Made by a program: the position numbers and the translations under genes. A model generated the notes under the pieces. The model saw only the letters and a program-made list of their open reading frames with translations, was not told the origin of the DNA and made no database searches. Below are positions 1 through 64,000 of a stretch of 64,000 nt of DNA, piece after piece. The DNA is taken from positions 1,228,082 through 1,292,081 of the forward strand of contig NZ_SJPF01000001.1 of the NCBI RefSeq assembly GCF_007859755.1, in the 5' to 3' direction. Every line of letters begins with the position of its first letter. The stretch's first letter is position 1. This DNA comes from Blastopirellula retiformator. Its GTDB lineage: Bacteria; Planctomycetota; Planctomycetia; Pirellulales; Pirellulaceae.

Positions 1-338
1 CAGGCATCGTTTTTTCAGCTCCAAGGGGGCGCCGCTAAAGTAGCCCGGGGTACGCCTTCGACGATCCCTATCGACTGGACCGGACTGTTTCTAATTTTTC
101 GGTCCGCCCGATTCATCCTCTTTCCAACCCGCGCCTACTGCCACCGCCGACACGATTCACGCTGTAACGAATAGGTGAACCTGCTCCATCTTCCGCGGTC
201 GCCAATCGCGGCGGATGAACGAAGAACCACGCCGCAATCGACCAGAATTCCGTGCGCTCTGTCAAGCAAGTTTTCTTGCCCGGTTGGCCCGATTAGTCGC
301 GGCGCGAATGGTCAGCTCGCGTCCGCGACAAGATGCCT
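1..338. other. Left edge, no gene recognised
   Basis: No reading frame here resembles a known family. A 73-codon open frame at 175-396 runs into the decayed tRNA fragment and has no plausible ribosome site, so I do not call it. The stretch may be the outer flank of the island that starts near 339. Confidence 0.4.
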
Positions 339-400
339 TAGCAAGCGGATGAGATTTGCGTGGGGAACAATCGGATCGACAGTCCGGGACTCTTAATTGA
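339..400 (-). pseudogene. Decayed tRNA-Asp fragment (candidate att remnant)
   Basis: A 22-bp block at 372-393 is identical to the anticodon arm of the intact tRNA-Asp gene (4389-4410), in the same orientation. Nine more bases at 339-347 match the sequence just past the tRNA 3' end (4351-4359), and a short match to the D-arm side follows the 22-mer. The acceptor and T arms are not recognisable. The simplest reading is a degraded second copy of the tRNA 3' half plus flank, as is left when an element integrates into a tRNA gene. Fragment and flank lie on the side toward which the tRNA 3' end points, as that model predicts. Confidence 0.6.
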
Positions 401-589
401 CCACTCTTTTTAGGGTGGCTAAAGTGGGTCTCGCTTCATTCGGCTCAACAACAGCCTTTGCTCCCGGTTAGGCAAGAGGCGCTTTGGGATTCCCAGTCGT
501 GAGTTGGTTGATCCATTCTGTGATTCTCAGCAATAAGCCTGCGTCTTAAACGAAGTTCTTCTTCAGTTGCATCCGAGTCGAGAAAATCA

Positions 590-3100
590 ATGGAAGATAG
601 ATTTAAAACTCTGCGGGAGAATTGCTACGGCCGGCGGGAACTTCAAGAGACTCTGCAGCAAAAGTATGACTTGGCAGCGGCAGACGCTCCACAGTTTGTA
701 GTACTGCTTGGCCCTACCGGATTCGGCAAGACCCGGCTTGCCCAGGAACTCTACCGCTGGCTGGCGACTGAGCGAGATCCAGCGACGCCCGATTGCCCGC
801 ACGGTTATTGGCCCGATTCGTTCGTCAGCGATCGAGAAAAGGACAGCGTCAATCCTCGATTTGACGAAATTGCGAAACCCAAGATTCCATTCTTATGGTG
901 GGGACTTCGTTTCCGTGAGGAAGCGGAACCTTGGGAAGCGTTGAACGAATCGCTGCATTGGCTCGGCGTTCATTCCGTTCAGATGGCGCAGCATCGCGAG
1001 ATGCGAAACCAGGACATGGCCGCTTGGTATCAGCTCTTTGGAATGGGCGTTACCATCGCCGGTTTGGTTCCTATCCTGAGTACCGCGACCAATTGGATCT
1101 CGCTGGCCAAGGAAGCGTACGATGTGGTTCAAAGAAACGCCGAGCGGTCGGCCAAGCAAATCGATGAGCGAGAATCGGTGGCGGCTGCCAACGCACGCAT
1201 TAACGCCGAGCGTGCGCAGCAGATCCTCAACACGCTCGGCATGTTTCTTGACTCGCAGGGTTCAGATGCGTCCACGGTTCCCGTAGTTTTGATGCTTGAC
1301 GACGCGCATTGGATGGATGCGAATGCGCTGCAAATCGTGCGTCAACTCTGGACGCAAGCGACGGCGAATCATCAAAAGTTGCTGATCGTCGCGACGCATT
1401 GGGATGACGAATGGAAGCTCCATCTGCGCGGCAATACAGCCAACGAGCGAGGAGCACAAAAACTGGCGCAATTCGTCTCGTATTTATCAAGTGACAGCCC
1501 ACAGAACGTGACGTTAGCGTCGGTCGGCCCAGTCGCAACTACGGCACTGCGTAAGTGGGTCGCCTGCGTTTTTCCAGCGCTGACCGAGCAACAAAGTCAA
1601 CTTTTGATTGACAAAGCGCGCGCGCTGGAGCAGAACGCCGACGGAGATGCAACCGAAGCAGGCAGTCCACGTGTCCTAGAAGAGATGATGAAGTGGCTGT
1701 TGGAACGCCCTAATCGCTTCTTTGAGGATGGCGATTGCAATGGAAAATTACTTCCATCAGCAATCGAAGAAATTCAAACAACGATTCATGACCTCCGCGA
1801 CATTGTCAAACAGCGATTTTTGGGACTATCCAGCGATCTCCGATTGACGCTCGGATGGAGCAGTCTGCAAGGGCTTCGGTTCTTGAACGAGTTATCGTTC
1901 GCCGTGGCGGAGCAGCTTGATTTTGGTCCTGATAAACGCGAATTCGCTGTATTGATTCAACGCGCCGAAGATCCGCACGGCTGGGTGGAACGCCTGCGTC
2001 AGCAAAACATCGATCCAGGGCGTTTCAACCTTTGTGAATTCCGGTCAAACGTCTTCTGTGAAGTGGTTCAAAACAATCTCGATTTTCCCCGCAGCCAGGA
2101 GATTGCGATCCGGTCTGCGATAACCGAGACGTTGAACATTTGGATGTTGGAGGGGCGTTTTGATTGTCCTCAGTCAGTAGGTGAGAACGGGAACAATGAA
2201 TTGCGAATTAACGATGAGGATCTAACGATTCCCGAGCGGCGCGACGCCCTGCGGATGGCGATCACCCGCTTTCGCCCGGTCAATCCAACCGAAGCGATGT
2301 CCGAAGATTGGTCGCGATACGGCAGCGCGCTAGTCCGCTTGATCCAAATCGATACGTCCGGCCCTCTCTGGGGAGAACCGATTTTTTGGGAGCAGGCGGA
2401 AAGAACGGCGATCGAATTCGCCAACGCCCGCCCGCAGGGGTGGCCGCTCGAAGCTGTCGAAGTTAGTCAGCAAATCCTCGTCGCTGATGTACTTCGTGAC
2501 ATGCACGAATTCGACCTCGCCTTTTCGATCTTAGAATCGCTTAATCACCAATTGTCTCGAACGGAAATAGCTCGGACGCGTGCCCTAGTCGCGGAACGTC
2601 TGGCGATAGTTTCCCAGCGGCGCGGTGATCTAGCCGACGCAATGGTACTTTACCAGGAGAGCCTGGGACTTTGCCGCGGGATCGTGACGGAGTTCGGTCG
2701 TTCGCCCCAGTCGCTGCGGGACGTGAGCGTGTCGCTGGACAAGACGGCGGACATGATGCGTGCGCTCGGTCTTGGTACGCTGGAAATCGCGGGGGAGACG
2801 TACCAGGCGATCGACCTGTACGTGGAGAGCCTAGGACTTCGCCGCGGGATCGTGACGGAGTTCGGTCGTTCGCCGGAGTCGTTGCGGGACATTTTCGTTT
2901 CTCAGTCCAGATTCGTTGTACTAGCGATCGCTGACGAGCAACCTAACGGCGCCATCGAACCACTGCGAGAATGCCTAAAAATTCTCGACGAAATTGAGGC
3001 ACGGGGCTGGGCGGATAGTCGGACCGTGGCGGATCGTAATTGGGCGGATTCCATGGTGAATGCGTTATTGAATAATGGAGACTCGGACGAATCATCCTGA
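590..3100 (+). CDS. STAND/AAA-type NTPase with C-terminal TPR-like repeats
   Basis: The 836-residue protein has a P-loop GPTGFGKT near residue 42 and a Walker B-like VVLMLDDAHW near 235-245, the arrangement seen in AAA_16/NACHT-like signal-transduction ATPases. A hydrophobic stretch near residues 150-170 could be a buried helix or a membrane contact. The C-terminal quarter is helical and TPR-like. Two units beginning YQESLGL and YVESLGL share the phrase RGIVTEFGRSP, 56 residues apart and nearly identical in DNA. STAND proteins sense ligands through repeats and oligomerise. No effector domain (nuclease, TIR, protease) is visible at either end. The ATG at 590 is the first in frame; its ribosome site is weak. 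The function is unknown; defence or regulation are both possible. Confidence 0.75.
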   Translation: MEDRFKTLRENCYGRRELQETLQQKYDLAAADAPQFVVLLGPTGFGKTRLAQELYRWLATERDPATPDCPHGYWPDSFVSDREKDSVNPRFDEIAKPKIPFLWWGLRFREEAEPWEALNESLHWLGVHSVQMAQHREMRNQDMAAWYQLFGMGVTIAGLVPILSTATNWISLAKEAYDVVQRNAERSAKQIDERESVAAANARINAERAQQILNTLGMFLDSQGSDASTVPVVLMLDDAHWMDANALQIVRQLWTQATANHQKLLIVATHWDDEWKLHLRGNTANERGAQKLAQFVSYLSSDSPQNVTLASVGPVATTALRKWVACVFPALTEQQSQLLIDKARALEQNADGDATEAGSPRVLEEMMKWLLERPNRFFEDGDCNGKLLPSAIEEIQTTIHDLRDIVKQRFLGLSSDLRLTLGWSSLQGLRFLNELSFAVAEQLDFGPDKREFAVLIQRAEDPHGWVERLRQQNIDPGRFNLCEFRSNVFCEVVQNNLDFPRSQEIAIRSAITETLNIWMLEGRFDCPQSVGENGNNELRINDEDLTIPERRDALRMAITRFRPVNPTEAMSEDWSRYGSALVRLIQIDTSGPLWGEPIFWEQAERTAIEFANARPQGWPLEAVEVSQQILVADVLRDMHEFDLAFSILESLNHQLSRTEIARTRALVAERLAIVSQRRGDLADAMVLYQESLGLCRGIVTEFGRSPQSLRDVSVSLDKTADMMRALGLGTLEIAGETYQAIDLYVESLGLRRGIVTEFGRSPESLRDIFVSQSRFVVLAIADEQPNGAIEPLRECLKILDEIEARGWADSRTVADRNWADSMVNALLNNGDSDESS
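2651..2897 (+). repeat. Recent internal duplication in the STAND repeat domain
   Basis: Two segments starting at 2651 and 2819 (168 bp, 56 codons apart) are almost identical over about 75 bp. They encode the YxESLGL-RGIVTEFGRSPxSLRD unit. Near-identity in DNA, not only in protein, points to recent duplication or gene conversion in the putative sensor region. Confidence 0.75.
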
Positions 3101-3132
3101 GCAATAGGCTCGCTTGGCGTAAGCGCAAACGA

Positions 3133-3411
3133 TCATCGCTCTATAAGTATTTCTGGCCGGACACAGAAAGAAACAAAGTCCCAATTCTCGATTGTTCCCG
3201 CTGGGGTGCCGGCGCGGCGGCTCGGGGAAGAACCTAGAGCCGGGGGGGGCCCGCTCGCAGCCGATCGGCCGCAGTTGCGGCGATTCTCGCATTGCTCGAC
3301 GCCGACGCTAGAGAAGCCACAGCGGGGTGCCGCGATCAGCGTCGAAGCCGAGCCGGAGAACGGATCCAAGATCCGCGGCCGCTCCCGATCGGCGACGACT
3401 TGGCATAACAC
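3133..3411 (-). pseudogene. Remnant of a DNA N4/N6-methyltransferase
   Basis: The frame encodes ILDPFSGSASTLIAA followed by CGFSSVGVE. This matches the SAM-binding motif I (DPFxGSGTT) and the following strand of N4/N6 DNA methyltransferases. After VGVE the family pattern continues in the +1 frame as ARIAATAADRL, so there is a frameshift near 3285-3300. A G-run at about 3241-3248 lies downstream. No catalytic DPPY/SPPY motif or target-recognition region is present, so only about 90 residues of a larger enzyme survive. It lies antisense between two intact genes. Confidence 0.5.
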
Positions 3412-3452
3412 TACAATGACAAAGACCCGCCTTCATCTTCTCAAGAAAGCCA

Positions 3453-4115
3453 ATGCCAACCATCCAGCAACTCCAAACCACCCTCCAATCTCTCCACGGC
3501 GAAGCCCTGTCGCTAACGCCTGAGCCGCGGGAGTCGCTCGCCGCGGCCGAGGCAGAGCTCGGCCTTACGTTGCCGGCGGCGCTGAGCGATTACTACGCAC
3601 TTTGTTCGCACTCCGATTTGCCGAACCAGGCTCACAATCGGTTGCTGGGGCCGGGCGAGTTGGAGTTGCGGGAAGAGTCGCTTCTCTTCTATGTCGAGAA
3701 TCAGGGGGTAACCGTCTGGGGCGTGTTACCGGAGCATCTGGAGCTGGATGATCCGCCGGTGCATGCCGCGTTTAATGACGACCAGCTGGAGTGGGAACTT
3801 GAGGACGATTTGCTCAGCCACTTCTTGTTGCGGATGGCCTATTGGCAGGCGGTAAATGGCGGCTTGCCGAATCTGGGGCTGGGGACGGCGACCAGCGAGA
3901 CGCATCAGCAGGCCCAAGAGGCGTGGCCGCTGCTCTTGCGAGACGAAGTTTATCGTCTCTCTTTCTATGGGGGCGCCGGCCAGGTCGTCTGCCTGTTTGA
4001 TCAGGAGGAAGGGAGCGGCGAGATCCAAGCCGCGACGCAGACGCCGCAGCAGATGGAAGCGGTGAACGAAGTTCTGAAGGTGGAGTGGGATTCGGTCGAG
4101 ATGGCGGACGATTGA
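3453..4115 (+). CDS. SMI1/KNR4 (SUKH) family protein
   Basis: This 220-residue soluble protein has the SUKH-type N-terminus: a helix followed by AEAELGLTLPAALSDYYALC, then a strand-rich region with LLFYVENQGVTVWGV. SUKH proteins are frequent immunity proteins of polymorphic toxin systems, and some have other housekeeping roles. No toxin gene is adjacent, so here it is an orphan or an acquired immunity gene. It lies 352 bp after the STAND gene and inside the candidate island. The assignment rests on the fold signature. The ATG at 3453 fits the family N-terminus. Confidence 0.7.
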   Translation: MPTIQQLQTTLQSLHGEALSLTPEPRESLAAAEAELGLTLPAALSDYYALCSHSDLPNQAHNRLLGPGELELREESLLFYVENQGVTVWGVLPEHLELDDPPVHAAFNDDQLEWELEDDLLSHFLLRMAYWQAVNGGLPNLGLGTATSETHQQAQEAWPLLLRDEVYRLSFYGGAGQVVCLFDQEEGSGEIQAATQTPQQMEAVNEVLKVEWDSVEMADD

Positions 4116-4148
4116 ACGCAGGTTGTTTCGTCCGGTAGGAGGTCGACC

Positions 4149-4209
4149 GCGGAGTGATGCTTCCTGTCGACTTCGTCGACCCCGAAAGCGGAGCTTTCGC
4201 GGCTAACCT
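4149..4209 (+). repeat. Palindromic intergenic repeat, family 1, copy A
   Basis: The copy has two short hairpins: GTCGACTTCGTCGAC, and CGAAAGC paired with GCTTTCG. The flanks are GCGGAGTGATGCTTCCTG and GGCTAACCT. The same layout recurs at 10453-10510 and, inverted, at 28443-28504, with a half copy at 10178-10208. Compensating changes keep the stems paired (AAAGC/GCTTT here, ATAGC/GCTAT at 10453), which suggests that structure is maintained. Confidence 0.75.
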
Positions 4210-4286
4210 AGGACGTGTGCTGTGTACGATTGCGTGCGACCACTTTCCCTTGCTCGCGCGGTCGGCTAGTTTTTTGGATCGGCGCA

Positions 4287-4324
4287 TAAAAAAACGCTCT
4301 GAGCGATCAGCTCAGAACGTTTTA
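4287..4324 (-). terminator. Rho-independent terminator of tRNA-Asp
   Basis: On the minus strand, AACGTTCTGAGC pairs with GCTCAGAGCGTT around a 5-base loop and is followed by a T-run. It lies about 35 bases past the tRNA-Asp 3' end. Confidence 0.85.
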
Positions 4325-4357
4325 ACTGCGCCGCATACGACTTTTCGTCGTAGCAAG

Positions 4358-4431
4358 CGAGGCCGACGGGGATCGAACCCGCAACCTCCGGATCGACAGT
4401 CCGGGACTCTAACCAATTGAGCTACGGCCCC
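4358..4431 (-). tRNA. tRNA-Asp (GTC)
   Basis: The 74-nt gene folds into a full cloverleaf. The acceptor stem is GGGGCCG/CGGCCTC with one G-U pair and discriminator G. The D arm contains AGCTCAATTGGTTAGAG, and the anticodon stem CCGGA/TCCGG encloses the loop CTGTCGA, giving anticodon GTC. The T arm has GGTTCGATCC. CCA is not encoded. The 3' half is partly duplicated at 339-400. Confidence 0.95.
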
Positions 4432-4432
4432 A

Positions 4433-4700
4433 TTTCTGGGTTTCCTGGCGAAGTAAAGAATTCGTCAGTTATCCTGACGGCATCTGGCCCTCACCGGGAA
4501 GTTTTCAAGTATAGCTCCGGTCGGCTGGGGGACAAGGGGGGTCCTTTCAGCTTTTCTGAAGCTCTTCAGTCGTGGCGGATGCCCGTGCTGAAGTCCCCTA
4601 TTCTCACTCGTTGGCGGCCGAGAATCAAGGGGGACCTACCGCAGGACGCAGGCCTGGTCCTGCAGGTTCGCAGCGTACCCAAGTCGAGGTGGACTGGCCG
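4433..4700. other. Intergenic space upstream of tRNA-Asp
   Basis: This stretch of about 270 bases has no coding signal. Its only recognisable content is a possible tRNA promoter at 4508-4535. Confidence 0.4.
4508..4535 (-). promoter_or_regulatory. Possible promoter of tRNA-Asp
   Basis: On the minus strand, TTGTCC and TATACT are separated by 16 bases. The second box lies about 75 bases upstream of the tRNA 5' end. Confidence 0.35.
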
Positions 4701-5543
4701 TTATAACAGTTGCAGATGTCCCGTAATCGGGTCGATTTTTTCGGCCGTGTCGGGGCCGATCGCCAGACAGGTGTTGGTCGGCTGGCCATGAAATTCGGTC
4801 CGGCCGCTGTCGGTGATCAGGTGAACTTCGAGCCCGGCCGCTTTGGCGGCGTTGTAAATGTCGAGCAATTCCTGCTCGCTGTTGACCCGGCAGCACACTT
4901 TGGCGAAATGTCCCGAGAGCCAGGCCTGCTGCGCCGGGCCGAAATCTGCGATCGTTACGGACCCCTCAAACATGCGATAGCACAGGAAGGCCATCGACGC
5001 GTGGGCGCCTTGGGCGATCTGCTTGCCGCGCCGCATCCCCAGGTCGTGCCGCATCACGATCACCTGTTTGACTTGCGTCGTCTCGCCGGTGGCGCTGAAG
5101 GACGAATCGAGCGGGTGGACGTCGGCCGCGACAAACTGCTGGCGCGCTTCGGGCGATTTGAGCAGTTCGGCCGAGTAGTGGCGGAGCAGCGCGTTCTTTT
5201 TCAGTAGATCGGGATTGCGGCGGCAGAAGTCTTCGCTGTCGACAAAGCTATCAACCGCCAGGCGTTGGCGGATCAGCTGGGTGTAGGCGACGGTGATCGT
5301 CTCGTGATAGCCGTCCTCTGGCCTATTTTCGCCGCCGAACGCGACATTTAACGCTTGGATGCCGCTACGGATTTTGGCGAGCGCTTCTTCGTAGGGCGCC
5401 TGGGTCAGGTAGAGGTAAGCGACCTGAAAGTGGCGGCGGTGCGTCCACTCTTCGCGCGGAATGGACTGGGCCTCGAAGCGAGCCAGCAAAGCGGCGTCTT
5501 CTGCGTGACGGCCGCTGGCGTTGGTTGGTTCGCTTGTCGTCAT
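4701..5543 (-). CDS. Unknown N-terminal domain fused to a peptidyl-tRNA hydrolase 2 (Pth2) domain
   Basis: The 280-residue protein has two parts. Residues about 155-280 match Pth2: KQVIVMRHDLGMRRGKQIAQ, GAHAS, then AGLEVHLITDSGRTEF and NTCLAIGPD, which are the basic, dimer and active-site loops of the family. Pth2 cleaves peptidyl-tRNA to recycle tRNA, and is best known from archaea and eukaryotes; bacterial copies are scattered. Residues about 15-125 form a helical domain with EEWTHRRHFQVAYLYL and GYHETITVAYTQLI. I know this pattern only from uncharacterised bacterial proteins. Pth2 is normally about 115-120 residues, so the fusion is real extra sequence. A TATATT lies just before the ATG, leaving the possibility of a near-leaderless message. 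Confidence 0.8.
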   Translation of the reverse strand: MTTSEPTNASGRHAEDAALLARFEAQSIPREEWTHRRHFQVAYLYLTQAPYEEALAKIRSGIQALNVAFGGENRPEDGYHETITVAYTQLIRQRLAVDSFVDSEDFCRRNPDLLKKNALLRHYSAELLKSPEARQQFVAADVHPLDSSFSATGETTQVKQVIVMRHDLGMRRGKQIAQGAHASMAFLCYRMFEGSVTIADFGPAQQAWLSGHFAKVCCRVNSEQELLDIYNAAKAAGLEVHLITDSGRTEFHGQPTNTCLAIGPDTAEKIDPITGHLQLL

Positions 5544-5588
5544 AGGGGGAAATATACTCCAGGCGCAGGTGATACGCCTAGAGACGCA

Positions 5589-5993
5589 TCACACAGGCGT
5601 GCGGTTCACTTCGTCGACCTGCGAGTTGAGGGTCCACAGGTCATACAGCCAGCCAACCAGGAAGAGGCCGCCGGTCAAAAACCAGATGATCGCGGTGATC
5701 CATTTGCCCATGTACAGGCGATGGGCGCCCAAGGTGCCGACCACCGGAATCACCAGCAGGATCCAAGCGACATTGTAATCGATGCGGCCTGCGGCATAGC
5801 GGCGATCGGCGGCCCGATCCATCGATGGGATCAGAAACAGGTCGACGATCCAGCCGATGAAAAAGAGCCCAAGCGTGAAAAACCAGATCGTCCCGGTGAT
5901 CGGACGCCCGTAGTAAAACCGGTGCGCGCCGAAGAATCCGAAGATCCAGCAGATATAGCCAATGAGCAGCGAGTGGGTATTTCCTTGATTCAT
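5589..5993 (-). CDS. Membrane protein with two TM2 domains
   Basis: The 134-residue protein contains two consecutive TM2 units. Each has a GAHRFYYGR/GAHRLYMGK turn between hydrophobic helices and ends in GWIVDLF/GWLYDLW, the hallmarks of TM2. Four membrane helices are expected. TM2 proteins occur throughout bacteria and in eukaryotes, with no agreed bacterial function. It ends 45 bp before the Pth2-fusion gene on the same strand, so the two may be co-transcribed. The ATG at 5993 starts directly before the first helix. Confidence 0.85.
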   Translation of the reverse strand: MNQGNTHSLLIGYICWIFGFFGAHRFYYGRPITGTIWFFTLGLFFIGWIVDLFLIPSMDRAADRRYAAGRIDYNVAWILLVIPVVGTLGAHRLYMGKWITAIIWFLTGGLFLVGWLYDLWTLNSQVDEVNRTPV

Positions 5994-6074
5994 CCAATGT
6001 CCTCGTGCAAGATCAATGCAGTGCTTGGGGGGCTATTCGCCGTAGCGAACAAAATCTTGCGTCGGCAAGTCGTT

Positions 6075-6287
6075 TTAGGTCTCTTTGTGGGACTCGAGCA
6101 ATTTTTTGGCGGCGTGAACGAAGTTCTCCGGGACCAGGACGCGAGCCTGGAAGACGCCGGTGAAGCCCCCTTGGTGGGCGTTTTCGATCGTGCAGGGGAT
6201 ATCTTCCTCGGCCAGCGCGATCTTGATGACTTCGGCCTGACTTTCGTCGTAGGTGGTCATCACTTCGGTCCAATTGACGTCGTTCAT
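6075..6287 (-). CDS. DUF2007-like putative signal-transducing protein
   Basis: The small soluble protein of 70 residues begins MNDVNWTEVMTTYDESQAEV. Its pattern is a strand, a helix with AEVIKIALAEEDIPC, and the C-terminal ARVLVPENFVHAAKKLL, as in DUF2007 proteins. These fold like a small ferredoxin-like/GlnB-like domain and are often fused to zinc ribbons or GTPases; the function is not established. I chose the internal ATG at 6287 because a GAGAGA site precedes it and the upstream residues look non-coding. It is the first gene of a minus-strand run with the TM2 and Pth2-fusion genes. Confidence 0.7.
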   Translation of the reverse strand: MNDVNWTEVMTTYDESQAEVIKIALAEEDIPCTIENAHQGGFTGVFQARVLVPENFVHAAKKLLESHKET

Positions 6288-6437
6288 CGGATCTCTCGCA
6301 AACGGGGTGAATTTCGCGGACGGCTGTTTCATTATTGTATCCGATTCGCCCCGCGGAGAAGGGCGGAGTGGAAAGCGGGGAGATTCGGAAGTCGATAAAT
6401 CCACGATTTCCGATCGTAACAATCAGAGGAGGAGTTG

Positions 6438-6719
6438 ATGACGTTGATCCTGACGCTGATCGTGCTAAACATCCCCGTCTATTGGCTGATGGGGTGGATC
6501 ATGTTCGATTCGACCCACAACGCGGCCGATTCGTTCTGGGAGACGACGATCTCAATCTTGAAGGCGGTCTTTATCCCCCGGATTATTCGCGTGATGATGG
6601 ACGACGAGCCGACGACCGACGGCAGCATATTCAACACCCTCTTCTTTTTCTTCGGCTGCATCGCGGTGGTGGCGGGCGAATATTACCTGCTGATGAAATT
6701 CGTCTGGCCGGCTGAGTAA
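6438..6719 (+). CDS. Small two-helix membrane protein, tandem copy 1
   Basis: The 93-residue protein begins MTLILTLIVLNIPVYWLMGW (helix 1) and ends with a second helix around FFFFGCIAVVAGEYYLL and the tail KFVWPAE. The ATG at 6438 follows a strong GAGGAG site. The next gene is a clear paralogue. I do not recognise a family and infer no function. The middle segment (about residues 25-65) is polar and probably faces one side of the membrane. Confidence 0.7.
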   Translation: MTLILTLIVLNIPVYWLMGWIMFDSTHNAADSFWETTISILKAVFIPRIIRVMMDDEPTTDGSIFNTLFFFFGCIAVVAGEYYLLMKFVWPAE

Positions 6720-6755
6720 ACCGCTAGCATCACGCAGCGAATGGAAGGGAAACGC

Positions 6756-7034
6756 ATGAATCTGGTCATCGCGTTGGCGATTTTGAACCTGCCGGTCTAT
6801 TGGATTTTCGGCTGGGCGCTGTTTGTGGATAGCCGGGAAGAGCCGATGTCGTTTTGGGGGATCACCTGGAAGATCTTCTGCGAAATGAACGGACCACCCA
6901 GCGATCCGTGGACCGACGCCCCGACCGAGACCGGGGGACAGTTGCTTACCAAAGTGTTGTTCTATACTGCGTGTGCGGCGATGGTTGGCGGGGAGTACTA
7001 TCTGCTGACGACCTATGTGTGGCCGGCCCAGTAA
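6756..7034 (+). CDS. Small two-helix membrane protein, tandem copy 2
   Basis: The protein starts MNLVIALAILNLPVYWIFGW and ends AAMVGGEYYLLTTYVWPAQ, aligning end to end with the gene 36 bp upstream (LNxPVYW, SFWxxT, GEYYLL, VWPA). I chose the ATG at 6756 over 6741 because it matches the paralogue start and has AAGGGA upstream. The two genes arose by tandem duplication but differ in their middle polar segment, so they may form a heteromer. The function is unknown. Confidence 0.7.
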   Translation: MNLVIALAILNLPVYWIFGWALFVDSREEPMSFWGITWKIFCEMNGPPSDPWTDAPTETGGQLLTKVLFYTACAAMVGGEYYLLTTYVWPAQ

Positions 7035-7043
7035 AGCGGACGA

Positions 7044-7646
7044 TTACATCGCCACGCGGCGAAATCCGGCCGCCACTTTGCTGCGGCGAATCAAAACGCC
7101 GGCGTCCTCTTCGGCCAGCTTGCCGAACAGCTCTTGCTCCCAGATCGGGAACTCGTCTCGCTCCCCATTTTCGTACTCGAACGTGGCGTAGTAGTGGGCG
7201 AGCGTGCCGTTCTTGCCGCGCATTTCGACCCGCTTGGCGGCGACGATCGCCGGAATGGCGATGGCGGAGGCCGTGGCGTAAGTGTAGGCGGTCGAACTCG
7301 ATTTATAGAGGCCGAACAGCCCGATCAACAGCATGCCGAGCGGAAGGATCCACATCGCGCCAGCCAGGGTGGCGAACATGATCGTCACAAAACCGGCGCC
7401 GCAGCAGAAGATGACCAGGAACCCGGTCTGCATAAACATCGAAGCCGGAACCGGCGGCGTATCGAGCGACTGACCCAGCACTGCGTCTTGAAACTGAGGA
7501 GAGTCTTTGATACGGGCGAATATCTCGCTACGGGACGCGGCTGATGTCGAAGCGGGGGCCTCTACGTCGCGACGAACATACGTTCCACAGAACTCGCACT
7601 GGGTCGAGTCGAGAGAAACGTCGGCGCTGCAGCTATCGCATTTCAT
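7044..7646 (-). CDS. Zinc-ribbon membrane protein with DUF2500-like domain, copy 3
   Basis: The 200-residue protein begins MKCDSCSADV and has a CxxC...CxFC zinc ribbon (residues 3-21), a conserved linker SEIFARIKDSPQF, two hydrophobic helices (about 70-115) and a C-terminal beta domain. The C-terminal part, AAKRVEMRG...HYYATFEYENGERDEFP and AEEDAGVLIRR, resembles DUF2500, a domain of unknown role usually behind membrane helices. The start at 7646 matches the paralogues. It is the last of three tandem paralogues on this strand; its ATG lies 5 bp after the preceding stop. Confidence 0.75.
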   Translation of the reverse strand: MKCDSCSADVSLDSTQCEFCGTYVRRDVEAPASTSAASRSEIFARIKDSPQFQDAVLGQSLDTPPVPASMFMQTGFLVIFCCGAGFVTIMFATLAGAMWILPLGMLLIGLFGLYKSSSTAYTYATASAIAIPAIVAAKRVEMRGKNGTLAHYYATFEYENGERDEFPIWEQELFGKLAEEDAGVLIRRSKVAAGFRRVAM

Positions 7647-7651
7647 GATTG

Positions 7652-8035
7652 CTAGGTTAACTGAAGTGAGCCACGCAAGGAACGAGAAACCGGCACGCAC
7701 TGAAAGTTCGTGGCAACCTGGCCGCGGCGGAATAGAACGCCGGCCTGATCATGGGCCAGACGCTGATAAAGGCTCGGATCCCAGACCGACAGTTCTTGGC
7801 GGCGACCATCTTCGAGTTCGACCGTGGCGAATTTCGCTGCCAGACGTTTGCGAAAGCGGCTCTGGGCTGTGCCTTGAAACTGGGGCGAATCTTTGATCGC
7901 GGCGAAGATGCGTTTTCGCCAATCGTCGATTCGCTTGGTCATCGTCGGGGGCGGCGTTGGCTCGACATAGGAGCCGCAGTATTCGCACTGCGACGATTGT
8001 GGCGAAACGTCCGCGCCGCAACTGAAGTATTTCAT
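7652..8035 (-). CDS. Zinc-ribbon/DUF2500-like protein without membrane helices, copy 2
   Basis: This 127-residue paralogue keeps the N-terminal ribbon (SCGADVSPQSSQCEYCGSYV), the linker IFAAIKDSPQFQG and the C-terminal beta domain (FATVELEDGRRQELSVW, HDQAGVLFRRG). It lacks the membrane section and the VVAKR strand found in both neighbours. The first zinc ligand pair is also incomplete: MKYFSC replaces MKCDSC, so one cysteine is lost. It may be a soluble partner or a decaying copy. It lies 20 bp after the upstream paralogue and 5 bp before the next. Confidence 0.7.
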   Translation of the reverse strand: MKYFSCGADVSPQSSQCEYCGSYVEPTPPPTMTKRIDDWRKRIFAAIKDSPQFQGTAQSRFRKRLAAKFATVELEDGRRQELSVWDPSLYQRLAHDQAGVLFRRGQVATNFQCVPVSRSLRGSLQLT

Positions 8036-8055
8036 CGAAATCGACCTCCGTCGAC

Positions 8056-8760
8056 TCAGAGCGTGACCAGATCAAAATCAGCCGCATAGTCGACGCGGGA
8101 AAACAACACCCCGGCGTCCTCCTCGGCGATGCGGCCATACATCGTGCCATACCAGAGGGCGAACTCGTGACGCGATCCATCTTCCAGTTCAAACGTGGCG
8201 TAGTAGTTGGTCTTCGCCGAACTATCCCCTATGCCTCCCCAGACATGCGTCCGCTTGGCGACGACGATCGCCGGCTGGACTTCGATCGACGCGTTCTCAA
8301 GCTCTTCCTGTTTTTTGAAGACGCCGGAGAAAACGTGCCCGCCCAATTTTTTCACGAGCAAACTCATGCCAACGCCGACGACCACCATGACCGCCAGCAA
8401 AAATAAGGCGAGTACGAAGGCGATTAGAAAGAACGATTGCGGGCTGCGGGCGCCGCCAGCGACAAAAAAGAAGATTACGAATAGCAGAAAGCCGACCGGC
8501 GCGATCACCGCCAACGCCAGCTTGCCTGCCACCAGGTACGAAAAGACCGTGAACAGCGCCTTAGGCGCAGCGCTCGGCGTCGGCAATTTCCCCAGCCGTT
8601 CTGGCGATTGACTTTCCCGGTACTGCGGCGAGGCTTTGATGCGCGCAAAGATGTCAGCGCGGCTAGGCGATTGCGGCGAGGGAGACTCGATCTGCCCCCC
8701 GCAGTAATGGCAAAACCGGGCATCCGCCGGTGCATGGGCTCCGCAGCTTTTACAGTTCAC
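8056..8760 (-). CDS. Zinc-ribbon membrane protein with DUF2500-like domain, copy 1
   Basis: The 234-residue protein has the ribbon MNCKSCGAHAPADARFCHYC, the linker ADIFARIKASPQY, two or three hydrophobic helices (about 70-140) and a C-terminal DUF2500-like domain with AIVVAKRTHVWGG, YYATFELEDGSRHEF and AEEDAGVLF. It heads the three-gene paralogue run and is divergent from the FhcB-like gene. The ribbon may bind zinc; the beta domain is presumably on the cytoplasmic or periplasmic face. The function is unknown. Confidence 0.75.
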   Translation of the reverse strand: MNCKSCGAHAPADARFCHYCGGQIESPSPQSPSRADIFARIKASPQYRESQSPERLGKLPTPSAAPKALFTVFSYLVAGKLALAVIAPVGFLLFVIFFFVAGGARSPQSFFLIAFVLALFLLAVMVVVGVGMSLLVKKLGGHVFSGVFKKQEELENASIEVQPAIVVAKRTHVWGGIGDSSAKTNYYATFELEDGSRHEFALWYGTMYGRIAEEDAGVLFSRVDYAADFDLVTL

Positions 8761-8894
8761 GGGAGGTCGTCTCGTGCTTGGTGATTGGGATTCTTCATGA
8801 AACCGCTAATGTATTCGCTTCGGATACGAAAATCTTGCCCCTGGCCGTGGAGATTTGTCGCGATTGCCCGGGACGTTTTTTTTCCGAATTTCGC

Positions 8895-8900
8895 TATAAT
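8895..8900 (+). promoter_or_regulatory. Possible -10 box of the FhcB-like gene
   Basis: A consensus TATAAT lies 43 bases before the chosen ATG at 8944, in the divergent intergenic space. No good -35 is seen at the right distance. Confidence 0.35.
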
Positions 8901-8943
8901 ATCTGGCTCTGACTTCCGGATGCAAAATGGATCGCCCGTGAAT

Positions 8944-10164
8944 ATGCCCACGACCTTGACCGACGTCGTTTGTTGCGGTTGCAGCTGTTTGTGCGATGAC
9001 CTGCAGGTCGACGTTGACGGCGGCCGAGTGGCGAACGTGACGCCCAACTGCTTGCGCGGCCAACGCTATTTCTCGCTGTCGGAACAAGGCGCCCAGTGCC
9101 GAATCGATGGTGAAGAGGCGTCGCTCACGCAAGGAATCTCCGCCGCAACCGAACTGCTGGCCGCCGCCAAGGCGCCGCTGCTGTTGGGTTTGGGCGAGCT
9201 AACGATTGACGCGCAGCGGGCGGCGCTCGACTGGGCCGACAAGCTAGGCGCCTATGTCGACGCCGGCAATCCGGCCGAGCCTGACCCGAGCGGCATGGTG
9301 CTGCAATCGACCGGCCTGATCACCGCGACCTTGGGCGAAATCCGCGACCGGGCCGATGTCGTCTTGTACTGGAACGCTGATCCCCAGCTGACGCATCCCC
9401 GCTATCGGGAACGGTTCGCGCTGGGCGTGGCTGGCAAGTTCTTCGCGGGCTCGCGAACGTCGCTGGTGATCGACCAGACGGTGACGGCAACTTCGTTGCG
9501 GGCCGATTCGTATTTTGAGTCGCCGATCACCGACAATCTGGAAGTTGCCCAGACGCTGCTGGCGCTAGGGCGAGGAAAGTGCCAAAACCCGCCGCCGAAA
9601 CTGCTGCGGATTCATCAGAAGTTAGCGGCCGCCAACTACGCCGCGATCGTCTGCGGGCCCGAGTTCTTTGGCGGCGACGATGGCGCGGCGGTCTTAGAGA
9701 CGTTGGCCGATTACGTGCGCGAGTTAAACCAAACCAATCGCGCGATCGTGTCGCTGCTCAAGAGCGGCCCCAATTGGGTTGGCGCCGCCGAGACGATCGC
9801 CTGGCGAACCGGCTATCCCAGTCCCGTTCGGTTCGCCGCCGATGGTCCTGAATATGAGCCAACCAGCTTTCGCGCGGCGAAGTTGCTGGCCCGCGGGCAG
9901 GTTGATGCGGTGATTCGTTTTGATGGCGATTGGCTGAGAAAGGCGCCGCCGGAGATGCTTACCGCGCTGGCCAAATTGCCGACGATTGCGTTTGGCCACG
10001 ATGATCTCGACCTGCCGGCGAAGGTCGCCTTTCGCGTCGCCAAGCCCGGCGTCGAATGCGGCGGCAGCATGCACCGGTTGGATGACGTCCCCTTACCGCT
10101 GACTGCGGTGCTGTCGACCGAGCGGCAATCGACCGAGACGATCATTCGCCAAATCATTGGCTGA
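8944..10164 (+). CDS. fhcB: Formylmethanofuran dehydrogenase subunit B-like (FhcB)
   Basis: The 406-residue protein begins MPTTLTDVVCCGCSCLCDDL, the cysteine-rich N-terminus of FwdB/FmdB/FhcB, and continues as a molybdopterin-oxidoreductase-like fold (LLLGLGELTIDAQRAALDWA, VVLYWNADPQLTHPRY, GPNWVGAAETIAWRTGYP). In methylotrophs and many planctomycetes, FhcABCD is the formyltransferase/hydrolase complex of the tetrahydromethanopterin C1 pathway, where the B subunit has lost dehydrogenase activity. No fhcA, C or D gene is in this window. Upstream in-frame starts exist at 8920 (ATG) and 8938 (GTG); 8944 fits the family N-terminus. Confidence 0.85.
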   Translation: MPTTLTDVVCCGCSCLCDDLQVDVDGGRVANVTPNCLRGQRYFSLSEQGAQCRIDGEEASLTQGISAATELLAAAKAPLLLGLGELTIDAQRAALDWADKLGAYVDAGNPAEPDPSGMVLQSTGLITATLGEIRDRADVVLYWNADPQLTHPRYRERFALGVAGKFFAGSRTSLVIDQTVTATSLRADSYFESPITDNLEVAQTLLALGRGKCQNPPPKLLRIHQKLAAANYAAIVCGPEFFGGDDGAAVLETLADYVRELNQTNRAIVSLLKSGPNWVGAAETIAWRTGYPSPVRFAADGPEYEPTSFRAAKLLARGQVDAVIRFDGDWLRKAPPEMLTALAKLPTIAFGHDDLDLPAKVAFRVAKPGVECGGSMHRLDDVPLPLTAVLSTERQSTETIIRQIIG

Positions 10165-10177
10165 ATACTCTATCGTC

Positions 10178-10510
10178 GGTTAGCCCTGATAGCTCTCGCT
10201 ATCGGGGCGGCGCAGCCGCAGGAGGCATCAAAGCGCAGCCGGCGGCAAATCGAGCAGCGCCTCTTCGAAATGGCCCGAAGCAGGCGTAGGTTGGGTACAG
10301 CGAAGCGCAACCCAACAATGCGTTTGCAAGCTTCCGTAAGAGGTGGGTTGCGCCAGCGAGTTGGCTCTTTCGAGCATGGTCGCGCTCTTGGCGCTGGCTC
10401 CAACCACCCTACGTGTTGGGTGTGGTGAGTGCCGGCGAAATCCTATGCTCGGGCGGATGCTTCCTGCCGACTTTGTCGGCCCAGATAGCGGGAGCTATCT
10501 GGGCTAACCT
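10178..10510. repeat. Repeat-rich intergenic region with family 1 repeats at both ends
   Basis: The 350-bp gap between fhcB and rlmI has no gene. An inverted half copy of family 1 (10178-10208) and a full direct copy (10453-10510) bound it. Between them are further hairpins, including GTTGGGT pairing with ACCCAAC at 10293-10315 and a larger imperfect palindrome with arms near GTGGGTTGCGCCAGCG (from 10341) and GGCGCTGGCTCCAACCACC (from about 10391). The inverted ends suggest a composite non-autonomous element, or repeated insertion at one site. Confidence 0.6.
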
Positions 10511-10514
10511 TTTG

Positions 10515-11726
10515 TTACTCGACGCGGCAGATGAAGCACTTCAGGTACTGCGTTTCGGGGCAGGTGACCAGCGTCGGGTGATCGATCGCGGCGGCCCGCT
10601 GTTCCAGGATCTGGATGTCGCGGCCTGACTTTTGGGCCACGCCGAGCAGCGTCATCTGGAAGTCTTCCCGCGAAACGTTGCCGGAGCAACTGCAGGTCAC
10701 CAGAATACCGCCGGGGTTGAGCAGATTGACCCCTTGGCGATTGACGTGGAAGTACGCCTTCAGCGCTTCGTTGATGTTGCGGCGGGTCTTGGTGAACTTC
10801 GGCGGATCGAGGATTACCGCGTCGTACTTTTCGCCGGCGTCGACTTGCGCCTTGAGGTGATCGAACGCGTCGACTGATTCAAACCGGGCGTTGGTGACGC
10901 CGTTTCGCGCGGCGTTACGGCGAGCCAGTTCGATCGCCCGATCGCTGCCATCGATGCCGATCACTTCGCTGGCGCCGCCCAGCTTCGCTGCGGCCAGGCT
11001 AAACCCGCCGCTGTAGCAGAACATGTCGAGCACCCGGCGCCCCGAGAAGTACTTCGCGGCGGCAACGCGGTTTTCGCGCTGATCGAGATAGAAGCCAGTC
11101 TTTTGTCCGCCGCTGAGATCGAGTTCAAACTCAATCCCGTTTTCCGAGATGTAGATCGGGTCGGTGGGCACTTCCCCTTGCAGCACCGCCGCTTCGACCG
11201 TGATGCCTTCCGCCTTCTGGATGCCGGCTTCGCCGCGTACCGCGATGCTTTTCGGGGCGATCAGTTCGTTGAGCGCGGCAACGATCACGTCCAGACGTTT
11301 TTCCATCGCCAAGGCGTTGATCTGCAGCACCACATGACCGGCGAAATAGTCGACGATCAAACCGCTGAGCCCGTCCGCTTCGCTGTAGACAAGTCGGCAG
11401 CCGGCCGTTTCGTGGAACAGGCCCAGCTGACGACGGCAGTCGATCGCGGCGGCGAGCTTCCGTTTCCAGAAGTCGTCGGTCAGCGGTTGATCGGCGTCCC
11501 AGCTGTAAAGCCGCGCGTTGATGCGGCTTTGGCGATTGACGACGCCGTAAGCGACGAAGCGACCATGATCGCCGACCAACTGCACGATGTCGCCATTGGC
11601 GGCCGAATCGTCGATCTGGTCAAATGCCGAGTGGAGCGCCCACGGATGACGCCCGTACAGCGGCTGCGCCTTGCGCGGCTTGAGGGTCGCCGTGGGAATA
11701 CCGTCGACCGGTTGTTGTTGCGCCAT
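10515..11726 (-). CDS. rlmI: Class I SAM-dependent rRNA methyltransferase, RlmI-like
   Basis: The 403-residue protein has an N-terminal PUA-like region (LKPRKAQPLYGRHPWALHSA), a central domain with YSEADGLSGLIVDYF, and a Rossmann methyltransferase domain with VLDMFCYSGGFSLAAAKLG (SAM site), a DPPKF catalytic motif near residue 305, and LVTCSCSGNVS containing the cysteines used by m5C enzymes. This is the RlmI/YccW layout, which methylates C1962 of 23S rRNA. The ATG is 18 bp downstream of gltX, so the two form an operon with purF further upstream. Exact target specificity is inferred from family. Confidence 0.85.
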   Translation of the reverse strand: MAQQQPVDGIPTATLKPRKAQPLYGRHPWALHSAFDQIDDSAANGDIVQLVGDHGRFVAYGVVNRQSRINARLYSWDADQPLTDDFWKRKLAAAIDCRRQLGLFHETAGCRLVYSEADGLSGLIVDYFAGHVVLQINALAMEKRLDVIVAALNELIAPKSIAVRGEAGIQKAEGITVEAAVLQGEVPTDPIYISENGIEFELDLSGGQKTGFYLDQRENRVAAAKYFSGRRVLDMFCYSGGFSLAAAKLGGASEVIGIDGSDRAIELARRNAARNGVTNARFESVDAFDHLKAQVDAGEKYDAVILDPPKFTKTRRNINEALKAYFHVNRQGVNLLNPGGILVTCSCSGNVSREDFQMTLLGVAQKSGRDIQILEQRAAAIDHPTLVTCPETQYLKCFICRVE

Positions 11727-11744
11727 TGCGGTTGTGCTGCGACG

Positions 11745-13322
11745 TTACGTCGCGTTCCTTTCTGCGGCCAGGGCCAGCGTCCGATCAATGCGGGCCAGGC
11801 ACGAATCTTTCCCGACGATGTCGAGACAGTCAAAGAGTCCAGGACCAACCCCTTGGCCGGTCGTGGCGATGCGGACGGCGTGAATGATCTCGCCGATCTT
11901 GATTTCCTCAGAAGCGACGAAGTCATGCATCGTCTTGTCGAGGGTCGGCACGTCCCACGTTTCGACCACCGCGAGGGTCGCGCGGAACTTGGTCAGCAGG
12001 GCGAGTGCCTCAGGCGAACCCAAGCGTTTGTTGAACGCCTTTTCGTCGTACTTCATTTCTTCGTCGGCGACGAAGAAGTAATCGGCATACGCGATGATGT
12101 CGCCCATCACCTTCAGGCGATCGCCGCAGGCCTCGATGATGCGGGTCAGCTTGGGGCCGACTTCGCACGGCGCCGGATCGGCGACTAGGCCCGCCTTCTG
12201 CAGGTAAGGCAAGCAGGCGGCGGTCTTCTGCTTCAGCGGCAGTTTCTGCATGTAGCGATCTTGGAACGCCCACAGCTTTTTGCAGTCGAAGCTGGCTGGC
12301 GCTTTGGTGACGCGCTCGAGCGAGAAGTTGGCGATCATCTCTTCGATCGACAGGTCTTCGGTCTTGTCGTCCAGCGACCAGCCAAGCAGCACCAAGTAGT
12401 TGAGGATCGCCGCCGGTAGGTAACCGGTCAGCTCGTAGAAGTCGACGATCACCGGGTTAAACGTTTCGGCCGACGTGGTTAGGCCGATCTGATCGGCGAT
12501 CACTTGCCCATGTTCGTTCAGCCGCTTGAAGTCGGCGTTCTTCAGGTACTTCTCAAGCTTTCGCTTGCTTAGCTTGTTCTTGCTGCCGGGCTCGGCGACG
12601 TAAGGCAAGTGCGCGTATTGCGGAATATCGAAACCAAGCGACTGCCCGATGAAGATCTGCCGCGGGGTGTTCGACAGGTGTTCTTCGGCCCGGATCACGT
12701 GCGTGATCTTCAGGTCGTAGTCGTCGACGACGCTCGCCAGGTGGTACAAGCAGGTGCCGTCGGCCCGCTGGATGACGAGGTCGTTTTCTTTGCTCCACTG
12801 GAACTCAACGTCGCCGCGGACGCTGTCGGTGAAGGCGCAGACCCCTTCGCGCGGCATCTTCAGCCGGACGACGTGACTGCGGCCTTCCGCTTCCCACTTG
12901 GCGCGTTCCTCGGCGGTTTCGGCCATGTACTTGCGGCTGTATTGGAACGGTCGCTTTTCGGCGTCGGCCGCTTTCCGCTCGGCGTCCAGCTCTTCCGGCG
13001 TCGCATAGTCATAGTAGGCGTGACCGCTGTCGAGCAGCTGCTGGGCCGCTTGCTGATAACGCTCGAGCCGCTCGGATTGGTAGTACGGTTCGTACGGGCC
13101 GCCCACTTCGGGCCCTTCGTCCCAGTCCATGCCAAGCCAGCGAAAGCCGTGCAGAATGGGGGCCAGCGCTTCTTCGACGTTCCGCTGTTGGTCGGTATCG
13201 TCGATGCGCAAGATGAATTGCCCGCCGTGACGTTTGGCGTACAACCAATTGAACAGCGCGGTGCGAACCCCGCCGATGTGGAGATATCCGGTCGGGCTGG
13301 GAGCGAAGCGTGTGCGAACCAT
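11745..13322 (-). CDS. gltX: Glutamyl-tRNA synthetase
   Basis: The 525-residue class I synthetase has the HIGH-type motif HIGG at residues 15-18 within RFAPSPTGYLHIGGVRTALF, the DDTD motif shortly after, and the KMSKS-type motif KLSKRK near residue 250. It charges tRNA with glutamate in the cytoplasm. The length is at the upper end for bacterial GltX; about 30 residues come from a loop after KLSKRK. Whether it is discriminating or also charges tRNA-Gln cannot be told from the sequence alone. It lies between purF and rlmI on the same strand. Confidence 0.95.
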   Translation of the reverse strand: MVRTRFAPSPTGYLHIGGVRTALFNWLYAKRHGGQFILRIDDTDQQRNVEEALAPILHGFRWLGMDWDEGPEVGGPYEPYYQSERLERYQQAAQQLLDSGHAYYDYATPEELDAERKAADAEKRPFQYSRKYMAETAEERAKWEAEGRSHVVRLKMPREGVCAFTDSVRGDVEFQWSKENDLVIQRADGTCLYHLASVVDDYDLKITHVIRAEEHLSNTPRQIFIGQSLGFDIPQYAHLPYVAEPGSKNKLSKRKLEKYLKNADFKRLNEHGQVIADQIGLTTSAETFNPVIVDFYELTGYLPAAILNYLVLLGWSLDDKTEDLSIEEMIANFSLERVTKAPASFDCKKLWAFQDRYMQKLPLKQKTAACLPYLQKAGLVADPAPCEVGPKLTRIIEACGDRLKVMGDIIAYADYFFVADEEMKYDEKAFNKRLGSPEALALLTKFRATLAVVETWDVPTLDKTMHDFVASEEIKIGEIIHAVRIATTGQGVGPGLFDCLDIVGKDSCLARIDRTLALAAERNAT

Positions 13323-13436
13323 GGCGATCTGCTAGTGCGGACAGGAAGTCAAATCGAACCAACCAGCTTAAAGCGCCGGGCGGTCGCTCGCAAAGGGGCT
13401 AGCAGTTCGGAGAAGCGTTCAAGGGGAGCAGGAATA

Positions 13437-13481
13437 TTGGCGCCATGCTCTCGCGAAGACGCGATAAGAGCATGACGCCAA
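13437..13481 (-). terminator. Strong hairpin after purF
   Basis: Long complementary arms TTGGCG-CATGCTCT and AGAGCATG-CGCCAA surround a GC-rich inner stem, 17 bp after the purF stop. There is no T-run on the minus strand, so it may be an attenuator, an mRNA 3' stabiliser or a repeat rather than a true terminator. Confidence 0.5.
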
Positions 13482-13497
13482 GTGAGAAACAAATCCC

Positions 13498-15096
13498 TCA
13501 GGTCGCCGTCACCGCGGGGTCGCGGCGTTCGTAGGTTCGGCCTTCGCTGCCGCTCAGGCTGGCGTCGAGGGCGACCTGGTAGAGCTGTTCGCCGGCTGCC
13601 GTTGGGTACTCGCCGCTGATGCAGGCCTGGCAAAGTTGGCCGCCTGGCAAGTTGACCGCGCGGGCAATCGCCGGCCGCGGCAGGAACCGGACCGAGTCGG
13701 CGCCGAGCGCGAGCGCCATTTCGGCCTGGGCTTCTTCGGTCAGCTGGCCGTCCGGCAGAAACTTCGGCGCGAATAGTTCGCCAATCGTCGACATGTCGAT
13801 GCCGTAAAAGCACGGAGCGATGATCGGCGGGCAGGCGACGCGGACGTGAATCTCTTTGACGCCCCCTCGTTCGCGCAGTCGATCGAGCAGCACCCGCATG
13901 GTGGTGGAACGCACGATCGAGTCTTCGACCAAGAAGACCCGCTTGCCTTCCAACACTTCGCGGAGCGGGGTGTATTTGACTTCGGCGGCGCGGCGGCGTT
14001 GTTTGCCGGTCTCGATAAACGTGCGGCCCGAGTAGCGGTTGCGGATCAAACCTTCGCGGGACGGGATGCCCAGCTCAAACGCCATCGAGTCGGCGGCCGC
14101 TTTGCTGGTATCGGGGACCGGCACGACCAGCGTGTCTTCGTCGATCGTCACGCGGCCATCTTCCCGTTCCATCCGGGCCAACTCGACGCCCAGATTGGTG
14201 CGGGTCACATAGACGCTTCGTTCGTCCAGCGTACTGGCGACGTTGGCGAAGTAGATCCACTCGAAGAAGCAGTGCGCTTTGCGCGGCGACTCGGCGAATT
14301 TCTGAATCTCGAACTCGCCATTGGTAATCGTGATCGCGTGGCCGGGCTCCAGCGACTTGATGCTTTCGGGCTCAAAACCGAGGTTCAGCAGGGCGACGCT
14401 TTCGCTGGCCGCGGCGAACAGCGGGCCTTCGATCGCATAGCAGAGCGGCTTGATGCCGAGCGGATCGCGGGCGATCAGCATGTCCCCTTCGGCGTTCAGC
14501 ATCACCAAGCTGTACGCGCCGTCAAAACGTTGGCTCGCGTTTCGTAGCGCCTCGATCAGCGGCACCTTGCGATCGCCGTTCATCTCACGGCTCAGCTCGT
14601 GCATGATGATTTCGGTATCGGTCTCGCGGGCCAGGTGATGATCGTTGTCGGCCAGCAGGCGATCACGCAATTCTTTGTAATTGGCCAGCTGCCCATTGAA
14701 GGCGAAGCTGAACCATTTGTGCTTGAGCAAATGATGCCGCTCAAACGGTTGGGCGTAACTGCGATCGTCTTCGCCGCAGGTGGCGTACCGGACATGGCCA
14801 ATCGCGGCGCACCCGGCGTATTCCTTCATGAGCGCTTCGCTCTTGCCGCGATGCGACAGACGGAAGACTTCTCGCACCGTGCCGATGTCGCGGTGGGTGT
14901 CGATCAGCTGATTGCGACCCGGCATGTACGAAGTCATGCCGGCGGCCAGCTGTCCCCGGTTTTGGATGTCGAGCAACATCCGAGGCAGCAGCCGCGAAAT
15001 GTGCGCGGGGCCTTGATCGGGACAGAGCGGGCTCGGCTCGTCGCTGGGAAGGTGATAGACGGCGGCGATCCCGCACTCGTGATAAAGCTCGCTCAT
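13498..15096 (-). CDS. purF: Amidophosphoribosyltransferase
   Basis: The 532-residue enzyme catalyses the first committed step of purine synthesis (PRPP plus glutamine to phosphoribosylamine). The N-terminal glutaminase domain has the catalytic cysteine in CGIAAVYH at residue 8, plus GHVRYATCG and [10 protein letters not shown]. The C-terminal phosphoribosyltransferase domain has the PRPP loop [18 protein letters not shown] near 385-400. Cys8 follows a short leader, MSELYHE, that must be removed to expose a catalytic N-terminus. PurF often has such a propeptide. Cysteines near the C-terminus ([14 protein letters not shown]) fit Fe-S-containing PurF. Confidence 0.95.
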
Positions 15097-15442
15097 GAAC
15101 GACTCGCGGTGAAAACCCTTGCCGGATCAAGACTTACGTTGCCGCTAGCAACGCTATCTACCCAGGAAATTCTACGGAAAGAGGCGGGTTCTTCATTCTA
15201 GGATTGCCGCTGCAAAGACTCAACCGTCCTAAGACGCGGATTTCCGCTTGTTAGCGAAGTAATTCGCCCCTCTGGTGGCGTGCGTCGCCAGTCTGGAATT
15301 GCCATCTTCCGGAAATTATAATGAATGCCATTGATCTTGCGCTTTAACTCGCAATAATCGTGGCCTCCTTGCCATAGCGTCACGGCGATCCTGCACAAAA
15401 TTTTTATCCCTCCTATTTTGTTTGATTCGGAAAGCCCGACCC
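15097..15442. other. Divergent intergenic region purF / DUF1559 gene
   Basis: This stretch of about 345 bp has no coding frame of note. A TATAAT lies at 15317-15322 on the plus strand without a properly spaced -35; it could serve the DUF1559 gene with a leader of about 115 bases. Nothing else is recognised. Confidence 0.35.
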
Positions 15443-16519
15443 ATGAAACGTTCCGCATTTACGCTGGTCGAGCTGTTGGTGGTAATCGCCATCATCGGCG
15501 TTTTGATTGCGCTGCTCTTGCCGGCAGTGCAGCAAGCCCGCGAAGCCGCGCGGCGGATGCAGTGCAGCAACAAGCTGAAGCAGATTGGTTTGGCGCTGCA
15601 CAACTATCACGACACCTTTGGCGCCTTGCCGGCCCGCCAAGGTGGTACCAGCGGTCCGGCCGACCCCGACTATCTGCAGCACAATGCAAGTCGGCTCAGC
15701 GGTTGGATTGGTACGCTGCCGTTTCTGGAATATGGAAATCTGTACGATCAGATCAAATCGCCCCAGACGTTCGGCGGCATCGACTTCAACCCCTACGGCG
15801 GCGGTCCGTGGAAGACGGAGTATCACCTGTGGCGAACGAAGATCGAGGCGCTGCGCTGCCCGTCGGATGGCGCTGTTAGCGAAGCGTCCGGCAGCGGTTT
15901 CTGCAACTACGCCTTTTCGATGGGAGACGCTCCTCGCCGATCGCATCACGCCATGTCCAATGGCATGTTCGGTGCACTTAGCTGGTTTAAGTTTGGCGAC
16001 GTGACCGATGGCCTGAGCAACACGCTGGCGATCGCCGAGCGGACCGTCGGCGTCGATTCGACCAAGATTATTGGCGGCGGCATCGTCTTGGCGGCCGATG
16101 CCTGGTCGGGCTCGGTGACCGACAGCAACGCGCACTTGGTCACCCCCGCCGTCTGTGCGGCGAAGGCGGGCGCCGGCAAGCGGTATCTGACTGGTCTGGA
16201 TACGCGTACCTGGCCGGGACGCCGCTGGGCGGATGGCGCTAATCCGTACGCCGGCTCGATCACCACGATCCTGGCGCCCAACTCGCCGTCGTGCAGTTCC
16301 GACTTTGGCTGGGATGGCTCGGCCGCGATTCTTTCCGCCAACAGTTTTCATCCCGGCGGCGCCAACGGCCTGCTCGGCGACGGATCGGTACACTTCTATA
16401 CCGAAACGATCGACACCGGCAATCTTTCGGTCTCGCCGACCAATGGCGGTCCTTCGCCGTATGGCGTCTGGGGCGCGATAGGCACCAAGAGCGGCGGCGA
16501 AGCGAACGCCTCGCTGTAA
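15443..16519 (+). CDS. DUF1559 prepilin-like protein 1
   Basis: The 358-residue protein has a type IV prepilin N-terminus, [19 protein letters not shown], with a short basic leader, the processing site before F, the helix, then [16 protein letters not shown]. The remainder is the DUF1559 domain with HNYHDTFGALPAR, DVTDGLSNTLAIAERT and the C-terminal FHPGGANGLLGDGSVHF. This family is hugely expanded in planctomycetes and its function is unknown. Export and cleavage by a prepilin peptidase are likely. I chose the ATG at 15443. The lipoprotein gene follows 85 bp later, a frequent pairing. Confidence 0.92.
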   Translation: MKRSAFTLVELLVVIAIIGVLIALLLPAVQQAREAARRMQCSNKLKQIGLALHNYHDTFGALPARQGGTSGPADPDYLQHNASRLSGWIGTLPFLEYGNLYDQIKSPQTFGGIDFNPYGGGPWKTEYHLWRTKIEALRCPSDGAVSEASGSGFCNYAFSMGDAPRRSHHAMSNGMFGALSWFKFGDVTDGLSNTLAIAERTVGVDSTKIIGGGIVLAADAWSGSVTDSNAHLVTPAVCAAKAGAGKRYLTGLDTRTWPGRRWADGANPYAGSITTILAPNSPSCSSDFGWDGSAAILSANSFHPGGANGLLGDGSVHFYTETIDTGNLSVSPTNGGPSPYGVWGAIGTKSGGEANASL

Positions 16520-16604
16520 ATGATTCCTTCCTCTCCCCACTGCGGCGTCCGTGGCGACGCCGCAGTCCTGCCTGCCTGCCATCCATTCCTAAGGACCATT
16601 CCTC

Positions 16605-17060
16605 ATGCGATATGCAATTTTCGCTGCGGCGCTGGTTGCGCTCGTGATAACCGGTTGTAGTAACGACTTGATGCCCGGGGCTGTTGAAGCGAAGGGAGTC
16701 GTCTTGCTCGACGGGGCTCCGCTTGAAGGCGCGACGGTCATTTTTTCTCCGGTCGGCGACGGACGTTCGGCCAACGGCCGGACCGATGAAGCGGGCGCTT
16801 TCTCGCTGGGAACGATCGCGCCAGCCGATGGCGTCTTGCCGGGCGAGTATCAGGTCGCCATCATCAAATCGCTCGTCGACGAGTCGCGTGCGACCGAAGA
16901 TCCGATGGCGATCCAAGAGAGAACCGGTCAGTTTCCCCCTTCGCCGCCAAACATCAATATCGTCCCGCGCAAGTTCGCCAATCCCGAGAGGTCGGGGCTG
17001 ACGGCCAGCGTTTCGGACGAAGGGACGACCGAATTGAAGTTTGAGATCGAGACGAAGTAA
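16605..17060 (+). CDS. Carboxypeptidase-regulatory-like lipoprotein
   Basis: The 151-residue protein has a lipoprotein signal (LVALVITGCSN, with the lipid-modified cysteine at 18). A single transthyretin-like/carboxypeptidase regulatory fold follows: GVVLLDGAPLEGATVIFSP, then NGRTDEAGAFSLGT and LPGEYQVAII. Such short lipoproteins typically sit beside DUF1559 genes in planctomycetes. They probably stay attached at the cell envelope; no enzymatic activity is expected. It ends just before a bidirectional terminator. Confidence 0.85.
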   Translation: MRYAIFAAALVALVITGCSNDLMPGAVEAKGVVLLDGAPLEGATVIFSPVGDGRSANGRTDEAGAFSLGTIAPADGVLPGEYQVAIIKSLVDESRATEDPMAIQERTGQFPPSPPNINIVPRKFANPERSGLTASVSDEGTTELKFEIETK

Positions 17061-17087
17061 CGTAGCGACGCGATTACGACAACGCAC

Positions 17088-17120
17088 AAAAAAGCCCCGG
17101 CAATTGCTCGGGGCTTTTTT
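17088..17120. terminator. Bidirectional rho-independent terminator
   Basis: A perfect stem pairs AAAAAAGCCCCG with CGGGGCTTTTTT around a 9-base loop, between convergent genes. T-runs in both directions serve the lipoprotein gene (+) and the CsrA-REC gene (-). Confidence 0.92.
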
Positions 17121-17147
17121 CGTGGAAAGTCAATTGTGGAACGCGTC

Positions 17148-17924
17148 TTACCAACCGGCGATCGCCGGTTGGGCGCGTTGGCTGACCGCTTCGACGATTT
17201 CGGCTGGGTCGAGCGGTTTGCGGAACCAGGCGTCGAAGCGATCTTCGGACTGGTCGCCATCGTCGGCAAAATGCTGCGGATCGCTGCCGGTCACGGCGAA
17301 GACTTTCAGTTTGCCCATGCGGGGATCGTTGCGGAGCACGCGCAGCGTAGCCGGGCCGTCGAACCGCGGCATGCTGAGGTCCATCAGCACGTAGTCGGGC
17401 AAGTCGTTCAGCGCCAGGTATTCGAGCGCCGCCTGGCCATCTTTGGCGACCGAGACGTGAAAGCCGTACATCCGCAACAGCCCGGCCAGCAGTTCGCGCT
17501 CGTTGTCGTCATCTTCGACCACCAGCAGGTTGCGCGACTTCTCTCCCTCTTTCTCGCGGCGGGTCGCTGTGCGATCTTGGCCGACGGCGGCGTCCAGCTC
17601 TTTCAGTTCCGCCAGCAGGCGTTTGAGCGTATCGACCGCTTCTTCGGTCATGCCGGCGTCGATCTGCCGGCTGCAGAGGTGCAGGCCAAGGTTGAGCGTG
17701 TTCAGGCGATTGCGAAACTGATGAGTGCCGATCAGGCTAGGCGCCTGGCGTTTCATGGCTTCCAGTTCGGCGTCACTGCAGGCGTCGGGACGCATGATCG
17801 ACACTTCTTTGGGAGCGTCGACGCCGATCTTCACCATTTTGCCCCGCACTTGGAGCAACTCGACGGTGATGTTGAGATTGGGGAAAACGATCTTCTCTTT
17901 TGCGCGGCGAGAAAGCACGAGCAT
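17148..17924 (-). CDS. CsrA domain fused to DHp-like segment and receiver domain
   Basis: The 258-residue protein has three parts. Residues 1-47 are a full CsrA domain (MLVLSRRAKEKIVF...GVDAPKEVSIMR) keeping the RNA-contact positions L4, R6, R7 and R45. Residues 60-115 are helical and carry HQFRNRLNTLNLGLHL, which looks like the H-box helix of a kinase DHp domain, with His68 in place. Residues 131-250 are a complete receiver domain with acidic 138-140, phospho-acceptor D182, T212 and K236. CsrA normally is a free dimer of about 60 residues binding GGA sites in mRNA leaders. The fusion would let phosphorylation control RNA binding or dimerisation. The start at 17924 is set by the CsrA N-terminus and a GGAG site. 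A hybrid kinase is divergent. Confidence 0.9.
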   Translation of the reverse strand: MLVLSRRAKEKIVFPNLNITVELLQVRGKMVKIGVDAPKEVSIMRPDACSDAELEAMKRQAPSLIGTHQFRNRLNTLNLGLHLCSRQIDAGMTEEAVDTLKRLLAELKELDAAVGQDRTATRREKEGEKSRNLLVVEDDDNERELLAGLLRMYGFHVSVAKDGQAALEYLALNDLPDYVLMDLSMPRFDGPATLRVLRNDPRMGKLKVFAVTGSDPQHFADDGDQSEDRFDAWFRKPLDPAEIVEAVSQRAQPAIAGW

Positions 17925-18154
17925 TGTAGGTCTCCATACCAGGGCCGCAATCGCGGCAAATAACATCCTTATGGGGCTCGCTCAACGTAGAGGCGATCAC
18001 CCCGCGACAACTCGGCTCATTCCTTAAGCCGGAGTGCGGATCAATCCTGGCGCGGCTATCCATTGCGCACGCATCATTGCGAGCTTTCAATGTAGAGGCA
18101 GTTACGGTTTTCCGGCAATAGGAAAAATGTTCGCATTTCTTTCGTCGCCGACGC

Positions 18155-18181
18155 TTGGCGGAATGGTCGCTCTGGTATGAT
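18155..18181 (+). promoter_or_regulatory. Possible promoter of the hybrid kinase
   Basis: An extended -10, TGGTATGAT, lies at 18173-18181 with TTGGCG 15 bases upstream of the hexamer. It would give a leader of roughly 65 bases to the ATG at 18251, whose ribosome site contains a GGA, the core CsrA recognition triplet. Confidence 0.35.
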
Positions 18182-18250
18182 AAATTCCAATGCCGCTCTA
18201 GCATTCGCTACGGCGTTCTTCTCCGCAGAAAAGCCAAATGGAGTGCTAGC

Positions 18251-19756
18251 ATGCGAAACGGCTGGAACGAGCAATTTCGCGGTTTCATGTTCGCCATCGC
18301 GGCCACCGCGGCCGCACTGTGGGTGAGGACGTTGCTTCACCCCATCTTGGAAGATCGGCTCCCCTTTGGCGTCTTCTATCTCTCGGTCATCATCAGCGCC
18401 TGGCTCGGCGGAACGGCGTCGGCCGTTGTGGCGATGGTGCTGGGAATGGTGGCTGCGGCGCACTTTATCATTCCGCCGCAATCGAGTCTGTTGATCGCCG
18501 AGCCGGCCGACTGGGTTTCGCTGTTGATCTACGCGATCGTCGGCGCGGTGACGATCGTCACTTTCGAGAAAACCCGCTGCGAGCAACGGGAAGCCGAACA
18601 GCGCTCTTGCGAAAATCAAGAGCTGACCGAAACGCTGAAACGTTCCGATCTGCAGAAAGACGAATACCTGGCGCTGCTGGCCCACGAGCTGCGCAATCCG
18701 CTCGCTCCGATTGCGACCAGCGTCGACCTGATGGCCCGCTGTCGTGATGATGGGCGGCGGTTTGACGCGCTGCGCCGGGCGGTGCTGCGTCAACTGTCGC
18801 AGTTGGTGCGGATCGTCGACGACCTGCTGGATGTCTCGCGCTATCTGCAGGGGAAGATGCGGCTGTTGCGGGATCCGTTTGACCTGCGCGAAGCGGTTGG
18901 CGCCGCCGTCGAAATGGTGCAGCCGCAAATCGACGAACGTCAGCACGACGTCCGGCTGCTGATTCCGGATGTGGCGATCGGCGTTAGTGGCGATCGCGTG
19001 CGGCTGGTTCAGGTCGTCTCGAACCTGCTGAGCAACTCGGCCAAGTACACGCCCCGCGGCGGACGAATCTGCATCGATCTGCGGGCCGAAAACGGCGAGG
19101 CGGTCCTTTCCGTCTCGGACAACGGCATCGGCATCGCCGACGATGACCGGCGGCGGATTTTTGAAGCGTTCGCCCAGGTCGATTCTTCGCATACCCGCGA
19201 TCATGGCGGATTGGGGCTAGGGTTGGCTTTGGTGAAGCAATTGTGCGAACTGCATGAGGGCACGGTCGACGTCATCAGTCGTGGGCCAGGAAAGGGGAGC
19301 CGCTTTGAAATTCGGTTGCCGCTGGTCGAGTTGCCCACGCCGAGCGTGCGCGTCGTCGAAAAACAGGAGTCGATCGATCTAGAGTCGACGTCGGTGCTGA
19401 TCGTCGATGACAATCGGGACGCGGCTGAAACGCTTTCGATGTTGCTAACCTTTGAAGGGATGAACGCGACGGTCGCCTACGATGGACCGATGGCGCTCGA
19501 TCTGCTGCGGAAACAGAAGCCGGCGTTTATCTTGCTCGATATCGGGCTGCCGGGGATGGACGGGTACGAGGTGGCGCGGCGAATTCGGGCCGATCATGGT
19601 CAGGATGGGGTGAAGATTATCGCGCTAACTGGTTGGGGCGGTCCCGAAGATCGGCGCCGCACCAAGGAGGCGGGATTCGACGATCATGTCGTCAAACCGG
19701 TCGATCCCGCCAATCTGGTCTCGTTATTGCGGGGCGCGCAGCCGCAATCGGCGTAA
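18251..19756 (+). CDS. DUF4118 hybrid sensor histidine kinase with receiver domain
   Basis: The 501-residue membrane kinase has three to four helices at residues 11-105 of the DUF4118/KdpD type (LPFGVFYLSVIISAWLGG), a short coiled coil, HisKA with LLAHELRNPLAPI (His145), HATPase with N, G1 (DNGIGI) and G2 (GLGLGLALVKQL) boxes, and a C-terminal receiver with LIVDDNRDAAETL, LLDIGLPGMDGYEVA, LTGWG and KPVDP. No periplasmic sensor domain exists, so the membrane helices probably sense. The divergent CsrA-REC gene is the obvious candidate partner (inference). I chose the ATG at 18251 after GGAG. Confidence 0.92.
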   Translation: MRNGWNEQFRGFMFAIAATAAALWVRTLLHPILEDRLPFGVFYLSVIISAWLGGTASAVVAMVLGMVAAAHFIIPPQSSLLIAEPADWVSLLIYAIVGAVTIVTFEKTRCEQREAEQRSCENQELTETLKRSDLQKDEYLALLAHELRNPLAPIATSVDLMARCRDDGRRFDALRRAVLRQLSQLVRIVDDLLDVSRYLQGKMRLLRDPFDLREAVGAAVEMVQPQIDERQHDVRLLIPDVAIGVSGDRVRLVQVVSNLLSNSAKYTPRGGRICIDLRAENGEAVLSVSDNGIGIADDDRRRIFEAFAQVDSSHTRDHGGLGLGLALVKQLCELHEGTVDVISRGPGKGSRFEIRLPLVELPTPSVRVVEKQESIDLESTSVLIVDDNRDAAETLSMLLTFEGMNATVAYDGPMALDLLRKQKPAFILLDIGLPGMDGYEVARRIRADHGQDGVKIIALTGWGGPEDRRRTKEAGFDDHVVKPVDPANLVSLLRGAQPQSA

Positions 19757-19848
19757 CTCATTTGCTGGCGTCCCCTTGTCGCCAATGCGGCGGGCATCGA
19801 TAACTACGGTTTGTCGATTCCCGCTGTTTCAAGCCTTTCTTTCCACCT

Positions 19849-20997
19849 ATGACCGATCTTTTGCGCCAGGAAATCGCCGCGACCGCCGACTTGATCGTCG
19901 TAAAAGTGGGAACCCGCGTTCTCACCGCTCCCGACGGAACGCTCAATCGCCCCCGCATCGCTCAATTTGCCGAAGAAATGAGCCGGCTGCTGGACGCCGG
20001 GCGCAAGATGGTGATGGTATCTAGCGGGGCGGTCGGCGCCGGGATGGATCGGTTGAAGCTGAAACAGCGGCCGACTGATCTGGCCCAATTGCAGGCGGTC
20101 GCCGCCGTCGGTCAAGCTCGCCTGATTGAAGCGTACGATCAAACGCTGGCGGTCCATGGTCGGCATGGGGCCCAGGTCTTGCTGACCGCCGAGGACCTGG
20201 ATCATCGGGTTCGCTATCTGAACATTCGCAACACGCTGGTCTCGCTGCTCGAGTTTGGGGTGCTGCCGATCATCAACGAAAACGACACCGTCGCCGTCGA
20301 CGAGTTGATGACCACGTTTGGCGATAACGATCGCCTGGCGGCCCGCGTCACCAATCTATTGCGTGCTCCGCTGTTGGTCATTTTGTCGGACGTCGCCGGC
20401 TTCTACGATCGCTCGCCCGACGATCCCGACGCGCAGGTGATTCCGGTCGTGCAGAAGTTTGACGATCACCTGATGTCGTTCGTCCGCGACAAAAAGACCG
20501 GCCTCTCGAAAGGAGGCATGGCCAGCAAGTTGGAAGCGGCCCGCCTGGTGACGACCGCCGGCGAGAACGTGATTATCGCCTCAGGGCGCGATCCGCAGGC
20601 CCTCACGAAGATCGTCAATGGCGAGCAGATCGGCACGCTGTTTCTGCCGCAGGGGAAAACGGTCTCGCCGCGGAAACGCTGGATCGGCTTTTCGGTCGAA
20701 CCGCGGGGACGGCTCATCGTCGACGACGGCGCCAAGCGAGCGCTCGAAGCGTCGGGACGCAGTCTGCTGGCGATCGGCGTGGTAGGCGTCGAAGGAGACT
20801 TCGAGAAAGGGGACGTCGTCCGCATTTGCGGCAGCGACGGAACCGAAATTGCTCGCGGGCTAACGAATTACTCGGCGCCGGAAGTGGCCCGCATTCGGGG
20901 CATTCAAAGTGATCGGATTAGCGAGATCCTGGGGCATTGCCCGTATGTCGAATTGATCCACCGCGACAACCTCACGCTGAGTCGCGCGGCGAATTAG
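19849..20997 (+). CDS. proB: Glutamate 5-kinase
   Basis: The 382-residue enzyme phosphorylates glutamate in the first step of proline synthesis. The amino-acid-kinase domain shows VVKVGTRVLT, VSSGAVGAG, PIINENDTVAVDE and FGDNDRLAARV, and the allosteric-type loop TGLSKGGMASKLEAA. A C-terminal PUA domain follows from about residue 280 (RGRLIVDDGAKRAL, GDVVRI). The length is standard for PUA-containing ProB. proA is not in the window. The gene follows the kinase gene by 92 bp on the same strand, but no functional link is evident. Confidence 0.95.
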   Translation: MTDLLRQEIAATADLIVVKVGTRVLTAPDGTLNRPRIAQFAEEMSRLLDAGRKMVMVSSGAVGAGMDRLKLKQRPTDLAQLQAVAAVGQARLIEAYDQTLAVHGRHGAQVLLTAEDLDHRVRYLNIRNTLVSLLEFGVLPIINENDTVAVDELMTTFGDNDRLAARVTNLLRAPLLVILSDVAGFYDRSPDDPDAQVIPVVQKFDDHLMSFVRDKKTGLSKGGMASKLEAARLVTTAGENVIIASGRDPQALTKIVNGEQIGTLFLPQGKTVSPRKRWIGFSVEPRGRLIVDDGAKRALEASGRSLLAIGVVGVEGDFEKGDVVRICGSDGTEIARGLTNYSAPEVARIRGIQSDRISEILGHCPYVELIHRDNLTLSRAAN

Positions 20998-21009
20998 TTC
21001 GTCGATCGG

Positions 21010-21351
21010 CTACGGCTTCATCTCGATGTCGAACGGGTTGACCCCTTCTTCGACGTTGATTGTCAGGCCGCTCTTCCGCGGGTCGCGGTATTTGACCGGG
21101 ATGTCTTTGGCGACCACCCGCACGACCATCTGGGACGGATCTTCCGGCGGCGGATTCTCGGGAGGCAGAATTGTCACGGTATAAGCGCCGGTTCGCACCG
21201 GCGTTTGCGTCACCTATTTTCCTTCGGCGTCGAGCGATTCAGAGATCCCGCTGCCAAGTTCGCCGCAGCAAAAGGTGATGTCGCCGCTGGTGACCGGCTT
21301 GCCGTTGAAGGTGACCCGGCCTTCGATCGTGCCGGCATTGCGAGACGAGTT
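21010..21351 (-). pseudogene. Broken carboxypeptidase-regulatory-like lipoprotein gene
   Basis: On the minus strand a single frame reads GTIEGRVTFNGKPVTSGDI, then SLDAEGK, a TAG stop at 21214-21216, then TQTPVRTGAYTVTILPPENP. Together this is one complete small lipoprotein-type beta domain interrupted by a nonsense codon. Upstream of 21351 the frame meets another stop and no signal peptide is readable in frame. The 67-codon part after the stop could initiate at a GTG (21213) but lacks the start of the fold. A degraded member of the 16605 family is the best reading. Confidence 0.7.
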
Positions 21352-21453
21352 GGCAACCGCGCTTCATTGTCACGATTGTGCATAGAATTGCAGCAATTAA
21401 ATAAAATTACTGCGTGCCGGATGCGCAACAGGCGTTGGCCCGCCAACCGCCGC

Positions 21454-22590
21454 TCAGTCTTGGATCAGCGGCAGCGGAATGTCATCAGGCCGCAGCGTTG
21501 GCGACGGTTTGGCGCTGGGGCCATCCTGTCGGAGCTTGCCGCCAGCAGCCGGAGAGGCGAGCGGCAGTTTGCTCTCTTTTGGCGGGCCGAGCAGGGTCAG
21601 TTTGACCGTATTCCAGAAGCCGCTCAGCGAGCCGAACGTGGCGTCGACGGCGCTTGGTTCGTAGCCGCTATGGACCATGCAGTCGGCGCACTTGGGGTTG
21701 CCGCTGGCGCAGCCGTAGTTTTCCCACGCGACCGACGACATCAGTTCGTCAAACGACTCGCAATACCCTTCGTCCATCAGGTAGCACGGTTTCTGCCAGC
21801 CGAACAAGTTGTAGGTAGGATTACCCCACGGCGTGCACTCCAGCTGGTAGTTCCCCTTGAGGAACTCGAGGAAGAGGGGGCTTTGGTTGAACCGCCAGTT
21901 GCGAGCGTGATCAAGCAGTTGCCGGAACAGCGTCTTCGTTTCGTTTCGCGCCAGAAAGTGATCTTGGTCCGGCGCCTTCTCATAACGATAGCCGGGCGAG
22001 ATCATCATTCCTTCGACGCCCAATTGCATCATGTCGTCAAAGAAGTCGCGGATCCGCTCGGGCTGGACGCCGTCGTAGATCGTGGTGTTGGTCGTCACGC
22101 GGAAGCCGCGAGCCACCGCCGCTTTGATCGCTTGAGCGGCGATGTCGTAGGTTCCTTCGCGGCAGACGGCGGCGTCATGCTCTTCGCGGGGGCCGTCCAT
22201 GTGGACCGAGAATGACAGGTACTTGCTGGGCGTGAAGCTGGGGAGCGCCTTTTCCAGCTTCAGGGCGTTGGTGCAGAGGTAGATGTACTTCTTGCGGGCG
22301 ACCAGGCCTTCGACAATCTCGTTGATCTGCGGGTGCAGCAGCGGTTCGCCGCCAGGGATCGAGACGATCGGGGCGCCGCATTCTTCGACCGCCTGAAAGC
22401 ATTGCTCCGGCGTCAGATGGCGACGAAGCGTTTCGACCGGATGTTGGATCTTGCCGCAGCCGGCGCAGGCCAAGTTGCAGCGAAACAGCGGTTCCAACAT
22501 CAAGACCAGCGGATAACGCTTTTGCCCAGACAGGCGCTTCTTCAGCACATAGCTGGCGACAGTCCACATTTGCGAGACGGGTACGCCCAT
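21454..22590 (-). CDS. hpnH: Adenosyl-hopene transferase HpnH (radical SAM)
   Basis: The 378-residue radical SAM enzyme has CNLACAGC (Cys38, 42, 45) binding the 4Fe-4S cluster and a GGEPLLHP motif. Additional C-terminal cysteines (CASGNPKCADCMVHSGYEP) match HpnH. It joins the 5'-deoxyadenosyl radical to diploptene, making adenosylhopane, the first step toward C35 extended hopanoids. It starts 9 bp after the squalene-hopene cyclase stop, so the two are translated from one message. The final 60 residues are proline-rich and not conserved in the family. Confidence 0.92.
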   Translation of the reverse strand: MGVPVSQMWTVASYVLKKRLSGQKRYPLVLMLEPLFRCNLACAGCGKIQHPVETLRRHLTPEQCFQAVEECGAPIVSIPGGEPLLHPQINEIVEGLVARKKYIYLCTNALKLEKALPSFTPSKYLSFSVHMDGPREEHDAAVCREGTYDIAAQAIKAAVARGFRVTTNTTIYDGVQPERIRDFFDDMMQLGVEGMMISPGYRYEKAPDQDHFLARNETKTLFRQLLDHARNWRFNQSPLFLEFLKGNYQLECTPWGNPTYNLFGWQKPCYLMDEGYCESFDELMSSVAWENYGCASGNPKCADCMVHSGYEPSAVDATFGSLSGFWNTVKLTLLGPPKESKLPLASPAAGGKLRQDGPSAKPSPTLRPDDIPLPLIQD

Positions 22591-22599
22591 TATCAGTTC

Positions 22600-24675
22600 C
22601 TAACTTCGCGCCGTCGCGCGGTTCCATTCGGCCAGAGCCAAGAGGGGAAAGTAAATCGGGTAGTAGTGATATTTCAGATAGAAGACGCGGGGGAAACCGG
22701 TTCCGGTGAACTCGACTTCGTCCCAGGCGCCATCCGGCCGCTGCGTATCGATCAGGTAGCGGACGCCGTTTGCGACTTGCGGCAACTTCTCACCGCCCGC
22801 AGCGATCAAGCCCAACAGCGCCCAGGCCGTTTGCGAAGCGGTCGGAGAGCCTTGGCCGCGCAGCGATGGGTCTTCGTACGTTTCGCACGACTCGCCCCAG
22901 CCGCCGCACGCTTGTTGATGAGCGAGCAGCCAGAGCTTGCCTTGTTCGATCGCCGGATCGTCGGCGGGTACGCCGACGGCTCGCAGGCCGACCAAACACT
23001 GCCAGGCGCCATAGATATAGTTAACGCCCCAGCGACCAAACCACGAGCCGTCGGAGAGCTGATTGGCGCGGATGTAGGCGACCGCCTTGCGGACGACGTC
23101 GCCGACCTTGCCAGGCGAGTTGATCGTGACGCCTAGCCGGCCGAACGACTCGATCACGCGGGCCGACAGATCGGGCGTGCTTGGATCGATCATCGCGTTG
23201 TGATCGGCGAACGGCACGTGACAGAGGAACTCGGCGTCGTTGTTCTTATCGAACGCCCCCCAACCGCCGTCATGGTTTTGCATCGCGGTCATCCACGCGA
23301 CGGCGCGGCGAGTCGCCGCAGCCGCCTGTTCCATCATCGCAGCGGATGAACCAGCGAGCCGCTCGGCAATGCCGCGTCCGCCAACAACGACGCTGGTGTT
23401 GGCCAGCGTGTCGCCTGGATGCAGCTCGAGCGAAATATCGGCGGCCGCCAATTGGTCGACCAGCGCCATGATTCCCATCGACGTATCGTCGTTATCGGGA
23501 TAGAAAGCGTTTTCGTATTCGAAGAACCAGCCGCCTGGTTCGCAGGCGACGTTGTTGCTCCAGTCGCCGGCGACGCGAACTTCTTTCGACAGCAGCCACT
23601 CGACGCCTCGGCAGGTCGGTTCCTGCGAAAGTCCTGAGCCAGCGGCGGCCAAAGCTCGCAGCGAGATCGACGTGTCCCAGACCGGCGACTTGCAAGGTTG
23701 CAAGCGAGTCTCGGCGCCGTCGTCAATCGCCAGCCGCTTTAGATGATCGAGGAAGTACTGGACCTCCGCGCTTTGTTTATCGTAGCCGAGCGTCAGCAGC
23801 GCGATCACGCCCCAGACGATCGGCGGAAAAATCGCGCCGGGACCGTCGCTCTTTTCGCAGCGGTCGAGCAGCCACTTTTCAGCCTTTTGCAGCGCGCGTT
23901 TGCGAAGCGGGCGGAGTTTGTATTTTTCGAGCAGCTTCAGTCCGCTGTCCGCGGTGCGGAAAAAGTGATCCCAACTGAACAAGCCCTGCGGTTTGTCGAG
24001 ACCAGGGCAGCGAAGCTCGGGCCAGTCTTCCGGCTTGTTAACGAACAGCTCGTGGATCGAAACGTCGGCGGCGATCTCACGCGTTGGGCGATGGGCCCAG
24101 ACGATCGCCAGCGGTACGAAGATTGTTCGCGACCAGGAGCTGATCCGATAAATGTTGATCGGCGACCAGTTGGGCAGCAGGACCATCTCGGGCGGAACGG
24201 CCGGGCAGAGTTCAAACGGGATCTGACCGAGCAGCGCTAGATAGAACCGGGTGAAGCTGTTGACCTTGTCGGCGCCGCCGGCTTCGAGGATCGCGTTGTG
24301 GGCGCGAATCATGTACTCGGCGGTCGGATCATGCCCGGTCAGCTTGAGGGCGAAATAGGCTTTGACGCTCGAGCCAACATCGATCGGCGCGCCTGGGAAT
24401 TGCGTCCAGGCGCCGCTCGGCTCTTGTTGTTTCAGCAGTTGGGCGGCGCACCGCTGGGCGATTTCAGAACGTTCTTCTCGGAGCCAGGCGAGCAGCAAGA
24501 TGTACTCGCTCTGCAGGATCGAGTCCCCTTCGAGTTCGGCGCACCAATGGCCGTCGGCATGTTGATGGGCGAGCAGCCAGTCGCGAGTAGCGGCGATCGA
24601 GGAGCCCGCTAATGCGCGCAGGTCGAGAAAGTGCTGCGAGATGCGATTGCTCGAGGTGGGGGAGGCGCCTTCCAT
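22600..24675 (-). CDS. shc: Squalene-hopene cyclase
   Basis: The 691-residue membrane-associated triterpene cyclase has the catalytic acid motif as DNDD at residues 394-397 (PDNDDTSMG), where most SHC enzymes have DVDD. QW-type repeats are spread through both alpha-barrels (DGHWCAELEG, HDGGWGAFD, SDGSWFGRWGVNYIYG, QACGGWGESCE, PDGAWDEVEFTGTGFP). It cyclises squalene to hopene. I chose the ATG at 24675, preceded by AAGGAAGG, over an upstream frame start at 24762. It forms an operon with hpnH. Asparagine at the second position of DXDD is within the tolerated X. Confidence 0.92.
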   Translation of the reverse strand: MEGASPTSSNRISQHFLDLRALAGSSIAATRDWLLAHQHADGHWCAELEGDSILQSEYILLLAWLREERSEIAQRCAAQLLKQQEPSGAWTQFPGAPIDVGSSVKAYFALKLTGHDPTAEYMIRAHNAILEAGGADKVNSFTRFYLALLGQIPFELCPAVPPEMVLLPNWSPINIYRISSWSRTIFVPLAIVWAHRPTREIAADVSIHELFVNKPEDWPELRCPGLDKPQGLFSWDHFFRTADSGLKLLEKYKLRPLRKRALQKAEKWLLDRCEKSDGPGAIFPPIVWGVIALLTLGYDKQSAEVQYFLDHLKRLAIDDGAETRLQPCKSPVWDTSISLRALAAAGSGLSQEPTCRGVEWLLSKEVRVAGDWSNNVACEPGGWFFEYENAFYPDNDDTSMGIMALVDQLAAADISLELHPGDTLANTSVVVGGRGIAERLAGSSAAMMEQAAAATRRAVAWMTAMQNHDGGWGAFDKNNDAEFLCHVPFADHNAMIDPSTPDLSARVIESFGRLGVTINSPGKVGDVVRKAVAYIRANQLSDGSWFGRWGVNYIYGAWQCLVGLRAVGVPADDPAIEQGKLWLLAHQQACGGWGESCETYEDPSLRGQGSPTASQTAWALLGLIAAGGEKLPQVANGVRYLIDTQRPDGAWDEVEFTGTGFPRVFYLKYHYYPIYFPLLALAEWNRATARS

Positions 24676-24791
24676 GCATTCCTTCCTTGCGTCGACGAAA
24701 ACGAAGGCTAGACGCGATCCTACGCGTTCTAACGAATCATCAAGGTAGGCGAGCCAGACCAATCTGGCAAGAGCGACGGGTTAGGAGAACG

Positions 24792-27023
24792 TTATGGAAC
24801 GACCTCGTAGAACTCGCCCCAGGGCTGTTGCGGCTGGTTTTCGTCGGGATTGGCAGGCAACTCGGCGGGGCGGATGACCCCTTGGGCGACCAGTTCGGCA
24901 AAGAAGTCAGGCGTGACGAACTCGGCGAAGCCATAGTTGCCGGGACTGCGAAACCGGGCAATTTCGCTCCAGCTTACGTAGATATGGCTGACTTTGCGGG
25001 CGTGGAGCAGCTCTTTCCGCTCGGCCGCCGACTTGCCGACTAGCCCCACCAGGGGAGAGGCGTCAAAGCAGGTGTGGTAATCGATCGGCGTCTGCATATA
25101 GAAGACGTCCGCCTTGCCCTCGACGATCGCTTTGTGGTCCGCGGGGACCAACTCGGCGAGTAGGCCGGGATCGGGTCCGGCGTTGGCCTCTTTTAACAGC
25201 TGATAGTCGGTGAAGTAAAAGGTAGGCGCCAGGAAGGAGTTCCGCCAGTTGATCCACAAGAAGCAAATCGCCAAACCAACCGCCGCCAGCGAACTACAGA
25301 CGGCGCGCCAACCGGCCGCCGAAATCCGCGCCGCGGCGTAGCCTGCCAACAAGGCGACGACCGGCGCCAGAGGAATCAAAAAGCGATCGTAGCGATGGGT
25401 GAAAAGCCACCAGATGGCGAAGTAGGTTACGGCATACAGCAACAAGCGCCAGGCGATGGCGTCTCTGATCGAGCGATCTTCCTTCTCTTCAGGCAAGCGT
25501 TGCGGTTGCCAGATCGCCAGACCCAGCAGCACGATCGCCGTCACAGCGAGCGGAAAGAGAGCGACGTTGGTCCAGTCGCTGGCGAAAGCGACCTTTTTGA
25601 TCGCGTTGATCAGCAGGGCCGACGTGACGCTGTGGCCGTCGGCGTCGGTCGGCACGGCATGGGCGGCTCGCCACTGAGCGACTTGCTCCGGCGTGCGGAT
25701 CGAATCGGGAAAGATCGAACCTGCCAGCGGATAGACCGGGTTGCCGGTGTAGACGACGTTCTTGATCAGCCACGGGGCAAACAGCAGCGTCACCCCAATC
25801 GTAAAGGCGATCGCCGACTTCAGATTAAGCCGCCGTCCCTCCACCGCTATCCAGACGGCCAGCGGCATTACCAGCAGCGGCAATGCCGGGTACTTACAGG
25901 CAGTCGCCATCCCAGCCATCAGGCCCGCCAACAGTGCAAGCCGCGGTAGCGCGATCGTCGCCGCAGGATCATCGCTGCGCTGCGCCTGAAACCAAACGAT
26001 TGCGGCAAAGATCGTCGCGACCGTGTAGAACGCCCAGACGCCGTCAACCAGTCCATAGACGGCGACCAGTACGATCCAGGGAGTACCGACCACGACAATC
26101 GCCGCGATCTGCCCGGCGTAACTGCCAGCGATGCGTCGGGCGGCGCAGTAAGCGGCCAGCGCGGTAAGCGGAGCGTAGAAGCTGATCAAGGTCTTGCCGA
26201 CCAGCGCGCCATAAAACCACGCCTGGTCGCTGGGCCAGATTGTCATCGGCAGCAGGGCCAACATCTCGGCGCCCATCGGCAAGCCGCTGTAAGCGTTGTA
26301 CGACTCGACGGCGATTCGCCCGGTGGTGAGCCATTCGGTCGGTAGTCGCAGGTGATACTCCAGCACATCGTATTCGTACGGCGGCATCATTCCGCCGAGC
26401 AGCGTGCAGAGGACGATTGGCGCGGCGGCGGCGATCCAGATCCAGGGGCTCGGTTCGCGGGCCGCTTCCGTTTCGCTGCGGGGCGTTCGCTCGCGATACC
26501 AATCCCATCCGCCCCAACCGGCCAGTCCCAACAGCGGCAAGACAATCAGCGCCGGGTAATGCAACAAGCCGACAAAGCCGATCACGAATGTCCAGAGCGA
26601 GACCGTCGCCAATCCCAAGGCGGCGGCGAACACCAACGTCTCCAGCCGCGATAGTAGCCCTGTCAAACCGATCCGAGACAACAAACAGCGGCCGACCAGC
26701 GTGGCGACCAGCATGATCATCGCCGCCAGCACAAAGACTGGCGTGCGCTGCGTGAAGAAGGGGACCGGATCGATCAGCAGATCGGCCCAGGGGCCGAGCA
26801 CCAGCGGGAAGTTGCCGAGGATCGTGAACAAGACGGTCAGTCGATCGGCCGGCTCGCCCTGAAAGACGGGGATCGGCGACTGGAAATAGACGATCAGGTA
26901 GGCGAAGCCGAGCAGGGCCAACAGCGCCGCCGGGGCGAAGCGGATCAGATCGCTACTTGCGAGAGCGGGTTCGCTGCTGGGGGCGGAAGAAGAGTTTCGC
27001 TCGCGGCGTGTTTTTTTCGACAT
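24792..27023 (-). CDS. Multi-pass membrane glycosyltransferase-like protein (GT39/ArnT type)
   Basis: The 743-residue protein has a basic N-terminus and about 12 hydrophobic segments between residues 30 and 600. A soluble C-terminal region of about 130 residues ends AELPANPDENQPQQPWGEFYEVV. The loop after helix 1 holds acidic residues, and PPYEYDVLEYHLRLPTEWLTTG near 215-235 resembles the substrate loop of GT-C enzymes that use polyprenyl-phosphate sugars (DUF2723/PMT_2/RgtA types). It lies 116 bp upstream of the cyclase on the same strand. A link to hopanoid or lipid glycosylation is possible but not shown. Confidence 0.7.
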   Translation of the reverse strand: MSKKTRRERNSSSAPSSEPALASSDLIRFAPAALLALLGFAYLIVYFQSPIPVFQGEPADRLTVLFTILGNFPLVLGPWADLLIDPVPFFTQRTPVFVLAAMIMLVATLVGRCLLSRIGLTGLLSRLETLVFAAALGLATVSLWTFVIGFVGLLHYPALIVLPLLGLAGWGGWDWYRERTPRSETEAAREPSPWIWIAAAAPIVLCTLLGGMMPPYEYDVLEYHLRLPTEWLTTGRIAVESYNAYSGLPMGAEMLALLPMTIWPSDQAWFYGALVGKTLISFYAPLTALAAYCAARRIAGSYAGQIAAIVVVGTPWIVLVAVYGLVDGVWAFYTVATIFAAIVWFQAQRSDDPAATIALPRLALLAGLMAGMATACKYPALPLLVMPLAVWIAVEGRRLNLKSAIAFTIGVTLLFAPWLIKNVVYTGNPVYPLAGSIFPDSIRTPEQVAQWRAAHAVPTDADGHSVTSALLINAIKKVAFASDWTNVALFPLAVTAIVLLGLAIWQPQRLPEEKEDRSIRDAIAWRLLLYAVTYFAIWWLFTHRYDRFLIPLAPVVALLAGYAAARISAAGWRAVCSSLAAVGLAICFLWINWRNSFLAPTFYFTDYQLLKEANAGPDPGLLAELVPADHKAIVEGKADVFYMQTPIDYHTCFDASPLVGLVGKSAAERKELLHARKVSHIYVSWSEIARFRSPGNYGFAEFVTPDFFAELVAQGVIRPAELPANPDENQPQQPWGEFYEVVP

Positions 27024-27260
27024 TCGACTTACGGGTCCCGCGGTTGACGTTTCGAGCGGCGAACAGCGGATTTCCCCCGGCCAGCGGCGATCATTTCTAG
27101 GATAGCTCGTTTAAATAGCACGAAAATTCAAGGAGAAAGCCGCGGCTGACTTCCCCCGGTTCATGAACTAAGATATTGAAATCGTATAAAACTTTGACTA
27201 GCTTCACGCAACGATTCTAGCCTCCCATAACCGCCGCCGTTAGACCAAGCCTCTTTGAAC

Positions 27261-28280
27261 ATGTCAAACCAAGATCGTCTCGCCGGTATCTTTACGCCCA
27301 ATATCGTTCCCCTCGATTCGCGGGGGGACATCAACGAGTCGGAACTGCGGCGTTACGTCGACTGGCTGATCGACCGGGGCGTGCATGGCCTCTATCCCAA
27401 TGGTTCGACCGGCGAGTTCCTTCGCTTTACCGCCGAAGAGCGACGCCGGATCATCGAGATCATGGCCGATCAGACCGCCGGCCGCGTGCCGATTTTGGCT
27501 GGCGCCGCCGAGGCGAACGTCCGCGAGACGATCAAGGCCTGCGAGACCTACTACGAATATGGTTGCCGCGCCGTCGCCATCGTGTCGCCGTTCTACTACA
27601 AGCTGACCCCGGCCGGCGTCTACGCCTACTTCAAAGAGATCGCCGACAACACGCCGATCGACGTCACGCTTTACAACATTCCGATGTTCGCCTCGCCGAT
27701 CGACGTGCCGACGGTGCAGCGGTTGGCGGAAGAGTGCGACAAGGTGATCGCGATCAAGGACTCTTCCGGCGACCTGCCGCACATGATGCGAATGATCGCT
27801 GCGGTCCGTCCGCTGCGGCCCGACTTTGGTTTCATGACCGGTTGGGACGCGGCGCTGATGCCGATGATGTTGATCGGTTGCGATGGCGGCACGAATGCGA
27901 CCAGCGGCGTGGCGCCAGAGATCACCCGCAAGCTGTACGACCTGACCAAGGCGGGACGCATCGACGAAGCCCGCGACCTGCAATATCGGTTGCTGAAGCT
28001 GTTTGACGCGATGCTCTATAACAGCGAGTTCCCGGAAGGTTTCCGGGCGGCGATCGCGCTGCGTGGTTTTCATCCCGGCAAGGGACGTCAGCCGCAGTCG
28101 GAAAGCCAACTGGAAGCGATTGACGTGCTCAAACGCGAACTGCAATGTTTGCTGGCGGCCGAAGGTTATGTTGATGAGCCGGTCGGCGGCTGTGCGATCA
28201 AGGAAGAAGTCGACTCGGACGAGGTTGCCCGGATCGTGCAAAACGTCGTCGGCGAACTAAAACGCCGCGGCCTCGCATAG
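27261..28280 (+). CDS. Dihydrodipicolinate synthase / N-acetylneuraminate lyase family aldolase
   Basis: The 339-residue TIM-barrel protein has [15 protein letters not shown] at the substrate carboxylate site, LYNIP with the catalytic tyrosine, and [10 protein letters not shown] with the Schiff-base lysine near residue 165. It is longer than typical DapA (about 290), with a C-terminal extension rich in acidic residues ([16 protein letters not shown]). DapA itself, a sugar-acid aldolase or a hydroxyproline-pathway enzyme cannot be separated by motif. It is monocistronic, with a palindromic repeat immediately after the stop. Confidence 0.85.
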
Positions 28281-28290
28281 GCCAAACAGG

Positions 28291-28447
28291 TTAGCAGTCC
28301 GTTGATTTTCTCGACGGACTGCGTGATCGCACGGATGCGATCCCAAAATAACGACGTAAGTCGTTATTTTGCGAGCCGCGAAGAGCAATGCTCTGAGCCT
28401 GGCGAGGTTGGAAAATGCCACGATGGCATTTTTCAACAGGCAGTTAG
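28291..28447 (+). repeat. 157-bp palindromic repeat, family 2, copy 1
   Basis: The element has four consecutive hairpins: GCAGTCCGT with ACGGACTGC, AAAATAACGAC with GTCGTTATTTT, AGAGCATTGCTCT-like, and AAAATGCCA with TGGCATTTT. The outer ends (TTAGCAGTCCGTTGA and TCAACAGGCAGTTAG) are near-complementary. The copy at 45286-45443 matches over its whole length. It follows directly after the aldolase stop and runs into a family 1 repeat. It resembles a MITE. Confidence 0.85.
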
Positions 28448-28504
28448 CCCCGAAAGCTCTCGCTTTCGGGGCCGACAAAGTCGGCAGGAAGCATCACTCC
28501 GCGG
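28443..28504 (-). repeat. Palindromic intergenic repeat, family 1, copy C (inverted)
   Basis: The reverse complement matches copy A from GCGGAGTGATGCTTCCTG to GGGCTAAC, with both hairpins. It abuts or overlaps the end of the family 2 element, giving a composite. Confidence 0.8.
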
Positions 28505-28588
28505 CGAGCCCCAAGCCGGCTGACCACTCAACAAATAAAGCGCGCAGGAGCATCGATTCCCGAACGCTTTCGCCTTTTCTAGTGACGA

Positions 28589-28987
28589 TTACCGCGGCAT
28601 CTTCAGCCCCGGTATGTCGAGTGTGATCGCCTGACCGCTTTGCCAGTCGATCTCCAGCGGCGACGAAGCCGCACTGCCATACTTTTTCGGCAGCATGACC
28701 GGCGAACCAATCGACTCGACCGTGAAGCGATACTTGCCTGGCTCAAGCATCAGCGGACCTGCCGCGGCTGGCTGTACCAGTTCAAACGACCCATCCGCCG
28801 CGGTCGTGCCAAAACCAATCGGGGTATCAACGCCATCGGCGCGATAGACGTTGACCTGCATCTCGGCCAGGGGATTTTCACCAGTGGTCAAACGCCCGGT
28901 GGCGCCGCCGGTGACGGGTGTTGGCCCGCAGCCAGCCATTGCCAGTAGTGAAAACGTCAGACAGGCAAGCGAAAGCGAGCGAATCAT
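28589..28987 (-). CDS. Small lipoprotein, carboxypeptidase-regulatory-like
   Basis: The 132-residue protein begins MIRSLSLACLTFSLLAMAGC, with the lipid cysteine at residue 20. A single beta domain follows with GRLTTGENPLAEMQVNVYR, TTAADGSFELVQPA and EPGKYRFTVE. The true ATG at 28987 overlaps the stop of the PepSY gene (ATGA), so the two are translationally coupled. By context it may bind or present something to the PepSY-TM partner on the outer side of the membrane. The function is not known. Confidence 0.85.
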   Translation of the reverse strand: MIRSLSLACLTFSLLAMAGCGPTPVTGGATGRLTTGENPLAEMQVNVYRADGVDTPIGFGTTAADGSFELVQPAAAGPLMLEPGKYRFTVESIGSPVMLPKKYGSAASSPLEIDWQSGQAITLDIPGLKMPR

Positions 28988-30324
28988 ACGGATGCGACCT
29001 CCGGCGCACGGGGTTGGCGAAGTCCCAGCCAGCCGCGAATGCCTGGCGAGCGACGCAAGACGAAGCGCTCCGCTAGATAGACGGCTAGCAACGACGCTCC
29101 AAACAACGGGAGATAAACGGCCAGCGCGACGACAATCACCAGCAGGCCAACAGATAACCGCGGCGCCGAGCCAACCGCCGGGGCGCCCAAGACGCCCTGG
29201 TCGCGCCGCCGCCACCACAGGATTACGCCGCTCGCGCTCAGCAAGATCAAACCGCTGGTAGTGATCACTCCCAGCAGTTGATTGGGCCAACCGAACAGTT
29301 GCCCTTCGTGCAGGGCGATGCCAACGCCGACGACCTGATCGATCACGTGACGATCGCCAAAATTCTGCCGGCTGATCAATTCACCACTCTCGCCGTCGAT
29401 CGTTAGATTCACGCGATAGGGGCGGTTCTGCGTCATCGACGCGACCTTCCACTCGGTCGAGTCTCCGCGCGGCGGCGAGACAATCACCGGCGACGGGAGG
29501 TCGAGCGGCGTTACCGCTGCGGCGACTTGATTGGCCGCGCCGTAGTCACGCGGCGTCGGCTCGCTCGACTCTTTCATGGTCCGCGATCGGCTGATCTGCC
29601 AATCTTGCCGGGCAACCGCCGTACCGGTCCACTGGCGAGCTGTGCGGAAGTAGTTGCCCCAGAAGGTCGACCACGGCAAGCCGGACAGGATCAATACGAT
29701 CGCAAAACCGGAAATCCAGATGCCGGAGACGCTATGGATGTCGCGCCAGAAAATCTTCTTGCCGCTCATCAGTCGAGGGAACAGCACGCCGCCGAAGCCC
29801 GACCACTTGCGCGGCCACCACAAGTAGAGACCGGTGAAGATCAGCACCAACGTCCAACAGGCGGTTAGCTCTACCAGGTAAGAGCCGCGGTTGCCGAGAA
29901 ACAGTTCGCCATGCATCCGGCGAATCACGGCGATGAAGCGATCGGCTTCCACCTTTTGTCCGAGCAACGTGCCGCTGGCTGGATCGACATAGCAGCGGAC
30001 CCGTTCGCCGTTCTGAGTGACGATGATCCGGGTTGCGGCGCCCGGCGATTGGGGCAGTTCAAACGAGTGGAACCGGGCGGCAGGCAGCGCCGCCAACGTC
30101 GCTTCGATCTGTTCCGAAATCGGCAGCGAAGTTTTGCCGGCTGGCAACTGGTCGTACGGACGATCGATCCATGACTCGATCTGCGGTTTGAACAGGTAGA
30201 TCGTGCCGCTGATTGACAGGACGAGGAGGATCGGTATGCAAAACAGGCCGGCATAAAAATGCCACCGCCATACCGCGCGGTAGTCGGGCCAAGGCCGCTT
30301 GCGCGGCGAGTTGGAATTGTCCAT
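28984..30324 (-). CDS. PepSY-associated TM (iron-regulated membrane) protein
   Basis: The 446-residue protein matches PepSY_TM. The first helix follows WRWHFYAGLFCIPILL, with the helix-flanking histidine of the family. A periplasmic PepSY-like region (about 60-130) precedes the motif RMHGELFLGNRGSYLVELTACW and DIHSVSGIWISGFAIVL, and further helices end with GVALHEGQLFGWPNQLLG. Such proteins accompany siderophore uptake and are proposed reductases with histidine-ligated haem. No TonB receptor lies nearby. It is coupled to the following lipoprotein by an ATGA overlap. Confidence 0.85.
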   Translation of the reverse strand: MDNSNSPRKRPWPDYRAVWRWHFYAGLFCIPILLVLSISGTIYLFKPQIESWIDRPYDQLPAGKTSLPISEQIEATLAALPAARFHSFELPQSPGAATRIIVTQNGERVRCYVDPASGTLLGQKVEADRFIAVIRRMHGELFLGNRGSYLVELTACWTLVLIFTGLYLWWPRKWSGFGGVLFPRLMSGKKIFWRDIHSVSGIWISGFAIVLILSGLPWSTFWGNYFRTARQWTGTAVARQDWQISRSRTMKESSEPTPRDYGAANQVAAAVTPLDLPSPVIVSPPRGDSTEWKVASMTQNRPYRVNLTIDGESGELISRQNFGDRHVIDQVVGVGIALHEGQLFGWPNQLLGVITTSGLILLSASGVILWWRRRDQGVLGAPAVGSAPRLSVGLLVIVVALAVYLPLFGASLLAVYLAERFVLRRSPGIRGWLGLRQPRAPEVASV

Positions 30325-30437
30325 GGAACTTCTATTGTCTGGGGAGGGAATATCTGGGGAAAGCGCACGCGGAGCCTGCGCGCTTTGTTGCCGAAAGCGC
30401 GCCAGGCCCCAAGGTGCGAGTTGAAGATGCGTCCGGG

Positions 30438-31514
30438 TTAGAACTCGCCCAGAACTTCGCCGCCGTTGACGCTATGCAAGGCGCGATGCGTCGACAGGTC
30501 GATCGTGTCTGGCAGCAATCGCACCGAGCCGTCGCCAAAGGTGACGTTGGCGCCGCCGGGATGGTAACTGCGCGGGGCGAAGTAGCCAGTCCAGTGGGTC
30601 ACCACATCGGGAATACGGCTGTTGGGCGTATGGTAACCGTTGGTCATCGAGTTGATGGCCCCGGTAAACGCCCATGACATTCCCCGGCCGCGAATCGCGG
30701 CGCTTTCGCCGCCGCGCCACGAGGTGAAGCCGGTCCAGAAGGTGGAGATGTCGGGATTGGAGATCGCGCCATCGCCATTGGTGTAGCTGCTCCAGCCGCC
30801 GCCGTTGCCGGGCATGCCTTGCTTCGTCGGATCGGGATTGCTGGAGCCGACGCCGCTGGAGCCGTTCAGCGTGAACTGATACGGATAGGGAGGCGTTTCG
30901 CCGGCAGGCAAGGTCATGTCCGCGCCGACGCTGCGGACCGTTTCGCTCATCACGACGCTGTTGCTGGTTCCGTCGGTCATGTCGCGGAAGCCAGCCTTGG
31001 AGTATTGGTAGAAAATCCCGTCGGTCTTGTGCTTGAAGTCGTAGTTGACGCCGGTTCCGCTGCCAAAGCTGACCATGTAGTTCAAGCAGCCATAGGTATT
31101 GCCCGACGAGGTCGTCTGCGATGGCGCCGGATCACTCGGGCACAAGAAGAGGGACAGCGGGGTTTCGAACGCGGTGGCGAACGCAGCGTTCGGCGACTTG
31201 CCGCTCCAGCCGCCGCTGAAGGCGGCTAGCGAGTAGTCGAGTTGGTCGTTCAGGTTCCCTTGCTCGACGTAGGGGAGCAGGCGAGCCTGGACTGAAAAGT
31301 CGGTGTCGACCGTGCCGGCCATCGGAAAGACCTTGAAGGTCGATTCGTAGTTGTGCAGGGCCAAGCCAAGCTGCTTCAGGTTATTGGTGCACGACATCCG
31401 GCGTGCCGCTTCGCGGGCCTGTTGCACAGCCGGCAGCAGCAAGGCGATCAGAACGCCGATGATGGCGATCACCACCAGCAATTCGACCAAGGTAAAAGCG
31501 TGACGTAGTTTCAT
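30438..31514 (-). CDS. DUF1559 prepilin-like protein 2
   Basis: The 358-residue protein begins [20 protein letters not shown] and has the DUF1559 body: [55 protein letters not shown], then [10 protein letters not shown]. The start at 31514 matches its tandem neighbour. It lies 113 bp before the PepSY gene on the same strand. Its first 45 codons are almost identical in DNA to those of the neighbour, so gene conversion or recent duplication maintains the leader/helix region while the body diverges. Confidence 0.92.
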
Positions 31515-31570
31515 GATTGTATTGCTATTTGTTAGGTCTATTTCGAATGAATCGGGAGCGGTTGCGGCGA

Positions 31571-32545
31571 TTAGTACTCGCCGATCACTTCTCCACCACC
31601 ACGGGTCGCCAGGGCTCGCCAAATAACGATATCGACCGTTTCGCCGACGAAGCGGACGCTGCCGTCGACTCTAGCGGCTTGCACGCCGCCGGGATGTTGG
31701 CTGCGAGCGCTGGTGATCGCGAAGTTGTGATACCCGTTGTGGCAATCCGGTGAACTGGAGTTCGGTCCGTACCAGTGGTTGTAGAGCGCGTCGGCGAGAT
31801 GGCCGTTGACCCATTTCGCGCCCCGCTGTCCCGACCAGGCGGGCGCCGAACTGGGCGTGCAAGCCGATTCGGTCGTTTGCGTGTTGGTGTCGAGCTGGAT
31901 GACTCGATGCCGATAGTCGTTGTTGGATGGAGCGGAGTCGTTTCCGTCTCCCAGCAAGTGCTCGCTAAACACGACCGTGTTGCTGGTGCCGTCGGTGACG
32001 TCGCGGAAGCCGGTCTTAGACAGTGAGAAGATCACGCCGTCGGAATTGGCGTTGGCGCCGTCGTCCGAAGCGTCGCTAATGTTGTTGACGCCCGATCCGA
32101 GCGACATGGGGTAGCTGATGCCTCCGTAAACGCTGCCTGGAACTTCGTCCCGGTCACTGGGGCAAAGTAGCAACGAAAGACGAGTTTGGGCCGCCGTATC
32201 GTTCTCGCCGACCAGCGTCGCGTCGTACGACCCGGCGAAGGCGTTCATCGGCGGTACTTCGTAATGCAGCAGGTCGCCCAGGTTTCCTTGGTCGACATAG
32301 GGGAGCAACAGCGATTGCGGCGACCAGACGAACGGATAGCCGAGTCCGCCGGGCGGGAACGAGCCATGCGTGTCATGGTAGTTGTGCAGCGCTAGGCCAA
32401 GCTGCTTCAGGTTATTGGTGCACGACATCCGGCGTGCCGCTTCGCGGGCCTGTTGCACAGCCGGCAATAGCAGGGCGATCAAAACGCCGATGATGGCGAT
32501 CACCACCAGCAGTTCGACCAAGGTAAAAGCGTGACGTAGTTTCAT
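31571..32545 (-). CDS. DUF1559 prepilin-like protein 3
   Basis: The 324-residue paralogue of the gene 56 bp downstream has the same prepilin N-terminus, [41 protein letters not shown], and the C-terminal [21 protein letters not shown]. It sits between the cysteine-rich membrane protein gene and DUF1559 protein 2, all on the minus strand. The body is shorter than that of protein 2. It is probably exported and cleaved by prepilin peptidase. Confidence 0.92.
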
Positions 32546-32665
32546 GGTTATGGAAATTGGGTGTGTGGGTTGCGATTTGTGAGATCGCGCGTGCGCACCA
32601 GTTAGCGCAAGCGCATACGGCGATTCTGTGAGAGGGCGAATCGGTTGCAGACAACCAATCGCTAT

Positions 32666-33340
32666 CTAAGCCGCAATCGCATCCGGCGGCGGGCTGGCCG
32701 GCGTCAAGACAAGCGACGTCGGCGTCGTTTCGCCGGTGGTTAGAAAGCCGCAGAACTCCAGTCGGGGGCTCCAAGAGGGAGCGACCGGTTCTACGACCGA
32801 ACTTGAGAAAATTGCAAACAGCTCCGGCAAGCCGCCGCAGCGTGAGATCGTGAAGAAGGGGCCTTTGTAGGGCGCCGAGTTGGTCGGCGAAGCACTCGTC
32901 TCAGGCGACGAGCAGCAGTTGTCGGACTTCTTGGCGCAACAACTCTTGGTCTTGGCGGCACAGCACGACGCCACCTGCTTGGCGGCGCAGCAACTTGGCT
33001 TCGCAGCTTGCACGATCGCCGCTTCGGCCATCAGCTTGGCGACAATATTGTCAGGCGGGGTGACGCCGTTCGTTTCGGCCCAGGCCAAACGCTCCTCAGG
33101 CGTATTGCAGCAGCAGTTGTTCCAGCAGGTGTATGCGTCGCGGCAGCCGCACGTTCCTCCCTGACAGGGAAACGGAATCGAGAGATCCTGCGGAACGAAA
33201 CCGCGGAAGCGGACGCCGAACGACAGGAAGACGATGTTCGCGATCAGCAACATCGAGATCAGGGTGCGCCGGCGCAGCACGAAGCGATTGCGGACCCATG
33301 GCCGCAGATCGCATCGCCAGCTGGCAAGACGCTGGTACAC
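32666..33340 (-). CDS. Cysteine-rich single-pass membrane protein
   Basis: The 224-residue protein has an N-terminal helix ISMLLIANIVFLSFGVRF (about 28-46). A periplasm-like domain follows with CQGGTCGCRDAYTCWNNCCC and the conserved-looking ERLAWAETNGVTPP, then a linker with CC-A-K repeats (PSCCAAK, ASCCAAK, KSCCAKK, DNCCSS). Roughly twenty cysteines lie within about 110 residues, suggesting metal or disulfide chemistry. I know similar CxCxxxxxCWxxCCC proteins only as uncharacterised planctomycete/verrucomicrobial genes. The GTG at 33340 is the start given, but an ATG at 33253 just inside the helix is possible. It heads the DUF1559/PepSY cluster. Confidence 0.65.
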   Translation of the reverse strand: MYQRLASWRCDLRPWVRNRFVLRRRTLISMLLIANIVFLSFGVRFRGFVPQDLSIPFPCQGGTCGCRDAYTCWNNCCCNTPEERLAWAETNGVTPPDNIVAKLMAEAAIVQAAKPSCCAAKQVASCCAAKTKSCCAKKSDNCCSSPETSASPTNSAPYKGPFFTISRCGGLPELFAIFSSSVVEPVAPSWSPRLEFCGFLTTGETTPTSLVLTPASPPPDAIAA

Positions 33341-33709
33341 CTCTTAACCCCTCCGATCGGAATAATTGCTTGAGGGTAACTGCTGACAGCGGTGCTGGCA
33401 ACTGCGGCGAATTGTCGCAGGGGGCGCCTAATCAGCAGGCGTTGAAGTCGTCCCAGGCGGTCAAATCGAGAAACTGGCTGGCGAGTCTACCGCTGGCGCC
33501 AATTGCTAGCAAAGCGCCGATTCGGGGAAAGATTCCGAAATTGCGGGATTGATGGAGCGATTATGCCACGTTTGCCGAAAAGACTTCGAGGATAGCTAGT
33601 TCTGCCGACTGGGTTGTGATTGTTGACCATGGGTTAAACCGTTGCGACGCCTGGCTAGGGAAACGAGCTGACGATTACTCGATTTCGGTGACCTGAGGAA
33701 AGGACGGCG
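33341..33709. other. Divergent intergenic region, no gene seen
   Basis: About 370 bp separates the cysteine-rich gene from the TolC-like gene. No convincing coding frame is present. A GGAAAGGA ribosome site lies just before the TolC-like ATG, and a TTGACC at 33623-33628 has no matching -10. Confidence 0.35.
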
Positions 33710-36037
33710 ATGCTCCATCGCTGGACGAAACAGATCCTAGTGGCGCTTAGCTGCGTCGCCCTTGCGCTCAACGGCTGTTCGTTGCGGTGCTGGCGGCTCT
33801 ATGACTGTCCCGATCCTCCTGCGTACGACGAAGATCTGATTGCCAAGTACGCCGGTCGCGGTCTGACGATAGAAGATCCGGTTCCCAACGCGTGCGAAGA
33901 CGATTTTCTGCCAAGCGTACCGGTCTCGCCCGATGCGGCGGTCAGCGGCGAGGTAAAGTATGCCAACATCTCACTGCAGGAAGCGGTCGAAACGGCGCTG
34001 GCCAACTCGCAGGTCATGAAAGACCTGGGGGGAGTGCTCCGCAGCCCCGATGCGCTCGAAACGATTTACGACCCAGGCCGCGTCTATACTGACGGCCAGT
34101 TTGGTGAAGAAGCCGCTTTGAGCGCGTTTGACGCCAGCTTTGGCGCGGCGGCTTATTTTGAGCAAAACGACTATGGCGTTAACAACGTCACGGTCGGCCA
34201 GAACGGCCTGTTCAAGCAAGACTATAACAACTACGAGTTCGGGATCGAAAAGAAGAGCGTCACCGGCGCCACCTTCAGCTTGCGCAACGTCACGCAGTAC
34301 GACAATAACAACCAGGAAGCGTCGTTCATCACGAACCCGTTTACCTTCGGACAGTCGTGGACCAACTATGCCGAAGCGCAGTGGCGGCAACCGTTGTTGC
34401 AAGGCGCCGGCGTCATGTACAACCGGATCGCCGGTCCCAATGGTGAGCCGGGCTTCGCCAATGGCGTGTTGGTCGCTCGCACCCGCACCGACATCAGCCT
34501 GGCCGAGTTTGAAGTTGCCGTCCGCAATCTGGTCAGCGACGTCGAGAACGCTTACTGGGATCTCTATTACGCCTATCGCGATCTCGACGCCAAGGTCGAA
34601 GCCCGCGACAACGCTCTTCGCGTGTGGCAAAACGTCCAGGCCAACGCCGGACAAGGACGCCGCACCGCCGACCAGGAAGGTCAGGCCCGCGAACAGTACT
34701 ACCGGTTTGAGTCGGAAGTGATCAACTCGCTGCATGGCCGACTGACGCCGCGCACGCAGACCAACTACGGCAGCTCGGGCGGTACGTTCGTGCAGACGGG
34801 CGGCGTTCGCGTTTCGGAGCGGCGGTTGCGCGTGATCATGGCGGTCGACATCAATGGCCCGCAGCTGCTGCGACCGTCGGATGATCCGCCGGTGGCGAAG
34901 GTGAAGTTCGACTGGGATGCGATCGCGCTAGAAGCGGTCGCCCGGCGTCCCGAACTCCGCCGCCAGAAGTGGGTCATCAAGCAGAAAGAACTGGAACTGC
35001 TGGCGAACAAGAACTTCCTGAAACCGCAGCTTGACCTGGTCGCCCGCTATCGCTTGCGTGGGTTCGGCAAAGATCTGTGGGGTTATGATCAGCCGCAGTA
35101 CGATAACGCCGTGCAAAGCATGATGGATGGCGATTTCCAGGAATATCAGATGGGAATCGAGTTCGACATGCCGATCGGCTTTCGCCGGGGACATGCCGCC
35201 GTCCGCAGTTCGGAACTCGCCCTGGCTCGCGAAAAGGCGATCCTCCGCGAGCAAGAGAACTTCATCATGTACGGTTTGAGCAACACCTACGGCGAAATCG
35301 AACGGGCTCACCAGGTGATGGAAGCCCAGTTCAACCGCCGCGAAGCGGCCTATGCCCAACAGCGGGCCGTCGAAGCTTCGCACGAAGCGGGTTTCGCCCC
35401 GCTCGATTTGCTATTGGAAGCCCAACGCCGCGTGATCGACGCCAATATCTTGTTCTACCAGGCCCGCGTCGACTACGCCCAAGCGATCAAGAACGTCCAT
35501 TACGAAAAGGGCTCGTTGCTGGAGCACAACAACATCTTCATGGCGGAAGGCCCGTGGCCGCAAAAGGCGTACAACGACGCCTTGCAGCGCGACATGAACA
35601 AGCGGCACGCGCTGACCAACTTTGTGATCAACGACGCGCTAATCGGCAAGAAGAACCGTCCGTCGTTCCCGCTAGAGCCGTCGAAGAAGCCGTACGAGAG
35701 CACGCCGATCTTTGAAGGGCCAGCTTTTCCCGAAACGTCGGACGCTCAGCCGGCGATGCCGCAGAACCCGCTTCGTCAAGAGAAGAGCGAACCATCCAGC
35801 GTCCAACCGGCGTCGGCGACCGCCCCGGTGCAGCAGGATACCTCGGCCAAGGTGATTCAAGCGATGGGCGATCAATCGATCGACTTCGGTGGCGAGGACG
35901 AAGTTCACTCGCCGGTCTGGATCCATCGTGCCGCCAAAGCCCAGGATGCTCCGCCGGTGATCGAAGCGACCGGCGATCGCCCGGTCGACTTCAGCAGCGA
36001 CGAGCCGACCGACTCGGCCATCTGGATCAACCGCTAA
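33710..36037 (+). CDS. TolC-family outer-membrane lipoprotein
   Basis: The 775-residue protein starts with a lipoprotein signal ([12 protein letters not shown], cysteine 23). It carries long alpha-helical segments typical of Tol[29 protein letters not shown] and [35 protein letters not shown], and later [24 protein letters not shown]. It is longer than classic TolC (about 450-500) because of a large N-terminal region and a 130-residue tail. The tail ends with two copies of a 26-residue unit (GDQSIDF...SPVWIHR and GDRPVDF...SAIWINR). No pump gene is adjacent, but HlyD-type adaptors lie 4 kb downstream. Confidence 0.85.
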
Positions 36038-36438
36038 GACGATTCGCTCCGCTGGATCCAACACGACGGATGCTGCGTCATGCCGATGTGCGGATAGTAC
36101 TCGACCGCCTGGGGCGCCGACAGCAAAATCAGGTTCGTCTGCTGCCCGCCTGCTTCGTGGGTGCGCCGGATCAACTCTTTGCCGATCCCTTGCCGCTGAT
36201 AGGCGACATCGACCGCCAGGTCCGACAGATAGGTGCAATAGCTATAGTCGGTCAGTGCCCGGGAGATGCCGACCAGTAGCTCCCCATCGCGAGCCGTGAC
36301 GATCAAATCGGCATGCCGCAGCATCGCCTCGATACGCTGGGGATCATTAATCGGCCGGCGTTCAGCCAGCGTGGAACGCTCGAGCAGGTCGAGGAACTCG
36401 GGGGTGGCTAGATCGGGTTCGAGTTGGTAGGTGGGCAT
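36034..36438 (-). CDS. GNAT-family N-acetyltransferase
   Basis: The 134-residue protein has the acetyl-CoA binding pattern [20 protein letters not shown] (motif A, RxxGIG). It ends with [24 protein letters not shown], as in many small-molecule GNATs. The substrate cannot be told. I prefer the ATG at 36438 over an upstream frame start. The 3' end overlaps that of the TolC-like gene by 4 bases on the opposite strand. Confidence 0.85.
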
Positions 36439-36548
36439 GAGAATCTCAGGGGGAAGATTGTCGGTGGCGTTGCCGATAAGCATAATGGAACGACCAGAGC
36501 AAGCGAAGGTTTGCAACGCTCTTTGTCGATTCGAGGAGGTTTTGACCC

Positions 36549-36748
36549 ATGCGACAGGTCGTGTTGTATCCCGATTTGGAAGATGGCGGCTGGATTGCCG
36601 AGGTTCCGAGTCTGCCCGGCTGCCTTAGCCAAGGGGATTCCAAGGAAGAGGCGATTGCCAACGTTCGCGATGCGATCGATACCTGGATTGACGGCATGCA
36701 AGCGGCGGGGCAGTCGATTCCTTCGATGTCCAGATCTGCGTTGTGTAG
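36549..36748 (+). pseudogene. hicB: hicB antitoxin, frameshifted
   Basis: The frame opens [20 protein letters not shown] and continues [23 protein letters not shown], the partial-RNase-H HicB fold. After AAGQSIP (about 36722) the expected ending FDVQICVV plus TAG appears in the +2 frame at 36722-36748, so a small deletion shifted the frame. The shifted frame continues for 126 codons across hicA. HicB normally neutralises the HicA RNase and represses its own operon. A GAGG ribosome site precedes the ATG. Confidence 0.8.
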
Positions 36749-36775
36749 TGCCAAACGCACGAAGTGGAAGTGGTC

Positions 36776-37000
36776 ATGCCTCCTCTCCCGATTCTCCATT
36801 CTCGTGATCTGTGCCGAGCCCTCGCTAAGGTCGGGTTCAAGGAACAGCCCGGACGTGGCAAAGGGAGTCACGCGTTCCTCTAACGGGCTGATCCGCCGAG
36901 AGGGATTACTGTTCCGAAGGGGGAGCTGAAACGCGGGACCGTTCGGGCAATTCTTCGGCAGGCCGATTTGACGGTCGACGAACTTCTCAAACTTCTCTAG
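36776..37000 (+). pseudogene. hicA: hicA toxin, interrupted by a stop codon
   Basis: The frame reads PILHSRDLCRALAKVGFKEQ, then GRGKGSHAFL, a TAA at 36881-36883, then RADPPRGITVPKGELKRGTV and RAILRQADLTVDELLKLL. This is a complete HicA (dsRBD-like mRNA interferase with catalytic histidine in GSH) split by one nonsense codon. The ATG lies 27 bases after the hicB stop, giving the reversed hicB-hicA order found in part of the family. With both partners broken, the module is dead rather than a free toxin. Confidence 0.8.
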
Positions 37001-37003
37001 CGC

Positions 37004-37033
37004 AAAAAAAAGGCGGCCCTGCTGATGACCGCC
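37004..37033 (-). terminator. Probable terminator of clpV
   Basis: On the minus strand GGCGG pairs with CCGCC across a 12-base loop and is followed by eight T. It lies about 35 bp after the clpV stop. Confidence 0.65.
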
Positions 37034-37066
37034 CTCGACGTGCGCTGTGCTCTCTCTGACCTCGAA

Positions 37067-39745
37067 CTACGAAATCTCGTAGGCGAAGTCCCCCGTCTCG
37101 TTGACCGTGACGTTGACGCCGCCGATGTCGTCTCCTTCGGCCATCCGGGCCAAAAACTCTGACGACAGTTCCGGCAGCAGCGTGCGGGTCAAAATCTTGT
37201 CGACGTTCCGGGCGCCGGTGTCGACTTCCGTACAGCGAGCCGCGATCGCGTCGACCAGCGTGTCGGTGTAGTCGAACGAGGCGTTGTAGTTTTCTTTGAC
37301 CCGTTTGCCAACCTTCTTTAGCTTCAGACGCACGATTTGCTTCATCACGTCGTCGGCCAGCGGGAAGTAAGGGATCACGTTGACGCGACCCAAAAACGCT
37401 GGCTTAAACGTCTTCAGTAACTCTTCGTGCAGCGCTTCGCCCAGTTGTTCCGGCGTCGGTTGACGCTGTGGATCGCGGCAGAGCTGCATGATCAGATCGG
37501 TGCCGGCGTTGGAGGTCATGATGACGACGGTGTTCTTGAAGTCGATGTCGCGACCTTCGCCATCCTTCATGTGACCTTTGTCGAAGACCTGGTAGAAGAT
37601 GTCCTGCACGCCGGGGTGCGCCTTCTCCATTTCGTCGAGCAAGATCACGCTGTACGGCTTTCGGCGAACCGCTTCGGTCAGCACGCCACCCTCACCGTAA
37701 CCGACATAGCCGGGAGGGGAGCCCATCAAGAGCGAAACCTTGTGCTCTTCTTTAAACTCCGACATGTTGATCGTCGTCAGGTTTTGCTCACCGCCGTACA
37801 GCAAGTTGGCCAGCGTCAGGGCCGTTTCGGTCTTGCCGACGCCGCTGGTGCCGGCCAGCAAAAAGATGCCGATCGGGCGACTCGGATCGTCGAGGTGAGC
37901 GCGCGAGGTGCGGATGCTTTCGGCGATTTGGTTCATCGCGTGGTTTTGACCGACGACTGCCTCTTCCATCAGGTTTTGCAGGTTCATGACGGTCTTGATC
38001 TCGTTCGAGACCATGCGGCCGACCGGGATGCCGGTCCAAGCGGCGACCGTTTCGGCCACCGCGGCGGCGTCGCAGCAAACGTGAACCAGCGGATCTTCCC
38101 CTTGGGCTTCTTCCAGGTCGGCGTGGGTCGCTTGGATTTGCGAGCGAATGTCGGCCCGCTCCTCGTCGGTCAGCAGGACCGGCGGTTCTTCCCCTTCTTT
38201 GACCGGGGCGCCGCGCTTGGCGTCATCGTCGATCAGCTGTTTTTGCAGGTCACGAATCTTGAAGACCAACTCTTTCTCGTTCGCCCAACGCTCGTTCAAC
38301 TTCTCCAGGCGTTCGGCTTCGGTGGTGCGAGTCGTTTCCAGGTCGGCGATCGCCGCGGTGTGATCGTCGGCGCCGGCCGCCATTTCGCGTTCGAGGATCG
38401 CGATCTCGGTCGTCAGTTGTTCGATACGACGATGGGCGTCTTCGATCTCCGGCGGCGTCGAGTTCTGGCTGAGGCCGATCCGGGCACAGGTCGTATCGAG
38501 CAGACTGACCGCCTTGTCAGGCAGTTGGCGACCGCTGATGTAACGGTTGGAAAGTTTGACCGCCGACTCGACTCCTTCGTTCAAGATGCGAACGGCGTGA
38601 TGCTTCTCGAGCGTCGCGACTAGGCCGCGCATCATGTCCATGCACTTCGGTTCGCTCGGCTCTTCGACCTTTACGACCTGAAAGCGGCGGGCTAGGGCGG
38701 CGTCACGCTCGAAGTACTTTTTGTACTCGGCCCACGTGGTGGCGGCGATGGTGCGCAGTTCGCCGCGAGCCAAAGCCGGCTTCAGCAAGTTGGCGGCGTC
38801 TCCCTGACCGGCTTGGCCGCCGGCGCCGATCATGGTGTGGGCTTCGTCAATGAACAGGATGATCGGCTTGGGAGAGCTTTTGACTTCTTCGATAACCGAC
38901 TTCAAGCGGTTCTCGAATTCTCCTTTGACGCCGGCGCCTGCTTGCAGCAAGGCGAGATCGAGCGTGCGAATCGAGACGTTGGCCAGCACTTCCGGCACAT
39001 CGCCGGCGGCGATGCGGAGGGCAAACCCTTCGACGACCGCCGTTTTGCCGACGCCGGCCTCACCGGTCAGGATCGGGTTGTTTTGACGACGACGACAGAG
39101 GATGTCGACGATCTGGCGGATTTCGTCATCGCGGCCAAGAACTGGATCGATGGCGCCGCTCTTGGCCCGCTCGGTCAGGTCGACAGTAAACTGGTCGAGC
39201 GACGGAGTCTTGGAAGCCTTTTTCGGCTTGCCGTCGGCGGCGTCGGTCTTTTCGGACTTGGTGGTCGATTCGTCGGTCTCGGCGGTGATGCTGGGGAGTT
39301 CGCGTTTGAGCGCTTCGACCGAGATCTTGCCGAGGGCCGACGAACTGCCGACGATCGCCCGTTTCGAGTTTTCGTCGCTCAAGAGCGCCAGCATGATGTG
39401 CCCGGTGCGGACCGCCGACTCGCCATATTCGACCGAAGCCAATAGCCACGCGTCGCGGGCCAGATCGACGACCGACGGGGCGATGCTGGGGGGGCGGCCA
39501 TTGCCGGTTTTGAAGCGATCGATCGCCTGGGTTAATTCGGTGGTGAACTGCGTGCGATCGATTTCGCAATGCTTGAGGATCGCTTCGAGATCGGTGAACG
39601 GGGCTTCCAGCATTTTGGTCAGCCAGTGTTCGACCTCGATGTTGTAGTTGGTCCGCGACAGGCAGAGTCCGGCGGCTGATTCGAGAGCGCCGCGGCAGAC
39701 CGGGTTGAGCTTGCCGACGAGTGATTTCAGATTGAGTCCGGACAT
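37067..39745 (-). CDS. clpV: ClpV/TssH, type VI secretion AAA+ ATPase
   Basis: The 892-residue Hsp100 protein begins MSGLNLKSLVGKLNPVCRGA, the N-domain that binds sheath protein TssC. NBD1 has GEAGVGKT and FIDEAH, followed by a middle coiled coil (about 400-530). NBD2 has GTSGVGKTETALTLA and the pore loop GSPPGYVGYGEGG. Compared with ClpB, the N-domain and the SPPGYVGYGEGGVLTEAVRRKPYS segment fit ClpV. It disassembles contracted type VI sheaths. No other tss gene is in the window, so it is detached from any T6SS cluster here. I chose the internal ATG at 39745; the 124 upstream in-frame codons look non-coding. Confidence 0.88.
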   Translation of the reverse strand: MSGLNLKSLVGKLNPVCRGALESAAGLCLSRTNYNIEVEHWLTKMLEAPFTDLEAILKHCEIDRTQFTTELTQAIDRFKTGNGRPPSIAPSVVDLARDAWLLASVEYGESAVRTGHIMLALLSDENSKRAIVGSSSALGKISVEALKRELPSITAETDESTTKSEKTDAADGKPKKASKTPSLDQFTVDLTERAKSGAIDPVLGRDDEIRQIVDILCRRRQNNPILTGEAGVGKTAVVEGFALRIAAGDVPEVLANVSIRTLDLALLQAGAGVKGEFENRLKSVIEEVKSSPKPIILFIDEAHTMIGAGGQAGQGDAANLLKPALARGELRTIAATTWAEYKKYFERDAALARRFQVVKVEEPSEPKCMDMMRGLVATLEKHHAVRILNEGVESAVKLSNRYISGRQLPDKAVSLLDTTCARIGLSQNSTPPEIEDAHRRIEQLTTEIAILEREMAAGADDHTAAIADLETTRTTEAERLEKLNERWANEKELVFKIRDLQKQLIDDDAKRGAPVKEGEEPPVLLTDEERADIRSQIQATHADLEEAQGEDPLVHVCCDAAAVAETVAAWTGIPVGRMVSNEIKTVMNLQNLMEEAVVGQNHAMNQIAESIRTSRAHLDDPSRPIGIFLLAGTSGVGKTETALTLANLLYGGEQNLTTINMSEFKEEHKVSLLMGSPPGYVGYGEGGVLTEAVRRKPYSVILLDEMEKAHPGVQDIFYQVFDKGHMKDGEGRDIDFKNTVVIMTSNAGTDLIMQLCRDPQRQPTPEQLGEALHEELLKTFKPAFLGRVNVIPYFPLADDVMKQIVRLKLKKVGKRVKENYNASFDYTDTLVDAIAARCTEVDTGARNVDKILTRTLLPELSSEFLARMAEGDDIGGVNVTVNETGDFAYEIS

Positions 39746-40131
39746 CAGGGGCGGCTTTCGCGTCTGGGAAGGAGGTTGGCGTGTCGATGTTTGGCGCGCA
39801 GCAGCGCGCCTTCGGGAGTGTAGGATCATGTCGACGTACGGGGAGAAATTGCATCCCGCGGCATTTCGCTTCCGGTTAAAAAGGCGCCGGCTAGGAGGTT
39901 TGGGCGGGTTGTGAGGGCCAAATGTCGACCTGCGGCAGCAGGTTTTCAGAAAGCGACGTCTGGCTGAGCAACGTGTGAATATATTGGAACCTGTCAGTCG
40001 ATCCGATTTCCCCTGATCGGTGCTGACCATTATCATGCAAGCTCTCGGCTGCGCGGCGAGGAACGCCGCCGCAAAAAGAGGCCTCGGTCTGGGTAGGATG
40101 GCCAGCCGTAGCGCCACTTTATAGTCCGCTT
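39746..40131. other. Divergent intergenic region clpV / GAF-HlyD operon
   Basis: About 385 bp without a supported gene. It must contain both divergent promoters; I see no consensus pair worth naming. Confidence 0.35.
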
Positions 40132-42153
40132 ATGTCTTCAGAGTCCCCAATCTCCGTCACCACGGCCGAGGATGCTCGCCGTCAACTCGATTCGTTGCTG
40201 GACGAACTGGCCGATCTGGCCGAAGGTGCGTCGCCGCCGGAAGAGTTTTGGCCCGAGTTGCTGTCGCGGTTGATCTTCGCCGCGTCCGCCACCGGCGCCG
40301 CCATTTGGCAAGTCGGCGCTTCGCGGAGCCTGCAGCCGTTGTACGAACAAGGTTTTGACAAGGTCTATTCGGCCGCTCAGCGCGACGTAGCGATCGATAT
40401 CGACGCCTGTTCGCTAGAAGCGGCGCTCCGCAAACCGAAAGCTTCGGCCATCGTCAGCGGCGGTGAGCAAGGAGGAACGGCCCGGTTGATGATGGCCGCG
40501 CCGCTGGAAATGGTCGCCCGAACCAGCGGATTGCTCGTCCTGTATCAACCGGCCGATTTGCCGACGGCGACGCAGAACGGGCAGCTGCGGTTGCTGGACG
40601 CCTTTAGCGAGATCGCCGTTCATTACCAAGAGCGGCGTCTGTTGGCTGACTTTGCCGGCGCCGAGCAGAACTGGAAGAATCAACTTTATTTCGCTCACGA
40701 CATCCATCGCGATCTCGACGTCAAAAGAACCTGTTACCGCATCGCCAACGACGGGCGATTGGCGCTGGACGCCGATCGGATCAGCGTCGCGCAGTGGGAT
40801 GGTCCGGTCGCCTGTGTGCAGGCGATCAGCGGCATCGACGTTATCAACCGTCGCGCGGCGGTCGTTCGCAAGCTGGAGCGACTCGCCACCGCCGTCGCCA
40901 AACAAAAGCAACCGATCATCTTCCGCGGAGATCGCGAAAATCTGCCGCCGCAGATCGAAGAGGCGCTGGTCGACTATCTGGAAGAATCGCCAGCACGCCT
41001 GGTGATTGCGACGCCGCTGATCCGTGAGGATGACCGGCGCGATGATGAGAAAACTGCCGGCGAAGGAACATTGGTCGGCGTGATGATCGTCGAACAGTTG
41101 GAAGCGACCGATGTAGAGCGTCTGGCGTCGCGCACGCGCGGCCTGGCCGAGACGGCGGCGCTGGCGCTCGACAACGCGCAACGCTACGAACGGCTTCCCT
41201 TGCGCGGCTTGATGCAACTGGTCGGCGTAACGCTGGCTCAATTCGGGTGGCGGAAGCTTTCGCGCACGATGCGGTATGTGTTGCCGGTGTTGCTCGTTTT
41301 GCTAGCGACCTGGTTAATTCCGGCTCGGTTCGAGATCGACGTCCGCGGGCAATTGCAGCCCGAAGTCGAGCGGCAGCTCTTCGCCCCGCTCGATGGCTAC
41401 GTCGACGAGATCTTGGTGAAACATGGTCAGATGGTCGACGCCGGACAGGTGGTCGCCAAGCTCCGCTCGCCGGATCTGGAACTGAAGCAGACCGAAACGG
41501 CTGGTCTATTGGCGGCGGCGCAGTCCGAGCTGGACGCCGTCCGCGTTGAACGGACGCAGAATCTGCGCCGTAGCGACGACCGTCGCGACAGCCGCACCGC
41601 CGATCGCGAGCAACTGTCGGCCGATGAGATTCGCCTGACCCGGCGGATCGACAACTTGCAGCAGCAACTGCAGCTGCTCGACGCTCAGCAGCAGAGCCTA
41701 ACTTTGACGGCGCCGGTCGCAGGACAGATTTTGAGCTGGGAGATTGAAGAAACGTTGATGGCTCGCCCGGTGTCGCGAGGCGATTCACTGCTGAAGGTCG
41801 CCGAAGTGGACGGACCGTGGGTGCTGCAGCTGGAAGCGGCCGATCGGCGCACCAAGCATATCCTCGACGCTCAGGCGATAAGCGACGAGCCGCTGGCGAT
41901 CACTTTCCATCTGGTCAGCGAACCCGGCGTCAAGCATCCAGCGGTGCTGATCGAAGTGTCGCAAGTGATCGACGTTGGCAGCGAAACCGACGAGCCGGCG
42001 GCGCTGTTAACGGCCAGCTTCGACAAGTCGGAAGTCGACTTCCTGCGTCCGGGCGTTTCGGTCTCGGGCCGGGTCGATTGCGGCACGCGAAGCTTGGCTT
42101 ACGTTTGGACGCACGAACTTTGGGAAGCGGTCCGCCGCCGCCTTTTCTGGTAA
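40132..42153 (+). CDS. GAF-GAF-TM-HlyD membrane fusion protein
   Basis: The 673-residue protein has an unusual order. Two GAF-like domains occupy residues about 25-165 and 185-345 (for example TGAAIWQVG and RLVIATPLI...GVMIVEQLEATD...ETAALALDNAQRYE). One membrane helix at 383-399 (VLPVLLVLLATWLIPARF) follows, then an HlyD section with a lipoyl-like LDGYVDEILVKHGQMVDAGQ, a coiled coil (470-535) and a second lipoyl half APVAGQILSW. The GAF part would be cytoplasmic and the adaptor periplasmic. That suggests ligand control of an export apparatus (inference). It is first of three genes with gaps of 8 and 2 bp. Confidence 0.85.
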   Translation: MSSESPISVTTAEDARRQLDSLLDELADLAEGASPPEEFWPELLSRLIFAASATGAAIWQVGASRSLQPLYEQGFDKVYSAAQRDVAIDIDACSLEAALRKPKASAIVSGGEQGGTARLMMAAPLEMVARTSGLLVLYQPADLPTATQNGQLRLLDAFSEIAVHYQERRLLADFAGAEQNWKNQLYFAHDIHRDLDVKRTCYRIANDGRLALDADRISVAQWDGPVACVQAISGIDVINRRAAVVRKLERLATAVAKQKQPIIFRGDRENLPPQIEEALVDYLEESPARLVIATPLIREDDRRDDEKTAGEGTLVGVMIVEQLEATDVERLASRTRGLAETAALALDNAQRYERLPLRGLMQLVGVTLAQFGWRKLSRTMRYVLPVLLVLLATWLIPARFEIDVRGQLQPEVERQLFAPLDGYVDEILVKHGQMVDAGQVVAKLRSPDLELKQTETAGLLAAAQSELDAVRVERTQNLRRSDDRRDSRTADREQLSADEIRLTRRIDNLQQQLQLLDAQQQSLTLTAPVAGQILSWEIEETLMARPVSRGDSLLKVAEVDGPWVLQLEAADRRTKHILDAQAISDEPLAITFHLVSEPGVKHPAVLIEVSQVIDVGSETDEPAALLTASFDKSEVDFLRPGVSVSGRVDCGTRSLAYVWTHELWEAVRRRLFW

Positions 42154-42161
42154 CCAGCGAA

Positions 42162-43070
42162 ATGAAACGACTCTTGCCCTGGACCTTGGGACTGGCCGCA
42201 TTGATCGCGGCGCCGGCGACCGCTGGCGATATTCCAGTCAATTCGACGTTGCTCAAGATCATTGAGACGGTCGAAGTGCCGGCCCAGCAAGCGGGCGCCC
42301 TCGACAAGATGCAGGTCCGCGAAGGAACAATCGTCGACCGCGGCGAACTGCTCGCCCATATCGGCGACAAAGAGATGGAATTGAAATTGGTCGCCAAACA
42401 GGCGGAGCATGCCATCGCCCAACGCGAAGCGAACAACGACGTCAACATTCGCTTCTCACGAAAGTCGCTCGAAGTCTCGCAAGCTGAACTGCAGCGAGCG
42501 CTCGACGCGATCGCCAATTTCCCCAATGCGGTGACGCAAACCGAGCTCGATCGGTTGCGGCTCTTGGCCGAGAAGAACCGGCTGGAGATTGAACAGTCGA
42601 GCGAACAGCAAGAGATCGCCAAGCTGACCGCCAACCTGAAAGAAGCGGAAGCGGCGATCACCGGAGAGCGTCTGGCGAAGCATAAGATCGTTGCGCCGAT
42701 CGAAGGTATGGTCGTCCATGTTTTTCGCCGCGTCGGCGAGTGGGTCGACATCGCTGATCCGGTGGTGAAGATCGTGCGGATTGATCGCCTGCGGGCTGAA
42801 GGTTTCGTCCGCAGCGAAGAGGCGGCGATCGGCTTGGAAGATCGGGCGGCGACGGTGCGGGTTTCGCTGCCCAACAGCGACCAGCTAGTCGTGCCGGGAA
42901 AAGTGACCTTCGTCGATCCCGAAGTCGATCCGGTTAATGGCGACGTGCGGGTCTGGGTCGAGATCGAAAACGCCGATTTGAAACTTCGCCCCGGTTTGCG
43001 GGTCGAAATGTCGATCGCGGGCGATGACGACAAGGAGACGCCGCCTGCCGAAGTAACGGTGGATAAATAA
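42162..43070 (+). CDS. HlyD-family periplasmic adaptor
   Basis: The 302-residue protein has a cleavable-looking signal (MKRLLPWTLGLAALIAAPATAG). A lipoyl half (AGALDKMQVREGTIVDRGELLA), a long helical hairpin (110-190), the second lipoyl half (KIVAPIEGMVVHVFRRVGEWV) and a beta-barrel (VPGKVTFVDPEVDPVNGDVRV) follow, as in RND/MacA adaptors. It has no own pump. The ATG is 8 bp after the upstream stop. It probably forms a periplasmic ring or tube with its operon partners. Confidence 0.88.
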   Translation: MKRLLPWTLGLAALIAAPATAGDIPVNSTLLKIIETVEVPAQQAGALDKMQVREGTIVDRGELLAHIGDKEMELKLVAKQAEHAIAQREANNDVNIRFSRKSLEVSQAELQRALDAIANFPNAVTQTELDRLRLLAEKNRLEIEQSSEQQEIAKLTANLKEAEAAITGERLAKHKIVAPIEGMVVHVFRRVGEWVDIADPVVKIVRIDRLRAEGFVRSEEAAIGLEDRAATVRVSLPNSDQLVVPGKVTFVDPEVDPVNGDVRVWVEIENADLKLRPGLRVEMSIAGDDDKETPPAEVTVDK

Positions 43071-43072
43071 TC

Positions 43073-45259
43073 GTGGCCGTCTCGCTGAAAGTACGCATCC
43101 GCCCTGATCTAAAGATCGCCCGGCAGCAGGGAACGCTGGAGCCCCGCTTTGTGGTGAAGGATCCGGTGACGCTGCGCTACTTCTATTTCGGCGAGCATGA
43201 GATGTTCATCATGCGGCGTCTCGATGGCCAGATGTCGGTCGCCGAGATTCAAGATGCGTACCAAGAGGAATACGCCCCGCTGAAAATTCGCCCGGTCGAG
43301 ATTCATACGTTTTGCCATTCGCTGCATTCCCGGGGCCTGGCGATCGCCGGAGTCGCGGGACAGACGAAGCAACTGTTAGAACGGGCCGAACGAGATCGCC
43401 TTTGGCGGTGGTCGACGGCGCCGTTGTCGGTTCTGTCGATCCGCTTGCCCGGCGTTGATCCAGATCGGTCGCTCGATGCGGTCGCTCCCTATTTCGCCTG
43501 GCTGTTTCAAAAGACGACGGTGATCGCCGTGCTGACGATTGCCAGCGTGCTGGGTTTGCTGGGGCTGCTACATGTCGAGGAGATCTTCCGGCGCCTGCCG
43601 ACAATGCAGTCGCTGTTTCAGGGAGAAAACCTGCTGTGGATGGCGATCGCCCTGGGCTTGGTCAAGATTTTGCACGAACTGGGGCATGCGCTCGCCTGCA
43701 AACGCTTTGGAGGCGAGTGCCATCAGATTGGCGTGATGTTGTTGGCGTTCGTTCCTTGTTTGTACTGCGACGTTTCGGACGCGTGGCTGCTGCCCGACCG
43801 AAACCGCCGGATGTTCGTATCGGCGGCAGGAATGTATGTCGAGTTGATCGTCGCGTCGCTCTGTGCGGTGCTGTGGTATTTCAGCGAGCCGGGCGTCGTG
43901 CAGTCGATCTGCTTCAGCGTGATGCTGGTCGCCAGCGTCAGTACGCTCGTGGTTAACGGCAATCCCTTGATGCGCTACGACGGCTACTATATTTTCGCCG
44001 ACTGGGTCGACGTGCCGAACCTGTCGCAGCAAGCGAGCGAAGCGATTCGCCGTCCGCTGCTGCGGTTCTTTACCAGGCGCGACTTGGACGAAATGCCGTT
44101 TGACGCGAACCCCCGGTTCTTGCAGGCGTATGGGATCGCCGCGCTCGTTTACCGCACGATGGTGATCGGCGTACTGGTGTGGTTCGTCTATAAAATGTTG
44201 AAGGCGAACGATCTGACGCCGCTGGGCGATCTGGTCGTCGTGTTGGTAATCGCAGGCTTGCTGTTTCAGCCAGCGATTCGATTTTTCCGCTGGTGGAACC
44301 GACCGATGGCGATGCGCGAAGTTCGAGGAAAACGCCTGGCGATTGCGGCCGTCGTAGGCGCCTTTGTCTTGTTGGGCTTAGCGCAGATCCGCTGGGCGGC
44401 TCGCGTTCAGACCCCGGTGCTGGCGCAATTGGCCGAGTCGCAAATGATCTACGTGCCGGTCGAAGGCAGGATCGAATCGACCGTCGCGGCCGGCCAGCAT
44501 GTCGTTGCCGGCGAGACGCTGGCGAAACTAGTCAACGATGATCTCGACTTGCGGCGGGTCGAACTGACCGGCGATGTGAGCGAGCAGCGGCAGCATGTCG
44601 AGAATCTCCGTCGCCAGCTGAACAATGATCGATCCGTCGCGGCGCAGATTCCAGCCGCCGAGGCGGTACTGGCCGACCTGCAAAGACAGCTAGACGTGGT
44701 CAGCCGCGATGCCGAGCGACTGACCATCAAGTCGCCCAGCGACGGCGTGGTGATGCCGCCGCCGCTGCGAGTGGAAGAGGGGCAAAGCCAACGGCAGTTG
44801 CCAAGTTGGACCGGCACGCCGCTTCAGCAGCAGAATCGGGGCGCGCTGCTGCAGCGAGGCGATCTGTTGGCGATCGTCGCCGAGAGCAACCAGATGGAAG
44901 CCCAACTGCTGATCCACCAGCGCGACGTCGACCTAGTGAATGTTGGCGACGAGGTGAAGCTGCTGTTTGACGGACTAACTGGCTCGACGATTCAAGGGAA
45001 GATCGTCGAGATCTCCCGCGATGAGGTGATCGCCGCTCCGCGCAATTTGGCCCAAGACGCCCAGTTGCCGGTTGAGGAAGGGGAGGCGGGCGAAATGTCG
45101 CTGGTCGAACGTTCGTATCAGGCGACCGTCCAGCTCGACTCGGTCCCAATCAAGCTGTTGCCAGGCACCCGGGGCAAAGCGGTCGTGCTGGGGCGTTCGC
45201 TCTCGCTCGGCCAACGGATCTCGCGGTGGATCAGCGGCAACTTCCGGTTCGAGCTGTAA
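43073..45259 (+). CDS. PqqD-like / M50 metalloprotease / HlyD fusion membrane protein
   Basis: The 728-residue protein has an N-terminal PqqD-like domain (residues 10-95: DPVTLRYFYFGEHEMFIMRRLDGQMS, usually a peptide-binding wHTH). The site-2-protease-like membrane region carries HELGH at 201-205 and NPLMRYDG at 297-304, the zinc and aspartate ligands. After more helices to about 445, an HlyD half follows (VPVEGRIESTVAAGQHVVAGE, a coiled coil 485-535, IKSPSDGVVMPPP). Proteins of this build (YydH/SpaN-like, with PqqD) occur with peptide export in planctomycetes and elsewhere; the activity is untested. The start is a GTG, 2 bp after the previous stop. Confidence 0.88.
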   Translation: MAVSLKVRIRPDLKIARQQGTLEPRFVVKDPVTLRYFYFGEHEMFIMRRLDGQMSVAEIQDAYQEEYAPLKIRPVEIHTFCHSLHSRGLAIAGVAGQTKQLLERAERDRLWRWSTAPLSVLSIRLPGVDPDRSLDAVAPYFAWLFQKTTVIAVLTIASVLGLLGLLHVEEIFRRLPTMQSLFQGENLLWMAIALGLVKILHELGHALACKRFGGECHQIGVMLLAFVPCLYCDVSDAWLLPDRNRRMFVSAAGMYVELIVASLCAVLWYFSEPGVVQSICFSVMLVASVSTLVVNGNPLMRYDGYYIFADWVDVPNLSQQASEAIRRPLLRFFTRRDLDEMPFDANPRFLQAYGIAALVYRTMVIGVLVWFVYKMLKANDLTPLGDLVVVLVIAGLLFQPAIRFFRWWNRPMAMREVRGKRLAIAAVVGAFVLLGLAQIRWAARVQTPVLAQLAESQMIYVPVEGRIESTVAAGQHVVAGETLAKLVNDDLDLRRVELTGDVSEQRQHVENLRRQLNNDRSVAAQIPAAEAVLADLQRQLDVVSRDAERLTIKSPSDGVVMPPPLRVEEGQSQRQLPSWTGTPLQQQNRGALLQRGDLLAIVAESNQMEAQLLIHQRDVDLVNVGDEVKLLFDGLTGSTIQGKIVEISRDEVIAAPRNLAQDAQLPVEEGEAGEMSLVERSYQATVQLDSVPIKLLPGTRGKAVVLGRSLSLGQRISRWISGNFRFEL

Positions 45260-45285
45260 CGTAGTAGAGCGGTTTTCTTCAATCT

Positions 45286-45443
45286 TTAGCAGTCCGTTGA
45301 TTTTCTCAACGGGCTGCTGGATCGTAGGGATGCGATCCCAAAATAGCGACGTAAGTCGTTATTTTGCGAGCCGCGAAGAGCGATGCTCTGAGCCTGGCGA
45401 GGTTGAAAAATGCCACGAGGGCATTTTTCAACAGGCAGCTAGC
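45286..45443 (+). repeat. 157-bp palindromic repeat, family 2, copy 2
   Basis: It matches the copy at 28291-28447 over the full length, with a small number of substitutions that mostly fall in loops or keep stems paired. It lies 27 bp after the PqqD-M50 gene stop, again immediately 3' of a plus-strand gene. The rest of the gap to 45583 shows no gene. Confidence 0.85.
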
Positions 45444-45583
45444 GTTCTGGCTGGTTGCGGCCGCGCTGGTCGGCGTTGACCTGCATTGACGAATCTTGAG
45501 GAATTCGCCTGCTTCGGTCGCCTTGACCAGCTTGCCTCACCAACGCCAGAAACGCTACAGCTATCAGAAAAACGCGCTAGACG

Positions 45584-46372
45584 CTACGGCAGGACGAACG
45601 CGGCGCCGGTGTAGAAGGTTCCCATGTAGACCGCTCCGCGCCAGCTCCAGGGGAGCCCGTGCCGATCGTGCGGGTTGCAGTCGCCGGGGCGATAGTGGCC
45701 CAAGGTGTAGATCCGTTCGCAGGGAGGATTCACGCCGATCTTGTAGGGCAACATGATCGTGTTGGCGAAGAAGTGGGCGGCCGACACGGCTGGCTGAATG
45801 ACGCGATGGCGATTGCCGTAGCGCTCAAGATTGACTTCTTCAAAATAGAGCGGCTGGTGGTAAAAGGCGGGGGCTTCCCACATGGCGACCGAAGGCGCCC
45901 AGGGGCGCTGCACGCCGTAGATGGTGTCGACTTCGGGATACTCGGCGAACAGTTCGGCGGCGACGTTGGCCGGCAGCTTCACCTGGTGATTGGGGCCGGT
46001 CTGGATTTCGGGATCGCGGTAGCCGGTGTTGATCGTGTAGGTGTCGGCCGGGCGACGTTCGAGCAGCGTCTGCAGTTGCTCCGGCGTCATGTGCTTGAAC
46101 GGATCCTTGCCGTCGGAGACCGACCGATAAAGCTCGCCATAGCGTTCGCCAGGGGGAAGAATATCGTCTTCGGTGACCATCGTTCCTTTGGGGATGATCT
46201 CGTCAGGCGCCGGGTCGACCGGTCCCAGTTGGGGCGTCTCGGTCGGTTGGACAAACGCGGCGGGACGAATGCGAAACGGAGTTGCGGGACCTTCGGCGCA
46301 AACCTGCCCGCCAGCCAGCAGGGCTCCGCAGAGGGGTAGGGCGAACAGGCAGATCGTGTGGAAGTGACGCAT
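45584..46372 (-). CDS. Secreted protein of unknown function
   Basis: The 262-residue protein has a signal peptide (HTICLFALPLCGALLAGGQVCAEG). A proline-rich region follows, then KLPANVAAELFAEYPEVDTIYGVQRPWAPSV, in which a conserved-looking core continues with WEAPAFYHQPLYFEEVNLERYG, and the end is LPWSWRGAVYMGTFYTGAAF. I recognise only planctomycete hypothetical proteins of this style. No catalytic motif is seen. It is convergent with the HlyD operon and divergent from the giant protein gene. Confidence 0.7.
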   Translation of the reverse strand: MRHFHTICLFALPLCGALLAGGQVCAEGPATPFRIRPAAFVQPTETPQLGPVDPAPDEIIPKGTMVTEDDILPPGERYGELYRSVSDGKDPFKHMTPEQLQTLLERRPADTYTINTGYRDPEIQTGPNHQVKLPANVAAELFAEYPEVDTIYGVQRPWAPSVAMWEAPAFYHQPLYFEEVNLERYGNRHRVIQPAVSAAHFFANTIMLPYKIGVNPPCERIYTLGHYRPGDCNPHDRHGLPWSWRGAVYMGTFYTGAAFVLP

Positions 46373-46751
46373 CCTTCGTCTTCACCATGCAATTGCGAAA
46401 GGGGCCGAGAGACTCCGTCTTCCTTCGATCGGCAATTGGCCGGTGGGTAGTCCAGCGAAGGTGGCCGGGGGCGGTCCAGCTTCCGCAGATTTGGCAAATT
46501 CAGCCCTGTCGGTGAGGCAAAACGGGCCGATCAGAACGAGTTGCGCGATTTTGGCGTCCGAATGCCGTAGGAATGAGGGAAATGGAGCGGTCCTTCGTTG
46601 ACATTCCCAAAAACGTAATTTGAATGAGAAAATACGTATCTTTTGACGGCTAGGGGGGTTAAGTGCGGCACACGCATCCCTCGCTGGCAGTGTTTTCTGA
46701 CCGCGCGCCGCTCACGCCCCCGCTGAGCGATTGACCGAGGGACGCTACCGA
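46373..46751. other. Regulatory gap before the giant gene
   Basis: About 380 bp without genes. A perfect TTGACA at 46598-46603 faces the giant gene but no good -10 is found at 16-18 bases. A GAGGGA site lies about 10 bases before the ATG at 46752. Confidence 0.4.
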
Positions 46752-49700
46752 ATGAACCGCAAGCGAGTCTTCTCGCGCAAGCAGAAACGGAAATCGCGCG
46801 GCGGCGATAGCAGTGCCGGCAAGCGGTTCTTTGATCAGTTCGACACCAAGCTCCGTTTTCGAGAGCTGGAGCCGCGGATGGTGTTGAGCGCGACCGCGAT
46901 GGTCGACGGCAGCGGCATCTTGCAAATCACCGCCGATGCGGACAACGACGCGGTCACCGTCACCTACTCCGATTCGGGCCCCGATACGCTGTTTGAGGTG
47001 CGGGATCAAAACAACGTCTTGTTGGCCGACGGCAAGGCGAGCGAAGTGCAGGGCATCGCCATGGTCGACACCGGGGGCGTGCATGAGAATCAATCGCTCA
47101 CGTTGATCGATAACAGCGTCTTAATCGACCCCAATCTGAGTGAAGGCCTGATCGCGAAAGGGATTGAAGGGGTTACATTTCAGGGCGCGGTCTTGGGAGA
47201 CTCTTTCACCGTCGCCAAGTTCGTCTCGGTCGAGGGCGACACTTATGACGCCGAAGTGAATCAGACCGGGGCCGATCTGCTGACGCCGCTCGGGACGCCG
47301 GTGACGTTCACCGCAATCAACGGCGCGTCGATCGACGTCACGCTCGAGTCGACGGCGAACGAGATCTCGCAACTGAAGGTCGTCGAGGGGGGCGAAATCA
47401 AGCTCGCCACGTCGCAAGATCTGGGCGTCGCCGGCTCTACCGCCGACTTGATGCAGCTGAGCGGCCCCAAAGTTGAGCTCGGTGCGGACACGCTCGGCTC
47501 GCAGTTTGGCGCTTTGAAAATTGATCTGACCGCGGCCGGCGACATCGCCCAGAAAGGGGAAGTCGTCGTCACCGGCAATACCGATCTCGACGTGATCGGC
47601 GGGAAGGTCTTGCTGGGCAACGCTAACAACGACTTCCAGGGAGCGGTCTCGGTCAACGCCCTGAACGTTGTCGACGCCGACATGGCGACGATCGCCGATA
47701 CCAACGACCTGCAGTTGGGCGACGTGCGGGCGGCCAATCTGGTCGCGATCACCGGCGGCAACCTGACCCAGGCGGCGATGACGACGGTCGAAGTGACCGA
47801 CACGGTCGACTTTCAATTTGTGACCGCCGGCAAGACGTTTGATTTGCAGAACGCAGGAAACTTGCTCCCCTCGGGGGACGCTGATTTTCTGCTGAGCGGA
47901 CCGGAGACGCCGGAGAACTTTTACCTGCGCAATGACGCGACCGACGCTGCGATTCCGCTGGCGATTCGCACGTTGGCCGGCAGCGGCGGCTTGAATGACC
48001 TGACGCTGATCTATACGCAGAACACGACTGCGATTGCGCTGCCCAATATCGACATCACCGGCGACCTGGTCTACCAGGCCCAGGGAGTAATCGCCCAAGA
48101 CGCTTTGACGTCGATCAAGGTCGACGGCAACGCCAGTTTCAAGACGCTGGATGACGACAGCATTTATGTCGACATGGCCGACAATGAGTTCAACGTCATC
48201 TCGGCGACCGGAACGACCACCGCCAATGTGGTGATGATCAACGACAACGCTGGCGATCTCGACCTCGATCAAATCACGGCCCAATCGCTCGACGTCCAGA
48301 CGGTCGGCACGTTGGGCAACGTCGCCAATGCGGCGGTGACGGTCAGCGGCGGCGCGGTGCTGAACGGCGATACGGCGATCGACTTGGGAGGCGAATCGGG
48401 CGATTCGCTGACTTTTGGTACGTTGACGTTCACCTCGCCGGGCGGCGTCTCGATTGCCCAGGACTCCGACACGAAACTGAGCGGCGCCAGTGGGGCCGAT
48501 TCGCTGACGCTTGAGTCGACCGGCTACATTCAAAACGCCGCCAACGCCGAGGTGGTCGTCGCCAACAATGCGACGTTCATCGCCGGAACCGGCATTGCGC
48601 TGGGGAACGAGACGTCCGACAACCTGCAGTTTGGTTCGTTGACGTTTGATTCTGACTTTGGGGTTTCGATCAAAGAAGACGCCCAGACTCAGTTGAGCGG
48701 TTCCAGCCAGGCGGCGACGCTGTACCTGGAGTCAACCGGCGCGATTACCAATGCCGCCAATGCGAAACTGGTCGTCGACTACTCGGCGCAATTTCTTGCG
48801 ACCGACGGCAACAATGGCAACGCCAACAATCAAATCACGCTCGGCGATCAGCCGGGCGACACGTTCCGCTTTGGCTCGCTGCGGTTCGGCACGGTCGACG
48901 CCGTTTCGATCGCGGAAGACAACGGAATGTTGTTGGAAGGAACGAGCAACTCCGGTTCGCTCTATCTTTCGTCGACCGCCGAGATTGCAAACAAGGCGAA
49001 CGCCAAGTTGACCGTCGGGGGCAATGCCGAGTTGTCGGCCGGAACCGAGATCGACTTGGGGGATGAGACCAATGACAGTTTTCAGTTCGGTTCGCTGACC
49101 TTCGCTGGCGCCAGTGTTGCCATTGCGGAAGACGCCGCGACAGTCTTGACCGGAAGCAACACTGCAACTTCGCTCAACTTGAGTTCGACCGATACGATCA
49201 CCGACTTGGCGATGACCTCGGTGATGGTGAGCGGCTCGGCTTCGCTGACGGCCGCCAATGCAATTACGCTGGCCGACGACTCCGATACGCTGCAGGTGAC
49301 CGGACTGGCGACCTTTGAGTCAACCAACGACCAGGCGATTTCGTTAGGTGACGCGACCAGCAGCACCCAATTTGGTTCGCTCAATTTTCGTGGCGGAGCG
49401 GTCGCGATTGTCGAAACCGACGGCACGATCCTGAGCGGCGTGAATGAAGCGACCTCGCTGAGCCTGAGTTCCGGCGGTTCGATTGTCGACGCGATGACGA
49501 CGTCGGTCACCGTCACCGGTGCGGCGACTTTCGACGCGAAGGATGAGATTCTGCTGGCCAACGAGACTGGCGATCTGCTGAGTGTCGGCGGCTTGGCGAC
49601 GTTCGCCTCGGCCGATGGCGATGCGATCACGGTCGGGGGCGCCAACAGTACGACCTTGTTCGGTTCGCTGAACTTTGACGGCGGGGTCGTTACGATTCAG

Positions 49701-52700
49701 GAAGATGACGCCACGCAACTGGCGGGCGCCAACGTCGCAACATCGTTGAGTCTGACCTCGGGCGGTTCGATCACCGACGCCATGGCGACGACGGTGGAAA
49801 CGACCGGACCGGCGACCTTCGCCGCGATAGACGAAATCCTGCTCGCCGATCAGGCGGGGGACATGATCGACATCAGCGACCTGGCGACTTTCACGTCGGC
49901 CGATGATGACGCGATTACGGTAGGGGGCGCCAGTAGCACGACGTTCTTCGGCTTCCTGACGTTCGACGGCGGCGTGGTTGCGATTCAGGCCGACGGCGGA
50001 ATCACTTTGGTTGGAACCAACAACGCGACGTCGCTTGATCTGGCGGCGACCGGATCAATCACCGATGCGGCGATGACGTCGGTCGCGGTCACCGGCCCAG
50101 CGAAATTCGCCGCCAAAGATGAAGTCGTGCTGGCGAACGAGACCGATGACCTGCTCAGTGTTTCAGGAGTGGCGACGTTCAGCTCGTCCGATGGCGATGC
50201 GATCACCGTTGGCGCCAGCGACAGCACGACGCTCTTTGGCTTTTTGACGTTCGACGGCGGCGCGGTTTCGATTCAGGAAACCGATGCGACGATTCTGGCA
50301 GGCGCAAGCTCGGCGACGTCGCTTAACTTGACCTCCGGCGGTTCGATCACCGACGCGTCGATGACGACGGTCGAAGCGACTGGGGGGGTGACGCTCGCGG
50401 CCAAGGACGAAATTTTGCTGGCCAACGAGTCGGGCGATCAGCTGAAGATCGACGGTCTGGCGGTCTTCACTTCGGTTGACAGTGACGCCATCACGGTCGG
50501 CGGAGACGACAGCACGACGCTGTTTGGTTCGCTCAACTTCGATGGCGGAGCGGTGACGATCCAAGAAGATAACGCGACGCTGCTGACCGGAACGAACATG
50601 GCGTCGTCCCTCCGTTTGACGTCGGGCGGTTCGATCACCGATGCGTCGATGACGACCGTCAAAGTGACCGGCGCGGCGACTTTCGCGGCCAAAGATGAAA
50701 TCGTCCTGGCCAACGAGACTGACGATACCCTGGACGTGACGGGCCTGGCGACATTCGCCTCGGCCGATGGTGACGCGATCACGTTGGGCGCTGTTGATAG
50801 CACGACGCTGTTCGGCTTTTTGACGTTCGACGGCGGCGCCGTTTCGATCCAGGAAACCGACGCGACGATTCTAACCGGCGCCAATAAGGCGACTTCGCTG
50901 AGCTTGACTTCCAGCGGTTCGATCACCGACGCGTCGATGACCTCGGTCGAAGTGACTGGTGCGGCGAGCTTCGCCGCCAAGGATGAAATCGTGCTGGCGA
51001 ACGAGACCGACGACCTGCTGAATGTCGGCGGCTTGGCGACATTCGCCTCGTCCGACTCGGATGCGATTACTGTCGGGGATGCTGACAGCACCACCACTTT
51101 CGGTTCACTGAATTTTGACGGCGGCGGCGTCACGATCCAAGAAGACGATGCGACGCAGTTGGCGGGCGCCAACGTCGCAACATCGTTGAGTCTGACCTCG
51201 GGCGGTTCGATCACCGACGCCATGGCGACGACGGTGGAAACGACCGGACCGGCGACCTTCGCCGCGAAAGACGAAATCCTGCTCGCCGATCAGGCGGGGG
51301 ACATGATCGACATCGGCGATCTGGCGACTTTCACGTCGGCCGATGATGACGCGATCACCGTGGGGGGCGCAAGTAGCACGACGTTCTTCGGCTTCCTGAC
51401 GTTCGACGGCGGCGTCGTCGCGATCCAGGCCGATGACGGAATCACCCTGGTGGGTACTAACAACGCGACGTCGCTTGATCTGGCGGCGACCGGATCAATC
51501 ACCGACGCGTCGATGACGACGGTCGAAGTGACCGGCGCGGCCACCTTCACGGTGAAAGACGAAATCCTGCTGGCGAACGAAGCGGGCGACTGGATCAACG
51601 TGGGCGGACTGGCGAAGTTTCTTTCGGCCGACGCCGACGCGATCACCGTCGGCGGCGCGGATAGCACGACCCTGTTCGGCTCGCTGAATGTCAACGGCGG
51701 GGCGGTCTCGATTCAGGAAGACGACGCCACGCTGCTGACGGGATCGAATGAAGCGACCTCGCTCGTGCTGACCTCCGGCGGTTCGATCGCCGACGACCCG
51801 GTCACCAGCGTCGAGGTCGTCACCGACGCCACGTTTACCGCGAAAGACGAAATTCTACTGGCCGACCAAACCAGCGACTTGATCGGCGTCGGCGGCCTGG
51901 CGACATTTGTTTCGACCGATGGCGATACGATCACCGTGGGGAGCGACGATAGTACGACCTACTTCGGCTCGCTGACGTTTGACGGCGGCGCAGTTGTGAT
52001 CCGGGAAGTCGACTCGACGCTGTTAGCCGGAACTAATAACGCGACGTCGCTCGTGCTGACTTCCCTCGGTGCGATTACCGACGATTCGATGACGTCGGTC
52101 GCCGTCACCGGCGCGGCGACCTTCGCCGCCAAAGATGACATTGCACTCGCGAATGAGATGGGCGACTACCTGGAAGTCGGCGGCCTGGCGACGTTCACCT
52201 CGTCCGACAAGGACGCGATCACGGTCGGCGCCAGCGACAGTACGACGCTGTTTGGTTCGCTGACCTTTGACGGCGGCGGCGTCGTCATCCGCGAGGATGA
52301 TGCGACGATTTTGGCGGGATCGAACCAGGCGACATCGCTAGTCTTGACTTCGGCCGGCTCGATCACCGACGCGCCGCTGACCACGGTCGAGGTGAGTGGG
52401 CCTGCAACCTTGGCCGCGAAGGATGAAATTCTGCTCGCCAACGAGACCGGCGACCTGCTCGATGTCGACGGTCTGGCGACGTTCGCGTCATCCGACGGCG
52501 CCGCCATCACCGTGGGTGGCGACGACAGCACCACCTCCTTTGATCTGCTCCGTTTTTCTGGCGGAGCGGTTTCGATTCAGGAAGATGACGCGATGGCTTT
52601 GGCGGGTACCAATTCCGCCGATTCGCTCGACTTGATCTCCGCGGATGCGATCACCGACGTCGCTGGGACGACGATTGACGTCCAGAACGCCGCCACGTTT

Positions 52701-55700
52701 ACGGCCGGCGCCGCCATTACGCTGGGCGATAGCGTTGCTGACGTGATCGACATCGGTGGCCAGGCGACCTTCGTTTCGCTCGGATCCGGCGCAATCGCCG
52801 TCGGCGGCGCGAAAAGCACGACGACGTTTGCATCGCTCAACTTCGACACCGCCGGGGCGGTCGTCATTCAAGAGGACGACTCGACCCAGCTGACCGGCGC
52901 TAATATCGCCGACTCGGTCGACCTCCGCTCTGCCGGGGCGATTACCGACGACGTTGGGACGACGCTTGACGTCGCCGATTTTGCGACCTTCACGGCCGCC
53001 ACTTCGATCACACTTGCTGACAACGCAACCGACGAGATCGACATCGCCGGCTTGGCGACCTTCGTTTCGGAAGGGGCCGGGGCTATCGACGTTGGCGTCG
53101 ATACCGGACTGGCCGATGGCAGCGATAGTGGGGCGACCGTCAACTTCGGCCAGCTGAAGTTCGTCAGCGATGATGGCATGCTGGGCCGAGGCGCGGTGAC
53201 GATTCGCGAGGATTCGAGCACCGAAATCGCCGGCGACAACATGGCGTCCGATCTGTTTCTCGCTTCCGGCGGATCGATTACCGATGCCATTGGAACCAAG
53301 GTCGATGCGACTGGCTCGGCGGTCTTCATCGCGCAGAATGACATTACGCTGGCCGACAATGTCGGCGACGAGTTGACGATCGCTGGTATGGCGACGTTCA
53401 ATTCGCTGGGCGGCGGCGTTATTTCGATCGGCGACGCTGGGCTGGTCAACATCGGCATGCTCAGCTTCAGCACTAGCGGCGGGGTGGTGATCGACCAGGA
53501 TGATGCGATTCAGCTGAGCGGCGATAACGTCGCCGGCTCGCTTACGCTCACTTCCGGCGTTTCGATTACCGACAAGCCGGATACGACGCTCGACGTCGAC
53601 GGCGCTGCGACCTTCACGGCCGGAACTTTCATTGCGCTTGCCGATACCACCAACGACGTGCTCGATGTTGGCGACCTGGCGAAGTTCGTCTCGCTTGGCG
53701 CCGGGGCGATTGACGTTGGCGTTGATACCGGGCTGGCCGATGGCAGCGACAGCGGCGCGATGGTCGACTTTGGGCAATTGACGTTTGTCAGTGACGACGG
53801 AATGGGCGCCCGGGGAAATGTGACGGTTCGGGAAGATTCGAGCCTGGAAGTTGCCGGCGAGAACAAAGCGGCCGATCTCTTTCTGGCCTCGGGCGACTCG
53901 ATCACCGACGAACTGGTCACGACGATCGATGCGACCGGCGCGGCCATCATCGAGGCGCAGAACAGTATTGCGCTGGCCGATACCGTCGGCGACGAACTGA
54001 CGATCGCCGATATGACGACGTTCGTTTCGCTCGATTCGGGCGCGATCACAATTGGCGACGCTGGCCTGGCGACGTTCGGCATGCTGAACTTCAGCAGCGC
54101 CGGCGCGGTGGTGATTCAAGAGGATGATGCCACGCAACTGGCCGGCGATAATGTCGCCGGCTCGCTGTCGCTGACTTCGGCGGAGTCGATCACCGACAAG
54201 CCCGACACGACGATTGACGTGGATGATTTCGCGACCTACACCGCCGGGACGTTCATTACGCTTTCCGATACGACGAATGATGTGCTCGACGTCGGCGGGC
54301 TGGCGAAGTTCGTTTCGCTTGGCGCCGGGGCGATTGACGTGGGCGTCGATGTGGGCCTGGCGGACGGTAGCGACAGCGGGGCCGACGTCAACTTCCATCA
54401 ACTGACGTTTGTCAGCGACGACGGCATGCTTGGCCGTGGGGGGGTGACGATTCGCGAAGATTCCGCGATGGAAATCACCGGCGACAACAAAGCGTCTGAC
54501 CTGTTCCTGGCGACGGCCGATGCGCTGACCGACGAGGCGCTGACGTCGATCGATGCGACCGGCACGGCAACCTTGGAAGCGCAGAACGAAATTCTGCTGG
54601 CCGATTCTTCCGGCGACGTCCTGCATGTGGGCGACCTGGCAACTTTCACCTCGGTCAGCGGTTCGTCGATCACCGTCGGCGGCGACTTGAGCGATACGCA
54701 GTTCGGTTCGCTCACCTTCAACGGCGGCGTCGTCACGATTCAAGAAGATAACGGGACGCTGCTGGTCGGGACCAACGTCGCGTCGACGTTGAGCCTGACT
54801 TCGAGCGGCGAAATTGCCGACGGAACCGGAACTTCGGTCATGGTCAGCGGCGACGCGACCTTCACGGCGGAGGAGAAAATCACCCTGGCCGAAGATGGGG
54901 CCGATCTGCTGCAGGCGGTAGGCCTGGCGAAGTTCGTCTCGGTGGGGGGCGCCACGATCGACGTTGGCGTTGATACGGGCTTGGCCGACGGCAGCGACAG
55001 CGGAGCGACGGTCAACTTCGGGCAATTGACGTTTGTCAGCGACAATGGGTCAGGCGTTCGTGATGCGGTCGCGATTCGCGAAGACTCCGACATGGAAGTG
55101 ACCGGCGTCAATCTGGCGGCGAGTCTCTTCCTGGCGGCTGACGGCTCGATCATCCAAGTCGAAGATGGCGACGCGCTGACCGCCGACCGAATTGATCTCG
55201 ACGTGAACGGCGACGGTACGGTTGTCGGCGACGCGATTTTTGAGGCGGCAGCCGGAGGCGTGATCAACCTGTTTGGCGACACGACCGCCAATCCGCTGGG
55301 AGAACCGGTCACGACCTTCCTGGCCGAAAACAAAATTCAGAATGCCGAGTTCCGCGCAGCCGGCGGCGACTTGGCCGACGTTTTCTATCGCAACGTCAGC
55401 ACGGCGGCGCTCTTCCCGACGCTGCCGGGGACGATCACTGGCGATTTGCGGATCCAGTTTTCCAGTGCCGATATGATCATCGACGACGACGTCAACGTAG
55501 GTGATCAATTGATTCTCGAAACGCTCGGTATCGGCGGTTCGATCTCCGATATCGATGGCGTTTCGATCGCAGCGCAAGACGGCATTTTCGTCGCCGAAGG
55601 GACCATCTCGCTGGCGGATGAAGCGGCCAACAGTTTGGCGATCGACGACAACGCGTTCTTCTACGCCCGCGGCGGCGACGCGATCACCGTTGGGGCCAGC

Positions 55701-58700
55701 GATGCGGACGGAACGGCAAGCGGGGCGACGGTCGAATTTGGTTCGCTCACCTTCTTCAGCGGCGATGGCGGCGCGACCCGCGGCGACGTGGTGATTCATG
55801 AAACCGTCGCGACGGAGCTCGCGTCGCGACGGTTCGATCTCGACGGCACGCCGGTCATTTTTGTCAACCAAGCCGACTCGCTGGTGTTGATCAGCGACGG
55901 TACGTTAACCGACGCCGACTCGGACGGTTCGATGGGAGAGACCATCCTGCGGGCCAGCGTCGACGTCGCCAATAGCTCGGTCATGATCGCCGGCGGTGAG
56001 ATCTTGCTGGCCGATCAGGCCTTGGTGACGGTCGACGGCGTCGATCTGGGGCGTTATTCGTTGGGGCTTAGCGACGGCGCCGTCGATAACGACATCGCCC
56101 TGTTCGCGACGACCACCGGGGACGAAATTCGCGTTGGCGTTACCGATGCGCTGGCCAGCGACAGCGGCGCGCTGCTGGAAGTCGACGGTCTGACCTTCTA
56201 TTCCGATGGCCTTGTGGCGAATGTCTATTTGCAGATCGACAGCAATGCGATTTTGGCCAATCGCGACTTCGCCGGGATGACTTACGAGAACCGGGCCGCC
56301 GACCTGGTGTTGCGCTCCAGCGGGACGATCGGCTCGGCCGGGGGCGATACGACGCAGATTGGCGGAGACGCCCGATTCTTGGCCAATGGCGACATCTCAC
56401 TGGTCAATGCCGATCCGACCGGGCTGCTATTGGTGGACGGCAACACCTTTTTTCAATCAGGCGGAGCGGTCTCGGTTGGTACCGACACCAGCGGCGTCAA
56501 TTTCGGCACGTTGTCGTTTGACGCGGTGGGCGACGTGCAAATCACCGAGTCGGCGACGGTCGGCAGTTTTGTGTCGCCGATCCCCGGCATGACCATCACC
56601 GACACGGCGTTTGCCGGCGGCAGCACCAATCACGCCGGATCGCTGACGCTGATCTCCGACAGCTTTATTGAAGATGCCGACGGCACGACGGTTGAAGTCG
56701 ATACGACGGCGGCACTGACGGCCGGAACGACGATTTCGCTGGGTAACAACGCAGCCGATAGGTTTGTCGTTGGCGCAGAGGCGGCGTTCATTTCGACCGG
56801 CAGTGAGGTGATTAATCTCGGCGTGACGCTGACTTCTCCTCTGGCGACCAGTCGCGCCGCCGATAGCGGCGCCACGGTCCAGTTTGGCGCACTTCAGGTA
56901 CAAAGTGTCGGCGGCGACGTCACGGTGCATGAAGACGGCGGCATGCTGCTATTCGGCGACAACCAGGCAGGCACGCTCGTCTTGGTCGCCAATCAGGGAG
57001 ACCTTCGCGATCGGGCCGGTACGAGCGTCGCCGTCAGCAACTTCGCCGAGTTCCATGCCGAAAACAACGTCGTCTTGGCCGATCAAGCGACCGACCAACT
57101 GACCGTCGTCGGCAACGCTCTGTTTACCTCGGGCAATGACAACTACTTCGCCACGCCAGGCGTGACGCGTGAAATCAGCATCGGCGTTCAGGACGTCAAT
57201 GCGGCCAGTAGTCCGAACGACGCTGCACGCGCAACCGATAGCGGCGCCGCCGTATCGCTTGGCAGCGTCACCTTCAATGGCCTAGCCAACCTGGACGACG
57301 GCGTGCACGTCACGATTCGCGAAGACGAATCGATGGCGATCACCCATGCCGAGAGGCGTGAAGGGGGAGGGGCGACCGAGATCACCAACTTCGCCGAGAC
57401 GGCGGTGCTGATCGCCGACAACGTCGCCAATGACGCCACGATCACCGATCTGCAAATCGACGCCGTTGGCGGCACGTCGATCGAGACGACCAGCTATGCG
57501 GTGCTTGAGGCCGACTCGCATATCGTGCTTGCCGACGAGGCGGCCGATACGCTGACGATTGGCGACAACGCTTACTTCGCCTCGCAGTTGGGCGATATCG
57601 ACCTGGGCGTGACGGCGAAAGCGGTCAACGCGCTCGATCGTGGCGCCGACAGCGGAGCTAGCGTGCAGTTTGGGTCGCTCAACTTTGTGGCCGACATCGG
57701 CGACGTCACGATCCACGAAGATAACGACACGCTGCTGAACAATGGCAATCCGCTTCGTGACGCCGGCAACTTGGCCAACTCGCTGGTGCTGGAGAGCGGC
57801 GGTGCAATCGAAGATGCGATTGGAACGACTCTGGAAGTTGCCGAGCTAACGACGGCGCCCACGGCGGGATCGGCCGAGGATCAGGTCGACGGTTTGGCGA
57901 TCTTGCGAGCCGCGACCGATGTGCACCTGGGCGATTCCGACGGCGACGCGATCGACTTGCGGCGGTTGTCGCTAAGCGTTGGCGGCGACGTTTCGATCAC
58001 TGAGACCTCGACGACCGATAGCGGGTTGTTGCTGCTGGACGGCTCGACCATCGCCGGAACGCTGGCTTTGCAGACCGACGGCCATCTGGTGCAGATCAAT
58101 GAAGAGCGGACCGGCGCCGCGTTCACCTTGATCGAGGCTGACCAGGCGCTGTTGGTCGCTGGCGGCGGCATCGTGATGACCAATGTCGATTTCAACACGG
58201 CGACGCTGCAGGCTCACGATACCTTGCAAGTGACGCCGGGCGCGACGCTGAACGCCGATGACGCCGCCAACGATGGTTTGTTGGGGCGGCGGACCACCGA
58301 CGCGATTTCGAGCTTGTTGCCTGACTCCAACGACGACACGTTTGCGCCGAAGGGACCGAGCACGACGCCAGAAACGCAAACCAACATGGATGGCGCCTAT
58401 TCGATCGTGCTGTCGGACGCGAATAGCCTGACGGTTGGCCTGGTCACCGACGCCAAAGGGACGATCGCGGCCGATCCGGTCACGCTCGCCTTCGACGTCG
58501 CCAACAGCGACGATGTGGCGATCGCCGACTTTACGCCCGCCTTTTCGGCGGTGGGCGTATCGGCGGGGCATATGTTCGTGCAGACCGCCGGCGATTTGAA
58601 CTTTACCGAAAACGGGGCTGATCCGCTCGACAACGTCGTCGTCTTTGGCGAAGTCCGGATGGTTGGCGGCGGCGTCGCCAACAACGCCTTCACGGCGATC

Positions 58701-60116
58701 GTGGGGGGAGACCTCAACATTACCGGCGACTCGCTGTTAGTGATGCGTTCGGCTGCCGACTTCTTCCTGTTCAACCCCGACAACAACACGCTGACGCCGT
58801 TTGTGGGCGGGGCCTTGTCCGACTCGGTCGGATCGATCGGCGCGGTCCATTCGTTCGCCACGTTTGTTGACGTCGATACGCAGCCAGGCTTTATCGAGGT
58901 TGGTGAGTTCGGACCGATCTATCAACGAACCGCCCAAAGCGTCGATCCTGATGCGTCGACCTCGCAGATCGCCAAGGGGGTTGGGTTTGGCCAGTTCCAG
59001 GTCAACGCGACGATTACGCAACTAGGCGATTCGTCGACGATGGACGTCAACGGTCAGCCGGTCTTCGTCGAGCAGAACCAGCGGGTGTTGGTTGACTGGG
59101 GAGACGGCTCGCAGTCGATCTACCTGTTTAAGGATCCGGTCGACGGCGCTCAGACGCTGCAGCATACGTACAACTCGGGCTTCGCGCTGACCGAACAACG
59201 GGCGACGGTCACGATCACCGTCTTCAACGATCCGCAGATCAACCTGTACGACAATGTCGTCGACGAAACTAACTTCCGCGACTTGAACTCGGTGACCGAC
59301 GCCTTTGAGGTGATTATTCCGGTCGGCGTTCAATTTGCGCCCGAGCCGCCGCCGTTTGAACAACCGTCGGCGCCGGAACTCGCCTCGGTCGCCTTCTTGC
59401 CGGACACGGTCTTTGCGGTGACGACTAACAGCTCGTTTGAGTCGGACGGCGGTTCGCTCAACCAGGTGCAGGAAGTCGTTGTCGTCATCGTCAACGCCCT
59501 GGACGAAGAAGTGGGCGAGCGAATCGTGCTACAAGGCTTCAGCACGGTCGAAGAGGTCAAGCAGTACATTCAAGAGAACACGCGGTTCTTGCCGGGACGC
59601 TACAAGGTTTCGATCTTGCTCGCCGGTCAACAAGAGCCCGACGTCTACTACTTTGAAAAAATCGCCTCCGATGCGCCCGATGGCGCCAGTGGCGGGGCAG
59701 CTTCCGCCGCGGCGCGGGTAGAAGGATACGTGCGCATCGACGGCCCGCAGGGGGCGGTCGATGGGTCGGCCGAGCAAGTCTGGACCGCCCAGTACGAGAA
59801 ATGGTTTGAGGCCGACGAGGATGGGGCCGCTGAAGCCGCTGCGCCGTCGGCTGAAGAATGGACGCCTGATCTTTCCGCCGCCTTGTTGCGTGAAGAACAA
59901 GCCGAAGCGGCCGAAGAGCAAGTCTCGCTCCGCCGCCGCTGGATGCTGCCGGGGGGGATTGGCGGCGCGCTGATGATGGCCGCCTACGCGATGCGTCCGA
60001 GTGAAGATCAACAGCGGACCAAAGCGGTCAACGAGGCGCTCGATCAGGCGGCTAGCGAGACGCCTGATGCGAAGTTCAGCATCTCTCGTCGGCGCTGGCG
60101 ACGCCGGGTTCGTTAG
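46752..60116 (+). CDS. Giant LEPR-type repeat surface protein (4454 residues)
   Basis: The N-terminus is very basic (MNRKRVFSRKQKRKSRGG), followed by FRELEPRMVLSATA. This is the LEPR-XLL-type motif typical of large planctomycete exported proteins, in place of a classical signal peptide. From about residue 550 to 2800 it consists of beta-rich repeats, most 96 residues, with motifs SITD, FAAKDEILLANETGD, ITVG, TTLFGSLNFDGG and VTIQEDDATLLAG; a beta-helix is likely. More degenerate repeats run to about 3800. The tail has a PKD-like stretch (VDWGDGSQSIYLF), then acidic linkers and a C-terminal hydrophobic helix LPGGIGGALMMAAYAM with a basic end (RRRWRRRVR). Adhesion or S-layer-like roles are plausible. 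I chose the ATG at 46752 over a TTG at 46731. Confidence 0.9.
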   Translation: MNRKRVFSRKQKRKSRGGDSSAGKRFFDQFDTKLRFRELEPRMVLSATAMVDGSGILQITADADNDAVTVTYSDSGPDTLFEVRDQNNVLLADGKASEVQGIAMVDTGGVHENQSLTLIDNSVLIDPNLSEGLIAKGIEGVTFQGAVLGDSFTVAKFVSVEGDTYDAEVNQTGADLLTPLGTPVTFTAINGASIDVTLESTANEISQLKVVEGGEIKLATSQDLGVAGSTADLMQLSGPKVELGADTLGSQFGALKIDLTAAGDIAQKGEVVVTGNTDLDVIGGKVLLGNANNDFQGAVSVNALNVVDADMATIADTNDLQLGDVRAANLVAITGGNLTQAAMTTVEVTDTVDFQFVTAGKTFDLQNAGNLLPSGDADFLLSGPETPENFYLRNDATDAAIPLAIRTLAGSGGLNDLTLIYTQNTTAIALPNIDITGDLVYQAQGVIAQDALTSIKVDGNASFKTLDDDSIYVDMADNEFNVISATGTTTANVVMINDNAGDLDLDQITAQSLDVQTVGTLGNVANAAVTVSGGAVLNGDTAIDLGGESGDSLTFGTLTFTSPGGVSIAQDSDTKLSGASGADSLTLESTGYIQNAANAEVVVANNATFIAGTGIALGNETSDNLQFGSLTFDSDFGVSIKEDAQTQLSGSSQAATLYLESTGAITNAANAKLVVDYSAQFLATDGNNGNANNQITLGDQPGDTFRFGSLRFGTVDAVSIAEDNGMLLEGTSNSGSLYLSSTAEIANKANAKLTVGGNAELSAGTEIDLGDETNDSFQFGSLTFAGASVAIAEDAATVLTGSNTATSLNLSSTDTITDLAMTSVMVSGSASLTAANAITLADDSDTLQVTGLATFESTNDQAISLGDATSSTQFGSLNFRGGAVAIVETDGTILSGVNEATSLSLSSGGSIVDAMTTSVTVTGAATFDAKDEILLANETGDLLSVGGLATFASADGDAITVGGANSTTLFGSLNFDGGVVTIQEDDATQLAGANVATSLSLTSGGSITDAMATTVETTGPATFAAIDEILLADQAGDMIDISDLATFTSADDDAITVGGASSTTFFGFLTFDGGVVAIQADGGITLVGTNNATSLDLAATGSITDAAMTSVAVTGPAKFAAKDEVVLANETDDLLSVSGVATFSSSDGDAITVGASDSTTLFGFLTFDGGAVSIQETDATILAGASSATSLNLTSGGSITDASMTTVEATGGVTLAAKDEILLANESGDQLKIDGLAVFTSVDSDAITVGGDDSTTLFGSLNFDGGAVTIQEDNATLLTGTNMASSLRLTSGGSITDASMTTVKVTGAATFAAKDEIVLANETDDTLDVTGLATFASADGDAITLGAVDSTTLFGFLTFDGGAVSIQETDATILTGANKATSLSLTSSGSITDASMTSVEVTGAASFAAKDEIVLANETDDLLNVGGLATFASSDSDAITVGDADSTTTFGSLNFDGGGVTIQEDDATQLAGANVATSLSLTSGGSITDAMATTVETTGPATFAAKDEILLADQAGDMIDIGDLATFTSADDDAITVGGASSTTFFGFLTFDGGVVAIQADDGITLVGTNNATSLDLAATGSITDASMTTVEVTGAATFTVKDEILLANEAGDWINVGGLAKFLSADADAITVGGADSTTLFGSLNVNGGAVSIQEDDATLLTGSNEATSLVLTSGGSIADDPVTSVEVVTDATFTAKDEILLADQTSDLIGVGGLATFVSTDGDTITVGSDDSTTYFGSLTFDGGAVVIREVDSTLLAGTNNATSLVLTSLGAITDDSMTSVAVTGAATFAAKDDIALANEMGDYLEVGGLATFTSSDKDAITVGASDSTTLFGSLTFDGGGVVIREDDATILAGSNQATSLVLTSAGSITDAPLTTVEVSGPATLAAKDEILLANETGDLLDVDGLATFASSDGAAITVGGDDSTTSFDLLRFSGGAVSIQEDDAMALAGTNSADSLDLISADAITDVAGTTIDVQNAATFTAGAAITLGDSVADVIDIGGQATFVSLGSGAIAVGGAKSTTTFASLNFDTAGAVVIQEDDSTQLTGANIADSVDLRSAGAITDDVGTTLDVADFATFTAATSITLADNATDEIDIAGLATFVSEGAGAIDVGVDTGLADGSDSGATVNFGQLKFVSDDGMLGRGAVTIREDSSTEIAGDNMASDLFLASGGSITDAIGTKVDATGSAVFIAQNDITLADNVGDELTIAGMATFNSLGGGVISIGDAGLVNIGMLSFSTSGGVVIDQDDAIQLSGDNVAGSLTLTSGVSITDKPDTTLDVDGAATFTAGTFIALADTTNDVLDVGDLAKFVSLGAGAIDVGVDTGLADGSDSGAMVDFGQLTFVSDDGMGARGNVTVREDSSLEVAGENKAADLFLASGDSITDELVTTIDATGAAIIEAQNSIALADTVGDELTIADMTTFVSLDSGAITIGDAGLATFGMLNFSSAGAVVIQEDDATQLAGDNVAGSLSLTSAESITDKPDTTIDVDDFATYTAGTFITLSDTTNDVLDVGGLAKFVSLGAGAIDVGVDVGLADGSDSGADVNFHQLTFVSDDGMLGRGGVTIREDSAMEITGDNKASDLFLATADALTDEALTSIDATGTATLEAQNEILLADSSGDVLHVGDLATFTSVSGSSITVGGDLSDTQFGSLTFNGGVVTIQEDNGTLLVGTNVASTLSLTSSGEIADGTGTSVMVSGDATFTAEEKITLAEDGADLLQAVGLAKFVSVGGATIDVGVDTGLADGSDSGATVNFGQLTFVSDNGSGVRDAVAIREDSDMEVTGVNLAASLFLAADGSIIQVEDGDALTADRIDLDVNGDGTVVGDAIFEAAAGGVINLFGDTTANPLGEPVTTFLAENKIQNAEFRAAGGDLADVFYRNVSTAALFPTLPGTITGDLRIQFSSADMIIDDDVNVGDQLILETLGIGGSISDIDGVSIAAQDGIFVAEGTISLADEAANSLAIDDNAFFYARGGDAITVGASDADGTASGATVEFGSLTFFSGDGGATRGDVVIHETVATELASRRFDLDGTPVIFVNQADSLVLISDGTLTDADSDGSMGETILRASVDVANSSVMIAGGEILLADQALVTVDGVDLGRYSLGLSDGAVDNDIALFATTTGDEIRVGVTDALASDSGALLEVDGLTFYSDGLVANVYLQIDSNAILANRDFAGMTYENRAADLVLRSSGTIGSAGGDTTQIGGDARFLANGDISLVNADPTGLLLVDGNTFFQSGGAVSVGTDTSGVNFGTLSFDAVGDVQITESATVGSFVSPIPGMTITDTAFAGGSTNHAGSLTLISDSFIEDADGTTVEVDTTAALTAGTTISLGNNAADRFVVGAEAAFISTGSEVINLGVTLTSPLATSRAADSGATVQFGALQVQSVGGDVTVHEDGGMLLFGDNQAGTLVLVANQGDLRDRAGTSVAVSNFAEFHAENNVVLADQATDQLTVVGNALFTSGNDNYFATPGVTREISIGVQDVNAASSPNDAARATDSGAAVSLGSVTFNGLANLDDGVHVTIREDESMAITHAERREGGGATEITNFAETAVLIADNVANDATITDLQIDAVGGTSIETTSYAVLEADSHIVLADEAADTLTIGDNAYFASQLGDIDLGVTAKAVNALDRGADSGASVQFGSLNFVADIGDVTIHEDNDTLLNNGNPLRDAGNLANSLVLESGGAIEDAIGTTLEVAELTTAPTAGSAEDQVDGLAILRAATDVHLGDSDGDAIDLRRLSLSVGGDVSITETSTTDSGLLLLDGSTIAGTLALQTDGHLVQINEERTGAAFTLIEADQALLVAGGGIVMTNVDFNTATLQAHDTLQVTPGATLNADDAANDGLLGRRTTDAISSLLPDSNDDTFAPKGPSTTPETQTNMDGAYSIVLSDANSLTVGLVTDAKGTIAADPVTLAFDVANSDDVAIADFTPAFSAVGVSAGHMFVQTAGDLNFTENGADPLDNVVVFGEVRMVGGGVANNAFTAIVGGDLNITGDSLLVMRSAADFFLFNPDNNTLTPFVGGALSDSVGSIGAVHSFATFVDVDTQPGFIEVGEFGPIYQRTAQSVDPDASTSQIAKGVGFGQFQVNATITQLGDSSTMDVNGQPVFVEQNQRVLVDWGDGSQSIYLFKDPVDGAQTLQHTYNSGFALTEQRATVTITVFNDPQINLYDNVVDETNFRDLNSVTDAFEVIIPVGVQFAPEPPPFEQPSAPELASVAFLPDTVFAVTTNSSFESDGGSLNQVQEVVVVIVNALDEEVGERIVLQGFSTVEEVKQYIQENTRFLPGRYKVSILLAGQQEPDVYYFEKIASDAPDGASGGAASAAARVEGYVRIDGPQGAVDGSAEQVWTAQYEKWFEADEDGAAEAAAPSAEEWTPDLSAALLREEQAEAAEEQVSLRRRWMLPGGIGGALMMAAYAMRPSEDQQRTKAVNEALDQAASETPDAKFSISRRRWRRRVR
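49164..55115 (+). repeat. Tandem array of about 20 in-frame repeats (mostly 288 bp)
   Basis: Units begin at the A(T/D/G/S)SL motif. Units 2-12 (from 49449 to 52616) are each exactly 288 bp (96 residues). Unit 1 is 285 bp. From 52617 on, lengths alternate between about 96-97 and 112 residues, the longer ones carrying an inserted DTGLADGSDSG segment. Repeats upstream of 49164 are shorter and more divergent. Exact length conservation indicates expansion by unequal recombination or strong structural constraint. Confidence 0.9.
49720..50061 (+). repeat. Segment duplicated nearly identically at 51160-51501
   Basis: About 340 bp around unit 3 recur around unit 8, exactly 1440 bp (five units) downstream, with only a few mismatches (for example ATAGACG versus AAAGACG). 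The units between are more divergent, which indicates a recent duplication or conversion of one block. Confidence 0.85.
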
Positions 60117-60317
60117 TTCGGACGCGAAATTGCAGAATTCTCGCCTCGGACTCGGGGAATTCCCGGTTTTGTTGGTGAATCGGCCCCCTTTGATTTATGA
60201 TCGAGTGATAACTGGCGCTCGGGCGGCGACGGCTCTAGAGGCCACGATCGCCGCCACGTTGTCGATTTTCCACCACGCCTTGTCTCGATTTCCATTGATC
60301 GCTGGAAAGATTCGTTC

Positions 60318-64000
<3,683 letters not shown>

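Follow-up and report, generated by a model that had tools for sequence, protein, structure and literature searches.

A conserved CsrA–DHp–receiver fusion beside hybrid histidine kinases in Planctomycetia: a candidate phosphorelay onto an RNA-binding protein

The fusion gene and the divergent kinase

The window analysed here, the whole stretch of 64,000 nucleotides from Blastopirellula retiformator, contains two divergent genes, one encoding a CsrA domain, a helical hairpin and a receiver, the other a histidine kinase. Their features, in window positions, are as follows.

17148..17924, minus strand: CsrA–DHp–REC fusion gene (P0001), 258 aa; 118 distinct proteins alike, this one counted
17778..17924, minus strand: CsrA domain, residues 1–49, with the R6 and R45 RNA contacts; Pfam CsrA, 54.2 bits
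17580..17729, minus strand: DHp-like helical hairpin, about residues 66–115, with the H-box HQFRNRLN; helices from AlphaFold2, profile match to kinase DHp
17721–17723, minus strand: codon of His68 in the fusion hairpin
17175..17531, minus strand: receiver domain of the fusion, about residues 132–250; Pfam Response_reg, 59.2 bits
17379–17381, minus strand: codon of Asp182 in the fusion receiver
17929..17940, minus strand: leader element GGTATGGAGACC, a putative GGA hexaloop hairpin and ribosome site directly before the fusion ATG
18251..19756, plus strand: hybrid histidine kinase (P0002), 501 aa, DUF4118–HisKA–HATPase_c–REC by Pfam, divergent from the fusion
18656..18844, plus strand: HisKA (DHp) domain of the kinase, residues 136–198; Pfam HisKA
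19394..19729, plus strand: C-terminal receiver of the kinase, residues 382–493, the proposed intermediate phosphate carrier; Pfam Response_reg

Although the fusion reading frame is extendable to 17966, we placed the start at the ATG at 17924 because a GGAG lies upstream of it and the protein then opens with MLVLSRR, as in CsrA. The first-pass annotation had proposed that one chain unites a CsrA domain, a His68-bearing helical segment and a complete receiver, and the Pfam matches and key residues within this single frame bear it out. H68, D182, T212 and K236 are located where that annotation had put them, and R6, R7 and R45 are present. The Response_reg match covers residues 134–247 and lies above the curated cut-off; the receiver also has the acid pair E137–D138, and Trp233 occupies the switch position, three residues before the Lys. 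The CsrA match exceeds the Pfam gathering score of 27 bits, while the NCBIfam CsrA equivalog cut-offs are missed (47.5 versus 73 bits and 47.2 versus 70.1 bits). The approximately 80 residues between the two domains carry no Pfam name. Pfam finds no HATPase_c domain in P0001, and a degenerate catalytic-like domain of the Spo0B/ChpT kind is also absent from the protein, in which the hairpin runs to residue 124 and the receiver begins at 131.

An AlphaFold2 model of the fusion, made with 11 sequences, has a mean pLDDT of 68. The receiver reaches block means of 70–90, but 59 at residues 221–230. Two helices are predicted at 66–89 and 93–124, with His68 at the N-terminal end of the first; this hairpin has block means of 55 around His68 (residues 61–70), 68–77 for residues 71–110 and 54 for 111–120. 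CsrA-like strands appear at low confidence (block means 45–57). For the divergent gene, Pfam and a residue check agree with the earlier description of a hybrid kinase with a receiver of its own: His145 lies in the H-box, and Asp430 is the Asp of the receiver.

The fusion family and its hairpin

Relatives were gathered with a profile (A2) of the CsrA-plus-hairpin part, built from 10 sequences. At an E-value of 1e-19 or better it matches 97 of 397 genomes drawn from the class, taken to be Planctomycetia (62 of 186 genera), a gathering biased by the H-box present in 9 of the 10 profile rows. Nearly all of these matches span the full profile and lie within open frames of about 250–340 codons. Beyond the class, the best among the matches listed from 392 genomes phylum-wide reaches 3.7e-15 and covers the CsrA part only. 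A scan of genome contigs for short peptide patterns, our sole look outside the phylum and one insensitive to distant relatives, gave 17 loci, 10 of them full-length fusions and all of these in planctomycete records. Most matching genomes have a single A2 match and one (G671) has four. The B. retiformator genome holds 13 CsrA places, three of them in CsrA–DHp–REC fusions; the two paralogues of the window's fusion (L009 and L010) lie 11 kb apart on another contig.

A set of 110 stretches of DNA was gathered around the class-wide matches and two weaker phylum-wide ones. In all, 115 loci (the window, L015–L018 and L084–L193) gave 119 fusion reading frames, with none in L188 and L189, and removal of one overlap duplicate left 118 distinct proteins, the window's fusion and its two paralogues included; clustering at 90% identity reduced these to 103 clusters. 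A receiver is found in frame by HMM in 114 of the 118, and 110 have the complete site of acid pair, Asp, Ser/Thr and Lys. An oddity confined to the window can be rejected, since the fusion recurs across the class, and so can a chance fusion. That CsrA and hairpin share one frame throughout the 118 proteins, most of which also have an intact receiver site, likewise rules out the frame error that the first-pass annotation had named as a danger. The fusion is conserved in relatives, and we take it to be real and probably functional.

To characterize the hairpin, we aligned a profile of the His-bearing hairpins with one of the DHp domains of neighbouring kinases using hhalign, both profiles having been selected for the H-box. 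The match scores 97.3% (E 1.8e-11) over 45 columns, spans both helices and places His68 on the kinase His, so that the earlier reading of this residue as part of an H-box holds. The kinase profile comprised 80 domains from kinases no more than two genes from a fusion; four others had no H-box by pattern. A reversed profile scored 0.7% and the best of 30 column shuffles 12.1%. On the strength of this match and these controls, we take the hairpin as a DHp-derived domain without an ATPase partner.

General libraries see the relationship less clearly. Of the 67 hairpin segments with the His, 23 match Pfam HisKA weakly (E 2.8e-4 at best), and the window's own hairpin does not match it; SPOB_a matches three of the 67, and NCBIfam gives scattered weak matches, with a histidine kinase model in three of 67. 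Against the PDB, no histidine kinase or phosphotransferase appears among 43 sequences up to an E-value of 10. The best PDB matches are designed PPR proteins, at profile positions of about 24–42 (the turn and second helix). A TPR/PPR-like repeat was rejected as the identity of the hairpin: TPR_19 matches only 6 of 67 segments (best 8.2e-4), and the DHp match is stronger, extends over both helices and takes in the H-box.

Of the 118 fusions, 104 have His68, accompanied in these by Asn72 (101), Leu74 (102) and Arg71 (78). Its retention follows that of the receiver site: 104 proteins have both, eight have neither, six have the receiver site only and none has His68 only. Over the 103 clusters the same split reads 90, 7, 6 and 0. 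Fisher's test for this association gives 4e-9 with kinship ignored. A quick maximum-likelihood tree, calculated with the hairpin columns left out, has long, weak branches, so that many placements are unsure. On it the His state changes seven times and the receiver state six times, counts that are soft given the share of weak branches (53 of 115 open). One branch (support 93) unites the six His-less, receiver-intact fusions. An independent-pairs test of His against receiver over well-supported branches yields p values of 0.125–0.25, with too few pairs for significance.

Neighbouring kinases and the proposed phosphorelay

A HATPase gene stands immediately beside the fusion in 66 of the 118 cases (55 of 103 clusters) and within two genes in 79. 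Among control genes of the same loci, taken at least four genes away from the fusion and with the window, L192 and L193 excluded, 10 of 212 have such an immediate neighbour. The kinase synteny that the first-pass annotation suggested looking for is found in relatives. Since gene calls were greedy open reading frames, small false frames can hide adjacency. For scale, the genome of the window has 53 HATPase_c matches, an estimated one per 100 genes, of which 25 are hybrid.

All 44 non-redundant nearest kinases (from the 79) have HisKA and HATPase domains. REC is found in 40, CheB together with CheR in 27, DUF4118 in eight and Hpt in at most two, Hpt not ranking among the 25 commonest families, a list that ends at two members. 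With so many receivers and so few Hpt domains among the nearest kinases, the next His carrier of a relay would be expected outside the kinase.

When a kinase lies within two genes of a His68-bearing fusion, the nearest one is hybrid in 71 of 74 cases (61 of 62 clusters); the other 30 of the 104 have no kinase within this distance. The three exceptions share one genus code, and in each the sole kinase is non-hybrid and two genes off; two have an intervening REC gene whose tail is ANTAR-like, as judged by eye. For the His-less, receiver-intact fusions the nearest kinase is non-hybrid in all four that have one within two genes, the remaining two of the six having none that close; L090 additionally has a hybrid kinase at −2. 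Because these six form one branch, the association with kinase type on the His-less side amounts to one event, and an independent-pairs test of His against hybrid state has two pairs (p 0.5–1). A kinase within two genes is lacking in seven of the eight fusions that have lost both sites; the eighth has a non-hybrid one. In the B. retiformator genome, the counterpart kinase three genes from the L009 fusion is of REC–REC–Hpt type. Along the fusion tree the length class of the kinase changes nine times and gene orientation or arrangement 15 times, yet hybrid state changes only three times, a pattern that suggests repeated re-pairing of the fusions with hybrid kinases.

From this architecture and pairing we consider it probable that a four-step phosphorelay, from the kinase His to the kinase receiver and then via His68 to Asp182, ends on an RNA-binding protein. 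At the locus, the hybrid kinase would autophosphorylate on His145 of its DHp and pass the phosphate to Asp430 of its own C-terminal receiver; from there it would move to His68 on the DHp-like hairpin of the fusion and on to Asp182 of the fusion's own receiver. The phosphorylated receiver, acting via the conserved Ser/Thr212–Trp233 switch pair, may then alter the contact of a CsrA dimer with GGA-containing mRNAs, its supposed targets. The neighbouring hybrid kinase is the likely phosphate donor. The first-pass annotation had raised the idea that a phosphorelay could act directly on RNA binding; architecture, hybrid-kinase pairing and the joint loss of His68 and receiver site speak for such a relay onto CsrA, the phosphotransfer and RNA binding themselves being inferred.

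The switch position of the receivers is consistent with such an order of transfer. It is Trp in all 104 His-bearing fusion receivers, and in 71 partner kinase receivers it is His (63), Tyr (7) or Asp (1), that is, non-aromatic in 64. Terminal receivers of the CtrA type, as covered in PMC9981736, all have Tyr, a conserved aromatic residue, at this position, and in intermediate receivers of the CckA type it is variable; the same source cautions that intermediate receivers are not a single group.

A different route is that the kinase His phosphorylates Asp182 directly and the hairpin serves as a dimerization and phosphatase module, in which His68 and Asn72 dephosphorylate Asp182 or the kinase receiver. 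CsrA acts as a dimer and DHp hairpins dimerize, which would suit such a module, and 101 of the 104 His-bearing fusions retain Asn at H+4, which in HisKA kinases is a phosphatase residue. HisKA phosphatase activity also needs an acid at H+1, however, and only 46 of the 104 have one directly after His68. Direct phosphorylation moreover leaves unexplained why the nearest kinases are hybrid and why the switch position of their receivers is so rarely aromatic. The relay fits better, since the kinases mostly have a receiver and no Hpt and the fusions have the His and no ATPase, since the His is kept only alongside a working receiver, and since the nearest kinase of the His-less, receiver-intact line, where present, is non-hybrid. 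We therefore regard direct phosphorylation as unlikely.

The H+1 position bears equally on the idea that the catalytic domain of the neighbouring kinase phosphorylates His68 from ATP in trans, with His68 then feeding Asp182. That the hairpin profile can be aligned with the kinase DHp profile across its 45 columns lends this some plausibility. In kinases the acid after the H-box His is needed for transfer from ATP, and at least 90% of the 44 nearest kinases have it; in the fusions it is unconserved, and phosphorylation in trans would not require a hybrid receiver. We give this route very little credence, the least of those weighed here. Returning to the four-step relay, the fusion is best explained as a response regulator with a CsrA output and, probably, a histidine phosphotransfer domain of its own.

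RNA binding, related systems and significance

The first-pass annotation had credited the CsrA domain with all key contacts. Over the 118 proteins R6 is kept in 118, R45 in 117, L4 in 102 and R7 in 78; position 7 is Lys in a further 14, so R7 is not a family-wide contact. R6 and R44/45 are the RNA-contact Arg residues of CsrA, and their loss in homologues, which had been named as a point to look for, is not what we see. It could still be that the CsrA fold has lost RNA binding and that receiver and hairpin govern protein contacts, through sequestration or localization of CsrA partners. The divergence of the domain, which falls under the NCBIfam equivalog cut-offs, and the variable position 7 would agree with this. 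The retention of R6, R45 and L4 tells against it, and R6 and R45 persist in all eight fusions that lack both His68 and the receiver site. We judge a non-RNA role to be improbable.

Directly ahead of the fusion ATG, the leader GGUAUGGAGACC does not differ among four members of the genus (the window and three others), and its possible GGA hexaloop might, speculatively, be an autoregulatory site of the fusion. In a test that covered the fusion leaders, a hairpin loop was predicted to hold a GGA in 36 of 118, where 20 flank shuffles gave 24.75 on average (sd 4.0) and 34 at most, a modest enrichment that is no more than suggestive of autoregulation. Feedback on the kinase mRNA, conceived earlier from a GGA in its ribosome site, finds no support beyond that GGA, which lies at 18240, is the kinase Shine–Dalgarno sequence itself and is kept in the four genus members within a conserved leader. 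Rfam gave no match to Csr-type sRNAs within positions 13000–25000.

The class of response regulators that join a receiver to CsrA is said to go back to a classification by Galperin in 2006. Response regulators with a CsrA output were a named class by 2007, in a paper that cites an earlier classification (PMC2222644). That CsrA and receiver domains normally occur apart, as the first-pass annotation stated, needs the caveat that the REC+CsrA class, which likewise has both in one chain, has been in print since at least then; in the description of the class in PMC2222644, no DHp-like domain, kinase pairing or mechanism is mentioned. Searches of open-licence PMC papers, a body that excludes most subscription journals, yielded no description of a CsrA–DHp–REC chain or of its kinase pairing.

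With CsrA/RsmA the fusion shares the Pfam CsrA fold and the R6 and R45 contacts; it differs in scoring below the equivalog cut-offs and in having about 200 extra residues of signalling domains. CsrA/RsmA are controlled by sequestering sRNAs, whereas the fusion would be controlled by phosphorylation. With its 61 residues, one carbon storage regulator chain of solved structure is too short for a receiver, and E. coli CsrA is listed in a 2025 review as an orphan response regulator (PMC12471899).

Spo0B is a dimeric phosphotransferase of DHp type whose His stands between two receivers. ChpT (PMC3433190) and PhyT (PMC5898713) are also dimeric DHp-type phosphotransferases, in which a DHp His of kinase origin links two receivers, as proposed here. 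The fusion differs from all three in that it has no catalytic-like ATPase domain and in that its putative phosphotransferase shares one chain with a terminal receiver and an output of its own.

REC–ANTAR regulators use another RNA-binding fold and an antitermination mode, and they are not known to have a built-in DHp. Like the fusion, EutV and PdtaR of this type place an RNA-binding output under two-component control (PMC7602753, PMC12471899). The BarA–UvrY and GacS–GacA systems, with CsrB/RsmZ, likewise provide a two-component input to CsrA; there the link runs via sRNA transcription (PMC4682653), whereas that of the fusion would be covalent and direct.

CsrA proteins are global translation regulators, and in the systems studied most closely two-component signals act on them via the transcription of sRNAs that sequester CsrA. 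We tentatively suggest, with slightly less than even confidence, that a lineage-wide form of direct phosphorelay onto mRNA-binding proteins exists in which each chain has a DHp, a terminal receiver and CsrA, with several kinase-neighboured copies in some genomes and one paralogous line that has no His relay and stands beside non-hybrid kinases. The fusion would offer a clean system in which to study control of RNA binding by phosphorylation, and the kinase pairing supplies partners for this in vitro. If the proposal is true, sensory inputs could reach translation without an sRNA step, and a phosphorelay acting covalently on the CsrA chain might respond faster and permit several separate Csr channels per cell.

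CsrA proteins of the Blastopirellula retiformator genome

The genome of B. retiformator (GCF_007859755.1) contains 13 CsrA places, a large set for one genome. These comprise short CsrA-like proteins, three fusions that join CsrA, a DHp-like helical hairpin and a receiver in one chain (CsrA-DHp-REC), and one tandem pair:

L011:3436-3846 (fetched locus; contig C1:449459-449806), + strand: tandem CsrA ORF, 137 residues, two CsrA domains in one open frame

Judged from its sequence, the tandem protein is possibly a single-chain CsrA dimer. Separately, two ORFs lie on the minus strand of the window at 21454-24762; by eye one resembles a radical SAM protein of the HpnH type and the other a squalene-hopene cyclase, which would make them putative hopanoid genes.

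Paired fusions, short variants and a fusion in a long open frame

Two fusion genes were observed within a dense signalling cluster of the same genome:

L192 (contig C2:702981-726758): two CsrA-DHp-REC genes, CheB-CheR-PAS kinases and several receivers

The two genes are 11 kb apart, and the H-box is present in one and absent from the other. Fusions paired at short distance were also found in L090, L095, L096, L106 and L109. Three further loci carry short variants or a fusion in a long frame:

L141:6186-6644: receiver-less CsrA-hairpin protein, 151 aa, without the H-box His
L181:5975-6433: receiver-less CsrA-hairpin protein, 151 aa, without the H-box His
L118:6167-8011: fusion in a long open frame of 615 codons, with the CsrA start far within it

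The L118 frame could represent either a longer protein or merely an open frame upstream of the CsrA start.

Fusions near non-hybrid PAS kinases

In all three of L170, L173 and L174, a non-hybrid PAS kinase (lacking its own receiver) is encoded near the CsrA-DHp-REC fusion. Between fusion and kinase, L170 and L173 have a receiver gene with a tail that appears ANTAR-like by eye, suggesting that two sorts of RNA-binding response regulator may be encoded side by side at these loci.
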